Source of the DNA: Tubulanus polymorphus
Taxonomy: Eukaryota > Nemertea > Palaeonemertea > Tubulaniformes > Tubulanidae
Assembly: GCF_964204645.1 (NCBI RefSeq)
Contig: NC_134027.1
Location: 7,986,485 to 8,050,484 of the forward strand
Direction of reading: 5' to 3'
Length of the DNA stretch: 64,000 nt
A program made the position numbers and the translations under genes. The notes under the pieces are model-generated. The model was not told where the DNA came from. It was given only the letters and a program-made list of their open reading frames with translations, and made no database searches. Positions 1-64,000 of this stretch are shown piece after piece. Within the stretch, counting starts at the first letter, position 1. Every line of letters begins with the position of its first letter.

Positions 1-416
1 TTCCTTGGCCATTTTTTCCGTTCACCATAATAAACCAGTTATTGTCCAGCGTTGATTAGGGAATTTAGAGATTTCGAGGGAAAAATCAGCGAACAATCAG
101 GAAATTCCGGGCGTTCATATGCGGACGAACCCTGTTAGAATATTGATCCTTGTTGAAGGTTATGATAAGCAAGTTGAAATAAACTAATTTTCTACTTCGA
201 AGTCTAATTTAACTGGCCAACAATATTACAGAAAATGAAAGTATAATCGACAATTTATAAACAGTAAAAGTAGCGATACACTTTTTGATAAAAAGTAAGA
301 AAATTAGATTTATAGCGTGGCATTGGTTGTTCCAACTTACCTATTCTTACTCCAAAAGCGAAGCGATCCGGTTCTCCTTTATCTGAAATATCATGAGATT
401 TCCATTTAGTTAATAC
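1..416. other. 3' flank of PTPN12, no gene seen
   Basis: AT-rich sequence downstream of the PTPN12 stop codon on the minus strand, presumably including its 3' UTR. No ORF, repeat or RNA gene could be supported. Confidence 0.4.
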
Positions 417-3400
417 TTAGTAAGTTTCGAAATCATACGAGCGATATGGGTCCCTAATGTCTCTATATTGCTTACTTTGGAAATTAGCGATCGTTACTGT
501 GGCGTAGATACTATTTCCATCTGCAGTCGTGCTTGGGGCACTTTTATTTCCCGAAAATCTTTCCCTCGAATATATCGAAATATCATCTTCTTGGGTTACG
601 TTAGGTTTGTTGTCATTAGATGGGGGTTTGATGCAATGTGTTGTAACGTCTTTCGAATAATCAGAAATAATTCGGTTGCTGAGCATCTTGACTTCAAAAT
701 ATCCGTCACCATCTTCATCTTGTAGTTGAGGGGTTGATTTAGTATGGAAGTACCCCGTTGAACTTTCGCTAGGACTGGTGACTTGCATGTGTGGCTCTCC
801 AGTTCGGGCTGTCGCGTATGAATACTCCACGGGTTTATCATCAAAGATACGACTTTTATTTGCTAAGGGCTGGTCTTTCGGTTGAGGTGGAGGAGGGGGA
901 GGAGGAGGAGGGAAAGGAGATAGCAAAGCCGTCAGATGATGCGAGATCAATTCACCCGCGGGGCGCTTGTTAAGCTTTTGATTTATCGGTGTAATGCCAG
1001 GCTCACTCAGTTTTCTATCAAAAGTCAGTTTTTTGTTTTGTCTATCCAGGGAATTAGATTGTCCCTTCCTTGCTGCTTCCTCTGCCGATGCACTTCTGTT
1101 GAGAGTGTGGCTCTTCAGTGGAGATGATAACGAATCCTGTTTCTGTTGCCTTTCGAGGGAATTGCTTTGACTTTTCTTTAATGGTGGGGCGGGAGGAGGA
1201 GGTGGGAGGTTTCGCCTCGAGCTAGTGATAACCTTTGGCGGTGGTGGAGGTATCGGGTCGATTGAATTGTTATCGGATCCATGCTGTGGTTGATTGATAG
1301 ATAATGATCGATTCGCATTATCGGCTGCAGCATCACCTGTGTTTCTTGTAAAAACCTTACTCCTTTCGATAAGTTCATCACTAAAACCCGTCACTGGATC
1401 CGGATATTCCTTTGAATTATTAGCTCTGGGCAGACTACTCCCCAGATTTTTGCTGATAATTTCCCCAAGTGATTTTACGGATCCAACTGTTTCCCTATTC
1501 GAACTGTCGTTACCCTTGCTACCAAAGCTTTTTGGTTTAACGGTTAATGGGGGCAGTGGTCGAAGGTTTTCAACGTCACTTTTCGGCTTCACAGGAAGTG
1601 ATGGCTTTACGCTGTCCTTTACGACGTTCGTTTCTGTATCTTTCAAACTATCATTGCTCGCCCTTTTAGGCTTCGGTTCGGTTTTGTTGTTGACTACGGA
1701 GACATTCTTACATTTGCCTTGTGGAATCGGATCAGAAATCATAAAGCGTTGTTTCTCTGCCGTGGCCCGAATTGCTTCGTGCTCACTTTCATTAGCTTGG
1801 GCGCAGGTTGAAAATATGTTACAACCTGGCGTCGCAGATGGCCTTTTCTTTGAAGTCTTTTCTTCAAAAGCTAGACTTTTTTTCTGCAATGCTGAGATTT
1901 GCGTGTCGTTTGATTCGAATAATTTTGCCGTTCGTAAAACGTCTGGTTTTTCTATGGGGTCTGTAGAATCGCTGAGTCTTGGGGGTTTAGGTGGTGGTGA
2001 TGATGTATCGTTGGAAAATTCAGTTGCTTGTACAAACGGAGTATTTACATACGGGTCTTCTGTAAAGAAAATTGAAATACACCAACCTTGCAACCTTTGG
2101 TAACAAAATTACACACTACTAAATTACTAATGAATATGCCTTTACCGACGCATGAAATTGCAGATTTTAAGTTCTTGACATCGACGTAGGGGTCTTCCTC
2201 ATCTTCAGAAACTTGATCTGCCAAACCGAAGTTCTCCATCAGTTTTAACTCGTTTTTAAACATTACATTAACCGTTCGATGCACAAGAATATACTGCTCC
2301 TGAAAGACGAGAAACATGAAAATAGAAAGATAATCTATCTCGCAGATTTTGTTGTCCAACCATTGGTTTATGATTCTATACTTTACCAGAGTTTGAACCA
2401 TGGCTGGTCTTTGTTCCCGCAACGACCTAACCATGTCGTAAATAGTGAAGTCATCGTCAATCATCTGAAAAATTCATGAAAATCTTTGATCAAAAATAGC
2501 TGAGAGTCATTTGTCCGATTTCTATCGTGATAAAGAGTTGATGATTATAGTTGTGCGATTCCAAAATGTTATCATACGTTGTTATCTAACAAATTCTTGG
2601 CGTAGTCGATTGTTATTATGGTTCCTGTTCTGCCACACCCAGCACTGTAAAAAGATTTTGAAATGTATATATGTAAAATAAAAGACTTGCGTGCAACAAC
2701 CGGTATGAAATATATCGCACTAGGGCTTATCATAGTCCCAGAAAAGCCCGTTTTTGATACGATAACGAACCTGCAATGAACTAAGATTGGAACACCGGGA
2801 ATCCGGAGATTTGATACGTTGGCCAGCATATCTACAAGCGTTACTAGTGAATCCGGTGCCTTCTTATCAGGCCAGCTGATGAAATGGAATTGAATTAATT
2901 CTCTGACTTCGCCGTCTAATTTCATACTCAGTGTCCGCACTGCGTAATGCTGACTAGGCCATTCGGCATTTTTCTGAAATCATAATTGACACCCACTATA
3001 TAACAGCAAAAAGTCATAGAGGTCTGATAGTGCTGATATATCATGGATTCAAGTTCCCTACCAGCGTTATCGTTATGTCAGCAAATACTAACATTTCGTC
3101 ACCCTCGGGCCAATAACGTTCACATTTTTTCTGGAGAGAAAAAGAATTCGCACGATTTTCATCGAATTCGGTATTCAATGAAATATTGGTATCAACAAAA
3201 TGGAAACCGCATTCAATTCTCTTTTTACCATTGATTCGTTACATATACTCCATTTATGTGTGTAATTTCCTTATTGTATTGTTTTCGTACAATCAAATCG
3301 TGCACTGATTTCAGTATGAACGATTGAGCTATCATATCAATTCACAGTTTAAAGCAAAATCATGAGACTCTGGCGACTACAGATATCTATTTCTCATTTG

Positions 3401-4454
3401 TACCTTAACTTTTCCATCTACGATCTCCTCTTCTTTTCCAGCCATGATCAGGATGTTGACTTTATACTGCCAGATCATACGCCAGAAATCACCAATAGTA
3501 TTAGGTAGAGGCCCCTGTGCTGCTATGTACCCCATATTGCTAGACATACCCTGTCAAATATACATAAGAAAATATCAAAGCTCTATAATAACGCTTAGAT
3601 GATAAAACGTAGGCCCAAATTGCGATGGGTATAGAATTATATGTACCTTGATACAACTGGCGTTGATGTAATCTGTATTCGGTTGGTTTTTGTACGGTTT
3701 TAAAATGACTCTAGTGTTATCAACTGTAAAAGATTGGATTACAATATTTTCGATGATATTCCGGTCACCAATGCAAGATAAACCGATACAAAATCAATGC
3801 TCACAAGGAATGATATCCCTGAATCTGTTCTTGTACTGGTTTTCTTCTAGTTTGCCGCATCTACACGGAAAATTACGTTCGTCTTGTCGAAGTTCAGCGC
3901 TGAATAACTTCAATTCCTAGAATGTAGTTTCATTCGAAACATTATTTACACATGATCGGCAAATATATACGCGTATATATATATTTATATTCAATCAAAA
4001 ATACACGAAGACTCTTTATGTATTTTTGATATAATGATTTCTAACCATAATATCATATCGGGGTAGGGAATCAATCGAAAGAGGAAGTTTTCCTTTGCAA
4101 ATACTGGGACTCAACGACATAAGTTATTTCTAAACATATGCATAGCTGTATACATATAGAGAAATAGAATATGTAGTTATATCTAACATAGAGAAATAGA
4201 TATCATTTTCCATAATTGTATACGACGGATAATATGCGGCGTGGTTCACACACTACTTACAGGCTACAAATCGAGGAATGACTTCATATTCTAATACCAA
4301 ACAACCCGACAACCTGATTTTGATTATTTCTTACTTATGCCAATTTTTGAATGATGCGTACCCTGTAGTCGCAGATATATCCCCGACAATCTTCGGCTTC
4401 CAAATCTCCGACATATTCCACGAACAACTCTAGATTCGTCTTCATTGACTCCAT
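417..4454 (-). CDS. PTPN12: PTP-PEST-type cytosolic protein tyrosine phosphatase (PTPN12/18/22 family)
   Basis: Ten exons join in phase: 4362-4454, 3805-3916, 3647-3723, 3404-3550, 3062-3130, 2771-2973, 2578-2644, 2387-2464, 2146-2299 and 417-2059. They encode about 880 residues. The catalytic domain is complete: NRFRDIIPFDNTRV, DYINAS, YIAAQGPLPNT, KKCERYWP, the WPD loop in FHFISWPDKKAPDS, the P-loop VHCSAGCGRTG with nucleophile near Cys233 (split by an intron), and the closing EQYILVHR helix. The last exon encodes a disordered tail of roughly 550 residues with proline runs and a SPPPKPPR motif shared with vertebrate PTP-PEST. Such tails bind SH3 and adaptor proteins at adhesions and the cytoskeleton (family knowledge). 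The start Met is the first ATG after an in-frame stop and resembles the PTPN12 N-terminus. The closest vertebrate paralogue (PTPN12, 18 or 22) cannot be settled by eye. Confidence 0.93.
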
Positions 4455-5710
4455 GTCATAATCACGGTTTGAATATGCACGAGACTTCGGTCGATACAGC
4501 TATTTCCGAAACCAGGAAGATCTCGGTAATATGTAAAACATATATATCATTAAAATAATTGTCCATATAGCCGGGAAATGCATATCTATTTATATTGTGT
4601 CACGTCTATTCCCTGTGCGCGCACTATTTTACAATGTTACTACTGAGTTTACTATAGTTATCTTATACCATTTATATGAAGAATCCTATGATGAATTGCG
4701 AAAAATTTCCTTCGAGCTAATGATCTTTCTCGTTTTATTGGTGTGGGATTCTCTATATATATAAATCGTTACAACACTAAATAATGTTTCACCGATATCT
4801 ATCTTATACCATTATACAAATGGATTAATCATTATAGAAGTTATCAGATTAGAATTAATGAAAATTTGGCGCGAGAACGCTATAAAATTCAAAGGATGGA
4901 ATTTTACGGGTATCAAATCTATGATCACTTGTCCTAAGTGAAACCTTTTGTGCGGCCATAAATGCAGAAATATCAATATGCGTGCGGCAATAAGCGAGTA
5001 CCAAACGCGCGCGTCGTGACATCGCGCTGAAACTCGGACAATATGTCTTCATTTCCGGTGGGATGCGAGTGATTACTAAACGATCAGGTCAGATCGGCAA
5101 TAAAATGTCGATGTCATAATTAGCTCCAAACGAAATCAGTAATAAATTGACTTGTAAAGCACGTGTAAATGTGTTCAATAGCATTGAAATTCAAGATGTA
5201 TAATATGTTTGATATCAGCATCTAATGGTTAACTAGAGAGTTTAAAATACGTAAGTTGAATGTCAATCTCCGGGAATAACGATTACAATTTTAAGACGTT
5301 CCTCACTTCTCGAAAAGGAAAGGTTTTAACTCATTGTATCGAAATGATCGATGATATCGGCGATGTCAATAGCGCGCAACGTTTTCGATTTTAAATTAGC
5401 AAACGGTTTGTCATGGTTGTCGTCTATATTGTGAATGCTATGATTAAAGATGACATGTTTCTCCTAGACTTCTGCTTATATATTTTCATCGAAAGGATGG
5501 GTTTTTAGGTGTTCTTATTTGACGAAGTGATTCTAAACTACACTAAATTATGTCTCCATCGAGTGACTAAACGCTAAACGCTAAATTGCGTGTTGTATTT
5601 TGCCTGTCTTGGTTTTGTTTGTACCCTGATTAGTAGCTTTAAGGTCTGCGCAGTGACGAGGGTAATTACGAGCCGTCCTATCAATCAGTACCGGTTTTAA
5701 TTGAATCGTT
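4455..5710. other. Intergenic region between the divergent PTPN12 and Pox neuro-like genes
   Basis: AT-rich non-coding DNA. It should hold the PTPN12 5' UTR and promoter, since that gene is read leftwards, plus distal regulatory DNA for the Pax gene on the right. No clear TATA box, repeat or RNA gene was recognised. Confidence 0.4.
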
Positions 5711-5719
5711 CCCCCCAAC

Positions 5720-6000
5720 TTGACAGGCAGGTGCTGCGCGAGATTACCCCAACGACGAAATACTGCTACATATCAATAAACGCTCGTCAAAAATTTATGA
5801 AGATTTGGTACAGATAATAGGCCGTAGGAAATGCGCCTATTTCCTGCCGTGAAGAAGATGATCCGGCCCGGTGATTGGTTCCAACGGGCGTTACGTCACG
5901 TGTCGAGTGGGCAGGTGTCTTTCGGGTTGGGTGATGGTACTTCATAACTTGTCACAGGGAATAACTAAGTTGCGGACTGCAAGTGGTTTCAGCATGTAAG
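5720..6000 (+). promoter_or_regulatory. Probable promoter and 5' UTR exon of the Pox neuro-like gene
   Basis: This short GC-richer stretch in an AT-rich region contains an inverted CCAAT box (ATTGG, 5874-5878), a CRE-like TTACGTCA (5891-5898) overlapping an E-box CACGTG (5897-5902), and two CAGGTG E-boxes (5728-5733 and 5912-5917). A GTAAGT donor near 5996 could end a non-coding first exon spliced to an acceptor near 6180. The motifs are seen directly. Promoter function, and any proneural bHLH input through the CAGGTG sites, is inference. Confidence 0.5.
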
Positions 6001-6211
6001 TAATACCGTCTTTATAGATTTGTGTTCTAGCGATGAAGTAGAATAGCGTCTTGAATTGAAAAACAAAAATACTCAAACAAAATGTACGCAGTTGTGCAAC
6101 TATTTTCACTAAAACAACAAAAACTGCGTTTAAAAGGAGTTTTGCAGGAAATGTGAATAAGCTTTCATTTTTCTTTCAGATTTCAGAACGGAAATTCCGC
6201 ATAAAATCCAG

Positions 6212-7483
6212 ATGCCGCATACAGGTAAATATCACAATCTGTGATTAATTAGCAGGTTTTTCATGTTTCATTAATCTGGGTAAATCGAACGCCAATTCGT
6301 TGTATCTTGGTTTCATTTCTTATTTCATGATAATCAAATATTTCTCATCATTCGTACGATTTATTCTATACCGGAAGTCAGGATCGGTCATAATTTCAAA
6401 TCTTTCTAATTCTTCAATCGGGGGGTTAAATGATCATAAAACTTGTACTTATGTAACGATTCGCTTATTTGCAGGCCAGACGGGAGTTAACCAACTGGGC
6501 GGTGTATTCGTCAATGGTCGGCCGCTACCAGACCACATCCGACGACGAATCGTAGAACTAGCTCATCTAGGAGTACGTCCGTGTGACATATCCCGCCAGT
6601 TACTCGTATCGCACGGTTGCGTCAGTAAAATACTAACGCGTTACTACGAAACCGGTTCTATCAAACCTGGATCGATCGGTGGCAGCAAATCAAAACCTAG
6701 GGTGAGTCTTGAATAGAATAAATATGACTAAATATTTCGGACAAATTATGAACCTCATCGCGTATTGATTAGAATTGGTGTCCAAATCGTTGAATGATTC
6801 GTTAAAATTTCAGAATGAATTAATGAATCTATCATTTTTCCCATTTTCTCGTTAAAATCTCAGAATTATTGAATGAAGTTATTTCGCATTTCAAAATGGG
6901 CTTATTTGACGAGGGGATTTTCTCAGCTGATTTGATGGGGATTGATAACTTCAAAAATAAACGGCCCGTTTTGTTTTTCATTTAGACTTCATGCACGACT
7001 GCACGACCAATTCCGGATGTTCCTCAGCCCCACGATCACCAAACAATTGCACAAAACCAGCAACTATCAAGGAAACGACTAGCTGACATTATTCTTCTAG
7101 AAAATACGACACCACCGCCTGAAAAAATATCCAAGTTAGATAACGTCGATCCTACATATAAAAAGGACGATAACACGGAGCAAAAACATGGAGTCGAAAC
7201 CGATCATTCTCCCGATATCACGGGCACCGCTACGCAGGCCGCAAAACTGGTCGATACAAATATTGTTAAAAAGATGCTTTCCGAATCAAAATCACCAGTG
7301 TTACCCACAAGCTTGTGTCTTTACCCGCGAACTACGCTGCCGTATCCGCATCTATTTCCGACTGGGCTCCGACCGTTTTCCATTCCGCAATATCCGTATT
7401 TGACGCCGCTTATGTTAGACTTACACAACCGGTATATGGCTGCCCAGGAGAGGGTAGCTTTGCGGAAAACCTGGAGTCCATAA
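6212..7483 (+). CDS. PoxN: Pox neuro-like Pax transcription factor with only the PAI half of the paired domain
   Basis: Three coding exons, 6212-6224, 6475-6701 and 6986-7483, join in phase to give 245 residues. The start [14 protein letters not shown] matches the Pox neuro N-terminus, including the tiny first exon. Exon 2 encodes the PAI subdomain through [16 protein letters not shown] and [10 protein letters not shown], with the Pox neuro-type QLLVSHG. PAI is the N-terminal DNA-binding helix-turn-helix of paired domains. The reading then runs straight into a tail ([12 protein letters not shown]) and never encodes the RED subdomain normally following IGGSK; the 284-bp intron contains no RED-like exon. 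The tail has SRKR, LL and PEK spaced as in the conserved motif late in Drosophila Pox neuro. No homeodomain or octapeptide is visible, as expected for Pox neuro. A separate RED exon spliced from elsewhere cannot be excluded. Confidence 0.88.
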
Positions 7484-7603
7484 CTGCACTTACTGTCGCT
7501 GTACTCATAAAAACTTATTTGTCTGGAAAAAAACTGTGTTCATCTGAGCTGGTCGAAAAATGCGGTTTGAATCGAAAGACATATACCGCGGAGTATCCAC
7601 GAG

Positions 7604-7609
7604 AATAAA
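7604..7609 (+). terminator. Polyadenylation signal AATAAA of the Pox neuro-like gene
   Basis: An exact AATAAA lies about 120 bp after the stop codon. The convergent minus-strand gene ends immediately to the right (stop at 7675-7677), so the two 3' UTRs probably abut or overlap. Confidence 0.55.
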
Positions 7610-7674
7610 CACATGGAATTCTTAAAATCGTCTTTATTACTTCTGAAGATTTCTTCTATGCTTTTTTTCGATGA

Positions 7675-9666
7675 TTACTTGCCGAATCTTAATGCATATT
7701 GGTAATAATACATGATGGTTCTATACCACATTGACAATTCTTCTACGGAACTATCCAACCAGAAAGGATGCTGAAATGAATGATTTTCAAAATGTGATCA
7801 TAACATCTATGGATATTTAATTCTTTGCTATATAAGTTTAAAACATTAAGTTATGACCATTACCGTAATATTCATCAATGCTGGCTCATCAGTACAATAC
7901 AAATCTGGCACAGGCGGAATTTTTTCTGCGTCGGTTTCATATCCGTACATTTTCCTGTCAATTTTCATTGTCACTGTAGAAGAAAATACCATTTAGTTTC
8001 ACACGCCTATCCAATGTGAATTGATCATTTGGATATTGCAAAACAATTTTTCAAGTTGGAAGTTATCGAAGAATAAAAAAGTACCCATGTTCCATTTTGA
8101 ATCTACGTAGAATCTTAACGGATGGCAATTTGATCTGTTGTACCAAGCCCATCCTTGGGCCATTTCGGGCATGTTCGGTAACTTCAAGTCAAATTTATCT
8201 TTATCCCTTATCGGCTGTCTATTGGGGGTCGCTGTATCGGCTTAAGAGAGGAAATGTGAGAAAATAGTCAAAATTTTGAAGGGGCTTGATAATTACTGAC
8301 ACACGTCAAAGATTACTAACCTACGTTACAGCGATACGGATGTTGTCGCGGATTCCAATCGTTCGGGTCTTTCTCCCAGGTTGGAATTTCAATGGGTACA
8401 CAGCTTGGAAGTATTCCTGGCATAATCAAAGATGCCTTGCCCTATAACACACAAACATGATTCCCTTTGTTTTTTGGGGGGGAATTTGCAAAAGTGATTT
8501 GAACTTTATATTACCGTCTTGAAGTCATATACAGTACTGGATACGAGGTAACCCCTTTGCGGGTCACTAACATTCACTACCCAAGTTGCGTTCTCAAAGT
8601 CGTGTACTTCACTACAAACAAATTCGAAGAAAAGTCAATTTCGTTACAAAACGGCTGAACAAACAATTGAGTTCGCCCCGGATTGGTCTACAGGGGGTCC
8701 TGCATATTTACTGCAAGATCGTAGGGAGTCGTCACCCGTGTCACGGAGGTTCCGAGAAAATTTGAACCGTGTTGCACAGTTGCCTATTGAGATCTTTTAC
8801 AAGAGACTCAAATAGTTCTGATTTCATAATAACACGTATGTGTATAGTTAAAATTGATACTACATGCTAATTAGTAATTGTTGCCTTGATTCGTTCGTAC
8901 CATATTCGAAAAGTAGATCATAGCTGTCCATAGTTTGGTTCAATTAGAATTCTGAATAGAGGCTTTCATAAATGACTAATTAAGTTGGATTACCAGAAAC
9001 CATAATGTTCCATTCCATTATCTGGGGTGCATTTCTGTGATACGCGCGGATATCATAAATTAAAAATAACTATAGACGAATGTATTTCTCGTCATTACCA
9101 ATGAACGGTGGAAGTGAAGAGGTAAGTTTCTCATAGCGTATGAATTTATTCCTGCCGACTTAATACCTATATAACAAATATCCGTTGCTTGCGCACTTAA
9201 AGCAAATCAATTAAATTAAAAAACCATATTAGTAACATATGAATTAAAAGGGGCTATAAAGAAGCGCAATGGTTCAATAAGAAGATCTTTAATTCCACAG
9301 ATGGGCGTTGTCGTATTTGAATTCATGTAACATTCTCATGGTTGTAGACACATTCAGTGTCTTCTGTACATATTTCATCAGCATTTCATTACCTGAATCG
9401 TGGGGATTTCGACTGATTACAGTAAATTTCAAAATTAATCTTTTCCAAGTATCACGAAGGATATCTATTTACCTGAGCCAGAGCATCCATCGATTCCAAC
9501 CATTACGGTCGTGTATTTCGAACATCATCGACGACTCGCTAGACACGGTCGGCCAATTGTCACAACCGCAATAGGAATATCTGCTGTCCGTCGTCGAAAA
9601 TAACGCCCCAAAAAATACGACCGCGCACAGAGACGCTTTCATCGCGACGAGGAGTAATGCGTGCAT
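7675..9666 (-). CDS. Secreted protein of unrecognised family, paralogue 1
   Basis: Six exons join in phase: 9473-9666, 8515-8611, 8330-8441, 8085-8240, 7864-7973 and 7675-7770, giving about 254 residues. The N-terminus (MHALLLVAMKASLCAVVFFG) is a signal peptide; an inner Met at 9642 is an alternative start. The mature chain contains HDFENATWVVNVS, STVYDFKTGKASLIMPG, SCVPIEIP, GWAWYNRSNCHP, IPPVPDLYC and a C-terminal WYRTIM. Cysteines and N-x-S/T sites fit an extracellular protein. The neighbouring gene at 10185-12693 has the same exon phases and the same motifs, which confirms both models. The YDF...C-I/V-P-I layout loosely recalls ependymin-related or LolA-like secreted beta-rich domains, but not enough to assign. 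The exon 3 donor (GTAACG) was chosen by phase and is less certain. Confidence 0.78.
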
Positions 9667-10184
9667 CGTATACTCATCAATATTAGATAATGGTCTGAGC
9701 TTCTTCTTTGAACGAATCATTCTAGCACGGGGCGATAACGGAACAAATGCGTTTTTCACAAATTAATTAGTTTTGATATATACTGGGAGATATGATAAGG
9801 TGTCTGTTCTGTGTAGTTATTTGGTGGATACAAATAGAGTTCTACTGAATAAAGTCTGCTAATTTCACATGGAAAAAGTTCAATTTTCATATTATCGTGT
9901 CGTTATCAAAATTTTTTTCACTTTCTTTATTAACGGCATTCTAAAAAAATTCTTAAAAGCGTTATCATTGACTTAAGCAATCGAAATTAAGATATTTAGA
10001 ATCCTTCGATGCGGAATAACCCTGTATTCCTCATTGAAACACTAGTATCCGTCATAGTATCCGTCATCCGTCATACTCCTGGGAGTCTTCCAACTTTAGA
10101 AAAAAACATCGTTCGCAAATCATTGGTGTCCGTTTTCGTTCATACGGCTTATTAAACACATGAAAACAAAACTAGAGCGAGCAT

Positions 10185-12693
<2,509 letters not shown>

Positions 12694-13060
12694 GTTTTGG
12701 ATGGTGGTGTGAAACGTTTCTCAAGCTACAATCGGCCGACTTACAACTGCCTTGTTCACACGATTCATTTTACTTATCAAAACGTACGTTTGACGACATA
12801 ATCACAGCGAACCTTCAACCCTATTCCGTTACCATTATTCAAGATTGCAAAACCTTCTCCTAGAAACCTATATTTTTGGGGAAATATCTTTTAAACTATC
12901 ACTATGTTGTTATTCTCAGGACGTACGCATACATTATCAATTGAAACGAACTTTTTTCTATTTTTTCAAGGTAACACTAAACGTTTTTGTGACTTTGGCG
13001 CAGTGTTTGATTCCGTCCGGTTCGTAATTGGCTGAAACCCATCGTAGTAACTACACGAAA
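12694..13060. promoter_or_regulatory. Probable bidirectional promoter between secreted paralogue 2 and TMEM121-like A
   Basis: A 367-bp spacer separates two divergent start codons. A clearly similar spacer sits at about 16940-17305 between the broken third secreted-protein copy and TMEM121-like B, so this block was duplicated with its genes. No TATA box is obvious. Confidence 0.45.
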
Positions 13061-14207
13061 ATGGCTGACGGGGGAACCAATCATTGTGAGCTATTTCTTA
13101 TAATTTTGTGTTTGCATATTCATCTTCTTCTATTACGGTACATGAAAAACATTCAAAAGTCGTTTTGTTCTTATTTCAGTTAGAAAAAGAAGTCGACAGA
13201 TAATATGCAGCGTTGCAACCGTTCTTGTAACTGTTGCTCAGTGTATTATTCTAGATATGTTCATCTTTGAATTTAGATATTTTCTTCCGTGTTATTATTT
13301 ATTTTACGTCGCAGACGTTCTTGTTGTTTTACTGCTTATTGCGGCATGCGCGATGTCTTCCGTGTACTTCATAAACGAAACAAAACCCTTCGATAAATAC
13401 GGAAAATGCACCAAATTCCTCGGATACCTACCACTAGCGAGTTTATCCTGGTTGGCATATGCTACTGTGATGATTGCGAAAATTGCAATCGCGTACAAGT
13501 ACTTCGCGAATTTGGCTGAAAACTCCGAATCCGAATTATTCTCTCCGAGAACATTGAAATTCACCATCGCTGTGTCGGCACCTATCCTTCAACTGATGTT
13601 CTTCAGTCATTATAATCCATCGATGTTAAAGGATGACAAAAAATATGAGAATAAAGAAGGAAATGTAAAGATCTTTGCACTTTTTGCTGCGGTAACATTT
13701 GACATTCTAGATAGCGTCGAGTTCATGGAGGTGCTTTTCGTTCAAGAATCTAATACAACTTCAAAATTCAGTTTCAACCTGGAATGCTCGATATTTGCAT
13801 TTCCTCTGATTGGTTTCATTTTGCCTGTTTTGCCGTTACTAATCCTAAGCCATACATACGTATGCATATCGGAAAAAAGTCAACCGAAGCAGCAGAAATT
13901 TGCAATAAATGCAAGATTGGGGCTGCGGTTCGTTCACTTATTGATCTTTATATTGTTGATCAATATCCCGTTTTTTGTGCTAAGGGTATATTTGTGGGGG
14001 AAGATGCATTCGGACCTGTCAGCGTTTGTCATGAAGAACGTGATTCTGATAGTTTTCGGTCTTCGCGAAGTTTATATGGCGATCGTTGAATTGATAAATA
14101 AACAACGTGGCGCTAAAAACCAATCAAATGAGAGTGAATCTGAACTGAAAGAACTTAACGAGCCCAGTAAACAAACTGATGATCCTGAGAGGCACGCAAA
14201 TGTCTAG
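13061..14207 (+). CDS. TMEM121-like multipass membrane protein A
   Basis: A short first exon (13061-13085, MADGGTNH) splices in phase 1 to a long exon (13180-14207), giving 350 residues. Several hydrophobic segments are visible, roughly CSVATVLVTVAQCIIL, YYLFYVADVLVVLLLIAA, WLAYATVMIAKIAIAY, FALFAAVTFDILD, FPLIGFILPVLPLLIL and VHLLIFILLINIPFFVL. Similarity to vertebrate TMEM121 lies in the N-terminal membrane segment, the F..DILD motif, the LP..LS loop, and the end pattern S.FV.KN after the last membrane helix. TMEM121 biochemical function is poorly known. The C-terminus is charged and probably cytoplasmic. The protein is closely related to TMEM121-like B at 17306. Confidence 0.82.
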
Positions 14208-14699
14208 TATGAACAAGGCCTTGAGATCAACAGAACGCTTATTTCCATGTTACCACATGTTATACAGTGGCTTTCATGGATCATTCGTCTTGCTAAAGAC
14301 ATGCATATATTCATAGCCCTTGAAAGGTTCTGCCGATGTTATTACATATTTTCTTCTGCTTTGATTTCAAACGATCAATTTTCACCATAGGATAACAGAA
14401 TTTTGTTTATGCATAATGATAAGTACTCGTTATATATATGTGAATATCCTTACTTTAAGCCGAACTCACTAACTGTGAATCGGCAAGTATTTGTATCCCA
14501 TGATCTTTTTAAATTTTTGTATCTAAGATCAACCGTTCAATATATTAAAACTGTCTGCTTGCGATAGGAATCGGCCTCGTGTTTTTCTTTTTCGTAGTAA
14601 GCCGGAGATAGGCCTATCCGTTTTGGCATGCGCAGGCGAAGAAGCATTCGGCGACTCCCGCATGCAAGTTGTGGAAAACAACTACGCTTGCTAACATTC
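14208..14699. other. 3' flank of TMEM121-like A
   Basis: AT-rich non-coding DNA that is also present, diverged, after the other two TMEM121-like copies (for example the motif around the CTAGTATGAAC string), so it is part of the duplicated unit. No separate gene is supported. Confidence 0.5.
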
Positions 14700-15200
14700 A
14701 GAATGAATAAATGACATTCAGAATGAATAAATGAATTTATCAGTTTTCCCATTTTCTCGTTAAAACCTCAAAATGAATGTATGAATTTATTTTGCATTTC
14801 GAAATTTTATTATATGATAAAAGGATTTTTCTAAGCTGATTTCATGGCCTCAAAAATAAACCGCTCGTTTTTTTCCATTTAGACTTCATGCACTACTGCA
14901 CGACCAATTCCGGATGTTCCTCAGCCCCTCGATCACCAAACAATTGCGCAAAACCAGCAACTATCAAGAAAACGACTAACTGACATTATTCTACTAGAAA
15001 ATACGACACCACCGCCTGAAAAAATATTAAAGTTAGATAACGTCGATCTAACATATAAAAAGGACGATAACACGGAGCAAAAACATGGAGTCGAAACCGA
15101 TCATTCTCCCGATATTACGGCCAACGCTACGCAGGCCGCAAAACTGGGCGATACAGATACTGTTAAAATATGCGTTCCGAATGTGATTTATTTTTCATAG
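14700..15200 (+). pseudogene. Duplicated fragment of Pox neuro-like intron 2 and exon 3
   Basis: Closely matches 6790-7275: the end of the Pax intron, its acceptor (…TTTAG at 14882) and about 290 bp of exon 3, starting [14 protein letters not shown]. The copy stays open to a TAG at 15198-15200 but loses the remaining C-terminal part. It has no paired-domain exon nearby, so it cannot make a Pax protein alone. It marks the left edge of the duplicated segment that continues to about 18.9 kb. Confidence 0.88.
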
Positions 15201-16077
15201 TGGAATTATTTTCACTCACGTAGATATTTCGAAGGCGATTTATTTTTATATAGCGAAATAATCCATATTCACGCATATACATGTATTTTGAAGGCGATTA
15301 TTTTCATAAGAAAGTTATTTCCTCTTTACGAATTATTATATTTACATTTGGGGAGTTCTTCAATTTTAGAAAAAAACACACTTCGGAAATAATTGGTGCC
15401 CTTTTTTGTTAATAGGGTTTATAAGAAACACGAACAAAAACTATTGAGCAAACATTTGTTTATTTCTTCCTCATGAATATTTCATAATCATTCGGGGACA
15501 GTTGATAATTTCACGATCTGACCCAGCCTATGTGCATTCTGAAACAAAACCAAGACATGACTCATGATTACGACTGATATGATGCTCGAAAAATCTCGTT
15601 CTAGATATGCAAATTAGCAAGTATCTGTACTTGGGGGAAATACCGTAACAGCTTGTTTTCAAATGGTTAAAGATAAATGTTCACTGGTTATTGGTGTCAT
15701 TCTCTGCTCGTCCAGCGATCAGGTAAGTTTAAAAAAAATGAAAATATTGTGAAACCACACGCAATAGCAGTCGTTCATAATACAACAACATAGAATTGAT
15801 ACATTTTCATTTCAAAAAGTAGGTAACCTCTGATTAATCTATCTGATTTACAAAGTTTTTTTCTGTGTCTTTGTTCAGTATAATTTTTCTACTTACCTGA
15901 ACTTCCCATTTCGGTGCGTTTGTACACCATGATGGGGAAACAGCTCTGAACTTATTGACATCAGTGATATGTATACTTTTTCACGGTCTTAATCATTTTC
16001 ATTCCACCCCTACGTGAATAAAAGGAAATAAAGACAAAATACAACAATTGAAGGTTGTTGGTATTATACGTTGGTAT

Positions 16078-16679
16078 AATAAACCATTTTACAGTTGCTA
16101 GCCGCCGTAATATTTAAACCTGATACTCGTACCAACAATTAAAACCATTTTCCGTAGAGACAAGTGTAGTGAAAATGAAGAAATAACTCCCATATACTGA
16201 AATACACGCAAAGAAAACAGCGCCGAATCTCGGAATGACAATACACGCGCTGCAGTTAAAGAGCCATAGGAAAAAAACTAGGCAAGATATCTTAAAATTT
16301 CAAAGTTCACCTAAAAGGGGGCATTTATGCGCACAGTGCTTGAAATGTTTGGATTTTTTAGAAAATTATTTCTGAAAATAACGAACTTCAAATTCAGTAC
16401 CCTGGATTTCTATGCGCACGGCAAAAACTGAGCACCGATTTTTATATCGCTCTCATGTCGCATTGTTGTAAATTTGAGGAATGATTTTAACATAACCGAA
16501 AACTAGAGATTCACGCGGTTTGAATGTTGCTGAAGTTGTCAAAATCCATCCATCGACAGATGAAATATGATACAATACACATCACGGATAGTTTTTAAAA
16601 AAGAGAAAAAAATGACCCAACAATACGGGACAAAAGTACCCTAACAAAATGGCGGCTAGCAACTGTAAAATGGTTTATT
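16078..16679. mobile_element. MITE-like element with 29-bp terminal inverted repeats
   Basis: The left end (16078-16106, starting AATAAACCATTTTACAGTT) is the perfect reverse complement of the right end (16651-16679). The 602-bp interior has no meaningful ORF. It sits inside the broken secreted-protein copy and is absent from the corresponding intact gene, which shows it is an insertion. No clear target-site duplication was found, so the superfamily is unassigned. Confidence 0.82.
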
Positions 16680-16884
16680 CAATTGTACTTTCATATTCGT
16701 TTCTGCTTTTATATATTTATACTAAAAAGTAACGGATCGTCGATTGATCGAATACACTGTAGGGTGAATTTACTTGAGTTTTAGATTCAATTCGTCCCCA
16801 TTGATAAAGTCATGAATTTCCAGATGTAAAGAAGACTCGATCTGCACCAAACCGCCATCGCAACAACTATACCTTGCCTCTAAT

Positions 16885-16916
16885 CATGGACGTATAAACT
16901 AGTTTATACGTCCATG
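16885..16916. repeat. Perfect 32-nt palindrome in place of a signal-peptide coding segment
   Basis: CATGGACGTATAAACT is followed directly by its exact reverse complement with no spacer. In the parallel gene the same position encodes the signal-peptide core, so the palindrome replaced roughly 30 bp. A templated fold-back repair event would explain it. Confidence 0.95.
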
Positions 16917-17305
16917 CTCTGATGCAAAGTGCGACTTCCTATTTTGGATGGTGGTGTTAAACGTTTCTCAAGCTACAAGCGGCCGACTTACAACTGCCTT
17001 GTTCACACGATTGATTTCATTCAACAAAACGCACCTTTGACAACATAATGACTGCGAACCTTCAACCCTTTTCCCGATACCATATTTATGATATTACAAA
17101 ACCTTTCTGGAAACTTATATTTTCGGTAAAATGTCCTTTAAACTATCACTATATTGTTATTCTCAGGACGTACGCATACATAATAGATTGATAAATACAA
17201 TTTTTGCTGTATCTTTTCAAGGTGACACTAGAGTTTTTGGGACTTAAGCACAGTGTTTAATTCTGGTTCGGAAGAGGCTAAAACCCATCTAGTAACCTCG
17301 CAAAA

Positions 17306-18675
17306 ATGGCTGACCCCAGAACCGATAATTGTAAGCTATTTCTTATGATTTTGAATATCATGCTTGAAAATTCATCTTCTTCTATTACGGTACGTGAAAC
17401 AAAAGTTATTTTGTTCTCATTTCAGCTGGAGAAGGATATCTGAAGATTCGACAGATAATATCCAGCGTTGCAACCGTTCTTGTAACTGTTGCTCAGTGTA
17501 TTATTCTAGATATGTTCATCTTTGAATTTAGACATTTTCTTCCGTGTTACTATTTATTTTATGTCACAGACGTTCTTGTTGTTTTACTGCTTATTACGGC
17601 ATGTGGGATGTCTTCCGTGTACTTCATAAACAAAACAAAACCCTTCGATAAATACGGAAAATGCACCGAATTTCTCGGATACCTACCACTAGCGAGTTTA
17701 TCCTGGTTGGCATATGCTACTGTGATGATTGCGAAAATTGCAACCGCGTACAAGTACTTCGCGAATTTGCTTGAACACTCCGAATCCGAATTATTCTCTC
17801 CGAGAACATTGAAATTCACCATCGCTGTGTCGGCACCTATCCTTCAACTGATGTTCTTCTGCCATTATAATCCATCGATGTTAAAGGATGGCAAAAAACA
17901 TGAGAATAAAGAAGGAAATGCAGACATAGGACATGGGAATGAAGAAGGCAATGCAGACACAGTACATGGGAATGAAGAAGGCAATGCAGACACAGTACAT
18001 GGGAATGGAGAAGGAAATGCAGACACACTACATGGGAATGGAGAAGGAAATGCAGACACAGAATATGAGAATGGGGAAGGAAATGCAGACCCAGAACATG
18101 GGAATGAAGAAGAAACTGAAAAGATGTTAAAGGGTAGCAAAATTGATGAGAATAAGGAAGGATCAAACGTAATGATCTTTGCACTTTTTGCTGCGGTAAT
18201 GTTTGACATACTAGATAGCGTTGAGTTCATGGAGGTCCTTTTCGTTCAAGAATCAAATATCACTTCAAAAATGAATTTCAACCTGGAACGTTCGATTCTT
18301 GCATTCCCTCTGATTGGTTTCATTTTGCCCTTTTTTCCGTTACTAATCCTAAGCTGTACATATACACACGCATCGGAAAAGAAACAGCTGATAATGCGGC
18401 TTGTTCATTCATTGATTTCTATATTGTTGATCAATATCCCGTTTTTCGTAATAAGGTTATATTTGTGGGGGGAAAGGCATTCTGATCTGTCATCGTTTGT
18501 AATGAAAAACGGGATTCTGATTTTTTTAAGTATTTTTGAAGTTAAAAGGACTGTTAAGTTGTTGATAGATAAGCCAAGTGCCGCCCCAACGCAACGTGTG
18601 AGTAGTGACGCGGTTCAGTACACAGCTAAAAATCAGACTGTTAACTTGCCCGAACGAAGTGCCGCCACTACATAA
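17306..18675 (+). CDS. TMEM121-like multipass membrane protein B with an acidic 11-residue repeat
   Basis: Exon 1 (17306-17330, MADPRTDN) splices in phase 1 to 17426-18675, giving 424 residues. It is very similar to TMEM121-like A over the first half and keeps its membrane segments and the FDILDSVEFMEV motif. The loop between membrane segments 3 and 4 is expanded by six copies of an 11-residue Asn/Gly/Glu/His-rich unit (consensus NADTVHGNEEG). The C-terminal region differs from A in part and ends in a Ser/Thr/Pro-rich tail. The reading frame is fully open, so it may be functional. The role is unknown. Confidence 0.82.
17917..18117 (+). repeat. 33-bp coding minisatellite, six units
   Basis: In-frame tandem repeats within TMEM121-like B, each beginning AATGCAGAC and containing GGGAATG. 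Because the unit is 33 bp, copy-number change would not break the frame. The array is absent from copy A, so it arose after duplication or was lost there. Confidence 0.93.
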
Positions 18676-19009
18676 CCACCTGCGGGTGGGTCTGCAGACG
18701 ATCCTGGGCAGGGTTTGGAATGAACCAGTCTTGTATGAACAAAGCCTACGCTATTTTCCATTTTGATACCATACTTGAAAGCTGTGCTCACTGACTGTGA
18801 ATCAGCAATTTTTTGTGGCCATGGTTTTAAAATTGTATCTAGTATCAACTATTTAATACTAATAAATCTGGCGGCTTGCGATAAGAATCAGCGTCCGTTT
18901 TTTTTCTGTCTGTAATCAGCTTCAAGACATGTTCGGCATGTCTTGCCGCCGAGTCCAGTAGAAAAACAAGACCGTTGGGTTGAGGCGATTCCGGGCGCTT
19001 TACCAATAT

Positions 19010-19790
19010 TTCAATCAGTGTATTATTCTAGATATGTTCATCTTTGAATTTGAAACAGTTTATTCCGTGGCATGCGCGATGTCTTCCGTGTACTTCATAA
19101 ACAAAACAAAACCCTTCGATAAATACGGAAAATGCACCAAATTTCTCGGATACCTACCACTAGCGAGTTTATCCTGGTTGGCATATGCTACTGTGATGAT
19201 TGCGAAAATTGCAATCGCGTACAAGTACTTCGCGAATTTGGCTGAAAACTCCGAATCCAAGTTATTCTCTCCGAGAACATCGAAATTCGCCATCGCTATG
19301 TCGGCACCTATCCTTCAATTGATGTTCTTCAGTCATTATAATCCATCGATGTTAAAGGATGACAAAAAACATGATAATAAAGAAGGAAATGTAAAGATCT
19401 TTGCACTTTTTGCTGCGGTAACATTTGACATTCTAGATAGCGTCGAGTTGAAAATTTCAGTAAATTGAAAATGAAATGTGGCACCAACAACCAATCAGAT
19501 AATAAGATTTTGGGGTGCCTGATATTACAAGCTCTGCTTTCCTCTGGTTGCCCTGCTGTTATTTTACATCAGTTTATATATATATTGTATGAATCAAATT
19601 AATTATCTATTGTAATTTTGTCTGGTATTTATTTATTGATGTAAATTATTCAAGAAATAAATAAATAAATAATGGATCCGCCGAAGAAATGCAAAATCTG
19701 AATACCTGATTAAGCCCACAAACTGACGATTCCGAGAGGCGCGATAAAAATGTCTAGTATGAACCAGACCTTTTAAATCAACTGCGCCTT
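19010..19790 (+). pseudogene. Truncated third TMEM121-like copy
   Basis: Sequence highly similar to TMEM121-like A from the ILDMFIFEF codons to DILDSVE, but lacking about 50 bp near the start (the segment after FEF) and the whole 3' half. The frame ends at VELKISVN. Matches to copy A resume in its C-terminal tail and 3' UTR (near 19470 and 19690-19790), interrupted by about 180 bp of unrelated AT-rich sequence. No first exon is found. Confidence 0.85.
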
Positions 19791-20650
19791 TTCGATGTTA
19801 CCACGTGTAACTATGCGGCTTTCATGGTTAATTTGTTTGCTAAGACATTCTTTCATCTTGATAGGTTAAGTCGATTTTATTCCATCCACCTGCTTGATTG
19901 AAAACAAGTAATTTTTACCATAGGATAACAAAATTGTGTTTATGATATTAATATTAGCCTAAAAATGAAAATGATATAATAAAAATACTCATTATATACC
20001 CCGGTATGTGTTGATTGTCCTTACTTTATAAAACTATGTTCACTAACTGTAAATCGGCAAGCATTATCAGCCATGGCCATGATCTATAATTCTTTTATTA
20101 TCTAAGTTCTACCATTCGATATAATAAAATAGCCTGCTTGTGCGATGAACTCGTCTTGTTTTTTTTTTCTCTTATTAAGCTGTAGCAATCCGCTTGGCGT
20201 GCGAAGGCCATTACGAATCTAGGACTCAGTCGTCTTGCATTTTCGCTAGCCTCACAGGGACTTGTCACAATTGATAGTCACCAATATCCAGTAACCAATA
20301 TCAATGACCAATATCAAAATTTATGTTTTTATTACACAGGGTTATCGGAGATAGTGTCGATTTGGTTCGAGTGACAATTAACATAGTCCCTATGCACAGG
20401 GCTCAATGTAGTGTGTAGGGCGTTTTATAAATTTTTCTATCTACAATTCGAATATATAATACAGAAAGGAAATTCCATGAATGGATCAATATATATCCTA
20501 TTTCGTTTACTTTTGGATACTTCAATTTTCCGACCCGTGAATTGTGGCACTAAGTATCGTACGACTTGGATCGATCCTGTTCCATGTTTTATTGTAAACT
20601 TTTTATTCATTGATCCGGTCCATGTGTCCGGTCCGTAGTATATACAACGA
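19791..20650. other. Intergenic region before SELENOK
   Basis: Its left part is still diverged TMEM121-like 3' flank (to about 20200). The remainder is AT-rich and should contain the SELENOK promoter. No gene was recognised. Confidence 0.4.
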
Positions 20651-20658
20651 CCTGGAAT

Positions 20659-22149
20659 ATGGTTTACGTGTCATCAGGAGGTAATTAAGTCACTTTTAAA
20701 GACGATTTTAAGACGATCATTCTAAATCAAGTGTTATATAAAAATTCGTTTATAAATCTAAAAGTTCGCCTTGAGGTATATTCACTCTTTTCGCTCAAAG
20801 GTCTGTAGATATGCCATTTTTAAGCCTATATTTTTACTTCCGGGCTCCCTGGGTATTGCGCAATACAATTTTAGACGAAAAAATCATATCTCGCTCATTC
20901 TAAGCATGTTTGCATACAGATCCTATTGTGCAATACAATTTTAGACGAAAAAATCATATCTCGCTCATTCTAAGCATGGTGGTTTGTATAGAGATCCTAT
21001 GTTATCAGTTTAAAGGTGATCGCTGGCTCTAAAAATCATTGTTTCAATGGTGCCTACTTGAGAAAAGGATGATTCAGCATATTTGAATCATACAGTAGCC
21101 TAGTTAGTTACCAAATCGTTACTGGTAAGCTTTTTATAATCGGATGGGCTTATGTGGTTTGTGAAAATATCCGATCGTGAAACTTAACCACAGTTAGGTT
21201 ACTGACTAAAACAGTAGCCTACATACATAATACATAGTAGTCTAAAATCATCAAAAATATTATTAAAAAACACGTTTTCAAAGTCAACAAGGTAACTAAT
21301 TTATTTATTTTAGTACAAAGATTTGATTTGAAACTAAAATCAGTTGTTGCATTGCAATTAATACGTAAGCGTCAGACGTTGTAGGGAACCGGTAACAACG
21401 ACCAGTATTCAGACTACATACATATGTACTTGTTATTTTTTAGGACAAGTATCCGAGTCTCGGTCACCATGGAGGCTCTCGATAGTTACAGAACTATTCT
21501 GGGGATGTATTAATTTTGTTCTCTTATTGTGAGTATTAGGTTGCAAAATACCATCTCGTTATTTAATTGCCAATAAATTTCTTTTTTGTTATATAGGCCT
21601 ATAGCGCACTCACCACATTGTTGTTGTCAGTGGCATGCACGTTTAATTAAAATCAGAAAAACATAAGACTATATAATTATCTAAAATTCAATTTGTTTCT
21701 ATTTTTCAGCTTTCAAACTATGATTTCGGTAAGTGAAATTAAGAATTTAAAAAAAATAAAACGTTAACTAAAGTGTTTTCTAAATAAAAAACTATATTTG
21801 ATTTCATTTCAGCCTAGCAAAACTCGTAATGGCGATGCTAGCAGCACAGATTATCGACGACCTGGAGGTGGAGGGTAAATTTATTATAATATTTAGATTG
21901 AGAAAAGACTTAGATTCAAGAAAATGGGTGGCTCATTTAAAGATTTGTCACCGTAATATCATTTCAGACCGCCAGGTGGTCCGCGGCGAAGATTTGGTGG
22001 TGTACGACACTTCGATGGTAGGTAGTTAATTAAGGATATTTAAGTACTACGTAAGAATAACCTGTTATTTTTAAAGATACAATATTTTTTCTTCATTTAC
22101 AGATGGACCATCTGCTCCACCAATGGCTGGAGGTGGATGAGGTCGGTAA
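20659..22149 (+). CDS. SELENOK: Selenoprotein K with in-frame UGA selenocysteine
   Basis: Six exons, 20659-20680, 21444-21528, 21710-21728, 21813-21874, 21968-22017 and 22103-22149, join in phase to give 94 residues, the same length as human SELENOK. The protein starts MVYVSSGGQVSESRSPWRLS, has one membrane helix (VTELFWGCINFVLLFF), a Gly/Pro/Arg-rich cytosolic tail (GPPGGPRRRFGG) and ends PPMAGGG-Sec-GR. TGA at 22138-22140 is Sec and TAA at 22147-22149 is the true stop. Family knowledge: a small ER-membrane protein acting in ERAD and, with a DHHC enzyme, in protein palmitoylation. ORF callers that treat TGA as stop would miss or truncate it. A SECIS element lies about 300 bp downstream. Confidence 0.96.
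20855..21001. repeat. Two-copy 70-bp tandem repeat in SELENOK intron 1
   Basis: The block beginning CAATACAATTTTAGACG at 20861 recurs at 20931 almost unchanged. It is non-coding. Confidence 0.9.
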
Positions 22150-22181
22150 ACGCTCACTCTCCGGCTGGTAAGAGTGAGCGT
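22149..22181 (+). promoter_or_regulatory. Stem-loop directly after the SELENOK stop, possible Sec redefinition element
   Basis: ACGCTCACTCT pairs perfectly with AGAGTGAGCGT around a 10-nt loop, with the stem starting about 9 nt after the UGA. Stable hairpins just 3' of Sec codons can promote recoding (selenocysteine redefinition elements). Structure is seen; function is inferred. Confidence 0.6.
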
Positions 22182-22439
22182 GCGATGAAATGCCATCTGT
22201 GTGACTGTATTGATTACAACACCTACCAACTTTAATCAAGCTCGTCGACTGCGTGCTAGAAATTAATGGTCGAAAAGTTAATATTTGCTGCTTTATTCCC
22301 TGTGATGAATATTAATATTTTTCCTCTACTCAATGATGGTTGATATATCATCAGTGTAGAATGAACAGACATCGTAGTCATCAATATCTCCAGTAGATGG
22401 CATTTTCAATAGATCGTTCAAGTGTAAAGTATATACCAT

Positions 22440-22502
22440 ACTTTTTATGACGTGTTGGTGGAAATTTCTTTTATTTAGAAGCCACCAATACTGAAAACTA
22501 CT
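22440..22502 (+). promoter_or_regulatory. SECIS element of SELENOK
   Basis: The core fits the eukaryotic SECIS rule: ATGA (22447-22450), a 10-bp helix GTGTTGGTGG (22452-22461) pairing with CCACCAATAC (22482-22491) with a single G-U, unpaired AAA at the start of the apical loop (22462-22464), and TGA (22492-22494) opposite ATGA to form the non-Watson-Crick quartet. It lies in the 3' UTR, ahead of an AATAAA at 22848-22853. Confidence 0.92.
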
Positions 22503-22847
22503 TGGATGATGTATTATTGACATCAACAAATATTGAATTATCAAAAATGTTTAACATTTGAAAAATAATGGTTGTTCATTAGATAGTTCTAAAGGGTTGC
22601 ATGAACGTTTAATAATATTTTCTTGATACTTGGGAAATATATTTGTTACAAAAAATGCAGGTTGTACATATTTCTTTTCCGAAAATCACTTTTGAAATTT
22701 TGTAATGGTAGAACGAAAATTGTTCATCTTTTATCACTTCATTAATCGTACAAAAAGCTGTCCCGTGTAATACGGATTAACCTACGTTGAGTATAATCCG
22801 TTGGAAAATTGTAAATTTGTGTCCTGGACTATGTGTTCACGCGTGTA

Positions 22848-22853
22848 AATAAA
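22848..22853 (+). terminator. Polyadenylation signal of SELENOK
   Basis: Exact AATAAA about 700 bp after the stop and downstream of the SECIS element. Confidence 0.5.
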
Positions 22854-22998
22854 CTATTTTAATTTATTGAAAATATTATAATTTGTTGAGATTATTCATA
22901 CTACCCGGGTAGTTTTATCAATGAGTTCACAATATTACAACAAACCCTACCTTACTGAGGACAGGCTTTGTCAATGGGAATGACATGAATCTTAAAAA

Positions 22999-23180
22999 GA
23001 TTCCCTTGACTTGAGCAAACTTCACATACATCTACTGAATTATATTGTATTATAGAAATTCTAGAATTTTCTGGGAGAGGACCCTACACACCTTGTGGTC
23101 CTGTAACGCTGGATCTGCCCCTGGATAAAAAGATTTCCTCGGACTTGAGCTAACTTCACATACATCTACTGCGTAATACA
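22999..23180. repeat. Direct repeat of about 50 bp, two copies
   Basis: Blocks at 22999-23048 and 23131-23180 share ACTTCACATACATCTACTG and flanking bases. They lie on either side of the left inverted-repeat arm at 23055-23124. Confidence 0.75.
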
Positions 23181-24011
23181 CCGACAACATACGATCATGA
23201 TGGAAATACTATATCCAAGTATTTGCGAAAAGTGTTACGAATGAAATCCATAAATTCGTATAATATCATTAAATTATTCAAGTTACAATATTAATCGCAG
23301 GGTCTGCAGTGTCCACCTGCTTATTTACAGGTTTGAATATATGCGGCGGAGTCCATTTTATTTCTGGTATTGATAGTCCTAGAGCTTGAGCTGTACAACG
23401 GAAAATGCCAGGAGGTTCGGCTTCAATGATCCGTTGTGGATAATGACGTCCGGGCATTTTTAGTCGAGGAAGAATCTGTTGCTGTAAATGCACATGTAAC
23501 GGTACATCTGATTGCAGATCCGGGCGAACTTTCAAACGACTTAAAACTTGTTTTGGCAATTCCTGAAAACGTTAATGAAATAGCAGTTATTAAAGACATA
23601 CCAAAAACAATCTACCAACTTGAAGCAGGTTTTCACAATTGACCAACAGAAAAATAAAGCACAGTAAATACCGAGAAAAACATGATAAGCCTAACTATAC
23701 ATACTTGTGTTTCGGGAGGTGACTTTTGGTAGGATTTCATCACTGGTTCACCTAATACTGTAGTTACACGTGGTGCATATTTGTGGTCACCTAGAATACA
23801 GGTTAACCGTGAAGACATGTATGCCTCTAACACATCCCAGTGAACTGTAAAAATAATGAAAGTCAAATGTCAGTTTGTCAATTTATCTTCCAGTTTCCTG
23901 TTTAGAATGGCAGATGTAAAGTACCCAATGCTGTAATAATTTACAGGGGCAGATCAGTGTTACAGGACCACAAGGTGTGTAGGGTCCTCTCCCAGAAAAT
24001 TCTAGAATTTC
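23055..24011. repeat. Inverted-repeat pair of about 68 bp enclosing the 3' end of RPUSD3
   Basis: 23055-23124 and 23945-24011 are near-perfect reverse complements (GAAATTCTAGAATTTTCTGG… against …CCAGAAAATTCTAGAATTTC). The 820 bp between them holds the last two RPUSD3 exons. They are probably two dispersed repeat copies in opposite orientation rather than the ends of one element, because the enclosed DNA is a host gene. Confidence 0.85.
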
Positions 24012-25612
24012 ATCACTCCGTGGGGACGTTTAATTTAATTTTCCAAAATACTGAGAAAATAAATCTGATTTGGCATTTGTTGTCGCAAAAAGAATTGTTC
24101 TTGAAAGATACACAAATACCATTCAAGCGGTAACAGCAGTGCCTGATAGATATACTCACATGCAGTAGTTTGAATTTCGATAAGAGCACAGCCAGATTCA
24201 TCATTCGAGCTCAAAGTTTTCATGTTAATGAATGGACGAATTCCACCCCCGATCTTCAAGACTTGCTTCGATACATTATCTAAGACAACAGACTGTAATT
24301 ACAAAGAGTCTATTTGAGTTCGATATTATTCAAGTGTATTGGGAATATACATATCTTACTTTAATAATGACTTACAACAACATGGTCCTCAACTTCAGCT
24401 CTTCTAACACCAACACGTTCCTCTATAGCAGATGGAATCGGAATTCCTACTGTGATAACCCTAGGAATTGCGTTTTAACAAAAAATGTTGAATATTTTAC
24501 CCGTAGAATACAGCATTAATTCACAAATAGCTAAACATAACTGAAAAAGCCTTACCAAAATTTATAAACAAACAATTTCTGTGCTTTGATCGAAATGCTG
24601 TAGAAGTTGCGTAGTCTTTTGTACACATCTGGTGATTTCGCAAGTAACACCACACCACTATATGGACTGAAACGAAAAAAATAAACTAGCTTAAATGCTT
24701 ATAGAGGCATACTTTGATTGGAGCGCTAAGAAATGAAAAGGGCATACAGTTAAAAAGGGCAAGTATCCAGGCAGCCAAAACAAGGGAATGAAAATTTCAG
24801 TTCATTTTCATACAATTCCCTCCAGGGACATCTAAAAGAATATAAGCTCCATCTTGCGCTGTGGACTGCTGTCTTATTAGTTTCAGGAGCATGTGCTCCT
24901 TGTGCTCCCATCTGGATCCGCCCCTGCTTAGCATTTGCAGCTTAGATGTCTGACGATAATAAGTAATTACTGTATACCGGTACCTGTTTAAATTGACCGG
25001 GATTTCAAGATATTCCAGACCGAACATCTCCTTAACTCCCGGTAAAGTATCATTTAAAGAAAACGAGAACTCTGCAGCATTGTAATATCTCACAACTTCA
25101 TTCTTCGGCTCTATAGAAATAACAAATAAGTACCAATATCATATCTAGGCATAGTTAAAAAATTTCAATCATACATCATCAGTTGGAAAATGAGGAAATA
25201 ACTGAACACAGTACATACTGAAACAAGATAAACCAGCAGGTTTCTTCAAAGCAAGTACATTTTCTGAAAGATGAAACAAAAATGGAGATAAACCCAATCA
25301 TAATAGTTAGCATAGCACGTGGATTACTACAGTACAGCCTAGAAGTAACTTAACTTCAGTATTGTTTAATATGTGATGAACGCTTCCATTTAATTGCTCT
25401 ATTGCTGTTGACTTACTGTTATTAAAAACAACCAGATTATGGATATCCTTCACAAATTCATTAATTCCTCTATACTGTGGCGATGCGAACAACCAATGAT
25501 CTTTCACTCGACCCTTAGATGGCTCAGGATTGACATTTTCTTCAGCAATTCCTGAAGTATGGCATCTTCTTGAAGCAGCTATCCGAAAGAACTTCGGAAC
25601 TCTCTTCAGCAT
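23278..25612 (-). CDS. RPUSD3: Mitochondrial mRNA pseudouridine synthase-family protein RPUSD3
   Basis: Exons 25417-25612, 25219-25263, 24984-25110, 24556-24657, 24376-24460, about 24165-24280, about 23705-23847 and 23278-about 23562 encode a RluA-type protein. The N-terminus MLKRVPKFFRIAASRRCHTS is Arg-rich like a mitochondrial presequence. Motifs follow human RPUSD3 in order: NVLALKKPAGL, RSGVVLLAKS, VITVGIPIPSAIEERV, CILGDHKYAPRVTTVLGEP and DVPLHVHLQQQILP. At the usual catalytic RLD site the sequence reads NLNRSG, so the Asp is missing, as also in human RPUSD3. Family knowledge: acts on mitochondrial RNA and is needed for mitoribosome biogenesis and translation. The acceptor of exon 6 is uncertain (the phase prefers a site just before CAAGTC). 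It is convergent with SELENOK. Confidence 0.88.
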
Positions 25613-26807
25613 TTCCTATGAATTATAGGCCCTATAATAGAACGGTTATACTAGAGCAAGGCGTATTTTGTGTTGGTCTGATGAAAAAGGGACACAATTG
25701 CCATTGCAAGCAAGTCAAGTGGGGCCGTAGCTGTCAGTGGCTACGCGATTGTCAGCAACGGTATGCAACTTGTCTCTGTCAGTTGCAAGAGTAGCATAGG
25801 TTGGTTGCAACTGCTGGGATGGGAGAGACGGTCGCATCGCAGAAACTTGTTACATCAACATGTAGGCAGGGAGTTCATCCAGTCCTGGCAGTGTGGCTGT
25901 TTCCACAGTGATCTGGCATCAGACCACAATTAGGTTAGTAGCTCGAAGATGCGTAGGGCCGGACCCCAAAAATAGTACCTAGAGTGAAGAAGAGGTCCCC
26001 CATAAATGTTGCCATAATTTCTGCAAATGGGATAGGTAACGAATTTCGGTTATATGTATGAAATCCATTGATCCTGAGAGACAGATTGATGATGAAATAA
26101 GGGATTCCCTGGACTTTTTTTGCTTGGAGTAAGGGTACCAAACACGGTGGGGGATTCCCTTAGATATTTGGCTCGGATGTACTGGCATACCTGTACTGGG
26201 ATACCCCTCCTTTCTAAAGGTTTGATTATTTCAAAAGTTAGGTTGGGTATGTGGGGCGAAAACCACTTCAATGCGTAGCTAAGATGCTGGCCTATGAGCC
26301 ATAAGCAGGATTTCCCCTGAATTTACGCGCTTATATATGAACTAAACTCTCGAATTTCTTGTTTTTACTATAGGATATAGAAGATTTTGGAATAGTGGTC
26401 TGAGCTCATCTACGTTGTCGTTGCTCTGCGATCCGAGGCATAGGGGCTTGTATTTGAAGTTTGGGTGTGAACTGTAGCTTAGATCATCCAGTATCCCTGG
26501 TACTATATATATATAAATAGTGATCCTAGTGTACCCAGCTGTGGTCCACCAGACACTAACTAAGCCTAGTAGTAAGGTTCTTGGAGCCAGGGTCAGGAAC
26601 AGACTACTAAAGTCGCAAGGCCAACAATCTACGCCTGGCTCAACAGAAAACAATCATACATTTACTTGCCAGAATTATGTTTTGTATGTTACCGGAAACT
26701 TACAAGCGATATTATTAGCAAAATCAAGATATTAGACGAGTTGAAATCACTGTAAAATCGTAAATCGTGTACACGGCATGACAGTCCTACGACCTTGGAC
26801 CTAATCT
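25613..26807. other. Intergenic region between RPUSD3 and the MULE element
   Basis: Should contain the RPUSD3 promoter. ORFs here are short, overlap on both strands and show no recognisable domain. No gene is supported. Confidence 0.4.
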
Positions 26808-26815
26808 CGGAGATG

Positions 26816-26930
26816 CGCTCCTACTAAAAGCCGACCAGCGCCGACTAGCGCCGACCAGCGCCGACCAGCGCCCACTAGCGCCGACCAGCGCCGTCCAAGC
26901 GCCGACCAGCGCCGTCCAAGCCCCGATTTC
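26816..26930. repeat. Left TIR with subterminal 10-bp repeats
   Basis: About nine degenerate copies of CGACCAGCGC or CGACTAGCGC follow the terminal 20 bp. The mirror set lies at about 32055-32151. Repeated subterminal motifs may be transposase binding sites (inference). Confidence 0.88.
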
Positions 26931-27832
26931 CTAGACAATTCGTTAAAAATGTATGCTGCTGTCTAACCTATGACTACATGCAAAATTAGATTCAAATGGT
27001 TATATTTACTTGGATTGCATTGTGTTCGTGTTAATTTTTTACTGAGTTTTCATGTCCAAGACAATATTCGTTAAAATGTATTCTGCTGTCTGATGTACTT
27101 TTAGATTTATAATTTCATATGGCAAAATTAAATTGAAATTGGTATATTGATCAGGTTTATTTTTTCATGTTAAGCTTGCATTAAATATGACTGGGATTTC
27201 ATATACTATCGTTATTTGAAATAAAAGAAAATGCAAACAACTTAAAATCTTTCTTTCTTTTTCATGTATGTTTATGTGTATATCATACATCTCGTATGAT
27301 ATTTGCCTAATAGATTTTTACGCAAGACTACTCTCGTCACGTACACGCGCTAAAATTAATAAGGACGTTCATAACAGCTTTGATCATTGGTCCAGGGGAA
27401 GTAGCATGTGAACTGAAGTCAAGAACGCACTTCTCAATTAAATAAAAGAAAGGAATTACTGATGAAAGGAATAAAATAACTGTGATCATCCACTAATTAG
27501 ATGTGTGCAATCATTCGACACACGCAACTTTAAGATATAATTACTTAAACCGTTTGAATTTTACTGGGCTTGTCATCAAAAACCAATTTAGTAATTCTTT
27601 TGATCTGTTAAAACAATGACCCGTTGACCAATTGACTTTAAGATCAATGGACATAAAATAAACTTATAAATATATCAATTCCATTGACTAATTACATTGG
27701 TTTTTAATTAGTCATCCCTGAATTGTATATAAACTGGGCGAAAATGACAGGGGTCACAGTTCTTTTCGGACTATTCTCTGAGCAAGAGAGCGCTAACAGC
27801 ACACACGGGACGTTTAACGAAATTTTATTCCA

Positions 27833-28745
27833 ATGGCACCACTACGAAAAAGAAAAGGAAAGACAACTCTCCAATATCCTTGCAAAGGTTGGTACATGTA
27901 TTTATTGTACTTAAATATGTACTATCAAATCATTATTTGACTAATTAGATTTTATTTTTCTGCTGACTGATTCTCACATTGGAATAACAGATCACGTGGC
28001 GTCATAACGATCATTTAGATAAACTTTGAAATCTCAAACCGACTTTGTTAAGAAGGGAATTTCGGACAAAATGTTTCAAATTTCCGACTTTTTATATGGT
28101 ATCCTTTATTTCAAATTTTTGCTAACTTCTGAAATTCTCCATAACACTGTTTCTAAACCGAAATTTTTGATACCGAAATATGTTGATGACATTTTGTGTT
28201 TAGTTAATGAAAATGTTAAGATTCTTCAATCGACATCATCAATTCGTAATATCCTCCTTTCAAATTCATCATTGAATGAGAACAAAATCATCAAATTCCC
28301 TTTTCAAACGTTCTTTGATTCACAATTATGTTGACATTTTTTGGCTCACAATGTATAGTGGCTCACAATGTATAGTATTAACAAAGAATCTGGATTCTAT
28401 AGATTTTGTTGGTAATTGTTTTCGAAAGAATTTTGCATTGAAGAGTTTTTTATTGATTACCGTATGAATTTCATATTATTGATCATTCTATACATATATC
28501 ACTCATATTTACAGACTATCTTTCTTATCAATTCCAGTTTGTCTTCGAGAGTGTGACGAAGATGCGATAGAGTGCAACGCATGTCTATTGTGGATTCATA
28601 GAAAATGCGAGAAGCTGACTCTTACGGAATTCCAGCAAACACGGAAGGTATGCTGTTAGGTCTCTATTTATTATATTTCCATTTTACAAAATACCTTAGT
28701 AATAAAGAAAAAATGTAACGAATTATCCGATGGATATATGTAAGC

Positions 28746-28776
<31 letters not shown>

Positions 28777-31402
28777 GCTATATATAGACATGTATATATG
28801 TATGTGTATTGCATTTTTCAGATTTTGAACATGATGTTTCTCAGGATGAAAGCAATGTTCGCAGTAACTGTTCCTCGGATAACCTTCTTTTAGTTAATGG
28901 TAAGTGATAATATCAATATGATTGCGATCTTCTTTAATCAACGGAAATACAACGTATTTTTTAAACGTTTATTATCAATATTTGATCATTTTTTCAGGAC
29001 TGCCGGAACCTCCTAATGAAGAAACGCCAGACGAACAAAACCTCTCGGAGGACAATTCATCGGATAACTGTTCCTCGGATAACCTTCTTTCAGTTAATGG
29101 TTAGTGATAGTATCAAAATTATTGCTATTTTCTTTAATCAACGGAAATACAACGTTTTTTTTAAACGTTTATTATCAATATTCGATCATTTTTTCAGGAC
29201 TGCCGGAACCTCCTAATGAAGACCAAAAATTGAAAGACAATACGCCAGACGAACAAAACCTCTCGGAGGACAATTCATCAACGAAGACCAAGCCGAACTA
29301 CACCAAAGGTAAGCTTTTCTTAAATTCTTCTTCTTAATTCTATAGCATATATAAAACAACGCCGAATGATATCGTTCTTTTCTTATTAGAAATTTCAGAT
29401 TTTCTTGCTGAATCCGACGCTGAATCCGACAATGATTCTGCAATGCCTTACAACAGCACAGGTTAGTGTATACTTTATATACCGGTTTATCATTAGAATA
29501 GATGAATGGCTATATAATAATGAAAAACTTTTATATTTTAAAGGTATTTCACCGCCATCACCACCACAATTGAACGAGTCGATAATCGATGAAAAAATCG
29601 AAGCAATCACGTCGGATGGGTCACTCAAGGGGAGATTTTTAGACATTCCAGAATTAATCGCATTGATCAAAGAATCGAAGCCCAACAGAACCGACATCCC
29701 CATTGGTTCGAAAAACAATGCTGTTTTCGTTGTTGACAATTCGAAAAACATAACGCGCAGAAACGGTGGCAATATGAGCAAATATACTGACGACTGTGGT
29801 GTATGGGATAGAAAATTGTCATCAACAAAGAAAGTTTTACTTATGGTCGATGAACATGGAAATTATAAAGTATGTTTTCAATAAGATAAAATCAAACTGC
29901 TCCCCTTTAATCTAAACTTCTATTTGTATATGTAACTCAACATTTTAACATTTCAGATGATTGAATCAAAGAATGGATTATATGGTATCCAGAAGAAAAA
30001 GGAAGGATTTGTGCCGCTGGAAACGCAGCCATCTAAAGATTCCGTTTTAATTTTGCGTCGATTCTATACTACCCTAAAACGGAAAACGGATTACAAGAAA
30101 CGCGTGTCGTGGTTAGAAGAATTTCCGTCCACGTTCGATACTCACGTTAGAAATACGGCGATCGTTGAGTATCTAGGCGAAGCACCTCTGTTCGGTGTAA
30201 CGCACGGAAATACAAAAAAGGGGGTGGGGATTGATTATGTAAGGACAACTGACTCTGTAATGGAAAAGATTGCTGAAAAGTGCGTTACTCAGCCACCGCG
30301 CGATGTACATAATGAACTATGTTTGAACAGTTCGTTGCATGTTCCAAGAAACTTAAAGCAGGTTCAAAATGTTAATCATCGCGAAAAATCGAAAAATAAT
30401 AATGGACATAGGAAAAATGTCGCCGATGACATTCAACAACTGTTTAATATGCTTCATGAAAACGATTTTGTACGAGAAGTGTTCGCATTGAAAGGAAAAC
30501 CACCAATGGCTATTCTATATACAGACCAACAAATTAAAGACATTCGTACATTCTGTGTACAGTCTGGATCTATCCTTGGTGTTGACAGGACATTTAACGT
30601 TGGTGCGTGTTTTTTGACAATTACCGTTTTTAAGAATACACATTTACTTCGCCGGGAAACTCAGGAACACCCGATATTCATCGGCCCTCTGTTTTTACAT
30701 TGGGACGGGGAAACCGAAACCTATCAGCATTTCTTCGCACACATCAAAGGGAAGCTTGACTCGGAAGTCACAACGACTGAAATCGCCTACAGTGAATCTC
30801 TGACTTTCGGTTCTGATGAAGAAAAAGCGTTGCTTAAGGCGGTAAAAGAGGCATTCCCCTCCGCTAATCAAATATTGTGTTACCGGCATCTTATCGAAAA
30901 TGTAAAAAGACATTTGTTGCACAAAACTGGTGTCAACGATAAAGTTAAAGATAGAATAGTCGATGCGATATTCGGTAAAAGTGGAGCGCTGCATCAGGAT
31001 GACGAATTCAAATACGAACAAAAAATGATTGAAACAAAGGCAGACATAATGGAATCAGCACCAGAGTTTATAGCCTATTTCAACAAACTGGAACCGCGAC
31101 TAAAGCAGTATGTGTTCTTTCCGTCAGTCGTGAAAAAGGTCCATTCAATCGGTTGGACCAACAACAATTGCGAGACAATTAACAGTATCATAAAACTTTC
31201 AACCAAATGGAAGATATTAAAGATTCCGGACTTAATCGAGGAATTACATAAAATGGTGAAACTACAATATATCGATATTCGCAGAGCTATTCACAACCAA
31301 GGAAACTTCGAAATCGTATCAAAATTAAAAAGCTATACTGTCAGCCATGCCATTTGGACTCAAAAAACTGAAAACGATAAAAAAAAACTGAGAAATTCAT
31401 GA
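27833..31402 (+). CDS. MULE transposase with N-terminal PHD-type zinc finger, multi-exon
   Basis: Exon 1 (27833-27887, MAPLRKRKGKTTLQYPC) splices to 28538-28647 to complete a PHD-like finger (PCKVCLRECDEDAIECNAC, then WIHRKC). Acidic linker exons follow (about 28823-28900, 28998-29100, 29198-29308, 29390-29460), then 29545-29871 and the main exon 29957-31402. The main exon holds the MULE DDE core, numbered from its first Met: D210 in GVDRTFNVG, D287 in GSDEEKALL, a C308/H311 pair in CYRH, and E406 in NNNCETIN. The enzyme would cut and paste the element; the finger probably contacts DNA or chromatin (inference). The join from the PHD exon to the first linker exon is out of phase as read, so a small exon may be missed. 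The frame stops at a poly-A run; see the downstream tail. Confidence 0.8.
28026..28470 (+). pseudogene. Reverse-transcriptase fragment nested in the transposase intron
   Basis: A 102-residue ORF contains KYVDDILCLVNENVKIL, which resembles the YVDD catalytic box of retroelement reverse transcriptases followed by the usual helix; a later KFPF may be a remnant of the PFLD region. It lies within intron 1 of the transposase gene and is truncated on both sides. A LINE or Penelope-like origin is possible. The match is short. Confidence 0.45.
28869..29221 (+). repeat. 200-bp tandem duplication carrying one linker exon of the transposase gene
   Basis: 28869-29021 and 29069-29221 are almost identical, from CTGTTCCTCGGATAACC through the intron to GGACTGCCGGAACCTCC. 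This doubles the GLPEPPNE exon. The second copy has a weaker donor (GTTAGT in place of GTAAGT). Confidence 0.92.
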
Positions 31403-31563
31403 AAGCCACGATAAGGCCAACAAAACCAATTAATACAATGACATCAACAGATGGTCTGCTGACTATTCCTAAAACCGGAAATATTGCAAAAAAACCAGGT
31501 CAGAGGAAACGCGTAAAAAGTGAAAGAACGGCGAATCGGAAAATTCAAAAAGTCGAAAATTAA
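31403..31563 (+). pseudogene. Basic C-terminal tail of the MULE transposase, shifted out of frame
   Basis: Directly after the stop at 31402, another frame stays open to 31563 and reads as a Lys/Arg-rich tail (KATIRPTKPINTM, QRKRVKSERTANRK). The frames meet at a run of nine A residues near 31379-31387. A one-base slip there, or a sequencing error, would explain the break. Confidence 0.6.
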
Positions 31564-32054
31564 GGTTAGGTTAATAGAAATATCAGTGATATGTGTTAAC
31601 GTGTATAATTTCGCCGAGAAATAGTGAAATAGTCCTAATGTAAATTGTAAACTTGTAAATTTGTATATATTTTTGTAATTAATAATTCACTGAAAAAGTT
31701 AAAGTATTGCTATTGTAGCTCAACATGTTTTTGATGACAAAGTTCAAACTATCAGACTATCAACCGTTGTATATTTCAGATCTGAGAAATATAGTGAATA
31801 TAAGCCTGAATGTAAATTGTTAACATGTAAATTTGTATATTGGTATATTTCTGTTATTTAATTCAATGAAAAAAGTTAAATAAGTATTTCTTTGCAAATG
31901 TATTGTAGCTCTAAGTATCTTGTTTTTGACTTTTGATGCCGACACACTAGTTTAAACGATCAATCGAGTTAATCGTGTTAAATAGATAAAAGTAAAAAGA
32001 TAAAAATAAAAGTTATTATTTCAATTTAAGAATTTGTTATCCGTTTTGGTAAGC

Positions 32055-32151
32055 GTATCTGGTCGGCGCTTTTGATAGCTGGTCGGCGCTAGTCGGTGCT
32101 GGTCGGCGCTAGTCGGCGCTGGTCGGCGCTGGTCGGCTTTTAGTAGGAGCC
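32055..32151. repeat. Right TIR with subterminal 10-bp repeats
   Basis: GGTCGGCGCT and AGTCGGCGCT units in tandem leading to the terminal AGTAGGAGC, the inverse of the left end but with fewer units. Confidence 0.88.
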
Positions 32152-32173
32152 CGGAGATGAGCTTCCTCCGAGA

Positions 32174-32340
32174 AACCCTCGCATGCCAGGGTAAGAATCA
32201 ATGAAACCCTCGCGTACCAGGGTAAGAATCATTGAAACTTCGCGGACCGGGAACCCTCGCATACCAGGGCAAAAATCAATGAAACCTCGGTGGGGTAGAA
32301 TCATTAAAAACCTCGCATACAGCGGAGAATCATGAAAGAA
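32174..32340. repeat. Degenerate minisatellite next to the MULE element
   Basis: Four to five copies of a roughly 35-40 bp unit with the core GAAACCCTCGCATACCAGGG and AGAATCATT. It starts just outside the right target duplication. Confidence 0.85.
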
Positions 32341-33730
32341 ACGGTTTGTTTAGGGTCAGTTTCACGAAAAGGACTTAATCGATTTTACGAGTTGATTATT
32401 TCGCGCTGGAACCCTGGATTTTGGATTAGTGACTGCCACGCGGGGGGTTCTTTTCCGATGAAGCCTATGCGTTTCACGGAACGAATGAGTATTTGGCTTA
32501 CAGTTAACACGTTAACAACAGTCTCAAGATTAAAGACCTTTGGACTAAAGCCACTGCGACTGGTCCCTGGATCCGCTCACAAAATATAAACTATCGGGAA
32601 TTTTCTACTTTTTTCCAACAATATTTCTTGAATTGTTTTCTGAAACTGGAAGAGCTGCAGCCCAGTTTAATAAAGCTTTACTCGATTTAAATGCAGTTAA
32701 TCTTAATTTAGTTTTGAGTAAATCATTTGGGAATCGAATATGTTATTTCATGCATAGGTTGAGAGGTTTGTTGTTTTGTGCGTAGGTTCTTTATTCACGG
32801 CTTCACGTTAGGATTGGGACTAGAGAGAATATGAATATTAGAAGATGTAAGATTACCTCTAGATGATCTACGTCCCTACTTCATTGGTTTCCACTTCCCA
32901 TAGCTACGTGTCCCCTCTCACGTAGAACATTTGAATGAAATAAAAAAGAACAGCCTCCAAGATTGATATGGAAAATTTCTGACATGCGACGCTCGAATCT
33001 GGAACATAATGACGTATGTGGTCATATGACGTGTGGTCATTGTGTCCACTAGTTTGGCCTAATCCGGCACAGGAAAATGGCGTTTTCCAACATGAAACAT
33101 GAACGAACGCAGAAAAATGCACCCTTTTCCAAACACAACCACCCTCCCTTCGTACCCCAGAAATCAGTATTTCAATATTCGGTAAGTGTTTATAACGTGG
33201 TTAAAATGGTGCCAATACATTTCACCTCATATATTGCTGGTAACTGATATCTGACCATGGGACCATTGCATTGTTGTGTTCTAATTTCTTCTGAAAGGAT
33301 TCTTAAACATGTGAATTAGTTTTGATTTCCGTGTGAATTCATTCTGTTTTTATGCTGCATCATTCTGGAAGTATCAAATGTTCTGTTTTCATTTGTAGAT
33401 GTAAAAAACCATTTCATATGGAATTGACATCAGAAACGGGTATAAACAGTGTAAGCTTATTTCATCTTTTGAATCTTCAATGGTTTCAGAAAACATATTA
33501 TTCATACTGTTCACGTTTCTTCATTATTTTCTCTTTTATATTTCCTCTTGAACTCCGAAGGCAAAACCTGAACCGTAGTAAGAAAAGCCCACTGAATAAA
33601 TGCACTACAGATTGGAGCGAACGATTTAATTAGTAAGTTTGAATTTTTAATTTGAGAATTCTGCAGTTTACTCTAAGGAAAGAAGACTATCTTAGATTTG
33701 GCTATTATAGGTATCACTTTACAATGGGAA

Positions 33731-34030
33731 CTTGGATTCAACACAGGACAACACGGAATCACTTTCTTGGATTCAGTACAGGACATCAAGAGAATCATTT
33801 CATGGATTAAGTACAGGACATCAATAATCACTGTTTTACATGTGAGACTTTCTCGGATTCAGCACAGGACATCAGGAGGATCAATTTATTGGATTCTGCA
33901 CAGGACACCAATATAATCACTTTCATGGATTAAGCACAGGACATCAGGAGAATCAATCTCTTGGATTCAGCACAGGACATCAGGAGAATCAATTTCTTGG
34001 TTCTTGCTCAGGATAACACGAATCATTAAA
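33731..34030. repeat. Minisatellite of about 35 bp, eight units
   Basis: Tandem units with the core GGATTCAGCACAGGACATCA followed by GAATCA and a T-rich end. The units differ by several bases each, so the array is old. Not coding. Confidence 0.93.
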
Positions 34031-34534
34031 TGGAAATTCAAGATAAGTAACATTTACGTTTGTTTATGAGTTGTTGATTTGATTTAAGGGACCAGTTTTA
34101 TAGTGTTATAAACCATATTTTGAAATGAAATCACAGTGAGCTGTTGCATTTATATATTTGTTCAATCCATTCAAAATTCCCCTACTTATATCTGTGTATG
34201 TTAGTTCATGTGGGGTTAATTTGTTGGTTTACAGGTTTCCTAATTTTATTTCTTATCAATATGAAACTGGTCCCTGATGTCAATAACACAATTCTTATCG
34301 ATCGTGTTCTTTTGTCACAATCAGATTTGTATTTTAACAGTTATGATTACTGTAGATTTAATTGCTGTAGATTTAAGACTGATTGAATTGTTGTAGATAC
34401 ATGTAATATTGTGTACAGACACAGTTCCGATCGCTTGTATTACTTCATCCTGTGATTGAAGAGTGATTTGTTCTCTCATCTTCACTTTTCCCATCCGTCT
34501 AAGTAAAACATCGTAACAATTCAACTCACCTAAC

Positions 34535-34845
34535 CGCGGGGTTTGGGGAAGGGTGGGTAGGGTTGGGGGGAGGTAGGGGTAGGGGAGGGTGGGAGGGATG
34601 GGGTGAGGGAGGGCGGGAGGGATGGGGTGAGGGAGGGAGGGCGGGAGGGATGGGATCTGGGAGGACGGGAGGGATGGGATCTGGGAGGGCAGGAGGGATG
34701 GGACGAGGGAGGGCGGGAGGGATGGGATCTGGGAGGGCGAGAGGATGGGATCTGGGAGGGCGGGGATCTGGGAGGGCAGGAGCGAATGGCGGGAGGGATG
34801 GGGTCTTGGCGGGTGGGAAGAGGTGAGGGGAGGATAGGGTAGTGG
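34535..34845 (+). repeat. G-rich minisatellite array 1 (quadruplex-prone)
   Basis: Repeated GGGAGGG, GGGATCTGGGAGGGC and GGGATGGG units, about 24 bp each. Strand G-bias is extreme and there are dozens of GGG tracts. ORFs here are Gly/Arg artefacts of the repeat. Confidence 0.93.
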
Positions 34846-36569
34846 TCTAGGTGGGTGTTGGTTCAGGGTTCAGGTAGTAGGTTGGTGGTAGTTAATTCTT
34901 TCGTCTTTAACTACAGGATATTTCAGAAAATGTATCCCATCTTTTCATTTTTTCTAATAACCAATAGGATTGATAAGTATAAAACGCCTTTACTCTTATG
35001 CATCCCCACGCGAGACTGGATACGTCGCGTTACAATAACATTGTAGACATATTGCCCCAGATTTTTGAATGGGGACTTTACAGTAACTCTGGTCAATTCA
35101 TGGTGGCCACGAATGAGTTATTTTTTGAGTAACAGTAACTGCTACCTGGCTGTGACCGATATACAGCTCAATGAGCAACTCAGTTATAACAATTGCGTAC
35201 ACGTAACGATGACTATTGATACCTGGTGGTACTGCTTCATTTTGATTACATTACCAGCAGCTTTCTGTACATTGTAGACGTCTTTGAAAATTGTCTACGA
35301 GTGTTGAAATGCAGTCACGTATTTTTTCACAGTCATTTCTGCTTCCTCATCGGCTGCAGATTCGAAGACAGATCTACTCTTCATTTTTGAAGAAGAGTAT
35401 GGAACTCATCAGAATAGAGATTGGTATTGTAATCCTATTTTCAGATATTCCCTATTCTTATTCCTATATTCTATATTCCTATTTTTAGGATTTTTAGATA
35501 TCTTCATTTTCCTTCAGCAGTATGCGGCACAGATATCACTTTTTGAAGATAGATATCCTTAGTAATTATATGTTATCCTAGTGTTTTCAAACAGATAGGA
35601 CACATTTTCTGAATTACCGTACAATTCATAGGTGGAACAATGATGACACGAATTGACTAACACAGAGAGACTATTGTTTTGCCATAGATAGGTTGTAGAA
35701 TTATCTATACCGTATACCAGAAGATAATTCAAGTAAGGGGATGGTATCAGTGACGGATACTAAAGGCTTCCCTAAGGAAAAGATGAAAACTATACATGTT
35801 TCTAGTGTTGGAAATGAAGTGAATGAATTTTCTTTATTCGGGTTTGCCCGGTTATTTCTCGCTATATGATTTAGCCTCGAGCCAAAAAATCTCGGATAGA
35901 TAGAATGGTAGTCATTTTTATGGGAATTCTGTATATTTTGACTCGTTTACTTACTACAGATGAAAGATTTTTTTTCTTTGTGGCAGTTATTCTATTTTAC
36001 CATTTTTCACGATCATGTCAGTTTATGAATGTTACTTAAAACTCCACAGTTTATATTTTGAATTGTATCAGTGCGTCACTTTTTCAGTTTATATACGCAG
36101 CTCAGACTTGATCAAAGCATCATTTCAGACTCTAATTAGTGCATTGTTTTTTATTTAATTAGTAAATTATTCCTTACTTTGTTAATGAGTACGTAGATTT
36201 TGAACCCATTCGGTGTATGATATTTTACTCTGTACCTGTGATCATATGGTCGGAGATCATGCGTCTGATCAGTTCAAACGCTCCTTTTAAAAAATGCAAC
36301 GTTATACTGGTATATGTTTACTTGTTCAGCTGTGACCATTTTTGGCTTAAAAACTGCTCCACGTGTGCGTAATATATGAAACATTCTAAACTATTCTTGA
36401 AGAGCACCTCAGCCTTTGATCGTCACCACTGCCGGCTAAACCATCAATTTTTGATTACGTCATTTTCTGACTTCAAGATTATAAACTATAGATGCGGGTA
36501 TCAATCTATGCTTTATGTATATTTCAAAAATTTCTCCTTTGATTGAAATCTAGTGTCAGCTTTAGTTAT

Positions 36570-36840
36570 CTAATCAGGGCCATGAAACTAATCAACCTTG
36601 TAAGAGGGCCATGAGCCAAATTTATCCTCGGGTTATCAAACCAAGCTATGAACGAACATCTATGGTCCCGTACCAAGAACTTTGAACTAAATTTACCCTC
36701 CGTGGTCTCCAAACAACTCAATATTCTCCAAACCATGGCCATGAACTAAACTCTGTCTCCAGCTCAGCTCTCTATGGTCTCCAAACCATAAACCAAACTT
36801 TTACTATTTGCTCACCAAATCAGGACCATGAATGAAAAGT
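36570..36840. repeat. Degenerate tandem repeat of about 60-70 bp
   Basis: Recurring GGGCCATGAACTAAA and GGTCTCCAAACCA strings spaced irregularly through the segment. Non-coding. Confidence 0.65.
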
Positions 36841-37109
36841 CTATTTAGGAACAGAATTTATTTATGTTGTCTTCATAAAGAATCTATTCGTGAATGAAAT
36901 GATTTACGTGGAATTGATGTCATTGTTAAGGAAAGAATCATTTGTAGACAATATTCGTATATCAGTGCTGCTCTACTACTGGCTTTATATTGGCATCTGT
37001 GAGTGATTCTCTAAATCAACTATCATATCTTTTTATATCACGATTTTTTTTGCTGTTTGTCTCTACAAGATTAAACTTGATCCCAGTCGGATCTGACGAG
37101 GGCCAGTGG

Positions 37110-37450
37110 AAAGAAATAAGAAAAGCCATATAAAAAAAAAGAATATGAAGCGAACAGAGTGGGGTCCGAGGGCAATTGAAAGGTTTAGTGTCCTGCTTGC
37201 TAAGATGGCGGGCAGGGGTCTATTCCTACCTCGACTCAAGAAAAGAAAAAACATAAAGAGAGTGGGTTCAGAGAGCAATTCGAAGGTTTAGTGTCCTGCT
37301 GGCTTACAAAGCGGGCAGTGTCTATTCCAACATCGACTCAAGAAAAAGAAAAAATATAAAGAGTGGGGTCCGAGAGCAATTCGAAGGTTTAGTGTCCTGC
37401 TGGCTTAGCGAGCGGGCAGGGGATTATTCCTACCTCGACTCATAAACATA
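37110..37450. repeat. Tandem repeat of about 105 bp, three units
   Basis: Units share GAGTGGGGTCCGAG, AAGGTTTAGTGTCCTGCT, GCGGGCAG and CCTACCTCGACTCA. The first unit is preceded by a partial copy. Non-coding. Confidence 0.88.
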
Positions 37451-38309
37451 AAGCACTGAATATCAGAAAAAAAACTCTCTGTGTACTGAAATGTTCGCAT
37501 AAAAAAGAAAAAAGAGAATGAAGAAAGAAAAAGGGTATATATGATGAAATATGGCCTGAGTTTTGTCCGCTGGGTTTAAGTGTAACAATCAAATATTTTG
37601 TAAAAATTAGTAATTATCATCAATGGGATTCATAAAACAACTTGCTGATATAAAGCCTCTAGTAGATGGTCTGGATATGTCTCATCTGACTACTAACTGT
37701 CATTGGTTTCATAATTAGAGTGATGACTTATTGAATTCGTGAGGCAACATAAATATAGCCTTATCTTTTGATCTATCTGAATCAGCCATGATTCTTTTCC
37801 TCGGTATCTGTTTGCCTTCCTCGCAATATTGTGAGTGTTGAGGTTCTGTTTGATCCAGGTGAACCCTCCACACCTCCCTCCCTTACAACATCGTTTGCTG
37901 AGGTTTTTAAGCTTGTTTTGATAATCGGGAGATAAACACAACTCAAACTCACCCCTTTCATTCGAAAATTAGATCAGTTAACAGAAACTTAAATCGATTT
38001 AAACATTCCCCAACATGATATATTATTGTCATATAGATACTAATTGAGGGACAATGAAATACTAGAAAGGAATGATTTGAATGAATTCCTCAATTGATAA
38101 AGAGATCATCTGTAAAAATGAGGCCATGTCATTTTCAAGGCCGTGATTCGTTTGTGAACTTGGTCATTATTTGAATCACTCTGGATCAATGATGTTATTG
38201 ATAAAGGATTTCGAATTGTTTATGAAATTGATATGATCGTGAAAAATGGCAACTCGTCATGGAGTTATTGTAGAGTTGAGTGGTGGCAAAGGAAGAGACA
38301 GAGAGCTTA

Positions 38310-38480
38310 TAGAGGGGTGAGGGAGAGCGGGAGGGAAGGGGTCTGGGAGGGGGAGGGAAGGGGTGAGGGAGGGTGGGAGGGAAGGGGTCTGGGAGGGGGG
38401 AGGGAAGGGGTGAGGGAGGGTGGGAGGGAAGGGGTCTGGGAGGGCGGGAGGGAAGGGGTCTGGGAGGGTCGGGACGGGAG
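38310..38480 (+). repeat. G-rich minisatellite array 2
   Basis: GGGAGGGAAGGGGTCTGGGAGGG units, related to array 1 and with G on the same strand. It lies directly beside the right arm of the 34.4/38.6-kb inverted repeat, as array 1 lies beside the left arm. Confidence 0.92.
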
Positions 38481-38929
38481 GTTAGATGAGTTGAAGTGTT
38501 ACGATGTTTTAGTTAGACTGATGGGAATAGTGAAGATGAGCGAACAAATCACTGTTCAATCACAGGATGAAGTAATGCAGTGGTCTGAACTCTGTATCTA
38601 TGCACAATAGTACATGTATCTGCGACTATTCATTCAATCTGAAATCTACAGCTGTGAAATCTACAGTAATCGTGTGTCTCATTGATTGAGAACTTTGAGA
38701 TGTTTCTTGCTCTATTTTCACTGATTATTGTTTCTTTTTCTTTTTAGAATGAAATATGCGCAATACACGCAGCACCAGCAGCTTCAAAAATTCATCAATA
38801 GATAGATTTGTGGTTAGTTTGTACACCTCAACATCGAAATTCAATAGGCCCTACAGAACTGAGGAAAATTGTGAGTTTTTGATTAAGTTTGAAACTGCTA
38901 TTATTTCACAACAACTTATCGGTTATTAT

Positions 38930-41120
38930 TTACGCTTCTATACAACGTTTGTTTTTTAGAGGCCAAAATGAACTCCAAAGAAATGGTGAGTTCTCTATCG
39001 ATTTATTGCAGTAATTTGTGGTGATTTATCAATACTAAACTGTTATCATTTTCGTCCGGGTTCAATAGATTTATCTTCAAATGAAGTCCGGAAAATTGTG
39101 GGTTTTATAGGTCAATGCCAGCAGATATCAATGCTTTCCTAGAGGACAATCTAAAGCTACCATCAGACCCCACTGAAATCTGCATACACTCAACACAAAG
39201 TCATAACTCAAGGTTGGTTTTCTGTCAACCCAACACAAACAAGCTGCAGTTTCAATTTACGTATATCACTAATCATTATCCTGGCATAATTTTCTCTTTC
39301 CAGATTGCAGCTGTAAAAAATCAAGAATATTCACCCTCACGTAATGAAGAAGCTCGTTGTTGAAGCTGCTATTTAGAAGAAACTTAAGTAATTTTCTCTA
39401 CTCAACCTGGTACTCACTTGTCATACAACTGTACAGTTCCATCATTCAAGTATTCGTTCTTTTTTCAGGAAATCGTCAGTGCTCTTAGATAAGTGCCTTT
39501 TTCACTATGAAGACAATTTCCAGCTGGACTTCACTTTCAAGAGCCAAAATGTCAGAAGCTAATCCGACACTAGTTTGGAAATTATTCTATGCAGTATGTT
39601 TATGTGTGATTCTCTGGAAATCTTTGTAAGAAATGCAGCTGCTGTATCCTCAATCAAAACTACGGAAATATTGTGAACAATGTGCTACAATAATAAAAGT
39701 AAGAAAAATAGTAATTTTCAAATCAGCAGACACACACGCGATGTCTCTTTATTTCACTTATCAATTTTCTGACTTATCAATTACTTATCAATGACAAAAC
39801 AAGCAAAACAAGCGGAACCCATAACAAATTTGTGAACAGTAAACGTTGCGAATTCACTGAACATTTGTTAATGATGGATATCGCTTTAGATCCTCAAAAC
39901 AGGTACCAGTATATATCTCAGATATATCGCAGATTCCAGACTGTATACTTGCTGCTGTTTGACTGTAAATGTCAGTTCCTGATTAAGAAATGTTTTCTTT
40001 TTATGACCATCCAGTTCCACACATAGAATGAATGCTTTTGAGCTTGAAACAATCGAGAATTTGAAATCTCCCTCCAGAATTAAACAACACCATGGAACTA
40101 CATTAATCAGTGAAAGGTGAATTTTCAATCACTTCTTTGCTTGTAAGTTAGCATAATCAACGTTTTCATCATTTTCATATATTTATTTCCTCAGAGGAGA
40201 GATACTCTATACAGTATTTTTATTTTAGGGGCCAAAATGAAGCTGTTCCTTCTGCAAACAATAGATATTGCGCTCCACGAATCAAATACAATTTAGAAGT
40301 GGTGAGTTTTCTATCAATCTATTGCAGTAATTTGTCGTGATTTATCATTTAAAAACTACCGGTATATTCATCATTTTTGTCCGGTTTCAATAGATTTAGT
40401 TTCAAATCAAGTTAGGAAAATGGTTGGTTTTTGATCAGTTGATGTTAGCAGGTATCAATGCTTTCCTAGACGACAGTCTATAGCTACCATCAGACCCCAG
40501 AAATCTGCATACACTCAACACATTGTCATAAAGGTGGGTTTTCTGTCAATCGAACACAAACATGTTGCAGTTTCTGTTAATTTCACTAATTATTTTCTGG
40601 CATAATTTTCTCATTCCAGAATGCTATCGATACACCCAAAACAAATTGCAGCTGTAAAAAGTCAAGAATATTCACCCGTCAAATAATGAAGAAGCTCGTT
40701 GTTGAAGCTGTTATTATTTTTTGAAGAAACTAAGTAATTTTCTCTACACAATACAACCTGGAAAATCTTGCTTGTTAAACATTTGTACCGTTCAATTACT
40801 TATATATTCATTTTTTCAGGAAATCATCAGTGCTTTTAACTTAAAGTCAGTGGCTCCTGGAAGTTCAATCGTGCTGGAAATGGTGAGTTTGCACTAATTT
40901 GATAGTAACCTAACAATTACTAATTCTATACAGAATTGTAATGTGTGATTCTCTCGAAATAAATTGTAAGAAGTGCGGCTGCTGCATGCCCAAACAAATC
41001 TACTAGAAATACTGTGGACAATATGCTACAATAATCAAAACAAGTAAGGAATCAAACAATTTTCAGAATAGCAGACTCACTCGTGATGCCTCTTTATTTT
41101 GATAATCAATTTTCTGTTTA
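38930..41120 (+). repeat. Tandem segmental duplication of about 1.3 kb with exon-like blocks
   Basis: 38940-39770 and 40205-41120 match along their length. Conserved landmarks are TTTTAG-GGCCAAAATGAA, a GTGAGTT donor after it, TCTATTGCAGTAATTTGT, the CCATCAGACCCC block, TTTTTCAGGAAATC and the final CTACAATAAT. Frames are not conserved, so coding is unlikely. Retained acceptor and donor sites suggest a spliced non-coding RNA or an old gene. Confidence 0.7.
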
Positions 41121-41716
41121 CAGAATAAAATCCACGCAGCACCAGAATTAACAGCTTAAAGGACCTGGTTGAATTTTTACCTCGAACATATTGCTAGATC
41201 CTCCTCACACGCAGCCTATCAATTCTGCAAACAAGTGAGACGAAAGCTGTGAGTTTTAATCTGAAACTGCTCTTATTCCATATCGAATTAAAAGTGATAA
41301 AGGCGTTCATGACTTTCATAGATTTACTTTTTCAGCAATGGGAAGTGGGAACCTATGAAGTAAAAACGCAGATCATCTGGAGGCATCTTACATTTTCGTG
41401 TAGTAGAATGGAGGACTCAAGTCTTAATAATGGTTGGTCATCAAATACAACTGGAGGAGGATCAATCATTTCGAATGTAGTATTTCACAAAATACGTCAC
41501 CAAAAATTGGGTTTATTGTTGGTGAAGTGTACGCCATCTGTTAGGGACAGGGACCAATGCGCCATCTACTCTTCTTGGAGCTGTCAATCAATAATCAATT
41601 CAGAGATCTGCAATTTTATATGATTATTTTATGTTTTAAGACAAATGAATATTGTTCAATTTTACCGGCCGGTATGAGGAGGCCATAATTGTTGTTCTGT
41701 TCGTGATGGTTTCATA

Positions 41717-41733
41717 GACTCCCCCCCCCCCCC
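41717..41733. repeat. Poly-C tract
   Basis: A run of cytosines in CTCCCCCC…CATTTG; length is prone to error. Confidence 0.9.
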
Positions 41734-41788
41734 ATTTGTCTCGCAAAGCTGTATCGTCATTTTTGCGAATAGAATAGAAAGTGAAGAG

Positions 41789-41927
41789 TAAGTGAAGAAA
41801 TAACTAGAGCAACATACGCACAAAATAACAAAACCTCTCAACCTATGCACAAAATAACCTACTCTCTACTTTTCAATTAACTTGTTCTTCCCTCTATATT
41901 TTCTACTGCTCTAGTTATTTCTTCACA
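41789..41927. repeat. Hairpin with 18-20 bp arms
   Basis: GTGAAGAAATAACTAGAG at 41789 is inverted at 41909-41927 (CTCTAGTTATTTCTTCAC), with about 100 bp between. It could be a small fold-back remnant. Confidence 0.75.
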
Positions 41928-42764
41928 CCAGACGGGGATCTCTAGTGAGATTCCAAAACATCGTCTCTTTCGATTTCTGATTATAATTCTAAAAATGTAC
42001 GTATATACCCCCGGTATATATATTGGGTTTTATTCTTATTGAAACTGATAATTGAAATTGAAGATAAATTAATGATGTGCTTTCTGATATGGATCAAGGG
42101 CATGAGACGTTTTACGCCCTCCGTGTAACTGACCCCAGGGCCCGGTTCCACTTTTTGTTCTGGGTGAACTTGTGTGGTACAATATTGTAAATTGACTTAT
42201 TTTGTACGATGTGCCAAGACATGTCCCACAATCAAAAACCAAAAATTCGAAATATCAATAAGTTTTTTGTTATGGGACTTGGCCTTGATTTTGTATGAAC
42301 TGTTGTATGGTTTTATTCGAAATAATAAATATTCATTTTCTCCGTCGTTCTAGCTCTAGTGATTACAACAGACGCCAGCAGTTTCACAGGCTCTGGGTCA
42401 CACATAAATTACATCCCACAGGTTCAGTTTCATAAAAATGATTTACTCAACAATTGGATTAGATAAACTGAATCGAGTAAAGCTTTATGAAACCGGGCAC
42501 AGGTCCAGTTTCACAAAACAATTCAAATGTGTTTGACCGTAATTCATATTTTAAAATTTATAATGTTTTGTGAGACGGATCCAGGGGCCAGTTGCAGTGG
42601 CTTTAATCCAAAAGTCATTAATCTCACTTACTTGGCAAACTATGACAGTCTTAGACTGGTGTTAAACGTAAAGCCACGGCTGTGCAACTGATACCCCTGA
42701 TATTAACTTCTCTATTTATTACTCGATTTGTGAAACTGCAAGCTTCTAAAACACCAATTTTTTA

Positions 42765-43045
42765 AACATTTTTATACACTTTTCGTTTTAACGCTACGTT
42801 TAAACCAGCTTTTCGAAACGAAAAGTTCATTTAACGTCTTTTTAGACGGTACGTATTTGCTTTAACGTCTTTTTGGTTTTAACGTGCGTTTTCTTTTTGA
42901 CGCTACGTTCGAACCATCTTTTCCAAAGTGGCGTTAGAACGAATAAGATCACGCTAAAAAAAAATTGATTTTTACGTGGTTTTAAAACGAAAAACTAGTC
43001 TTAACGATACGTTTAAACGAAAAATGTGGTATTAGAAAGAAAAAT
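42765..43045. repeat. Cluster of CGTTTTAACG/TTTAACG motifs
   Basis: Many near-palindromic strings of the type TTTTAACGT, ACGCTACGTTTAAAC and CGAAAAA in both orientations. No unit length is constant and there is no ORF. It resembles repeat ends or a binding-site cluster. Confidence 0.55.
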
Positions 43046-43431
43046 TGGTGGAGATCAAGTGTCATCCCATTAATTCTTCTTAATGTGGCCCTAATCAGCC
43101 ACCTCACGAACCCAAATCCTACCCAGAAGTGAAATCCAGCACAGAATTGATTAACACGATGTAAAATCGATTAACAGTCAACCGCGATACGCCACCCACA
43201 TCGGTGCAGAACCATTTTGGCGTTATAGAGAGTATGGCGGTGTATCGGGGGTGACCGGAAGTCGAGCCTGGCACACGGGTACGGACAGAACTGTGCCCCA
43301 TGCCACTCTTATGTCACTGTTTTCCTTTTTTGTTTCACCATGGACTTTAAAATGAGAGTCCATGAGTCGTTTTAGAGTCCATGATCATTTATGAACCCCT
43401 GTTAAACGTGAAGTTTTCGTTGACCGGCCCC

Positions 43432-43450
43432 CGCCGGCCCGGTGCCGGCG
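43432..43450. repeat. GC-rich hairpin
   Basis: CGCCGGC and GCCGGCG pair perfectly across a 5-nt loop within a GC-rich patch of an AT-rich region. Confidence 0.7.
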
Positions 43451-43559
43451 CACTTGCATGGGCGTACCCACGCTGGTAGTGCGGGTTTAAGGGTCTGATA
43501 TTTCGTTTATAGCGATCGAATATCATAATTTTGATTATGTTACAACTCAAGGGAAAATG

Positions 43560-43645
43560 AAATTATTGTTGCTATTTCAGATTATTCACCTTGTGTCCAT
43601 CCCGCTTTAAGGATGAATAAAGTTGATTTGATTTTAATTACTAAT
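43560..43645 (+). mobile_element. Possible retroelement 3' tail
   Basis: GGATGAATAAAGTTGATTTGATT resembles the A/T-rich 3' ends of non-LTR elements in invertebrates. No body of an element is visible. Confidence 0.3.
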
Positions 43646-43649
43646 TACT

Positions 43650-44605
43650 GCCTAAACACATCTCAGTGCAATCCAGAAATTTCGTTCATATCCGTGATTT
43701 ACGCCGCACCGCGTGCGTTGTAGCCATTTTCCCAATAATAAATAGGACACCAAATATTCACTTTTTAGGTCGAATCGCGACGTAAATCGCACGAAAATGG
43801 CTTCGTGAGGGTTATGTAAGTGATAGAAATTATGACTTTTGTGTTTTCAAGCGTAAAGGAAATAATGTCCCCTGACGGGATTCGAGGCGATCTACTCCAG
43901 CCCAAGCATTCATTCAAACGCGCTTGGCGCTCTATCCTCTTCTTCCTACACTTGGGGTTCGAGTCCTGGGCCTAATCGTCCTGCTCGCCCTCAATCTACT
44001 CAGTACTGCACCATGAGTCAAAATCTTGCCCTAATTTCAAACATAGACATCACAAAGTCAAGCACTATGTTGTTGACTTACCTCCTCAAGTTTAAACAAT
44101 GTCAATATTTATTTAAGCTTTTAATAAATTAATGGCTTTTAGAGTCTATTTTTAAAGCCCAATTGAATCTCCTATTCCCACCCAATCCTAATCATCCAAG
44201 TCCAATTAACCATTTACCTAAAAGACAAGATTTATAAAGAAAGGGACTCAATCTACCGCTGAAAACTATTGTCTCAATGTAGACCCCGGAGTCTTTGAAA
44301 TGCAACCAAAAGACTTTCTATAGTGAAGATCACGAACTCAATGAAAAAACGGACGCTTTCAAATTTGAATTTTTACTAAAGGGGAAATCTAAATTTTGGC
44401 GAGTGGCGATAACTAGGTATGGCCAGTCATCAAGAGTTGGCTGTGCATGTACTATTATAGTAATCTGCTGGTGCAGTTATATGGTACCGGTAATATTTTT
44501 TGTGACTACTATGTACATATACTGGATTTCATTGTTATGTAGGGCTAGCGGTTTTAACTAATATACCAGTACATTTTTTTCAGATGATTAATAAATTCGT
44601 TAATC
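43650..44605. other. Upstream region of GTF3C1
   Basis: Non-coding AT-rich DNA that should include the GTF3C1 promoter and 5' UTR. A GGTTCGAGTCC string near 43955 looks like a pol III B box, but no tRNA folds there. Confidence 0.4.
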
Positions 44606-47600
44606 ATGGATTTTGTTGAACCATGTGTAGATGAAATTGCCTTAGAAGGCTTGGAGGGTAAGTAACATTTGAAAAGATCAATGTGCAGGCCTAGATGGTA
44701 TATGGACCTGTGCTTTAACTTCTAAGTTAGGTTTGGCGTATTGTTTCACTGAATGAGGATATCATCGATTGATTAGAAATGTCTTTATTTCAGGAATAAC
44801 GTTATCAGCGTTGTGGCAACGACTGGAGAGGAGATTACCGAAGTTTCCGTTGAGCATTGACGCGCAATCGAAATCATTTATCTGGGCGAATGTGGCCAAA
44901 CATCCGGAACTAGAATTCTATGAACTGCCGGTGCCCAGGCCACCGTTAGTGATTTATGACCGATATGACTACTATGACGAAGAATCTGGATCTTACTATG
45001 AGCCGGTACGTAACTCTCTTACATGCGTATGGTTAGATAAGTAGATTCTAATAGGCTTCACAGGGGTGAATCCAAGGGCACACTGAATTGAAAAGCGCAA
45101 AGGCCTTTATACGTATACTGAAAGAGTGCAAGGTGTCCACCAAGAGCAAATGCGGAGCCAAAACAGTGGTGCATTCTAACGTAATATCCTGGCATTTTAG
45201 ATTAGTGACTAAGTTAAGTGTATAGACCTAAGTTGTCTGCAGCTGACTGCTGTTCTTGTATATTGCAAGTGGAAAAATTGCCCTATAAAGAATTGCTGTT
45301 GTTTTCAAAAACTCATGAGACAATTATTGAGACTAGTAGAGTCTGGTACGCTTCACATTTATATCATCTTGAACACTTCATTACCTATAGCATATAAATT
45401 TAAGCATTCTGTCTGTATTCATTAAGAGAGAGAGATCCAATTTTCACGAGATAGTTGAGAATGATAATTTCTGCGCGCGTGATTTCAGACGGAAGCACCA
45501 GATGATATTTATCCGGTCAACATAATAAACGAAGATGGCGTCAGAGGCTCGTGTTCGACTTATCAAGCTCGCAAAAAAGTTACCAATCTGATTCGCGATT
45601 ATCATGGTAACCTGCTGTGGATGTTACAAGAAGTGGAAGAGAGGTACATTTCTGTAAACCACAATTCTGCTGATGGTTGATTGATATAGATTGAATAATT
45701 GTGTTGTGATTATCATCTAGATGGGGCGAGTATTTGGTCGTAGTTGCTTCGCAAGAGCAAAGAAATTTGGCGTTGATGGGACCCGATGTGGATCCATTCT
45801 TGAAGTTGAAAGACATACAGTACTGTATCTTAGAACGAGTAGGGAGGTGAGTTCATGCTATTCAACTGTAATTATGATACTAGGGAGTTTACAACACATT
45901 AATGTGGTATGACACGCAGTTCTGTGCTTGCTTTTCTTTAGATCGCGCTGGAATGGCGAACTTGTTACCGGAATCGTCAGTTTAAACGTCTTCAAACAAT
46001 CGTCAAAGACTCATTATTACTTCCGCAAAACATTGATTCAACACAACCTGATCAGAAAGCAAGTTCATGTGAGTCAAATTTAGAAATGGATATTCTTTTT
46101 TATCTGCTTTGTTATGAATATTCATTGATCTTTTCTCCTATGTTCCATAATAAAATGTGTCAGAAAAATATAACAGAAATATAAAGAAAAATACCCATAT
46201 GTCAGAAAATTTCCTGGCTTCTGGTTTTGTTATTTTTCAGTTCGGTAATTTGCCTGTATGTATTTCTAGGTTCACGCGATTAAAAAACCAAATAGAGGCC
46301 AATTCCAGATGTCCCATGTGAAACTACTGCATTTGACTCGCTTTTTTACAACCAAAAAAGGTCGATACATGGAATCACTTGAAAAAGTTTGCAATTATCT
46401 CAATGGTAAAGATGATAAGATGGAATCTTGTGCTACTATCATTCATGACTGCGTAAGTTTATCAAATGTGATATTCAAATATAACCTTTTTGATCTGACT
46501 TAAACCAAATTTGTGATCAGATATATAACAAGAATGTTAAGAATGATTCTAAGGCATCACCCTTAGCAATTCAGCGAAATGAACTATGGAAATATTTGTA
46601 ATGCTCTGATTAGTGAAATATAAGAAATCCTGTTCAATTGGTTTGCTCCATATTTTGTAGGATGTTGATGTTATGATGATGAAGCGTCTGTCAACTCATG
46701 CTATGAATTTTCTGAAAGTAGTATATATCCCGATATCGCAAGTTTATCCAGATGTACCGGATGACAAGAAATACACCAAGTAAGGTTCCACGACCATCCG
46801 TATTAGCTACATTGTGTAATGCATCAGTTTCATAAAAAGAAAGTGATTGTTTTGTTAATTTTGTTTTCTCTGTGCACGTTTAATTGACTCTCATTTTGAT
46901 TTGGTTGCAGAGGTCAAAACGAACGAGTTGTCAAAATGCTCCGCTTGAATAAGATGATTAAGGAAGAAGATGAAGATGATGAGGATGAAGAGAGCGCAGT
47001 TAATGAAGATGAACGTATGAAATATGTTTTATGATTATCATTATCAACGCACAATTAATGGCAAATCGTATTAATAGTGGATGGTGTAACTCCTGGATAG
47101 TAGTAAAATGAAGACTAATTCATATTTGTAGAAATTGAAAAGATGGTCTGGAGAAGAGATTTACCATTGATGAATCAAGCGTACGATTTTGTGTGCAAAC
47201 AGGGACCGAACGGAATCAACGGTCGACAACTCGCGTATGGAATGGGTCTGACGAGACTGGACGCCAGAAATATCATGAGAAACTTGGATAGGATGGGTGT
47301 CGCCTTCTGTATGATGGTTGAGCGTGGAAGACAGCGTGTCACTCGGTATGATACATACATTATTATTATATTATCTGTATGTCGTTCGGATGTTGGTTTC
47401 CCTAAACTAAACCCTTTTGGGTTATTCATTTAGCTACATTCATTTAACCTCACGAATTGATGGCTTATATTTGTTATTATCTTGTATCTGATTTTGACAA
47501 TTTCGGTCGTTCAATACTTGTGTAACTTGGAAATCTGACCACTCCGTAATCTATTACCGATATATAACTTTTGCTTTATAATGCCAGTAAATCCAAAACA

Positions 47601-50600
47601 TGAGCTGTCAAGCTTAGTTGCCTGGTTAACGCTGAAAAATATAAATTAAACAATTCGACTATGTTCATTTGCAGTATGGTTGCTGAAATTCATCGTCATA
47701 AATCAGATGCCGAGCAGAAATTTAACCGAGAAAAAGGACGTATTTTGGCGCTAACAGCCACACCTTCTGATAAAGGTAGATTAGCTACGAAATAAGACAA
47801 TTTTGTGACTCATTCTTGTTTGTGCAACTGGCCCGTGGTTACCATAACTTGAAGTCATAATGATGGAAAGAAAAAGATGAAAGTTTCCACTATTCTTATA
47901 ATAAATATAATTGATGACTAATCGATTTTTTCAGCAAAAATGCCTGCCCCGTCTCCTAGCAGCAGCCGTAAGAAATCAGTTCGAACTCCAGATGTGAAAT
48001 GTGTCAAAACTGAGTAGGTCTTATGCAATTACACATATTGTAAACTATTCGTATATAGACTATCGAAACACACGTACCGTTAACTTGTATGGATTTGTTT
48101 TCAATTCTGTTTTTTCTTCTTTTCCACAGACAGCTGGATGAGCATTGTATCGTTATGCACGATATAACCATTGAAGATGAATCAAAACCACTAGAAATCG
48201 CTACTGAAGAGGAAGCATTTGCCAGCATTAGAAAAGATACAGGTGAACAAATGCACTGATTAGCTATAGTGCACTAATTAGTTTTGCCTAATTCATTAGA
48301 ATTACTGGTCGTATGTTGTTGATGTAGGTGGGATTACTTAAATCGAAAGATTAGATGATTAGAATTTAAGAAAAGACGGTTGCCAATATTGTCCTGATAC
48401 CAGTCTTTAGGATCCTTTAGCAAAACTTATGTTCGTTCTTATTTTATTTAGCAAATTTGACTCTTCGTTGGTTAAAACGAGCGAACATCATTATAGAAAC
48501 AGTTCGTCGGGAGCAGGTCATCGATAATTTAACCCTGCTCAGAAATGTAAGTTTCCTTTCAATCGTTCATTCTGCAGCATGGTGTTATATGATGTATTAT
48601 CTGCTTGACAAAATGCTTTTCATTTCATGATAGAAAATGATTGAGTTGGAGAAAGCAGAGGGTCTCGAGGGAATTTTCGATCGTAAGTCACTTGAACGTA
48701 TCGTCAATCGACTGGCCAAGGAGGGACAGATTAAATCCATCAAAACGGTCATCAAGCACAACGGCATTGAAAGAAAGGTTTGGCATTACTTCCATCGCAG
48801 TCTCTCATACAAAAACCAGGAATGTGTTTACTGAGTTAATTAAGTTTTAATGCTCATGAATATTTATAGCTACAATTTCTGTGCGACAAAGACGTACCCG
48901 TGTCGGACCGACGAATTCAGTCGGTGATCGAACGATCGAAAATGAACATCATGGGATTGTCGTTCACGAAACAGTCATCGAGCTCGAACAAGAAGCCGCG
49001 AGTGCCTCGTGCGACGAGCGCCAATACAGCTCACATCAAACAAGAGATCGATACTTCAGGAGAATTCGGAACAGGGTCGTCAAGTCTGCGCAAACTGGTG
49101 ACTTTGCAAAATACAAACATCAACTTGGAATATGATCATGTAAGTGATTATTGAGTTTTGATAATGATGTTACTTTAAATTCGTCCACTTACCACAGATC
49201 TCATGTGGCAATAAATTTCAGGCGAGGCATGCTGATCCGGTCTTCTGTATAAGTTTTTCATTGAACACTTTTAATTGAAATATTTCAAATCGTGGTTAAT
49301 CTTTATAGACTGTTATTGAAAATATTTTTCTGTATTTTTCATAGACCTGTGGGCGTAAATATGGTCTACTGCCGAAAATGCGTCGTTTGGAAGTGTTTCA
49401 TAAGCTGTTGTTTTATCTCGTACGAGACAATCGCAGTAGAAAGCCGGCACCGATCGCCGACTCTATACCCGCGGAAATTTGCCCTCTCGACGTTGAAGTT
49501 AGTATACACTAAACAGTATGAAGAACTTATAACTTGAAATTCATTTGATGAGAAATCATGACCATCACATCAATTATTTGTAGGGTGAACCTGAAGTGAT
49601 GGTTGATGAAATGAACTGGAAAAGATACCTTAGCCATTTACCCAAACATCATGGTAAATAAACAACTGCCTTACATTAACTACTGGATGTCTTTTAATTC
49701 TCTTGTATCCCAGGGTTTTTGTCTTGTTTACAAAGGATGGTCATGTGCATTACTATCCACTCTGTTGCATGTGCTGCCCTGGTGTAATATTGTCCCTTCT
49801 ATTGGGGAGGTAGCTGGATTAACAGCAGGGGCATTGTCTTGGATGGTTCAGGCCTTAAGCAATTACTCATTGTCAGCTATGCTTCATGCGTGTGTGCCTT
49901 CGTAATGGTTTTAATCTTTGTATTTCAGGGTATGATGAAGGCTGGTTTTATTTGAGTGATGTCATACTACAAATTCCACTAGTACTCTTCTGTCAGCTTA
50001 TCAGTATCAACTACAAGGTAATTTAACGTTGATCATCGACTAAATTTACTCCAAGAATCTTGTTTCCTACCATAGAAAAGATGTTGATATTCGTTTCTCA
50101 ATTTCCAGATAGAAGAACTGCCTGAATTGCTGAATGATCCTGTCAGGAAACTCTACCCACTGCAGTACCTGGCACCACCCTTGGTGCAGAAGATCCTGTT
50201 CAAGCGCAAATACATCTTTGCTTTGAATAATCTGTGCACAAATCTCTGCTATCTCGGTCTATTGTCGATGGGACCACAGCATGAGAAAGAAAAGGATAGG
50301 GTATGTGTGAATAAGTTTGTATTAACCTAAGATTTTTCACCTTTCCAGTTTTGAATTACACAGCATCAACATTGACAATAATTGTACTCATTTTCATATT
50401 TTAGTTGTTTGCATATATCCATACGCAAGCCACGTTGAGAGATACATCAATATCTGATCCCGGTTACCGTTATGTCTCCACTGAAATTGAATATGAACCA
50501 AAATATTACGTTTTCACAAACTACCAGGTCGTCGAACAGTATTGGCTCGACCTCGAGGTCATCGGTATGAACACTAAATTGGGTATGTATAATGTTAATG

Positions 50601-53600
50601 AATGCCCTTTCTCCATTATTTCTGATTTTGAATATTTTGTTGTGCAGAACACAGTTTTTAGAGAATATTCGAGAATACGATCACAATGTAATAAGTAATA
50701 CTCCCTCGGCAAACAGAGGGCAGGAACACATTCATGAGGCCAGATCTAGATGAATGATGACTTGATAAAAACAAATAAAAGAACTCCTTGTATATTTTGT
50801 TTGGATTTAGGTTTAAGAAATGAAAGAGTAGAAGGTGAAGACTTCAACTACAAACAGGACATGTTTGCTAAACCAGACCTGTTGAAAATGTTGAGACCAA
50901 AAAGTAATGATGCGATTGATGATAATGGTTTTCTGCCGGGTGATGGGCTCGGAGCGGCTGGTATTGACTCATGCTTTTATGCGTAAGTATAACTAACTAA
51001 TTCGATATGCATCAATTTAACAATAAAAAAAGAGACTTTTCTGGATTACAATTCTTTTATACAGACATCGTCGCGTCAACTGGACTTGGAGTAAATTAGA
51101 TAAACCACAATCGGCCACATCTGATAGTAAGTTTATTTCTGATATTTTTGTGTACTTGTATTAAGTAGAAGTTTCGATATTGGATTAGCATTTGATTAAT
51201 TGTCGCTATTCGATTATTTAAGCAAATAAGAGATTGGCAGGTTTGAAAAACACAGTCGAAATCATCATCAAAGACAGCGACGGAAACCCTGTCCGAGTTG
51301 AACAAGTTACGTTGTCCTCGGTCACAAACATTCACGGTCAAAAGGGCGGCAAAGGCCAGAAGAGGAAAGCAGTCAATGCACCCGCGCATGAAAAACCACC
51401 GAAAATCAAAAAGTCTATTGTGCCGCCAAAACCGAAGAAGCCACCAAGTAAATCCAAACGTGAGTAACATTTTTAACTACTGTTCAAAGAGGTGATAAGC
51501 ATATAACCTTAATGGCATCAAGTTGAATACATTGATTATAATCCATTGTGTTATAGGTGTACATGATGATATTGATGAAAGTGCATTACGGGAAATGAGA
51601 CGTACGAGATGTAACTGGACGCCTGAAGAGGATACAGTCGTAAGTTTGCCACTAGCTAACAACTGAAAATCACCGGTGTCTGGACAATGATTAATAGCTG
51701 TGTTGGATTTTGTTGTGTTAATTTCTGTGTATATATTTGTAGCTTTTGTTATGCCATGTGACAAACTCATTCTTGTACCAGAAAAAGGGAATGATGATAA
51801 CCAGTCAACTGGTTAGAGATATTCTACACTACATGGTTCCTGTAAGTTTAACATATTTCGATCCAAGAAAAATTGCTAATTTCTTCCCCAGGTTTTTGCA
51901 AGGGTTATCTTTCAACAATTCATTTTGGTTGCTGGCTTATTGCATATAGCGGATCTCATATTTTTCTCTATTTAGACTGCCACTGATAAAACTGTTTTGG
52001 CTTGTCGCAGACGATTACTGTTCATGCTAAAGAACCCTGTCACTTACAACAATGTCTGTGTCTACCTGGGAGAGGCACTCGCTTGTCAGGTATTGATAGC
52101 AAAAATATAAACATGACCAGTTTACTGAGAAGATAGACAATAGACAAATTAAATTTAGCAAACAAATGTAGCAGTGTGCTCTATATTAGTTGTGTTTCTG
52201 TGTCTGTAGGAACTCGTTGAGAAATACAAAACAGGAAAGGAGTATTTCTTTTCGCAAGCGGATAAAAACGCTGACGTGTTCATGGCCGTTTTCAAGTGCC
52301 TCTACGATCGATTTGTGTAAGTTGCCACTTGATCCTTTGTTGACGAAGCAATCTGCGAAATAAAAAGGTTCGTTATTCGATGCTCTATAATTGCAGCATC
52401 AAAGGAGAAACGACTGGATATCACCTGCCGTTAACGCGGGAAGAATTGAAGGAGAAATTTAGTCTACACAGTTATCGAGAGCATTGCCAACAGAAATCAG
52501 TACACACCGATCCGAAAACAACTGATGACATATTGTACAGTAGTGTGCATAACCTGATTCATGTAAGACTAAAATTCACATGGTTCAGATTTTTAAAGTT
52601 ACATGATAGAAGAATAATTCAGTGAAGATTAACCGACAGTTTTACAATTGAGAACAAGCTTAACTGTGGGGCCTATACAGTGCTTCATCTAGCCAAAAAT
52701 GAAGGCCGAAAATAGCCGCCCTTGTGCCCTTCAGATGTGTCCCATGCTCGCCCTTGTGCCCTCATCACTTGCCGTAGGTCTGCCCTCCTGCCCTCGTCAG
52801 TCACGAGTACCGAGTCAGGTTTTCAAAATAAGCCGTCACATCCGACTGTTAGTAAGAATCCTGCGACGGCTATGAAATATCTCGTATGATATCAATGATA
52901 GTAGCTCATGTGATCAGTGGTTATATTCAAATGTACTGCAGTCAGTGTGCATCGTGGGAAAACGTGCCTCAGACGCGTGGCCTAGTTTTAGTTGCCAGGA
53001 AATTGGCTGACTTCCAAACTACTGCCAATCATTCTAGCGGCTGCCGTTGTAAAGCTGGTAGTGCATATTCGATGGATTGTTTCGTTTTGAACACATCTCG
53101 ATGCTCTGGATCTTTTTATCCAGACTGTGAGACAAATTTTATATATACAAGGTGAAAAACTTTGTTCGGTGAACTCACAGAGAGACTTGCAGAGACAATA
53201 AGTTTGAGTAGCCTAATAGCAATAATGTGTTCTTAAGCTGGCTGCTTACCAATTATCAACAGTTACTTGCCAATCACTAACACTATCAATTTAAATCAAT
53301 TAATTTGATATTTCTAAGATTAAAAAATATGCAATTTCATGTAGGCCTATACACTATTGCTGGCTTTTTTTCGCTGTATCATTTGCTTTTTGAGATTGCT
53401 TTTTTTCTGCCATTTTTGTCTGCTACTGGTTTTCCAAATAATTTTGAAAGCCCTGTCTATCATATTATCGATTAACTTTAGTTCATTGACAGGCATAGGT
53501 GTAAGGATGTACTGTGGTCAAGTCTGTCACACATGGCAAAATCAGAGATAAACATAGTTTCTAGTCCTCAATTGTAGTAGGGGGTACCTCGATTCTATGC

Positions 53601-55527
53601 AATAGGGAACATTGCAGGTTGCCCCTAAAACAGACGTGAGTGCGTTATTATGTGCCCTTGCTCCAATGGAATCACGCGCAAAATGCCCTTATTTGAAATC
53701 AGCACCCTGCCCTTTTTTAATGCTAGATGAAGCACTGGCTATAAGATTGATACTGGTCAAATTGACGTTCACTCTTAATTAGTGAAAATCATTGAATTCA
53801 TACTACTATTATTGATGTATATCACCTGATGAAGCTTCTATTCATTAGAAGCGAAAGCTCGTGCGTCAAATAAATAGTTAACCTATACAGTACTACTCGT
53901 CTCGTTACTGATGTGTATATGTGTATTGTAGAGTACGCTATCATTGAATGACAAGATAGGTAGAGCACATGAATTGTACAAAATCTACAGCCAATACCCG
54001 GATAAACTGTTGGAAAGTGTTGTTAAAGTAATGGAAGCTGACAAGATCATAACTAGGGTATGTGTTAGTTTCTCGCAATCCTGAGAATTCATTATTGTGA
54101 GTTGCTCGTATGATCATGCATTGCTTATTTCTCATATTTAGATAAAACCCCGACTGCAAGCTCAAGCAAAGACATTTTCACGTTGTACCCAGGCATTTCA
54201 ACTCACCCAAAGGTATGCGGTTAAGAATGTGACGTTCGGGTTTGGCTCATTGTAGTGATTATCGGTCTCATTCTTGACACATGGAAAATCATTCAGAAAC
54301 ACTACTTATAAAATTCATTTAGAGAAATGCTTATAAGGGAATGAACTTGATTTTAATATGTATCACTCCCACAGGTATCGTTACGCGTTTTTGTACCTGA
54401 CGAAATTTCCTCGAGATTTGTTCGACGATGCGTACACAACAATACAACTATTGCATGGCAACCTGAAAGATCATCAGGGCGAACAGATGAATATAACGCA
54501 CAAAGATGTCGGCGGAATAACGGCAGCGCTGGTATCACTGCAAACCAATCGAAAAGTGAGTAGAAACCGGTTCAATCATTTTAATGTAATTCAGTAGTTA
54601 CATCTGTACATTTGTGAATTTACTGACTGTCTTTTGTCTTAAGTTGTTGTTCGAGACGACCATCCCGGAGCAAATCATCCTCGTCGATCAAGTGAAGAAG
54701 TCCGATGAAGACGAAAAGTCGATCGATAAGCAAATCGAAGACGACGAATCGGAGGAAGAAAAGGAGGAAGATGAAATGATGAAAGCAAGCGCCCAACAGC
54801 AGAAAGATCTCGACGGTACGTCGACTGAGGAGTACACCGCGTCTAACATCACCGAAGAGCTGTCGGTGATACATCCGATGCCGGAGGGCGTCTCCTCGAC
54901 CTCCGCAGACAAAATGCAGCCGGATATCAATCTGGACGATTATTGTTCGTACCAAGCGTCGCGAGTTTTGCTGTCGTTAGCCAAGTTTAAACTCGGCATT
55001 AAAATGCGTAATTTGAGCCCGTATGACAAAATCGTCGTCAACCCGTGCAACATTAAAGTCAGCCTGAAAAATTCCCCGAAAGCCGAAGAGTTCGCCGCCG
55101 ACTTAGATCTGACACATTTGTTCAGTTTCCCGGTGAAGGAACAGTCGTTGTTGCCGAGTAAAGAGTTGGGGCACTTGGTTCTAGCGCCGATTCGACAGGT
55201 GATTCCGATGCAACTCGACGAAGACGAGGTCTGGAATGAATACGCCGATGAGTTCGAGTTGAACGAGGACCAGGCTGAATTGGTGAAAGAGATCTACGCG
55301 TATATCCTGGCTGCAAAATGGCTTGGCTGTAAAAAGTCGGACCTGCGGGTAAATATGTCGTATTCGGTACTACTGTCGCGTCAACTCGTGAAACTGAGTG
55401 TGGATTGATTCGTAGGCTAGGATTCTCATCTTTGTGTCAACTGAAATCTTAATTATCTATCAATTGCAGATGAAATGGGGTGCGACATGTGTGAATTATA
55501 TCGAGATACTTGCCACGTACGGAATGG
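44606..55527 (+). CDS. GTF3C1: General transcription factor 3C subunit 1 (TFIIIC220), 33 exons, C-terminus not found
   Basis: The start [18 protein letters not shown] matches the GTF3C1 N-terminus. Exons from 44606-44657 and 44794-45005 through 54645-55349 and 55471-55527 encode roughly 1,650 residues. Landmarks shared with human GTF3C1 include [26 protein letters not shown] (B-block domain), [11 protein letters not shown] with [27 protein letters not shown] with KRKYIFAL, the near-identical [15 protein letters not shown], a Lys-rich linker and a SANT-like [21 protein letters not shown], and an acidic stretch near 54700-54800. TFIIIC binds the B box of tRNA genes and recruits TFIIIB for RNA polymerase III. 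Human GTF3C1 is 2,109 residues, so about the last 300-400 are not seen. Most introns are 80-800 bp. Confidence 0.93.
52678..53737. mobile_element. Non-autonomous hAT-like element in a GTF3C1 intron
   Basis: CAGTGCTTCATCTAGC at 52678-52693 is exactly inverted at 53722-53737. The CAG terminus is typical of hAT elements. Flanks GGCCTATA and GCTATAAG may be a decayed 8-bp target duplication. The interior repeats GCCCTTGTGCCCT strings and encodes no transposase. It lies in the longest intron (52564-53932). Confidence 0.72.
53815..53890 (+). mobile_element. Penelope-like element tail with hammerhead-like core
   Basis: CTGATGA (53826-53832), a 7-bp stem GCTTCTA/TAGAAGC with 5-nt loop, GAAA (53853-53856), then a tiny GC…GC stem and GTC (53865-53867) follow the order of a minimal hammerhead ribozyme as found in Penelope-like elements. 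There is one extra A after CTGATGA and no clear stem I, so activity is doubtful. Confidence 0.5.
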
Positions 55528-58500
55528 TGAGTAGAATTGTTCCTCTAAATAGTGATGTCTGCTCTGAATAATCCCCGCGGTTTATGGGTTAGTTTATAGC
55601 AGGCTGTAGTAGTAGAAACTGAGGTATTCGCAATTGGAAAGGCGTTCGACTCTATGCCTTACCGGGGTATATTACAGAACATTTCTTAATGATTGAAATG
55701 AGTGGACTCATCTTGAAACTTATTCGTAAATGAAACTTAGATGTGAATATATACCAAATGTTGGTGTATTGGTGAGGAACTTGAGTTGTCATTCAACTAG
55801 AGTTTTATCACCTTCAAACGATCTTTTAAATGCCAATAATCACTATCTAAAGTATGTGGAACGTTGGGAGATTTGCATATCGCGTACGTTGCCTAATCAA
55901 TATCTTTTCAATCGTTCACCCATTTACGGCTACTTACTTTGTGTAACTTGTCAGTAGTGATTGATACACCTGTCGGCGAGCTTCCTACCTACGGATCAAT
56001 CAACTAGAATACCTAGATGGGATTAACGCTGATGACTTTTTGATGACCGGTCGGACGTTTATTGTAGTCGTGTCATAGCAACATCCACTGCGGGCGTCAA
56101 TCAAACGTGAAAAGAATTCGAAGGCGAGAATCGAGGATAAACGAAATAACAGACGGTAATTTATTGGCGTGACTTTTGTTCTGGTCAGTTACAACAGCCA
56201 TGATATCGGCAACAACATTATCACATCAAAAAGTTAGATGCTTAGAAAAGCATAGGTTGCATTTATCGCCGGCTTGTTTATAGCTATGACTGTACCGATG
56301 TCATTTATTCTCCTTCGTGTTTGACTTCAGCGAAAATACATTAGCGACAAAAATGACTGCCCTAAGTATTGACGCTCGAATTTGCGTTGGAAATTTTTTA
56401 CTGGTTGTACCATGAATCCAATTGATTGCAGTGATTGAAATTTCATTATTACTATCATTATCATTGTTATCCATGGTAAGACATGTAATTATATTCGTAG
56501 TATGAGATTATCCCAGGAGACGGGCGAAACCAAGTTGCGTGTCACAAGACAATTACTGATAAAGCTGGGAGACGGTTATGCATGCCTTGGGTGCGCATGT
56601 AATTATTAACACATAGGCCAATGAGAGAGAATACGATGTAATATATTGAAATTCATTGAATTTCACAGTTAGTATTGACCAGCATGCTATTTCATTCGTG
56701 TTAATACGTTTTGATATAGGCCTATTGATGTGTAAAATCATAGATATATTATCTTGGCTGCAGAGATTTCAGTAGATTTCAGTAAAGGATTTTGAAATCG
56801 ATGGCGTATTTTCCTCGTATATGGTGGCATTATTCTAGTGACCCCCTTATAGGAAGGTGTTAAAAGGAATTTTTTAAGGAATGGAAGCCGACTTGACTAC
56901 CACTACTATTTGAGAGTAGTTACTATTCTTTTCACAGAGCTCGATTACTACCAAAGTTATCATAAATGCTCTCAAAATCTGAATAATTTCTAGTACGTTT
57001 TTAATTATACTACTATTTTCGATGTCAAATTGTTGTGAAAACTACTACGATGGTAGATACCAAGGTCTGTGGATTTGGGAGATGAGCTTTAAGAATGATT
57101 GATGTGTCGTCGATCTCGATCAAGATTTTGTCGCGCATTATCCGCCGGGCTGGCGACACTGGTCTCACCACCGGCAAACTATTTTATCCTTTCGCGTGAC
57201 ATATTTACGCTAGACGTGATCGAATAACAACGAGAATTTGGCCTCGTGGCACAAACCCAGAAGGAAACGACGTCTATCTCTTTAAGATCGGATCTGGCAG
57301 CATTTATTGCCAATAATGGACCCGTATTAGGTCTGAATGGGCGGCTGGTGACAAATTATAACCGTATTAATGGATATTTGTTGCCGTGGTTTTATTTTTA
57401 TCACCGTTTTATGATAATAGATGGTTGAATTTAATTATTGGTTCATGTGTTGTTAATGTCGGTGGCTATGTGTGAACAATGTGAATTATTTCGCGCGAGC
57501 CAATTTTCTGTATATTTCTCAGAATGTAAAACTGATACGTACAATGACCTTCTGTTTGATTAGATGTAGTATCATCTTTCACTTGCGTCTCCTACATTCA
57601 CTCTATTTGTATTGACTGACTGACTTTTTGTCTTGGTATATTTGGTACTGAAAAAAATGGGACAAAGGCCCTACATTTATATGTTATACTGGCAAGAAAT
57701 CTCGCATTGTTGAAAAGACCAAAATTAATTAGATATATCAACGTTTTTTTCGATTGACATATTTTGTCAAAGTAACTACCATAGTAATGATCATAAATCA
57801 TGATCAAACACGTGTTTTTGACCCAGGCCATATTTAGCCATGGCTTGGCAAAAAATGCCAGGCGCGTGCCAAATCTTAGCACAGGTCAAATTATTCCAAC
57901 TTTGACTCTAGTCAGCTCCGAGCCAGTTTGGTGTGGGCCAAATCGTGTACATATGGTCACGGCTATAGTCATTCTGTATGCTTTAGACTTATGGATAATT
58001 GACTTGCTGTCTCAGGCTGACCTTCAAATTGGGAAGGTGATAATCATCACCCTCCAGTTTGGATTTGTATTCCAATTGGCCGCTAGTTGACCCCCTGTTT
58101 TTTTCGAGTAACAAGGTGATGATTTTTCAGGCTTCATAAACACGGAAATGATGTGATTAGTGTTGATTTGATGAGGTGACATTGTCTCATTATCCGGCTA
58201 CAATCATTGTGTTGCTTGTAACGCACTCATGTCAGTGACGGAGGTTTACCCAGTACAGTGGTGGCCAGGGAAAACATTACTATATCTGATAAGATATCAT
58301 TGAGTCCTCGTTGATGGCAAGGTTTTATCTCAGGTGAACTGTGATTGCAGTAATTGTCAAGGCCGAGCTCCTGATGGTGCCCAAAAACCACAGCTTGAAT
58401 AGCTTGACCCTTGACGTTTGAATAAAGAACAGACTCTAAAGCAATATCTTTTAGAGAATCCTGGTTTATTCGAACATCAAGGCTTCGAGCAACATCGCTT

Positions 58501-61250
58501 TAGATTCCATTTACAAACTGGTTGTGGTTTGAAATGATTACTCAAGAGATCGTAGTTTATGAGTGGCTAATTGATCTACTGTGTGATTTAAAGTCAACCA
58601 TCAACCATTAAAATTCCGGAAAGCGACGATTAAACTTTGTCGAACACGGCAGCAATGACTCCCATTAACTTTGACTTCTCCGTCAAAGTTTGACTAGACC
58701 GGATTTTCACTGTCAATAGTCAATCTTTTGCGTTAAGGTCAGAAATGACTGCGGTACTGCACCTACTTCACAATCAAGACAAAATTGGCTGCCATATTAC
58801 AAGTCCATAGAGCTCATTACATTAATAGATAGCAGAACTTATTGAGCACATATGTGATTATTAATAGATGGTCAAGGACATCGTAACAAAGATCGCCTTA
58901 GCGATCTGCCTAGTGAGTGCAGTCTAGTCAAGCTCACAAGCGACCGGTATTTTTAAGGTGCTATATTGATGATCAGGTTGTCGCGATATGAATGAAGGAT
59001 TTGGTTGGCATTACCGTCTCGACGTCTGAAGTGTTTCATACTTTGACGGAAGATATGCTGCAATCCAATAGCGTTATATATCATACTTGTCGCCTCTTGT
59101 CGTCGGCGCAGAAGTAGATATCATTGTACGACCGAGGCGAATACAGGATTATCGAATATGGGTTCTATTCCGATCGGCATATTGGTCTCATCAAAGTAGT
59201 CGCGCGTAGACGGCGGAAGTTCTTAAGTCGACCATTTTCCGCCGTATGATTAGGAAGAAGCACCGAACGTGCTTAATGTAATAACGTCCTGAAAGACGCC
59301 GTGGATTTTTCTACATATCGACGAGTTGTTTGAGAGAATGAATGAAACAGCGTCGGTGCTACGTCCCTCGTTGAGCGCTATTCGACTATCGGTCAATCGA
59401 GCGATCTGAATAAGCCTCTCGGTTCGTCCTTGTCGAGTCTTTAAGCAGTTCACACTTTATCGACGTCGATTTACGACGATGATTTTTGACGGTTAATCCG
59501 CTCCTCGTCGATATAATTGAACTGTATATCATTCTGTTATCCTAATGATCGAAGTTAGCTACATTTGCGTTTTTTTTTTCTAAACTTTTCGGACAGCTCG
59601 CTCGTGTGTCTCCTCTGCGCATGGCGCATGATCGAAGCCCATCGAATCATGACTAGTCCAAGCCCGTGCGGAAGATATGATAGGTTTTACATCCCCCGAT
59701 TCCGATCGAAGTTTTCAGACATAAACAATGATAATGAAACGCTTTGCTGTATGAGTTATGTAAGTTAAATAAGCCGTGGCAGACTGGAGGATGGATTACT
59801 CGAGAGATTATCTGCCGCGATAACGGCCGTAATAAAATGAAAACGTCGGACTAAATGAGCGGTCCGGATTTACTTTGTTTCAGAGAACAGTTCATAACCA
59901 TAAACAAAGACGTAAGTTGCACAATGAGGATGATAAACTAGACGACCGCCGCGGTCGTTACGAATGTAAAATAGCGAATGAATCATTAATGTGGTTTTCT
60001 GAGCTGCAGGAAAAATATTTGATTTGCAGTCGGTGAGTTCGTGTATCATCGCGACAAATTGCGTCGAGCATGTACTCTATAAAGTGTCATGTACGTGGTA
60101 TATATATCATTTAGTCATTATTTGATTTTTTGCTTGATTCCTGTTTATTGCGAAAGAACAGTAAAGAGTATCGCCCGAGGAAACAGAAGAATCTTGCCTG
60201 ACTCAATAATTGTGACCCCTAGATGAAATCATTGTTGCGCGTCAGTGGAGGGTGTAGCCATTATGACCCCCTAGCTGGTTCATCGTCCGTAGATAAAGAC
60301 AGAATCCGTGCATGGGCCGGTTACATATAGTCGATAGTCCCTAGGCGACGATATCAGTGGTGCATAGAAAGTGTATATCCCATCTATGAGAGGAGACCTG
60401 AATCGTTAAAAATCTGCTCGCTAATTCAGCAGGTTTTGATTCGTTATTCAAGCATGCGAATGTGTTGGGGGATTTTTCATTCCAAAATATAAGCTTATAT
60501 CACCAGTGCATTTAATCGGCCATTGGATCGACTGGCGAAGTTTGTATTCTGTAAACGACGCATTTCTGCTTTTTTAATCGCAAGCCTTGAATACAGAAAT
60601 GCATGTCCTGTGAGTGCTCACAATTTGTGGAAATGTCTCCTGCGAGAATAGATATTCGGATTGGTTCCTTCTCCACGGGACTCGCGGGAATCAAGATGCA
60701 TAATTTAGGGCTCTTAACTCTCCATTCAAAACTTACTCCAGAACATGAGTGTGCGCAGATGCTGTGTTGATATTTAAAACTGGCTAGACCATCTGAACAA
60801 CATTTGCATCTAATCAGTCTTCGACCAACAAGTCCTTGGAGGTTTGATGGTTTAGAAATAGCCCCAGTCCAGACATCCACAGCCCAGTTTTAGTCAGTAT
60901 TTATCTACTTCAAAAAAAGAATTTTCTTCAGATAAATAGAGGTTATTTGTTTGTGGTTATTTCTTGTATAATGTGTGATTAAACTTTCTCATGAAACCAG
61001 GCTTCAGTCGTAGTGCATTGAATTGGAAACGCATCAATTGGTCCTACTGGAAATGAGATGGAATACGTTTCTCAAAAAATGTGTATTGAAGTATGATGAA
61101 ATATGTAAGCATGATTTTGGTTACCTACTAATCCTAGTGATCTGGTATATTGCTAAGATATCAACTGGCAATGTTTATTACATTCATCCGTCGGTATCAA
61201 TGAAAATGTGCGTTTTATAGCGATTGAAGCTGACAAATTACCTTATCTCG
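55528..61250. other. Long stretch without a supported gene
   Basis: Either a very long GTF3C1 intron or intergenic DNA. ORFs are short and none has a recognisable domain. A 122-codon minus-strand ORF at 60512-60880 is Cys-rich but lacks convincing splice sites or family. 59000-60000 is somewhat richer in CpG and could be regulatory. Confidence 0.4.
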
Positions 61251-61258
61251 TCATGAGT

Positions 61259-61586
61259 TTATGAGCCATCTTCATCTGCCTGTTGTGTGTCTTTACTGCT
61301 CAACCGGCGAATATCATTTTTTCTTTGATTCATGAATGAGTTATGATGATGCGGCGGATTCTTCCCATAAATTGGAGGGTTGAGGTTATTCGAATCAGGC
61401 GATTTTTGCTGGAAGGCGCGCGACCTTCCGCGTGACTTTGCCATAAAGAATCACTTATCAGATCTGCAATTCTGACAGATTCTCGGCGGTCGTCGGGTAT
61501 GTTTTTTACGCGTGGTCGAATAGCTGATTTCCTCCGTGTCTCGCGAAGATACAATGAAATACCTGGAACCGGTTCGACGCTCTCAC
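61259..61586 (-). CDS. Possible terminal exon of an unidentified minus-strand gene
   Basis: A pyrimidine-rich tract and CAG acceptor end at 61587. Two overlapping frames look protein-like: one runs SVEPVPGISLYLRETRRK… to a stop after IIITHS, the other begins MAKSRGRSRAFQQKS and ends ADEDGS. The first fits the acceptor. CAG-GTGAGA at the same point is also a donor consensus, so the site could be read either way. No family is recognised and upstream exons would lie to the right, possibly outside the window. Confidence 0.3.
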
Positions 61587-61599
61587 CTGAAATACGAAC

Positions 61600-63950
61600 G
61601 ATTTAGGAAATTAAGCAGCCTGGGTAGGTCCGTGTATTAATTAGCAGACAGCTCTCAGAAAAAAGTCGGAGAGCAAATCTTTAGCCCCTTTTTTTACGCA
61701 CTGATCATTAAAACCTCATAAAGAGACCTGTCTATTGATATGAATGCACAGTCGTCCGTGCTTTTATATCGCATCTTCCGCGCATCTGTATGAATGTAGT
61801 TCCGCGTTTATCCACTAGATGTCATTGTTTGAACTATGTTGGAGTAACAGGAAAGTTTTGCGAGTACTCCTCAGAGTCACTACTCAAGAGTGTCGTGCGA
61901 GCATCATTGCTTTTTATGTAAACCAGTCGACTTGTTGCGCATTTTGACGACAATGACATAATTGCTGCGACTTATCATCAGGATTTTAATCAGTTCGTTA
62001 AAAAAAAATACATCAATAAAGATTAAAATCAAAGGTTAGTACGGTTAGTATGAGTATTGAATGTCCTCTCTGCGATATTGTGTTTCCTTTTCTAAAGTCT
62101 TGATGTTCCAAAAAGATCCATTTAATGTTAGTCTTATGTTTAGCCCGGTAAGTCATTTTACTTTTTTATTAAGTCAAGGAAAATCATTTTAGATACCTTC
62201 AGGTAAATGTAAATCTATTGATTATCTCTTGATCAGAAGAATGTACCCGTATGCTAAAATATAATTGGATAGAAAAGATTTTCAAAAGCTTGTTAGAAAT
62301 CAACGACTGGTAAAATTGGGAAACATATAGGAAAATGATTAAGACTGTTCGCTAACTAGATCGCGTAAAACAAGTAGGTAATGAAATCGGTGAGTGAAAT
62401 CAAAATCGATGTTCAACCAATTGGAATTATTCCTAAAGACTTTTAATTGTATACGGCGACCATAAATTCGATCCGTTGTTAACGGAATGTGAAAATCATC
62501 GTTATAAATCATTTCATCATTGACAGCCGTACCGTTCGATTATTACTTAAGCTTGTGAACCTATCTAGTAGATAAATAGCTGATCCCATTTTAGGATCTT
62601 CAGGAGATGATACATTATCCGTTTAGCGCGTTTTAAATCCTTTGTCATTGATAAATAAGTTTGCGACATCACCGTCCCGTGAGGGTAGAGAGAGCTACAA
62701 CGAATGAATAATGTAATTCGCTATATTTCGTACGTGCTTGCGTGAACGAATGCATGTAGATTTTTTACTCGCTCCTGTTTTTTTATGAGCCACTTGTTAT
62801 TTTTGTTTCTCCGATGATGGAGGAAATTTATGGATAAACTCCGAAACTGTCAGATGATGAATGTTTTAATCATCAGCTGTAGGTTTTTACTTGTTAAGCT
62901 TGAAAACCTTGATACCTTCTCCTAAACAGCCAGGTCATTTTGTAAAATGCAATGCAATTTGAAGTCAGTTCATTTCTATAGATACCGGGTGTGTTATGGT
63001 AAAATCGATCATAATTTTTTTTGAAGTAATGTACAGGGTAGGCAGCCAATCGGGTCAACTTATAAGCTAAGCAGAACAATGTTTTAGCCTTAACTCTGGA
63101 TTACTGAGATTAATATCATCAGTCAACTAGTCAAGTCACTATGATATTAGAAAAATTATGGACGATTTGATTATGCTCCCTGTTCAGTTACACTAGGCTA
63201 CACTTGGGAAGGACTTGTCTTCGCAAATTCTGTCTTATGTAAAGAGTAAAACGTTGACACGCGGCAAACAAGCCTTATCCCTCGCGGATGATTCATGTTC
63301 TTCGATGATAGGAATTCGGTAATTTTTTGACAATTCATCTTATACGTACTAAATCATTACAAGCCGGCTATTGAATAATCAATGCTGCGATCAATAGGAA
63401 TGTTGGATGAGAATAAGACCGCAAATTCGCTGACAGAAATCATTACAAAGACAGAACGGCTTTGTGACACCAGTGACATTACTTTATTTTGTTTATTTCA
63501 TTTTGTTCGGCCAATCTTCAGAATTATTCTCCATGTCAAATGTATTGCGACTGCAGGAATCCTGGTGGAGCTCCTATTTACGCATCTACAGTTCCATACT
63601 GTAGCGCCAGTTGCATCCTCTGACCATTCCTAGCTTATTCTGCTCTGCTAGATCTTTTCTCGTTTTTCATGACCATGCAAATGGACAGAAAAGAAAATTA
63701 TGAATGGTCGTTGCTGTAGGCAATAAATGACCAACAATTTGCCATTCATTCCAATTAGCTGCCATCTTCTGCCATCAACCCGAAAGGTTAATTCCCTTGA
63801 CTTAGTTATATATGCGATTGTTCCGCAATCCAAAAAAAGTTCCTCCGTCCTTTCTCCAATCTAACTTGAAGAATCTTAGAAGGTAGAATTTCTCATACAC
63901 TTAATTGAAAAGGATATCCAGTTTGCCGTAAAGGTTTTCTCTTTCATTGC
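61600..63950. other. AT-rich region without a supported gene
   Basis: No ORF with a recognisable domain, no clear repeat and no RNA gene were seen. Confidence 0.4.
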
Positions 63951-63951
63951 A

Positions 63952-64000
63952 GCGATTGGCGTATTGTAAGCGCTACAGATTGGCCAGACGCGATGCAGCA
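63952..64000 (+). CDS. Possible exon cut by the window end
   Basis: A strong pyrimidine tract and acceptor (TTTTCTCTTTCATTGCAG) precede sequence open in at least two frames to the end of the window (RLAYCKRYRLARR or DWRIVSATDWPD). It might be the next GTF3C1 exon after an 8.4-kb intron, but the residues do not clearly match. Too short to identify. Confidence 0.3.

Follow-up and report, generated by a model that had tools for sequence, protein, structure and literature searches.

Fly Pox neuro proteins start with MPHTG, and the eyegone proteins carry a homeodomain. Pox neuro specifies the identity of chemosensory organs in Drosophila (PMC6207628, extract). Its traits include a tribasic helix 1 and, in Drosophila, an exon border between the PAI and RED subdomains of the paired domain, and in molluscan Pox neuro the motif PGLSYP follows the paired domain (PMC5333810, extract). 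Proteins that keep only the PAI subdomain are reported from nematodes (PMC4901127, extract, citing Hobert and Ruvkun 1999), and such an architecture is therefore not new in itself. Loci whose Pax gene has a shortened paired domain are described in Drosophila, C. elegans, hemichordates and echinoderms, the extract of the source leaving unspecified which half is concerned (PMC4488758). In eyegone proteins, the PAI subdomain is shortened and fast-changing, and it is wholly missing only in the nematode ones (PMC4901127, extract).

The Pax gene analysed here shares with the Drosophila and lophotrochozoan Pox neuro the MPHTG start, the tribasic helix 1, the PAI subdomain, an exon border in the linker and the lack of any homeodomain that we could find. 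It differs from them in that neither RED nor the molluscan PGLSYP was found, and the homology of its tail is unproven. The PAI/RED border is an exon end in this gene, the exon 2/exon 3 junction in Drosophila Pox neuro, and the site of an insertion in lophotrochozoan Pox neuro. The nematode NPAX proteins likewise keep the PAI half only, but they belong to another phylum, are not assigned to the Pox neuro family in the extract and, in two cases, have an EH1 motif (PMC4901127, extract). An experimental Paired protein without RED is similar in architecture, although it was made in the laboratory and keeps its homeodomain (PMC4345280, extract). As in the eyegone-type Pax genes, the paired domain is partly lost, whereas the half that is shortened or lost in eyegone is the other one, PAI. 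An earlier note on this DNA had called the gene the opposite of eyegone; this is a little too neat, because eyegone outside the nematodes keeps a shortened PAI (PMC4901127, extract). We consider it likely that this gene, the only Pox neuro found in the genome, encodes a PAI-only paired domain through the loss of a RED exon.

Layout of the gene

The window, that is, the whole 64-kb stretch of DNA that was analysed, spans 7,986,485-8,050,484 on contig C3; the animal genome to which it belongs comprises 268 Mb in 77 contigs. The exon structure described in the earlier note was confirmed by the reading frames and splice sites, the exons being 6212-6224, 6475-6701 and 6986-7483. The features of the gene are the following.

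5961..5995, plus strand: candidate 3' end of a 5' untranslated exon, placed by eye with an arbitrary start; a donor GTAAGT follows 5995 and the acceptor ends at 6179
6212..6224, plus strand: coding exon 1, with the ATG at 6212, encoding MPHT plus the first base of the G codon; donor after 6224
6475..6701, plus strand: coding exon 2, PAI subdomain, ending with IGGSKSKPR (PAI/RED linker) in phase 0; donor GTGAGT
6702..6985, plus strand: intron of 284 bp without RED coding; the acceptor TTTAG ends at 6985, phase 0
6986..7483, plus strand: last coding exon, a 165-residue tail with no known domain; stop TAA
7604..7609, plus strand: polyadenylation signal AATAAA

The joined frame of the three exons predicts a protein of 245 residues, consisting of the opening MPHTG, an intact PAI subdomain and the 165-residue tail. 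The first coding intron, between exons 1 and 2, is 250 bp long. The start, frame, splice sites, stop and polyadenylation signal were all intact. Exon 2 carries the tribasic helix 1 (RRR in HIRRRIVEL), and its donor lies directly after GGSKSKPR, showing that the PAI/RED exon border is present.

Several other features were observed around the gene. On the minus strand, within 417-4500, a match to protein tyrosine phosphatase at 2572-2979 adjoins a proline-rich frame of 563 residues; the two apparently belong to one gene, whose extent was judged by eye, and which forms a head-to-head pair with the Pax gene. Beyond the polyadenylation signal of the Pax gene, open frames on the opposite strand look gene-like by eye. 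At 29936-31402, the product of an open frame resembles a transposase of the Mutator type (MULE).

The PAI subdomain and the search for RED

The PAI exon matched positions 2-74 of the 125 positions of PF00292 (E 1.1e-41; 142 bits, against a curated cut-off of 22), and it was matched by sequence by the Pax5 chain 1k78_A (E 9.9e-38). A structural model of the PAI subdomain, predicted from one sequence, had a mean pLDDT of 64, and 40 of its 75 residues scored 70-90. The fold matches with E <0.001 were the paired domains of Pax5, Pax6, Paired and Pax8 only. The TM-scores ranged from 0.40 to 0.66 and the rmsd values from 7.5 to 11 A, the large rmsd being due to the poorly placed ends of the model.

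To place the gene within the family, the PAI of the window was aligned with five PAI sequences from the same genome and five fly sequences (11 rows, 74 columns). Of 73 aligned residues, the window PAI had 64 identical with fly Pox neuro, as compared with 50 to 61 for the nine other rows. The two grouped together at 92/84 and in 88% of 200 bootstrap trees, although the former value is just below the starred level of the tool and 40 of 500 label shuffles grouped equally well. Together with helix 1, which is tribasic, and the exon border between PAI and RED, this grouping upholds the Pox neuro-like assignment proposed earlier, as far as the genome sequence allows. The motif PGLSYP, known from molluscan Pox neuro only, was absent from the six frames of 5001-10000, and the animal may not be a mollusc. 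Pfam revealed no homeodomain in the tail, and a genome search for homeodomains, in which 150 of 170 candidates were scored, gave 115 matches with none in the window. On contig C6, at 5318228-5634747, ten Hox-type homeodomains were found in a row, from Post2-like to labial-like; their names, including Lox5-, Lox2/Lox4- and Post2-like, presumably point to a lophotrochozoan.

As the earlier note had described, the PAI ends at IGGSKSKPR, the next in-phase exon is the tail, and the 284-bp intron between them holds no RED. No RED was found when the six frames of 6702-6985 were inspected by eye, and the tail gave no family match in Pfam at E up to 1. The RED profile and the tblastn queries were both made from five fly sequences. 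In the six frames of the window, the best match to the RED profile reached only 5.0 bits (E 0.46). The best tblastn match in the window comprised 20 residues at 56765-56706 of the minus strand (E 0.018, 40% identity), and we took it as a chance match, since it lies on the wrong strand and lacks the FAWEIR core. In the control, one fly PAI recovered the PAI exon with E 5e-42 by phmmer and E 1.6e-41 by tblastn. A RED hidden in the intron was thus rejected, both the six-frame reading and the RED searches being empty. A diverged RED inside the tail was also considered and rejected, with a whole-sequence score of -1.6 bits (E 0.12) and -4.3 bits for the best stretch. The complete paired domain with RED that marks a Pox neuro was not found, and PAI without RED, the mark of the nematode NPAX, was. 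As far as the genome sequence allows, a PAI-only product, as first suggested in the earlier note, is upheld by the lack of RED in the intron, the tail and the window.

In the whole genome, the PAX family gave nine matches (10 candidates scored) at six loci. RED was present at five of these, the sixth being the gene in the window, and an open frame crosses the PAI/RED border at all five others. Two genome-wide searches with RED only, at E up to 10, listed 8 and 7 places, all in the five other Pax loci; these searches score only first-look candidates, and a very diverged RED could escape them. An orphan RED exon elsewhere in the genome was not seen among the places listed, nor was a second Pox neuro among the six PAX loci. 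Judged by eye and from the PAI tree, the other five loci appear to be Pax6, Pax1/9, Pax3/7, Pax2/5/8 and a Pax alpha/beta-like gene (L023). The last label was assigned by exclusion; when Pax beta motifs were looked for in L023, PLDLS alone appeared, probably by chance, since it lies on the strand opposite to the gene with stops adjoining.

The Pax2/5/8 locus (L022, contig C4) contains two versions of a 198-bp exon, at 25659835-25660032 and 25660091-25660288. Both encode the end of PAI together with RED, share 54 of 66 residues, have the same phase and stand 58 bp apart; from their sequences, they are probably mutually exclusive RED exons.

It might be argued that the splice from PAI to the tail represents one isoform, with RED coming from an exon that is far away or has diverged strongly, as Pax genes are commonly alternatively spliced (PMC4488758, extract) and the Pax2/5/8 gene of the same genome has two RED exon versions. 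We regard this as extremely improbable. The six frames of the window contained no convincing RED, although a very diverged one could be missed, and the RED-like places listed in the genome, 8 and 7, all belong to the five other Pax loci. Moreover, the tail is followed by a polyadenylation signal and then by the opposite-strand frames that look gene-like by eye.

The tail exon and its second copy

The region 6809-20208 of the window is a tandem segmental duplication, whose second copy is decayed and whose third is partial. It carries TMEM121-like genes (PF14997) and small secreted-protein genes, the latter recognized by eye. The left breakpoint of the duplication lies inside the Pax intron, at about 6809, and part of the tail exon is accordingly found again downstream.

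14717..15182, plus strand: second copy, within the tandem segmental duplication, that covers the final 177 bp of the intron plus ~300 bp from the start of the tail exon

The intron part of this copy is 14717-14882; the initial 107 bp of the intron have no copy. The exon copy, 14883-15197, is open for 105 codons; its frame shifts near the end, and no PAI was found upstream. These two features suggest that the exon copy is probably a relic; its use as an alternative last exon of the Pax gene is possible.

A comparison of the two copies showed that 16 of 282 exon sites differ, as compared with 26 of 165 intron sites (Fisher p 0.0007), where the intron count omits 13 gap positions and the exon count ends at codon 94, ahead of a one-base indel. 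At third positions alone, 7 of 94 differed (p 0.056 versus the intron). The tail exon and its copy gave a dN of 0.046 and a dS of 0.103, and the resulting dN/dS of about 0.4 is equally expected from one constrained and one free copy. For 165 open codons in one given frame, the chance at the local stop frequency is ~1e-4, uncorrected for the number of places. Six stops each interrupt the two remaining plus-strand frames of the tail exon, and overlapping plus-strand frames of 112 and 87 residues were listed. On this sequence evidence, the tail appears to be a genuine coding exon. A fold predicted for the tail alone, which is weak evidence when made from one sequence, had a mean pLDDT of 54 with short helices at 22-25 and 29-33 and a C-terminal one at 141-161, and showed no three-helix domain.

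The earlier note had taken the SRKR...PEK spacing of the tail as a sign of a real transcript. The gene unit itself appears real, as the divergence drops at the exon boundary, but the motif is a weak argument for it: 114 of 5000 shuffles of the tail matched the C-terminal motif of fly Pox neuro as well as the tail did, as did 162 of 2000 when SRKR was left out. The drop in divergence at the acceptor is the best argument against an assembly scar, better than the SRKR motif.

An assembly error, in which a RED exon between PAI and the tail was dropped from what is truly an ordinary Pox neuro, seems unlikely to us. If a deletion had begun and ended in introns, the result would look identical, and for the first 107 bp of the intron there is no second copy to serve as a control. 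However, the assembly has 77 contigs, of which the six inspected for length are 14 to 32 Mb in size, and at E up to 0.01, in a search that skips simple repeats, the intron has no match besides itself and its copy, leaving no repeat to prompt a collapse. In both copies, the last 177 bp of the intron run into the tail without RED; a collapse in this part is unlikely, since it would need two independent strikes, one per copy. Furthermore, the 8 and 7 places listed genome-wide include no stray RED.

We also give little credence to a recently damaged gene that is turning into a pseudogene, with RED gone and PAI yet to decay. The loss of RED removes half of a conserved domain, and the left breakpoint of the tandem duplication falls in the same intron. 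In contrast, none of the signals from start to polyadenylation is damaged, the PAI retains the 64 of 73 residues in common with fly Pox neuro, and the tail exon is better conserved than its intron.

Probable loss of RED and its meaning

We prefer the hypothesis that the RED exon was lost from a working Pox neuro. Since lophotrochozoan Pox neuro is described with PAI and RED (PMC5333810, extract), loss is the likely direction. An ancestral RED exon, in phase 0 on both sides, would have been deleted from the intron; because it would have been entered and left in phase 0, exon 2 splices to the tail with the frame unshifted. The duplicated stretch, starting at about 6809, is silent on a former RED exon between 6702 and 6808.

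The gene product is probably still a transcription factor. It would bind DNA by the PAI beta-turn and helix-turn-helix alone and read part of the full Pax site, in a shorter and looser form, while the tail would contact partner proteins. In the Paired structure, PAI makes the main DNA contacts; in Pax6, the DNA is also touched by RED and the linker (PMC4901127, extract). Mutations in the N-terminal subdomain of PAX6 harm DNA binding more consistently than those in the C-terminal one (PMC11219921, extract). In flies, Paired retains most of its functions when RED is missing: it rescues the cuticle, segment-polarity expression and viability; these flies show a distorted adult cuticle and lowered fecundity, with no Acp26Aa or sex peptide (PMC4345280, extract). 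Since Paired has a homeodomain and Pox neuro does not, this tolerance of RED loss may not transfer.

Our literature search, outside which most subscription journals lay, found no PAI-only Pox neuro, and the PAI-only state looks new both in Pox neuro and in a lophotrochozoan. On balance, we lean towards the broader view that in a lophotrochozoan lineage the sole Pox neuro became fixed as a PAI-only gene. It would be a natural counterpart to eyegone that independently repeats the NPAX-like state, and would show that each half of the paired domain can be dropped separately in working Pax genes of different classes. If true, the gene would provide a natural test of the purpose of RED, without which a lineage may have managed in its Pox neuro, and the exon border at the PAI/RED linker would allow RED to be removed in one clean step.
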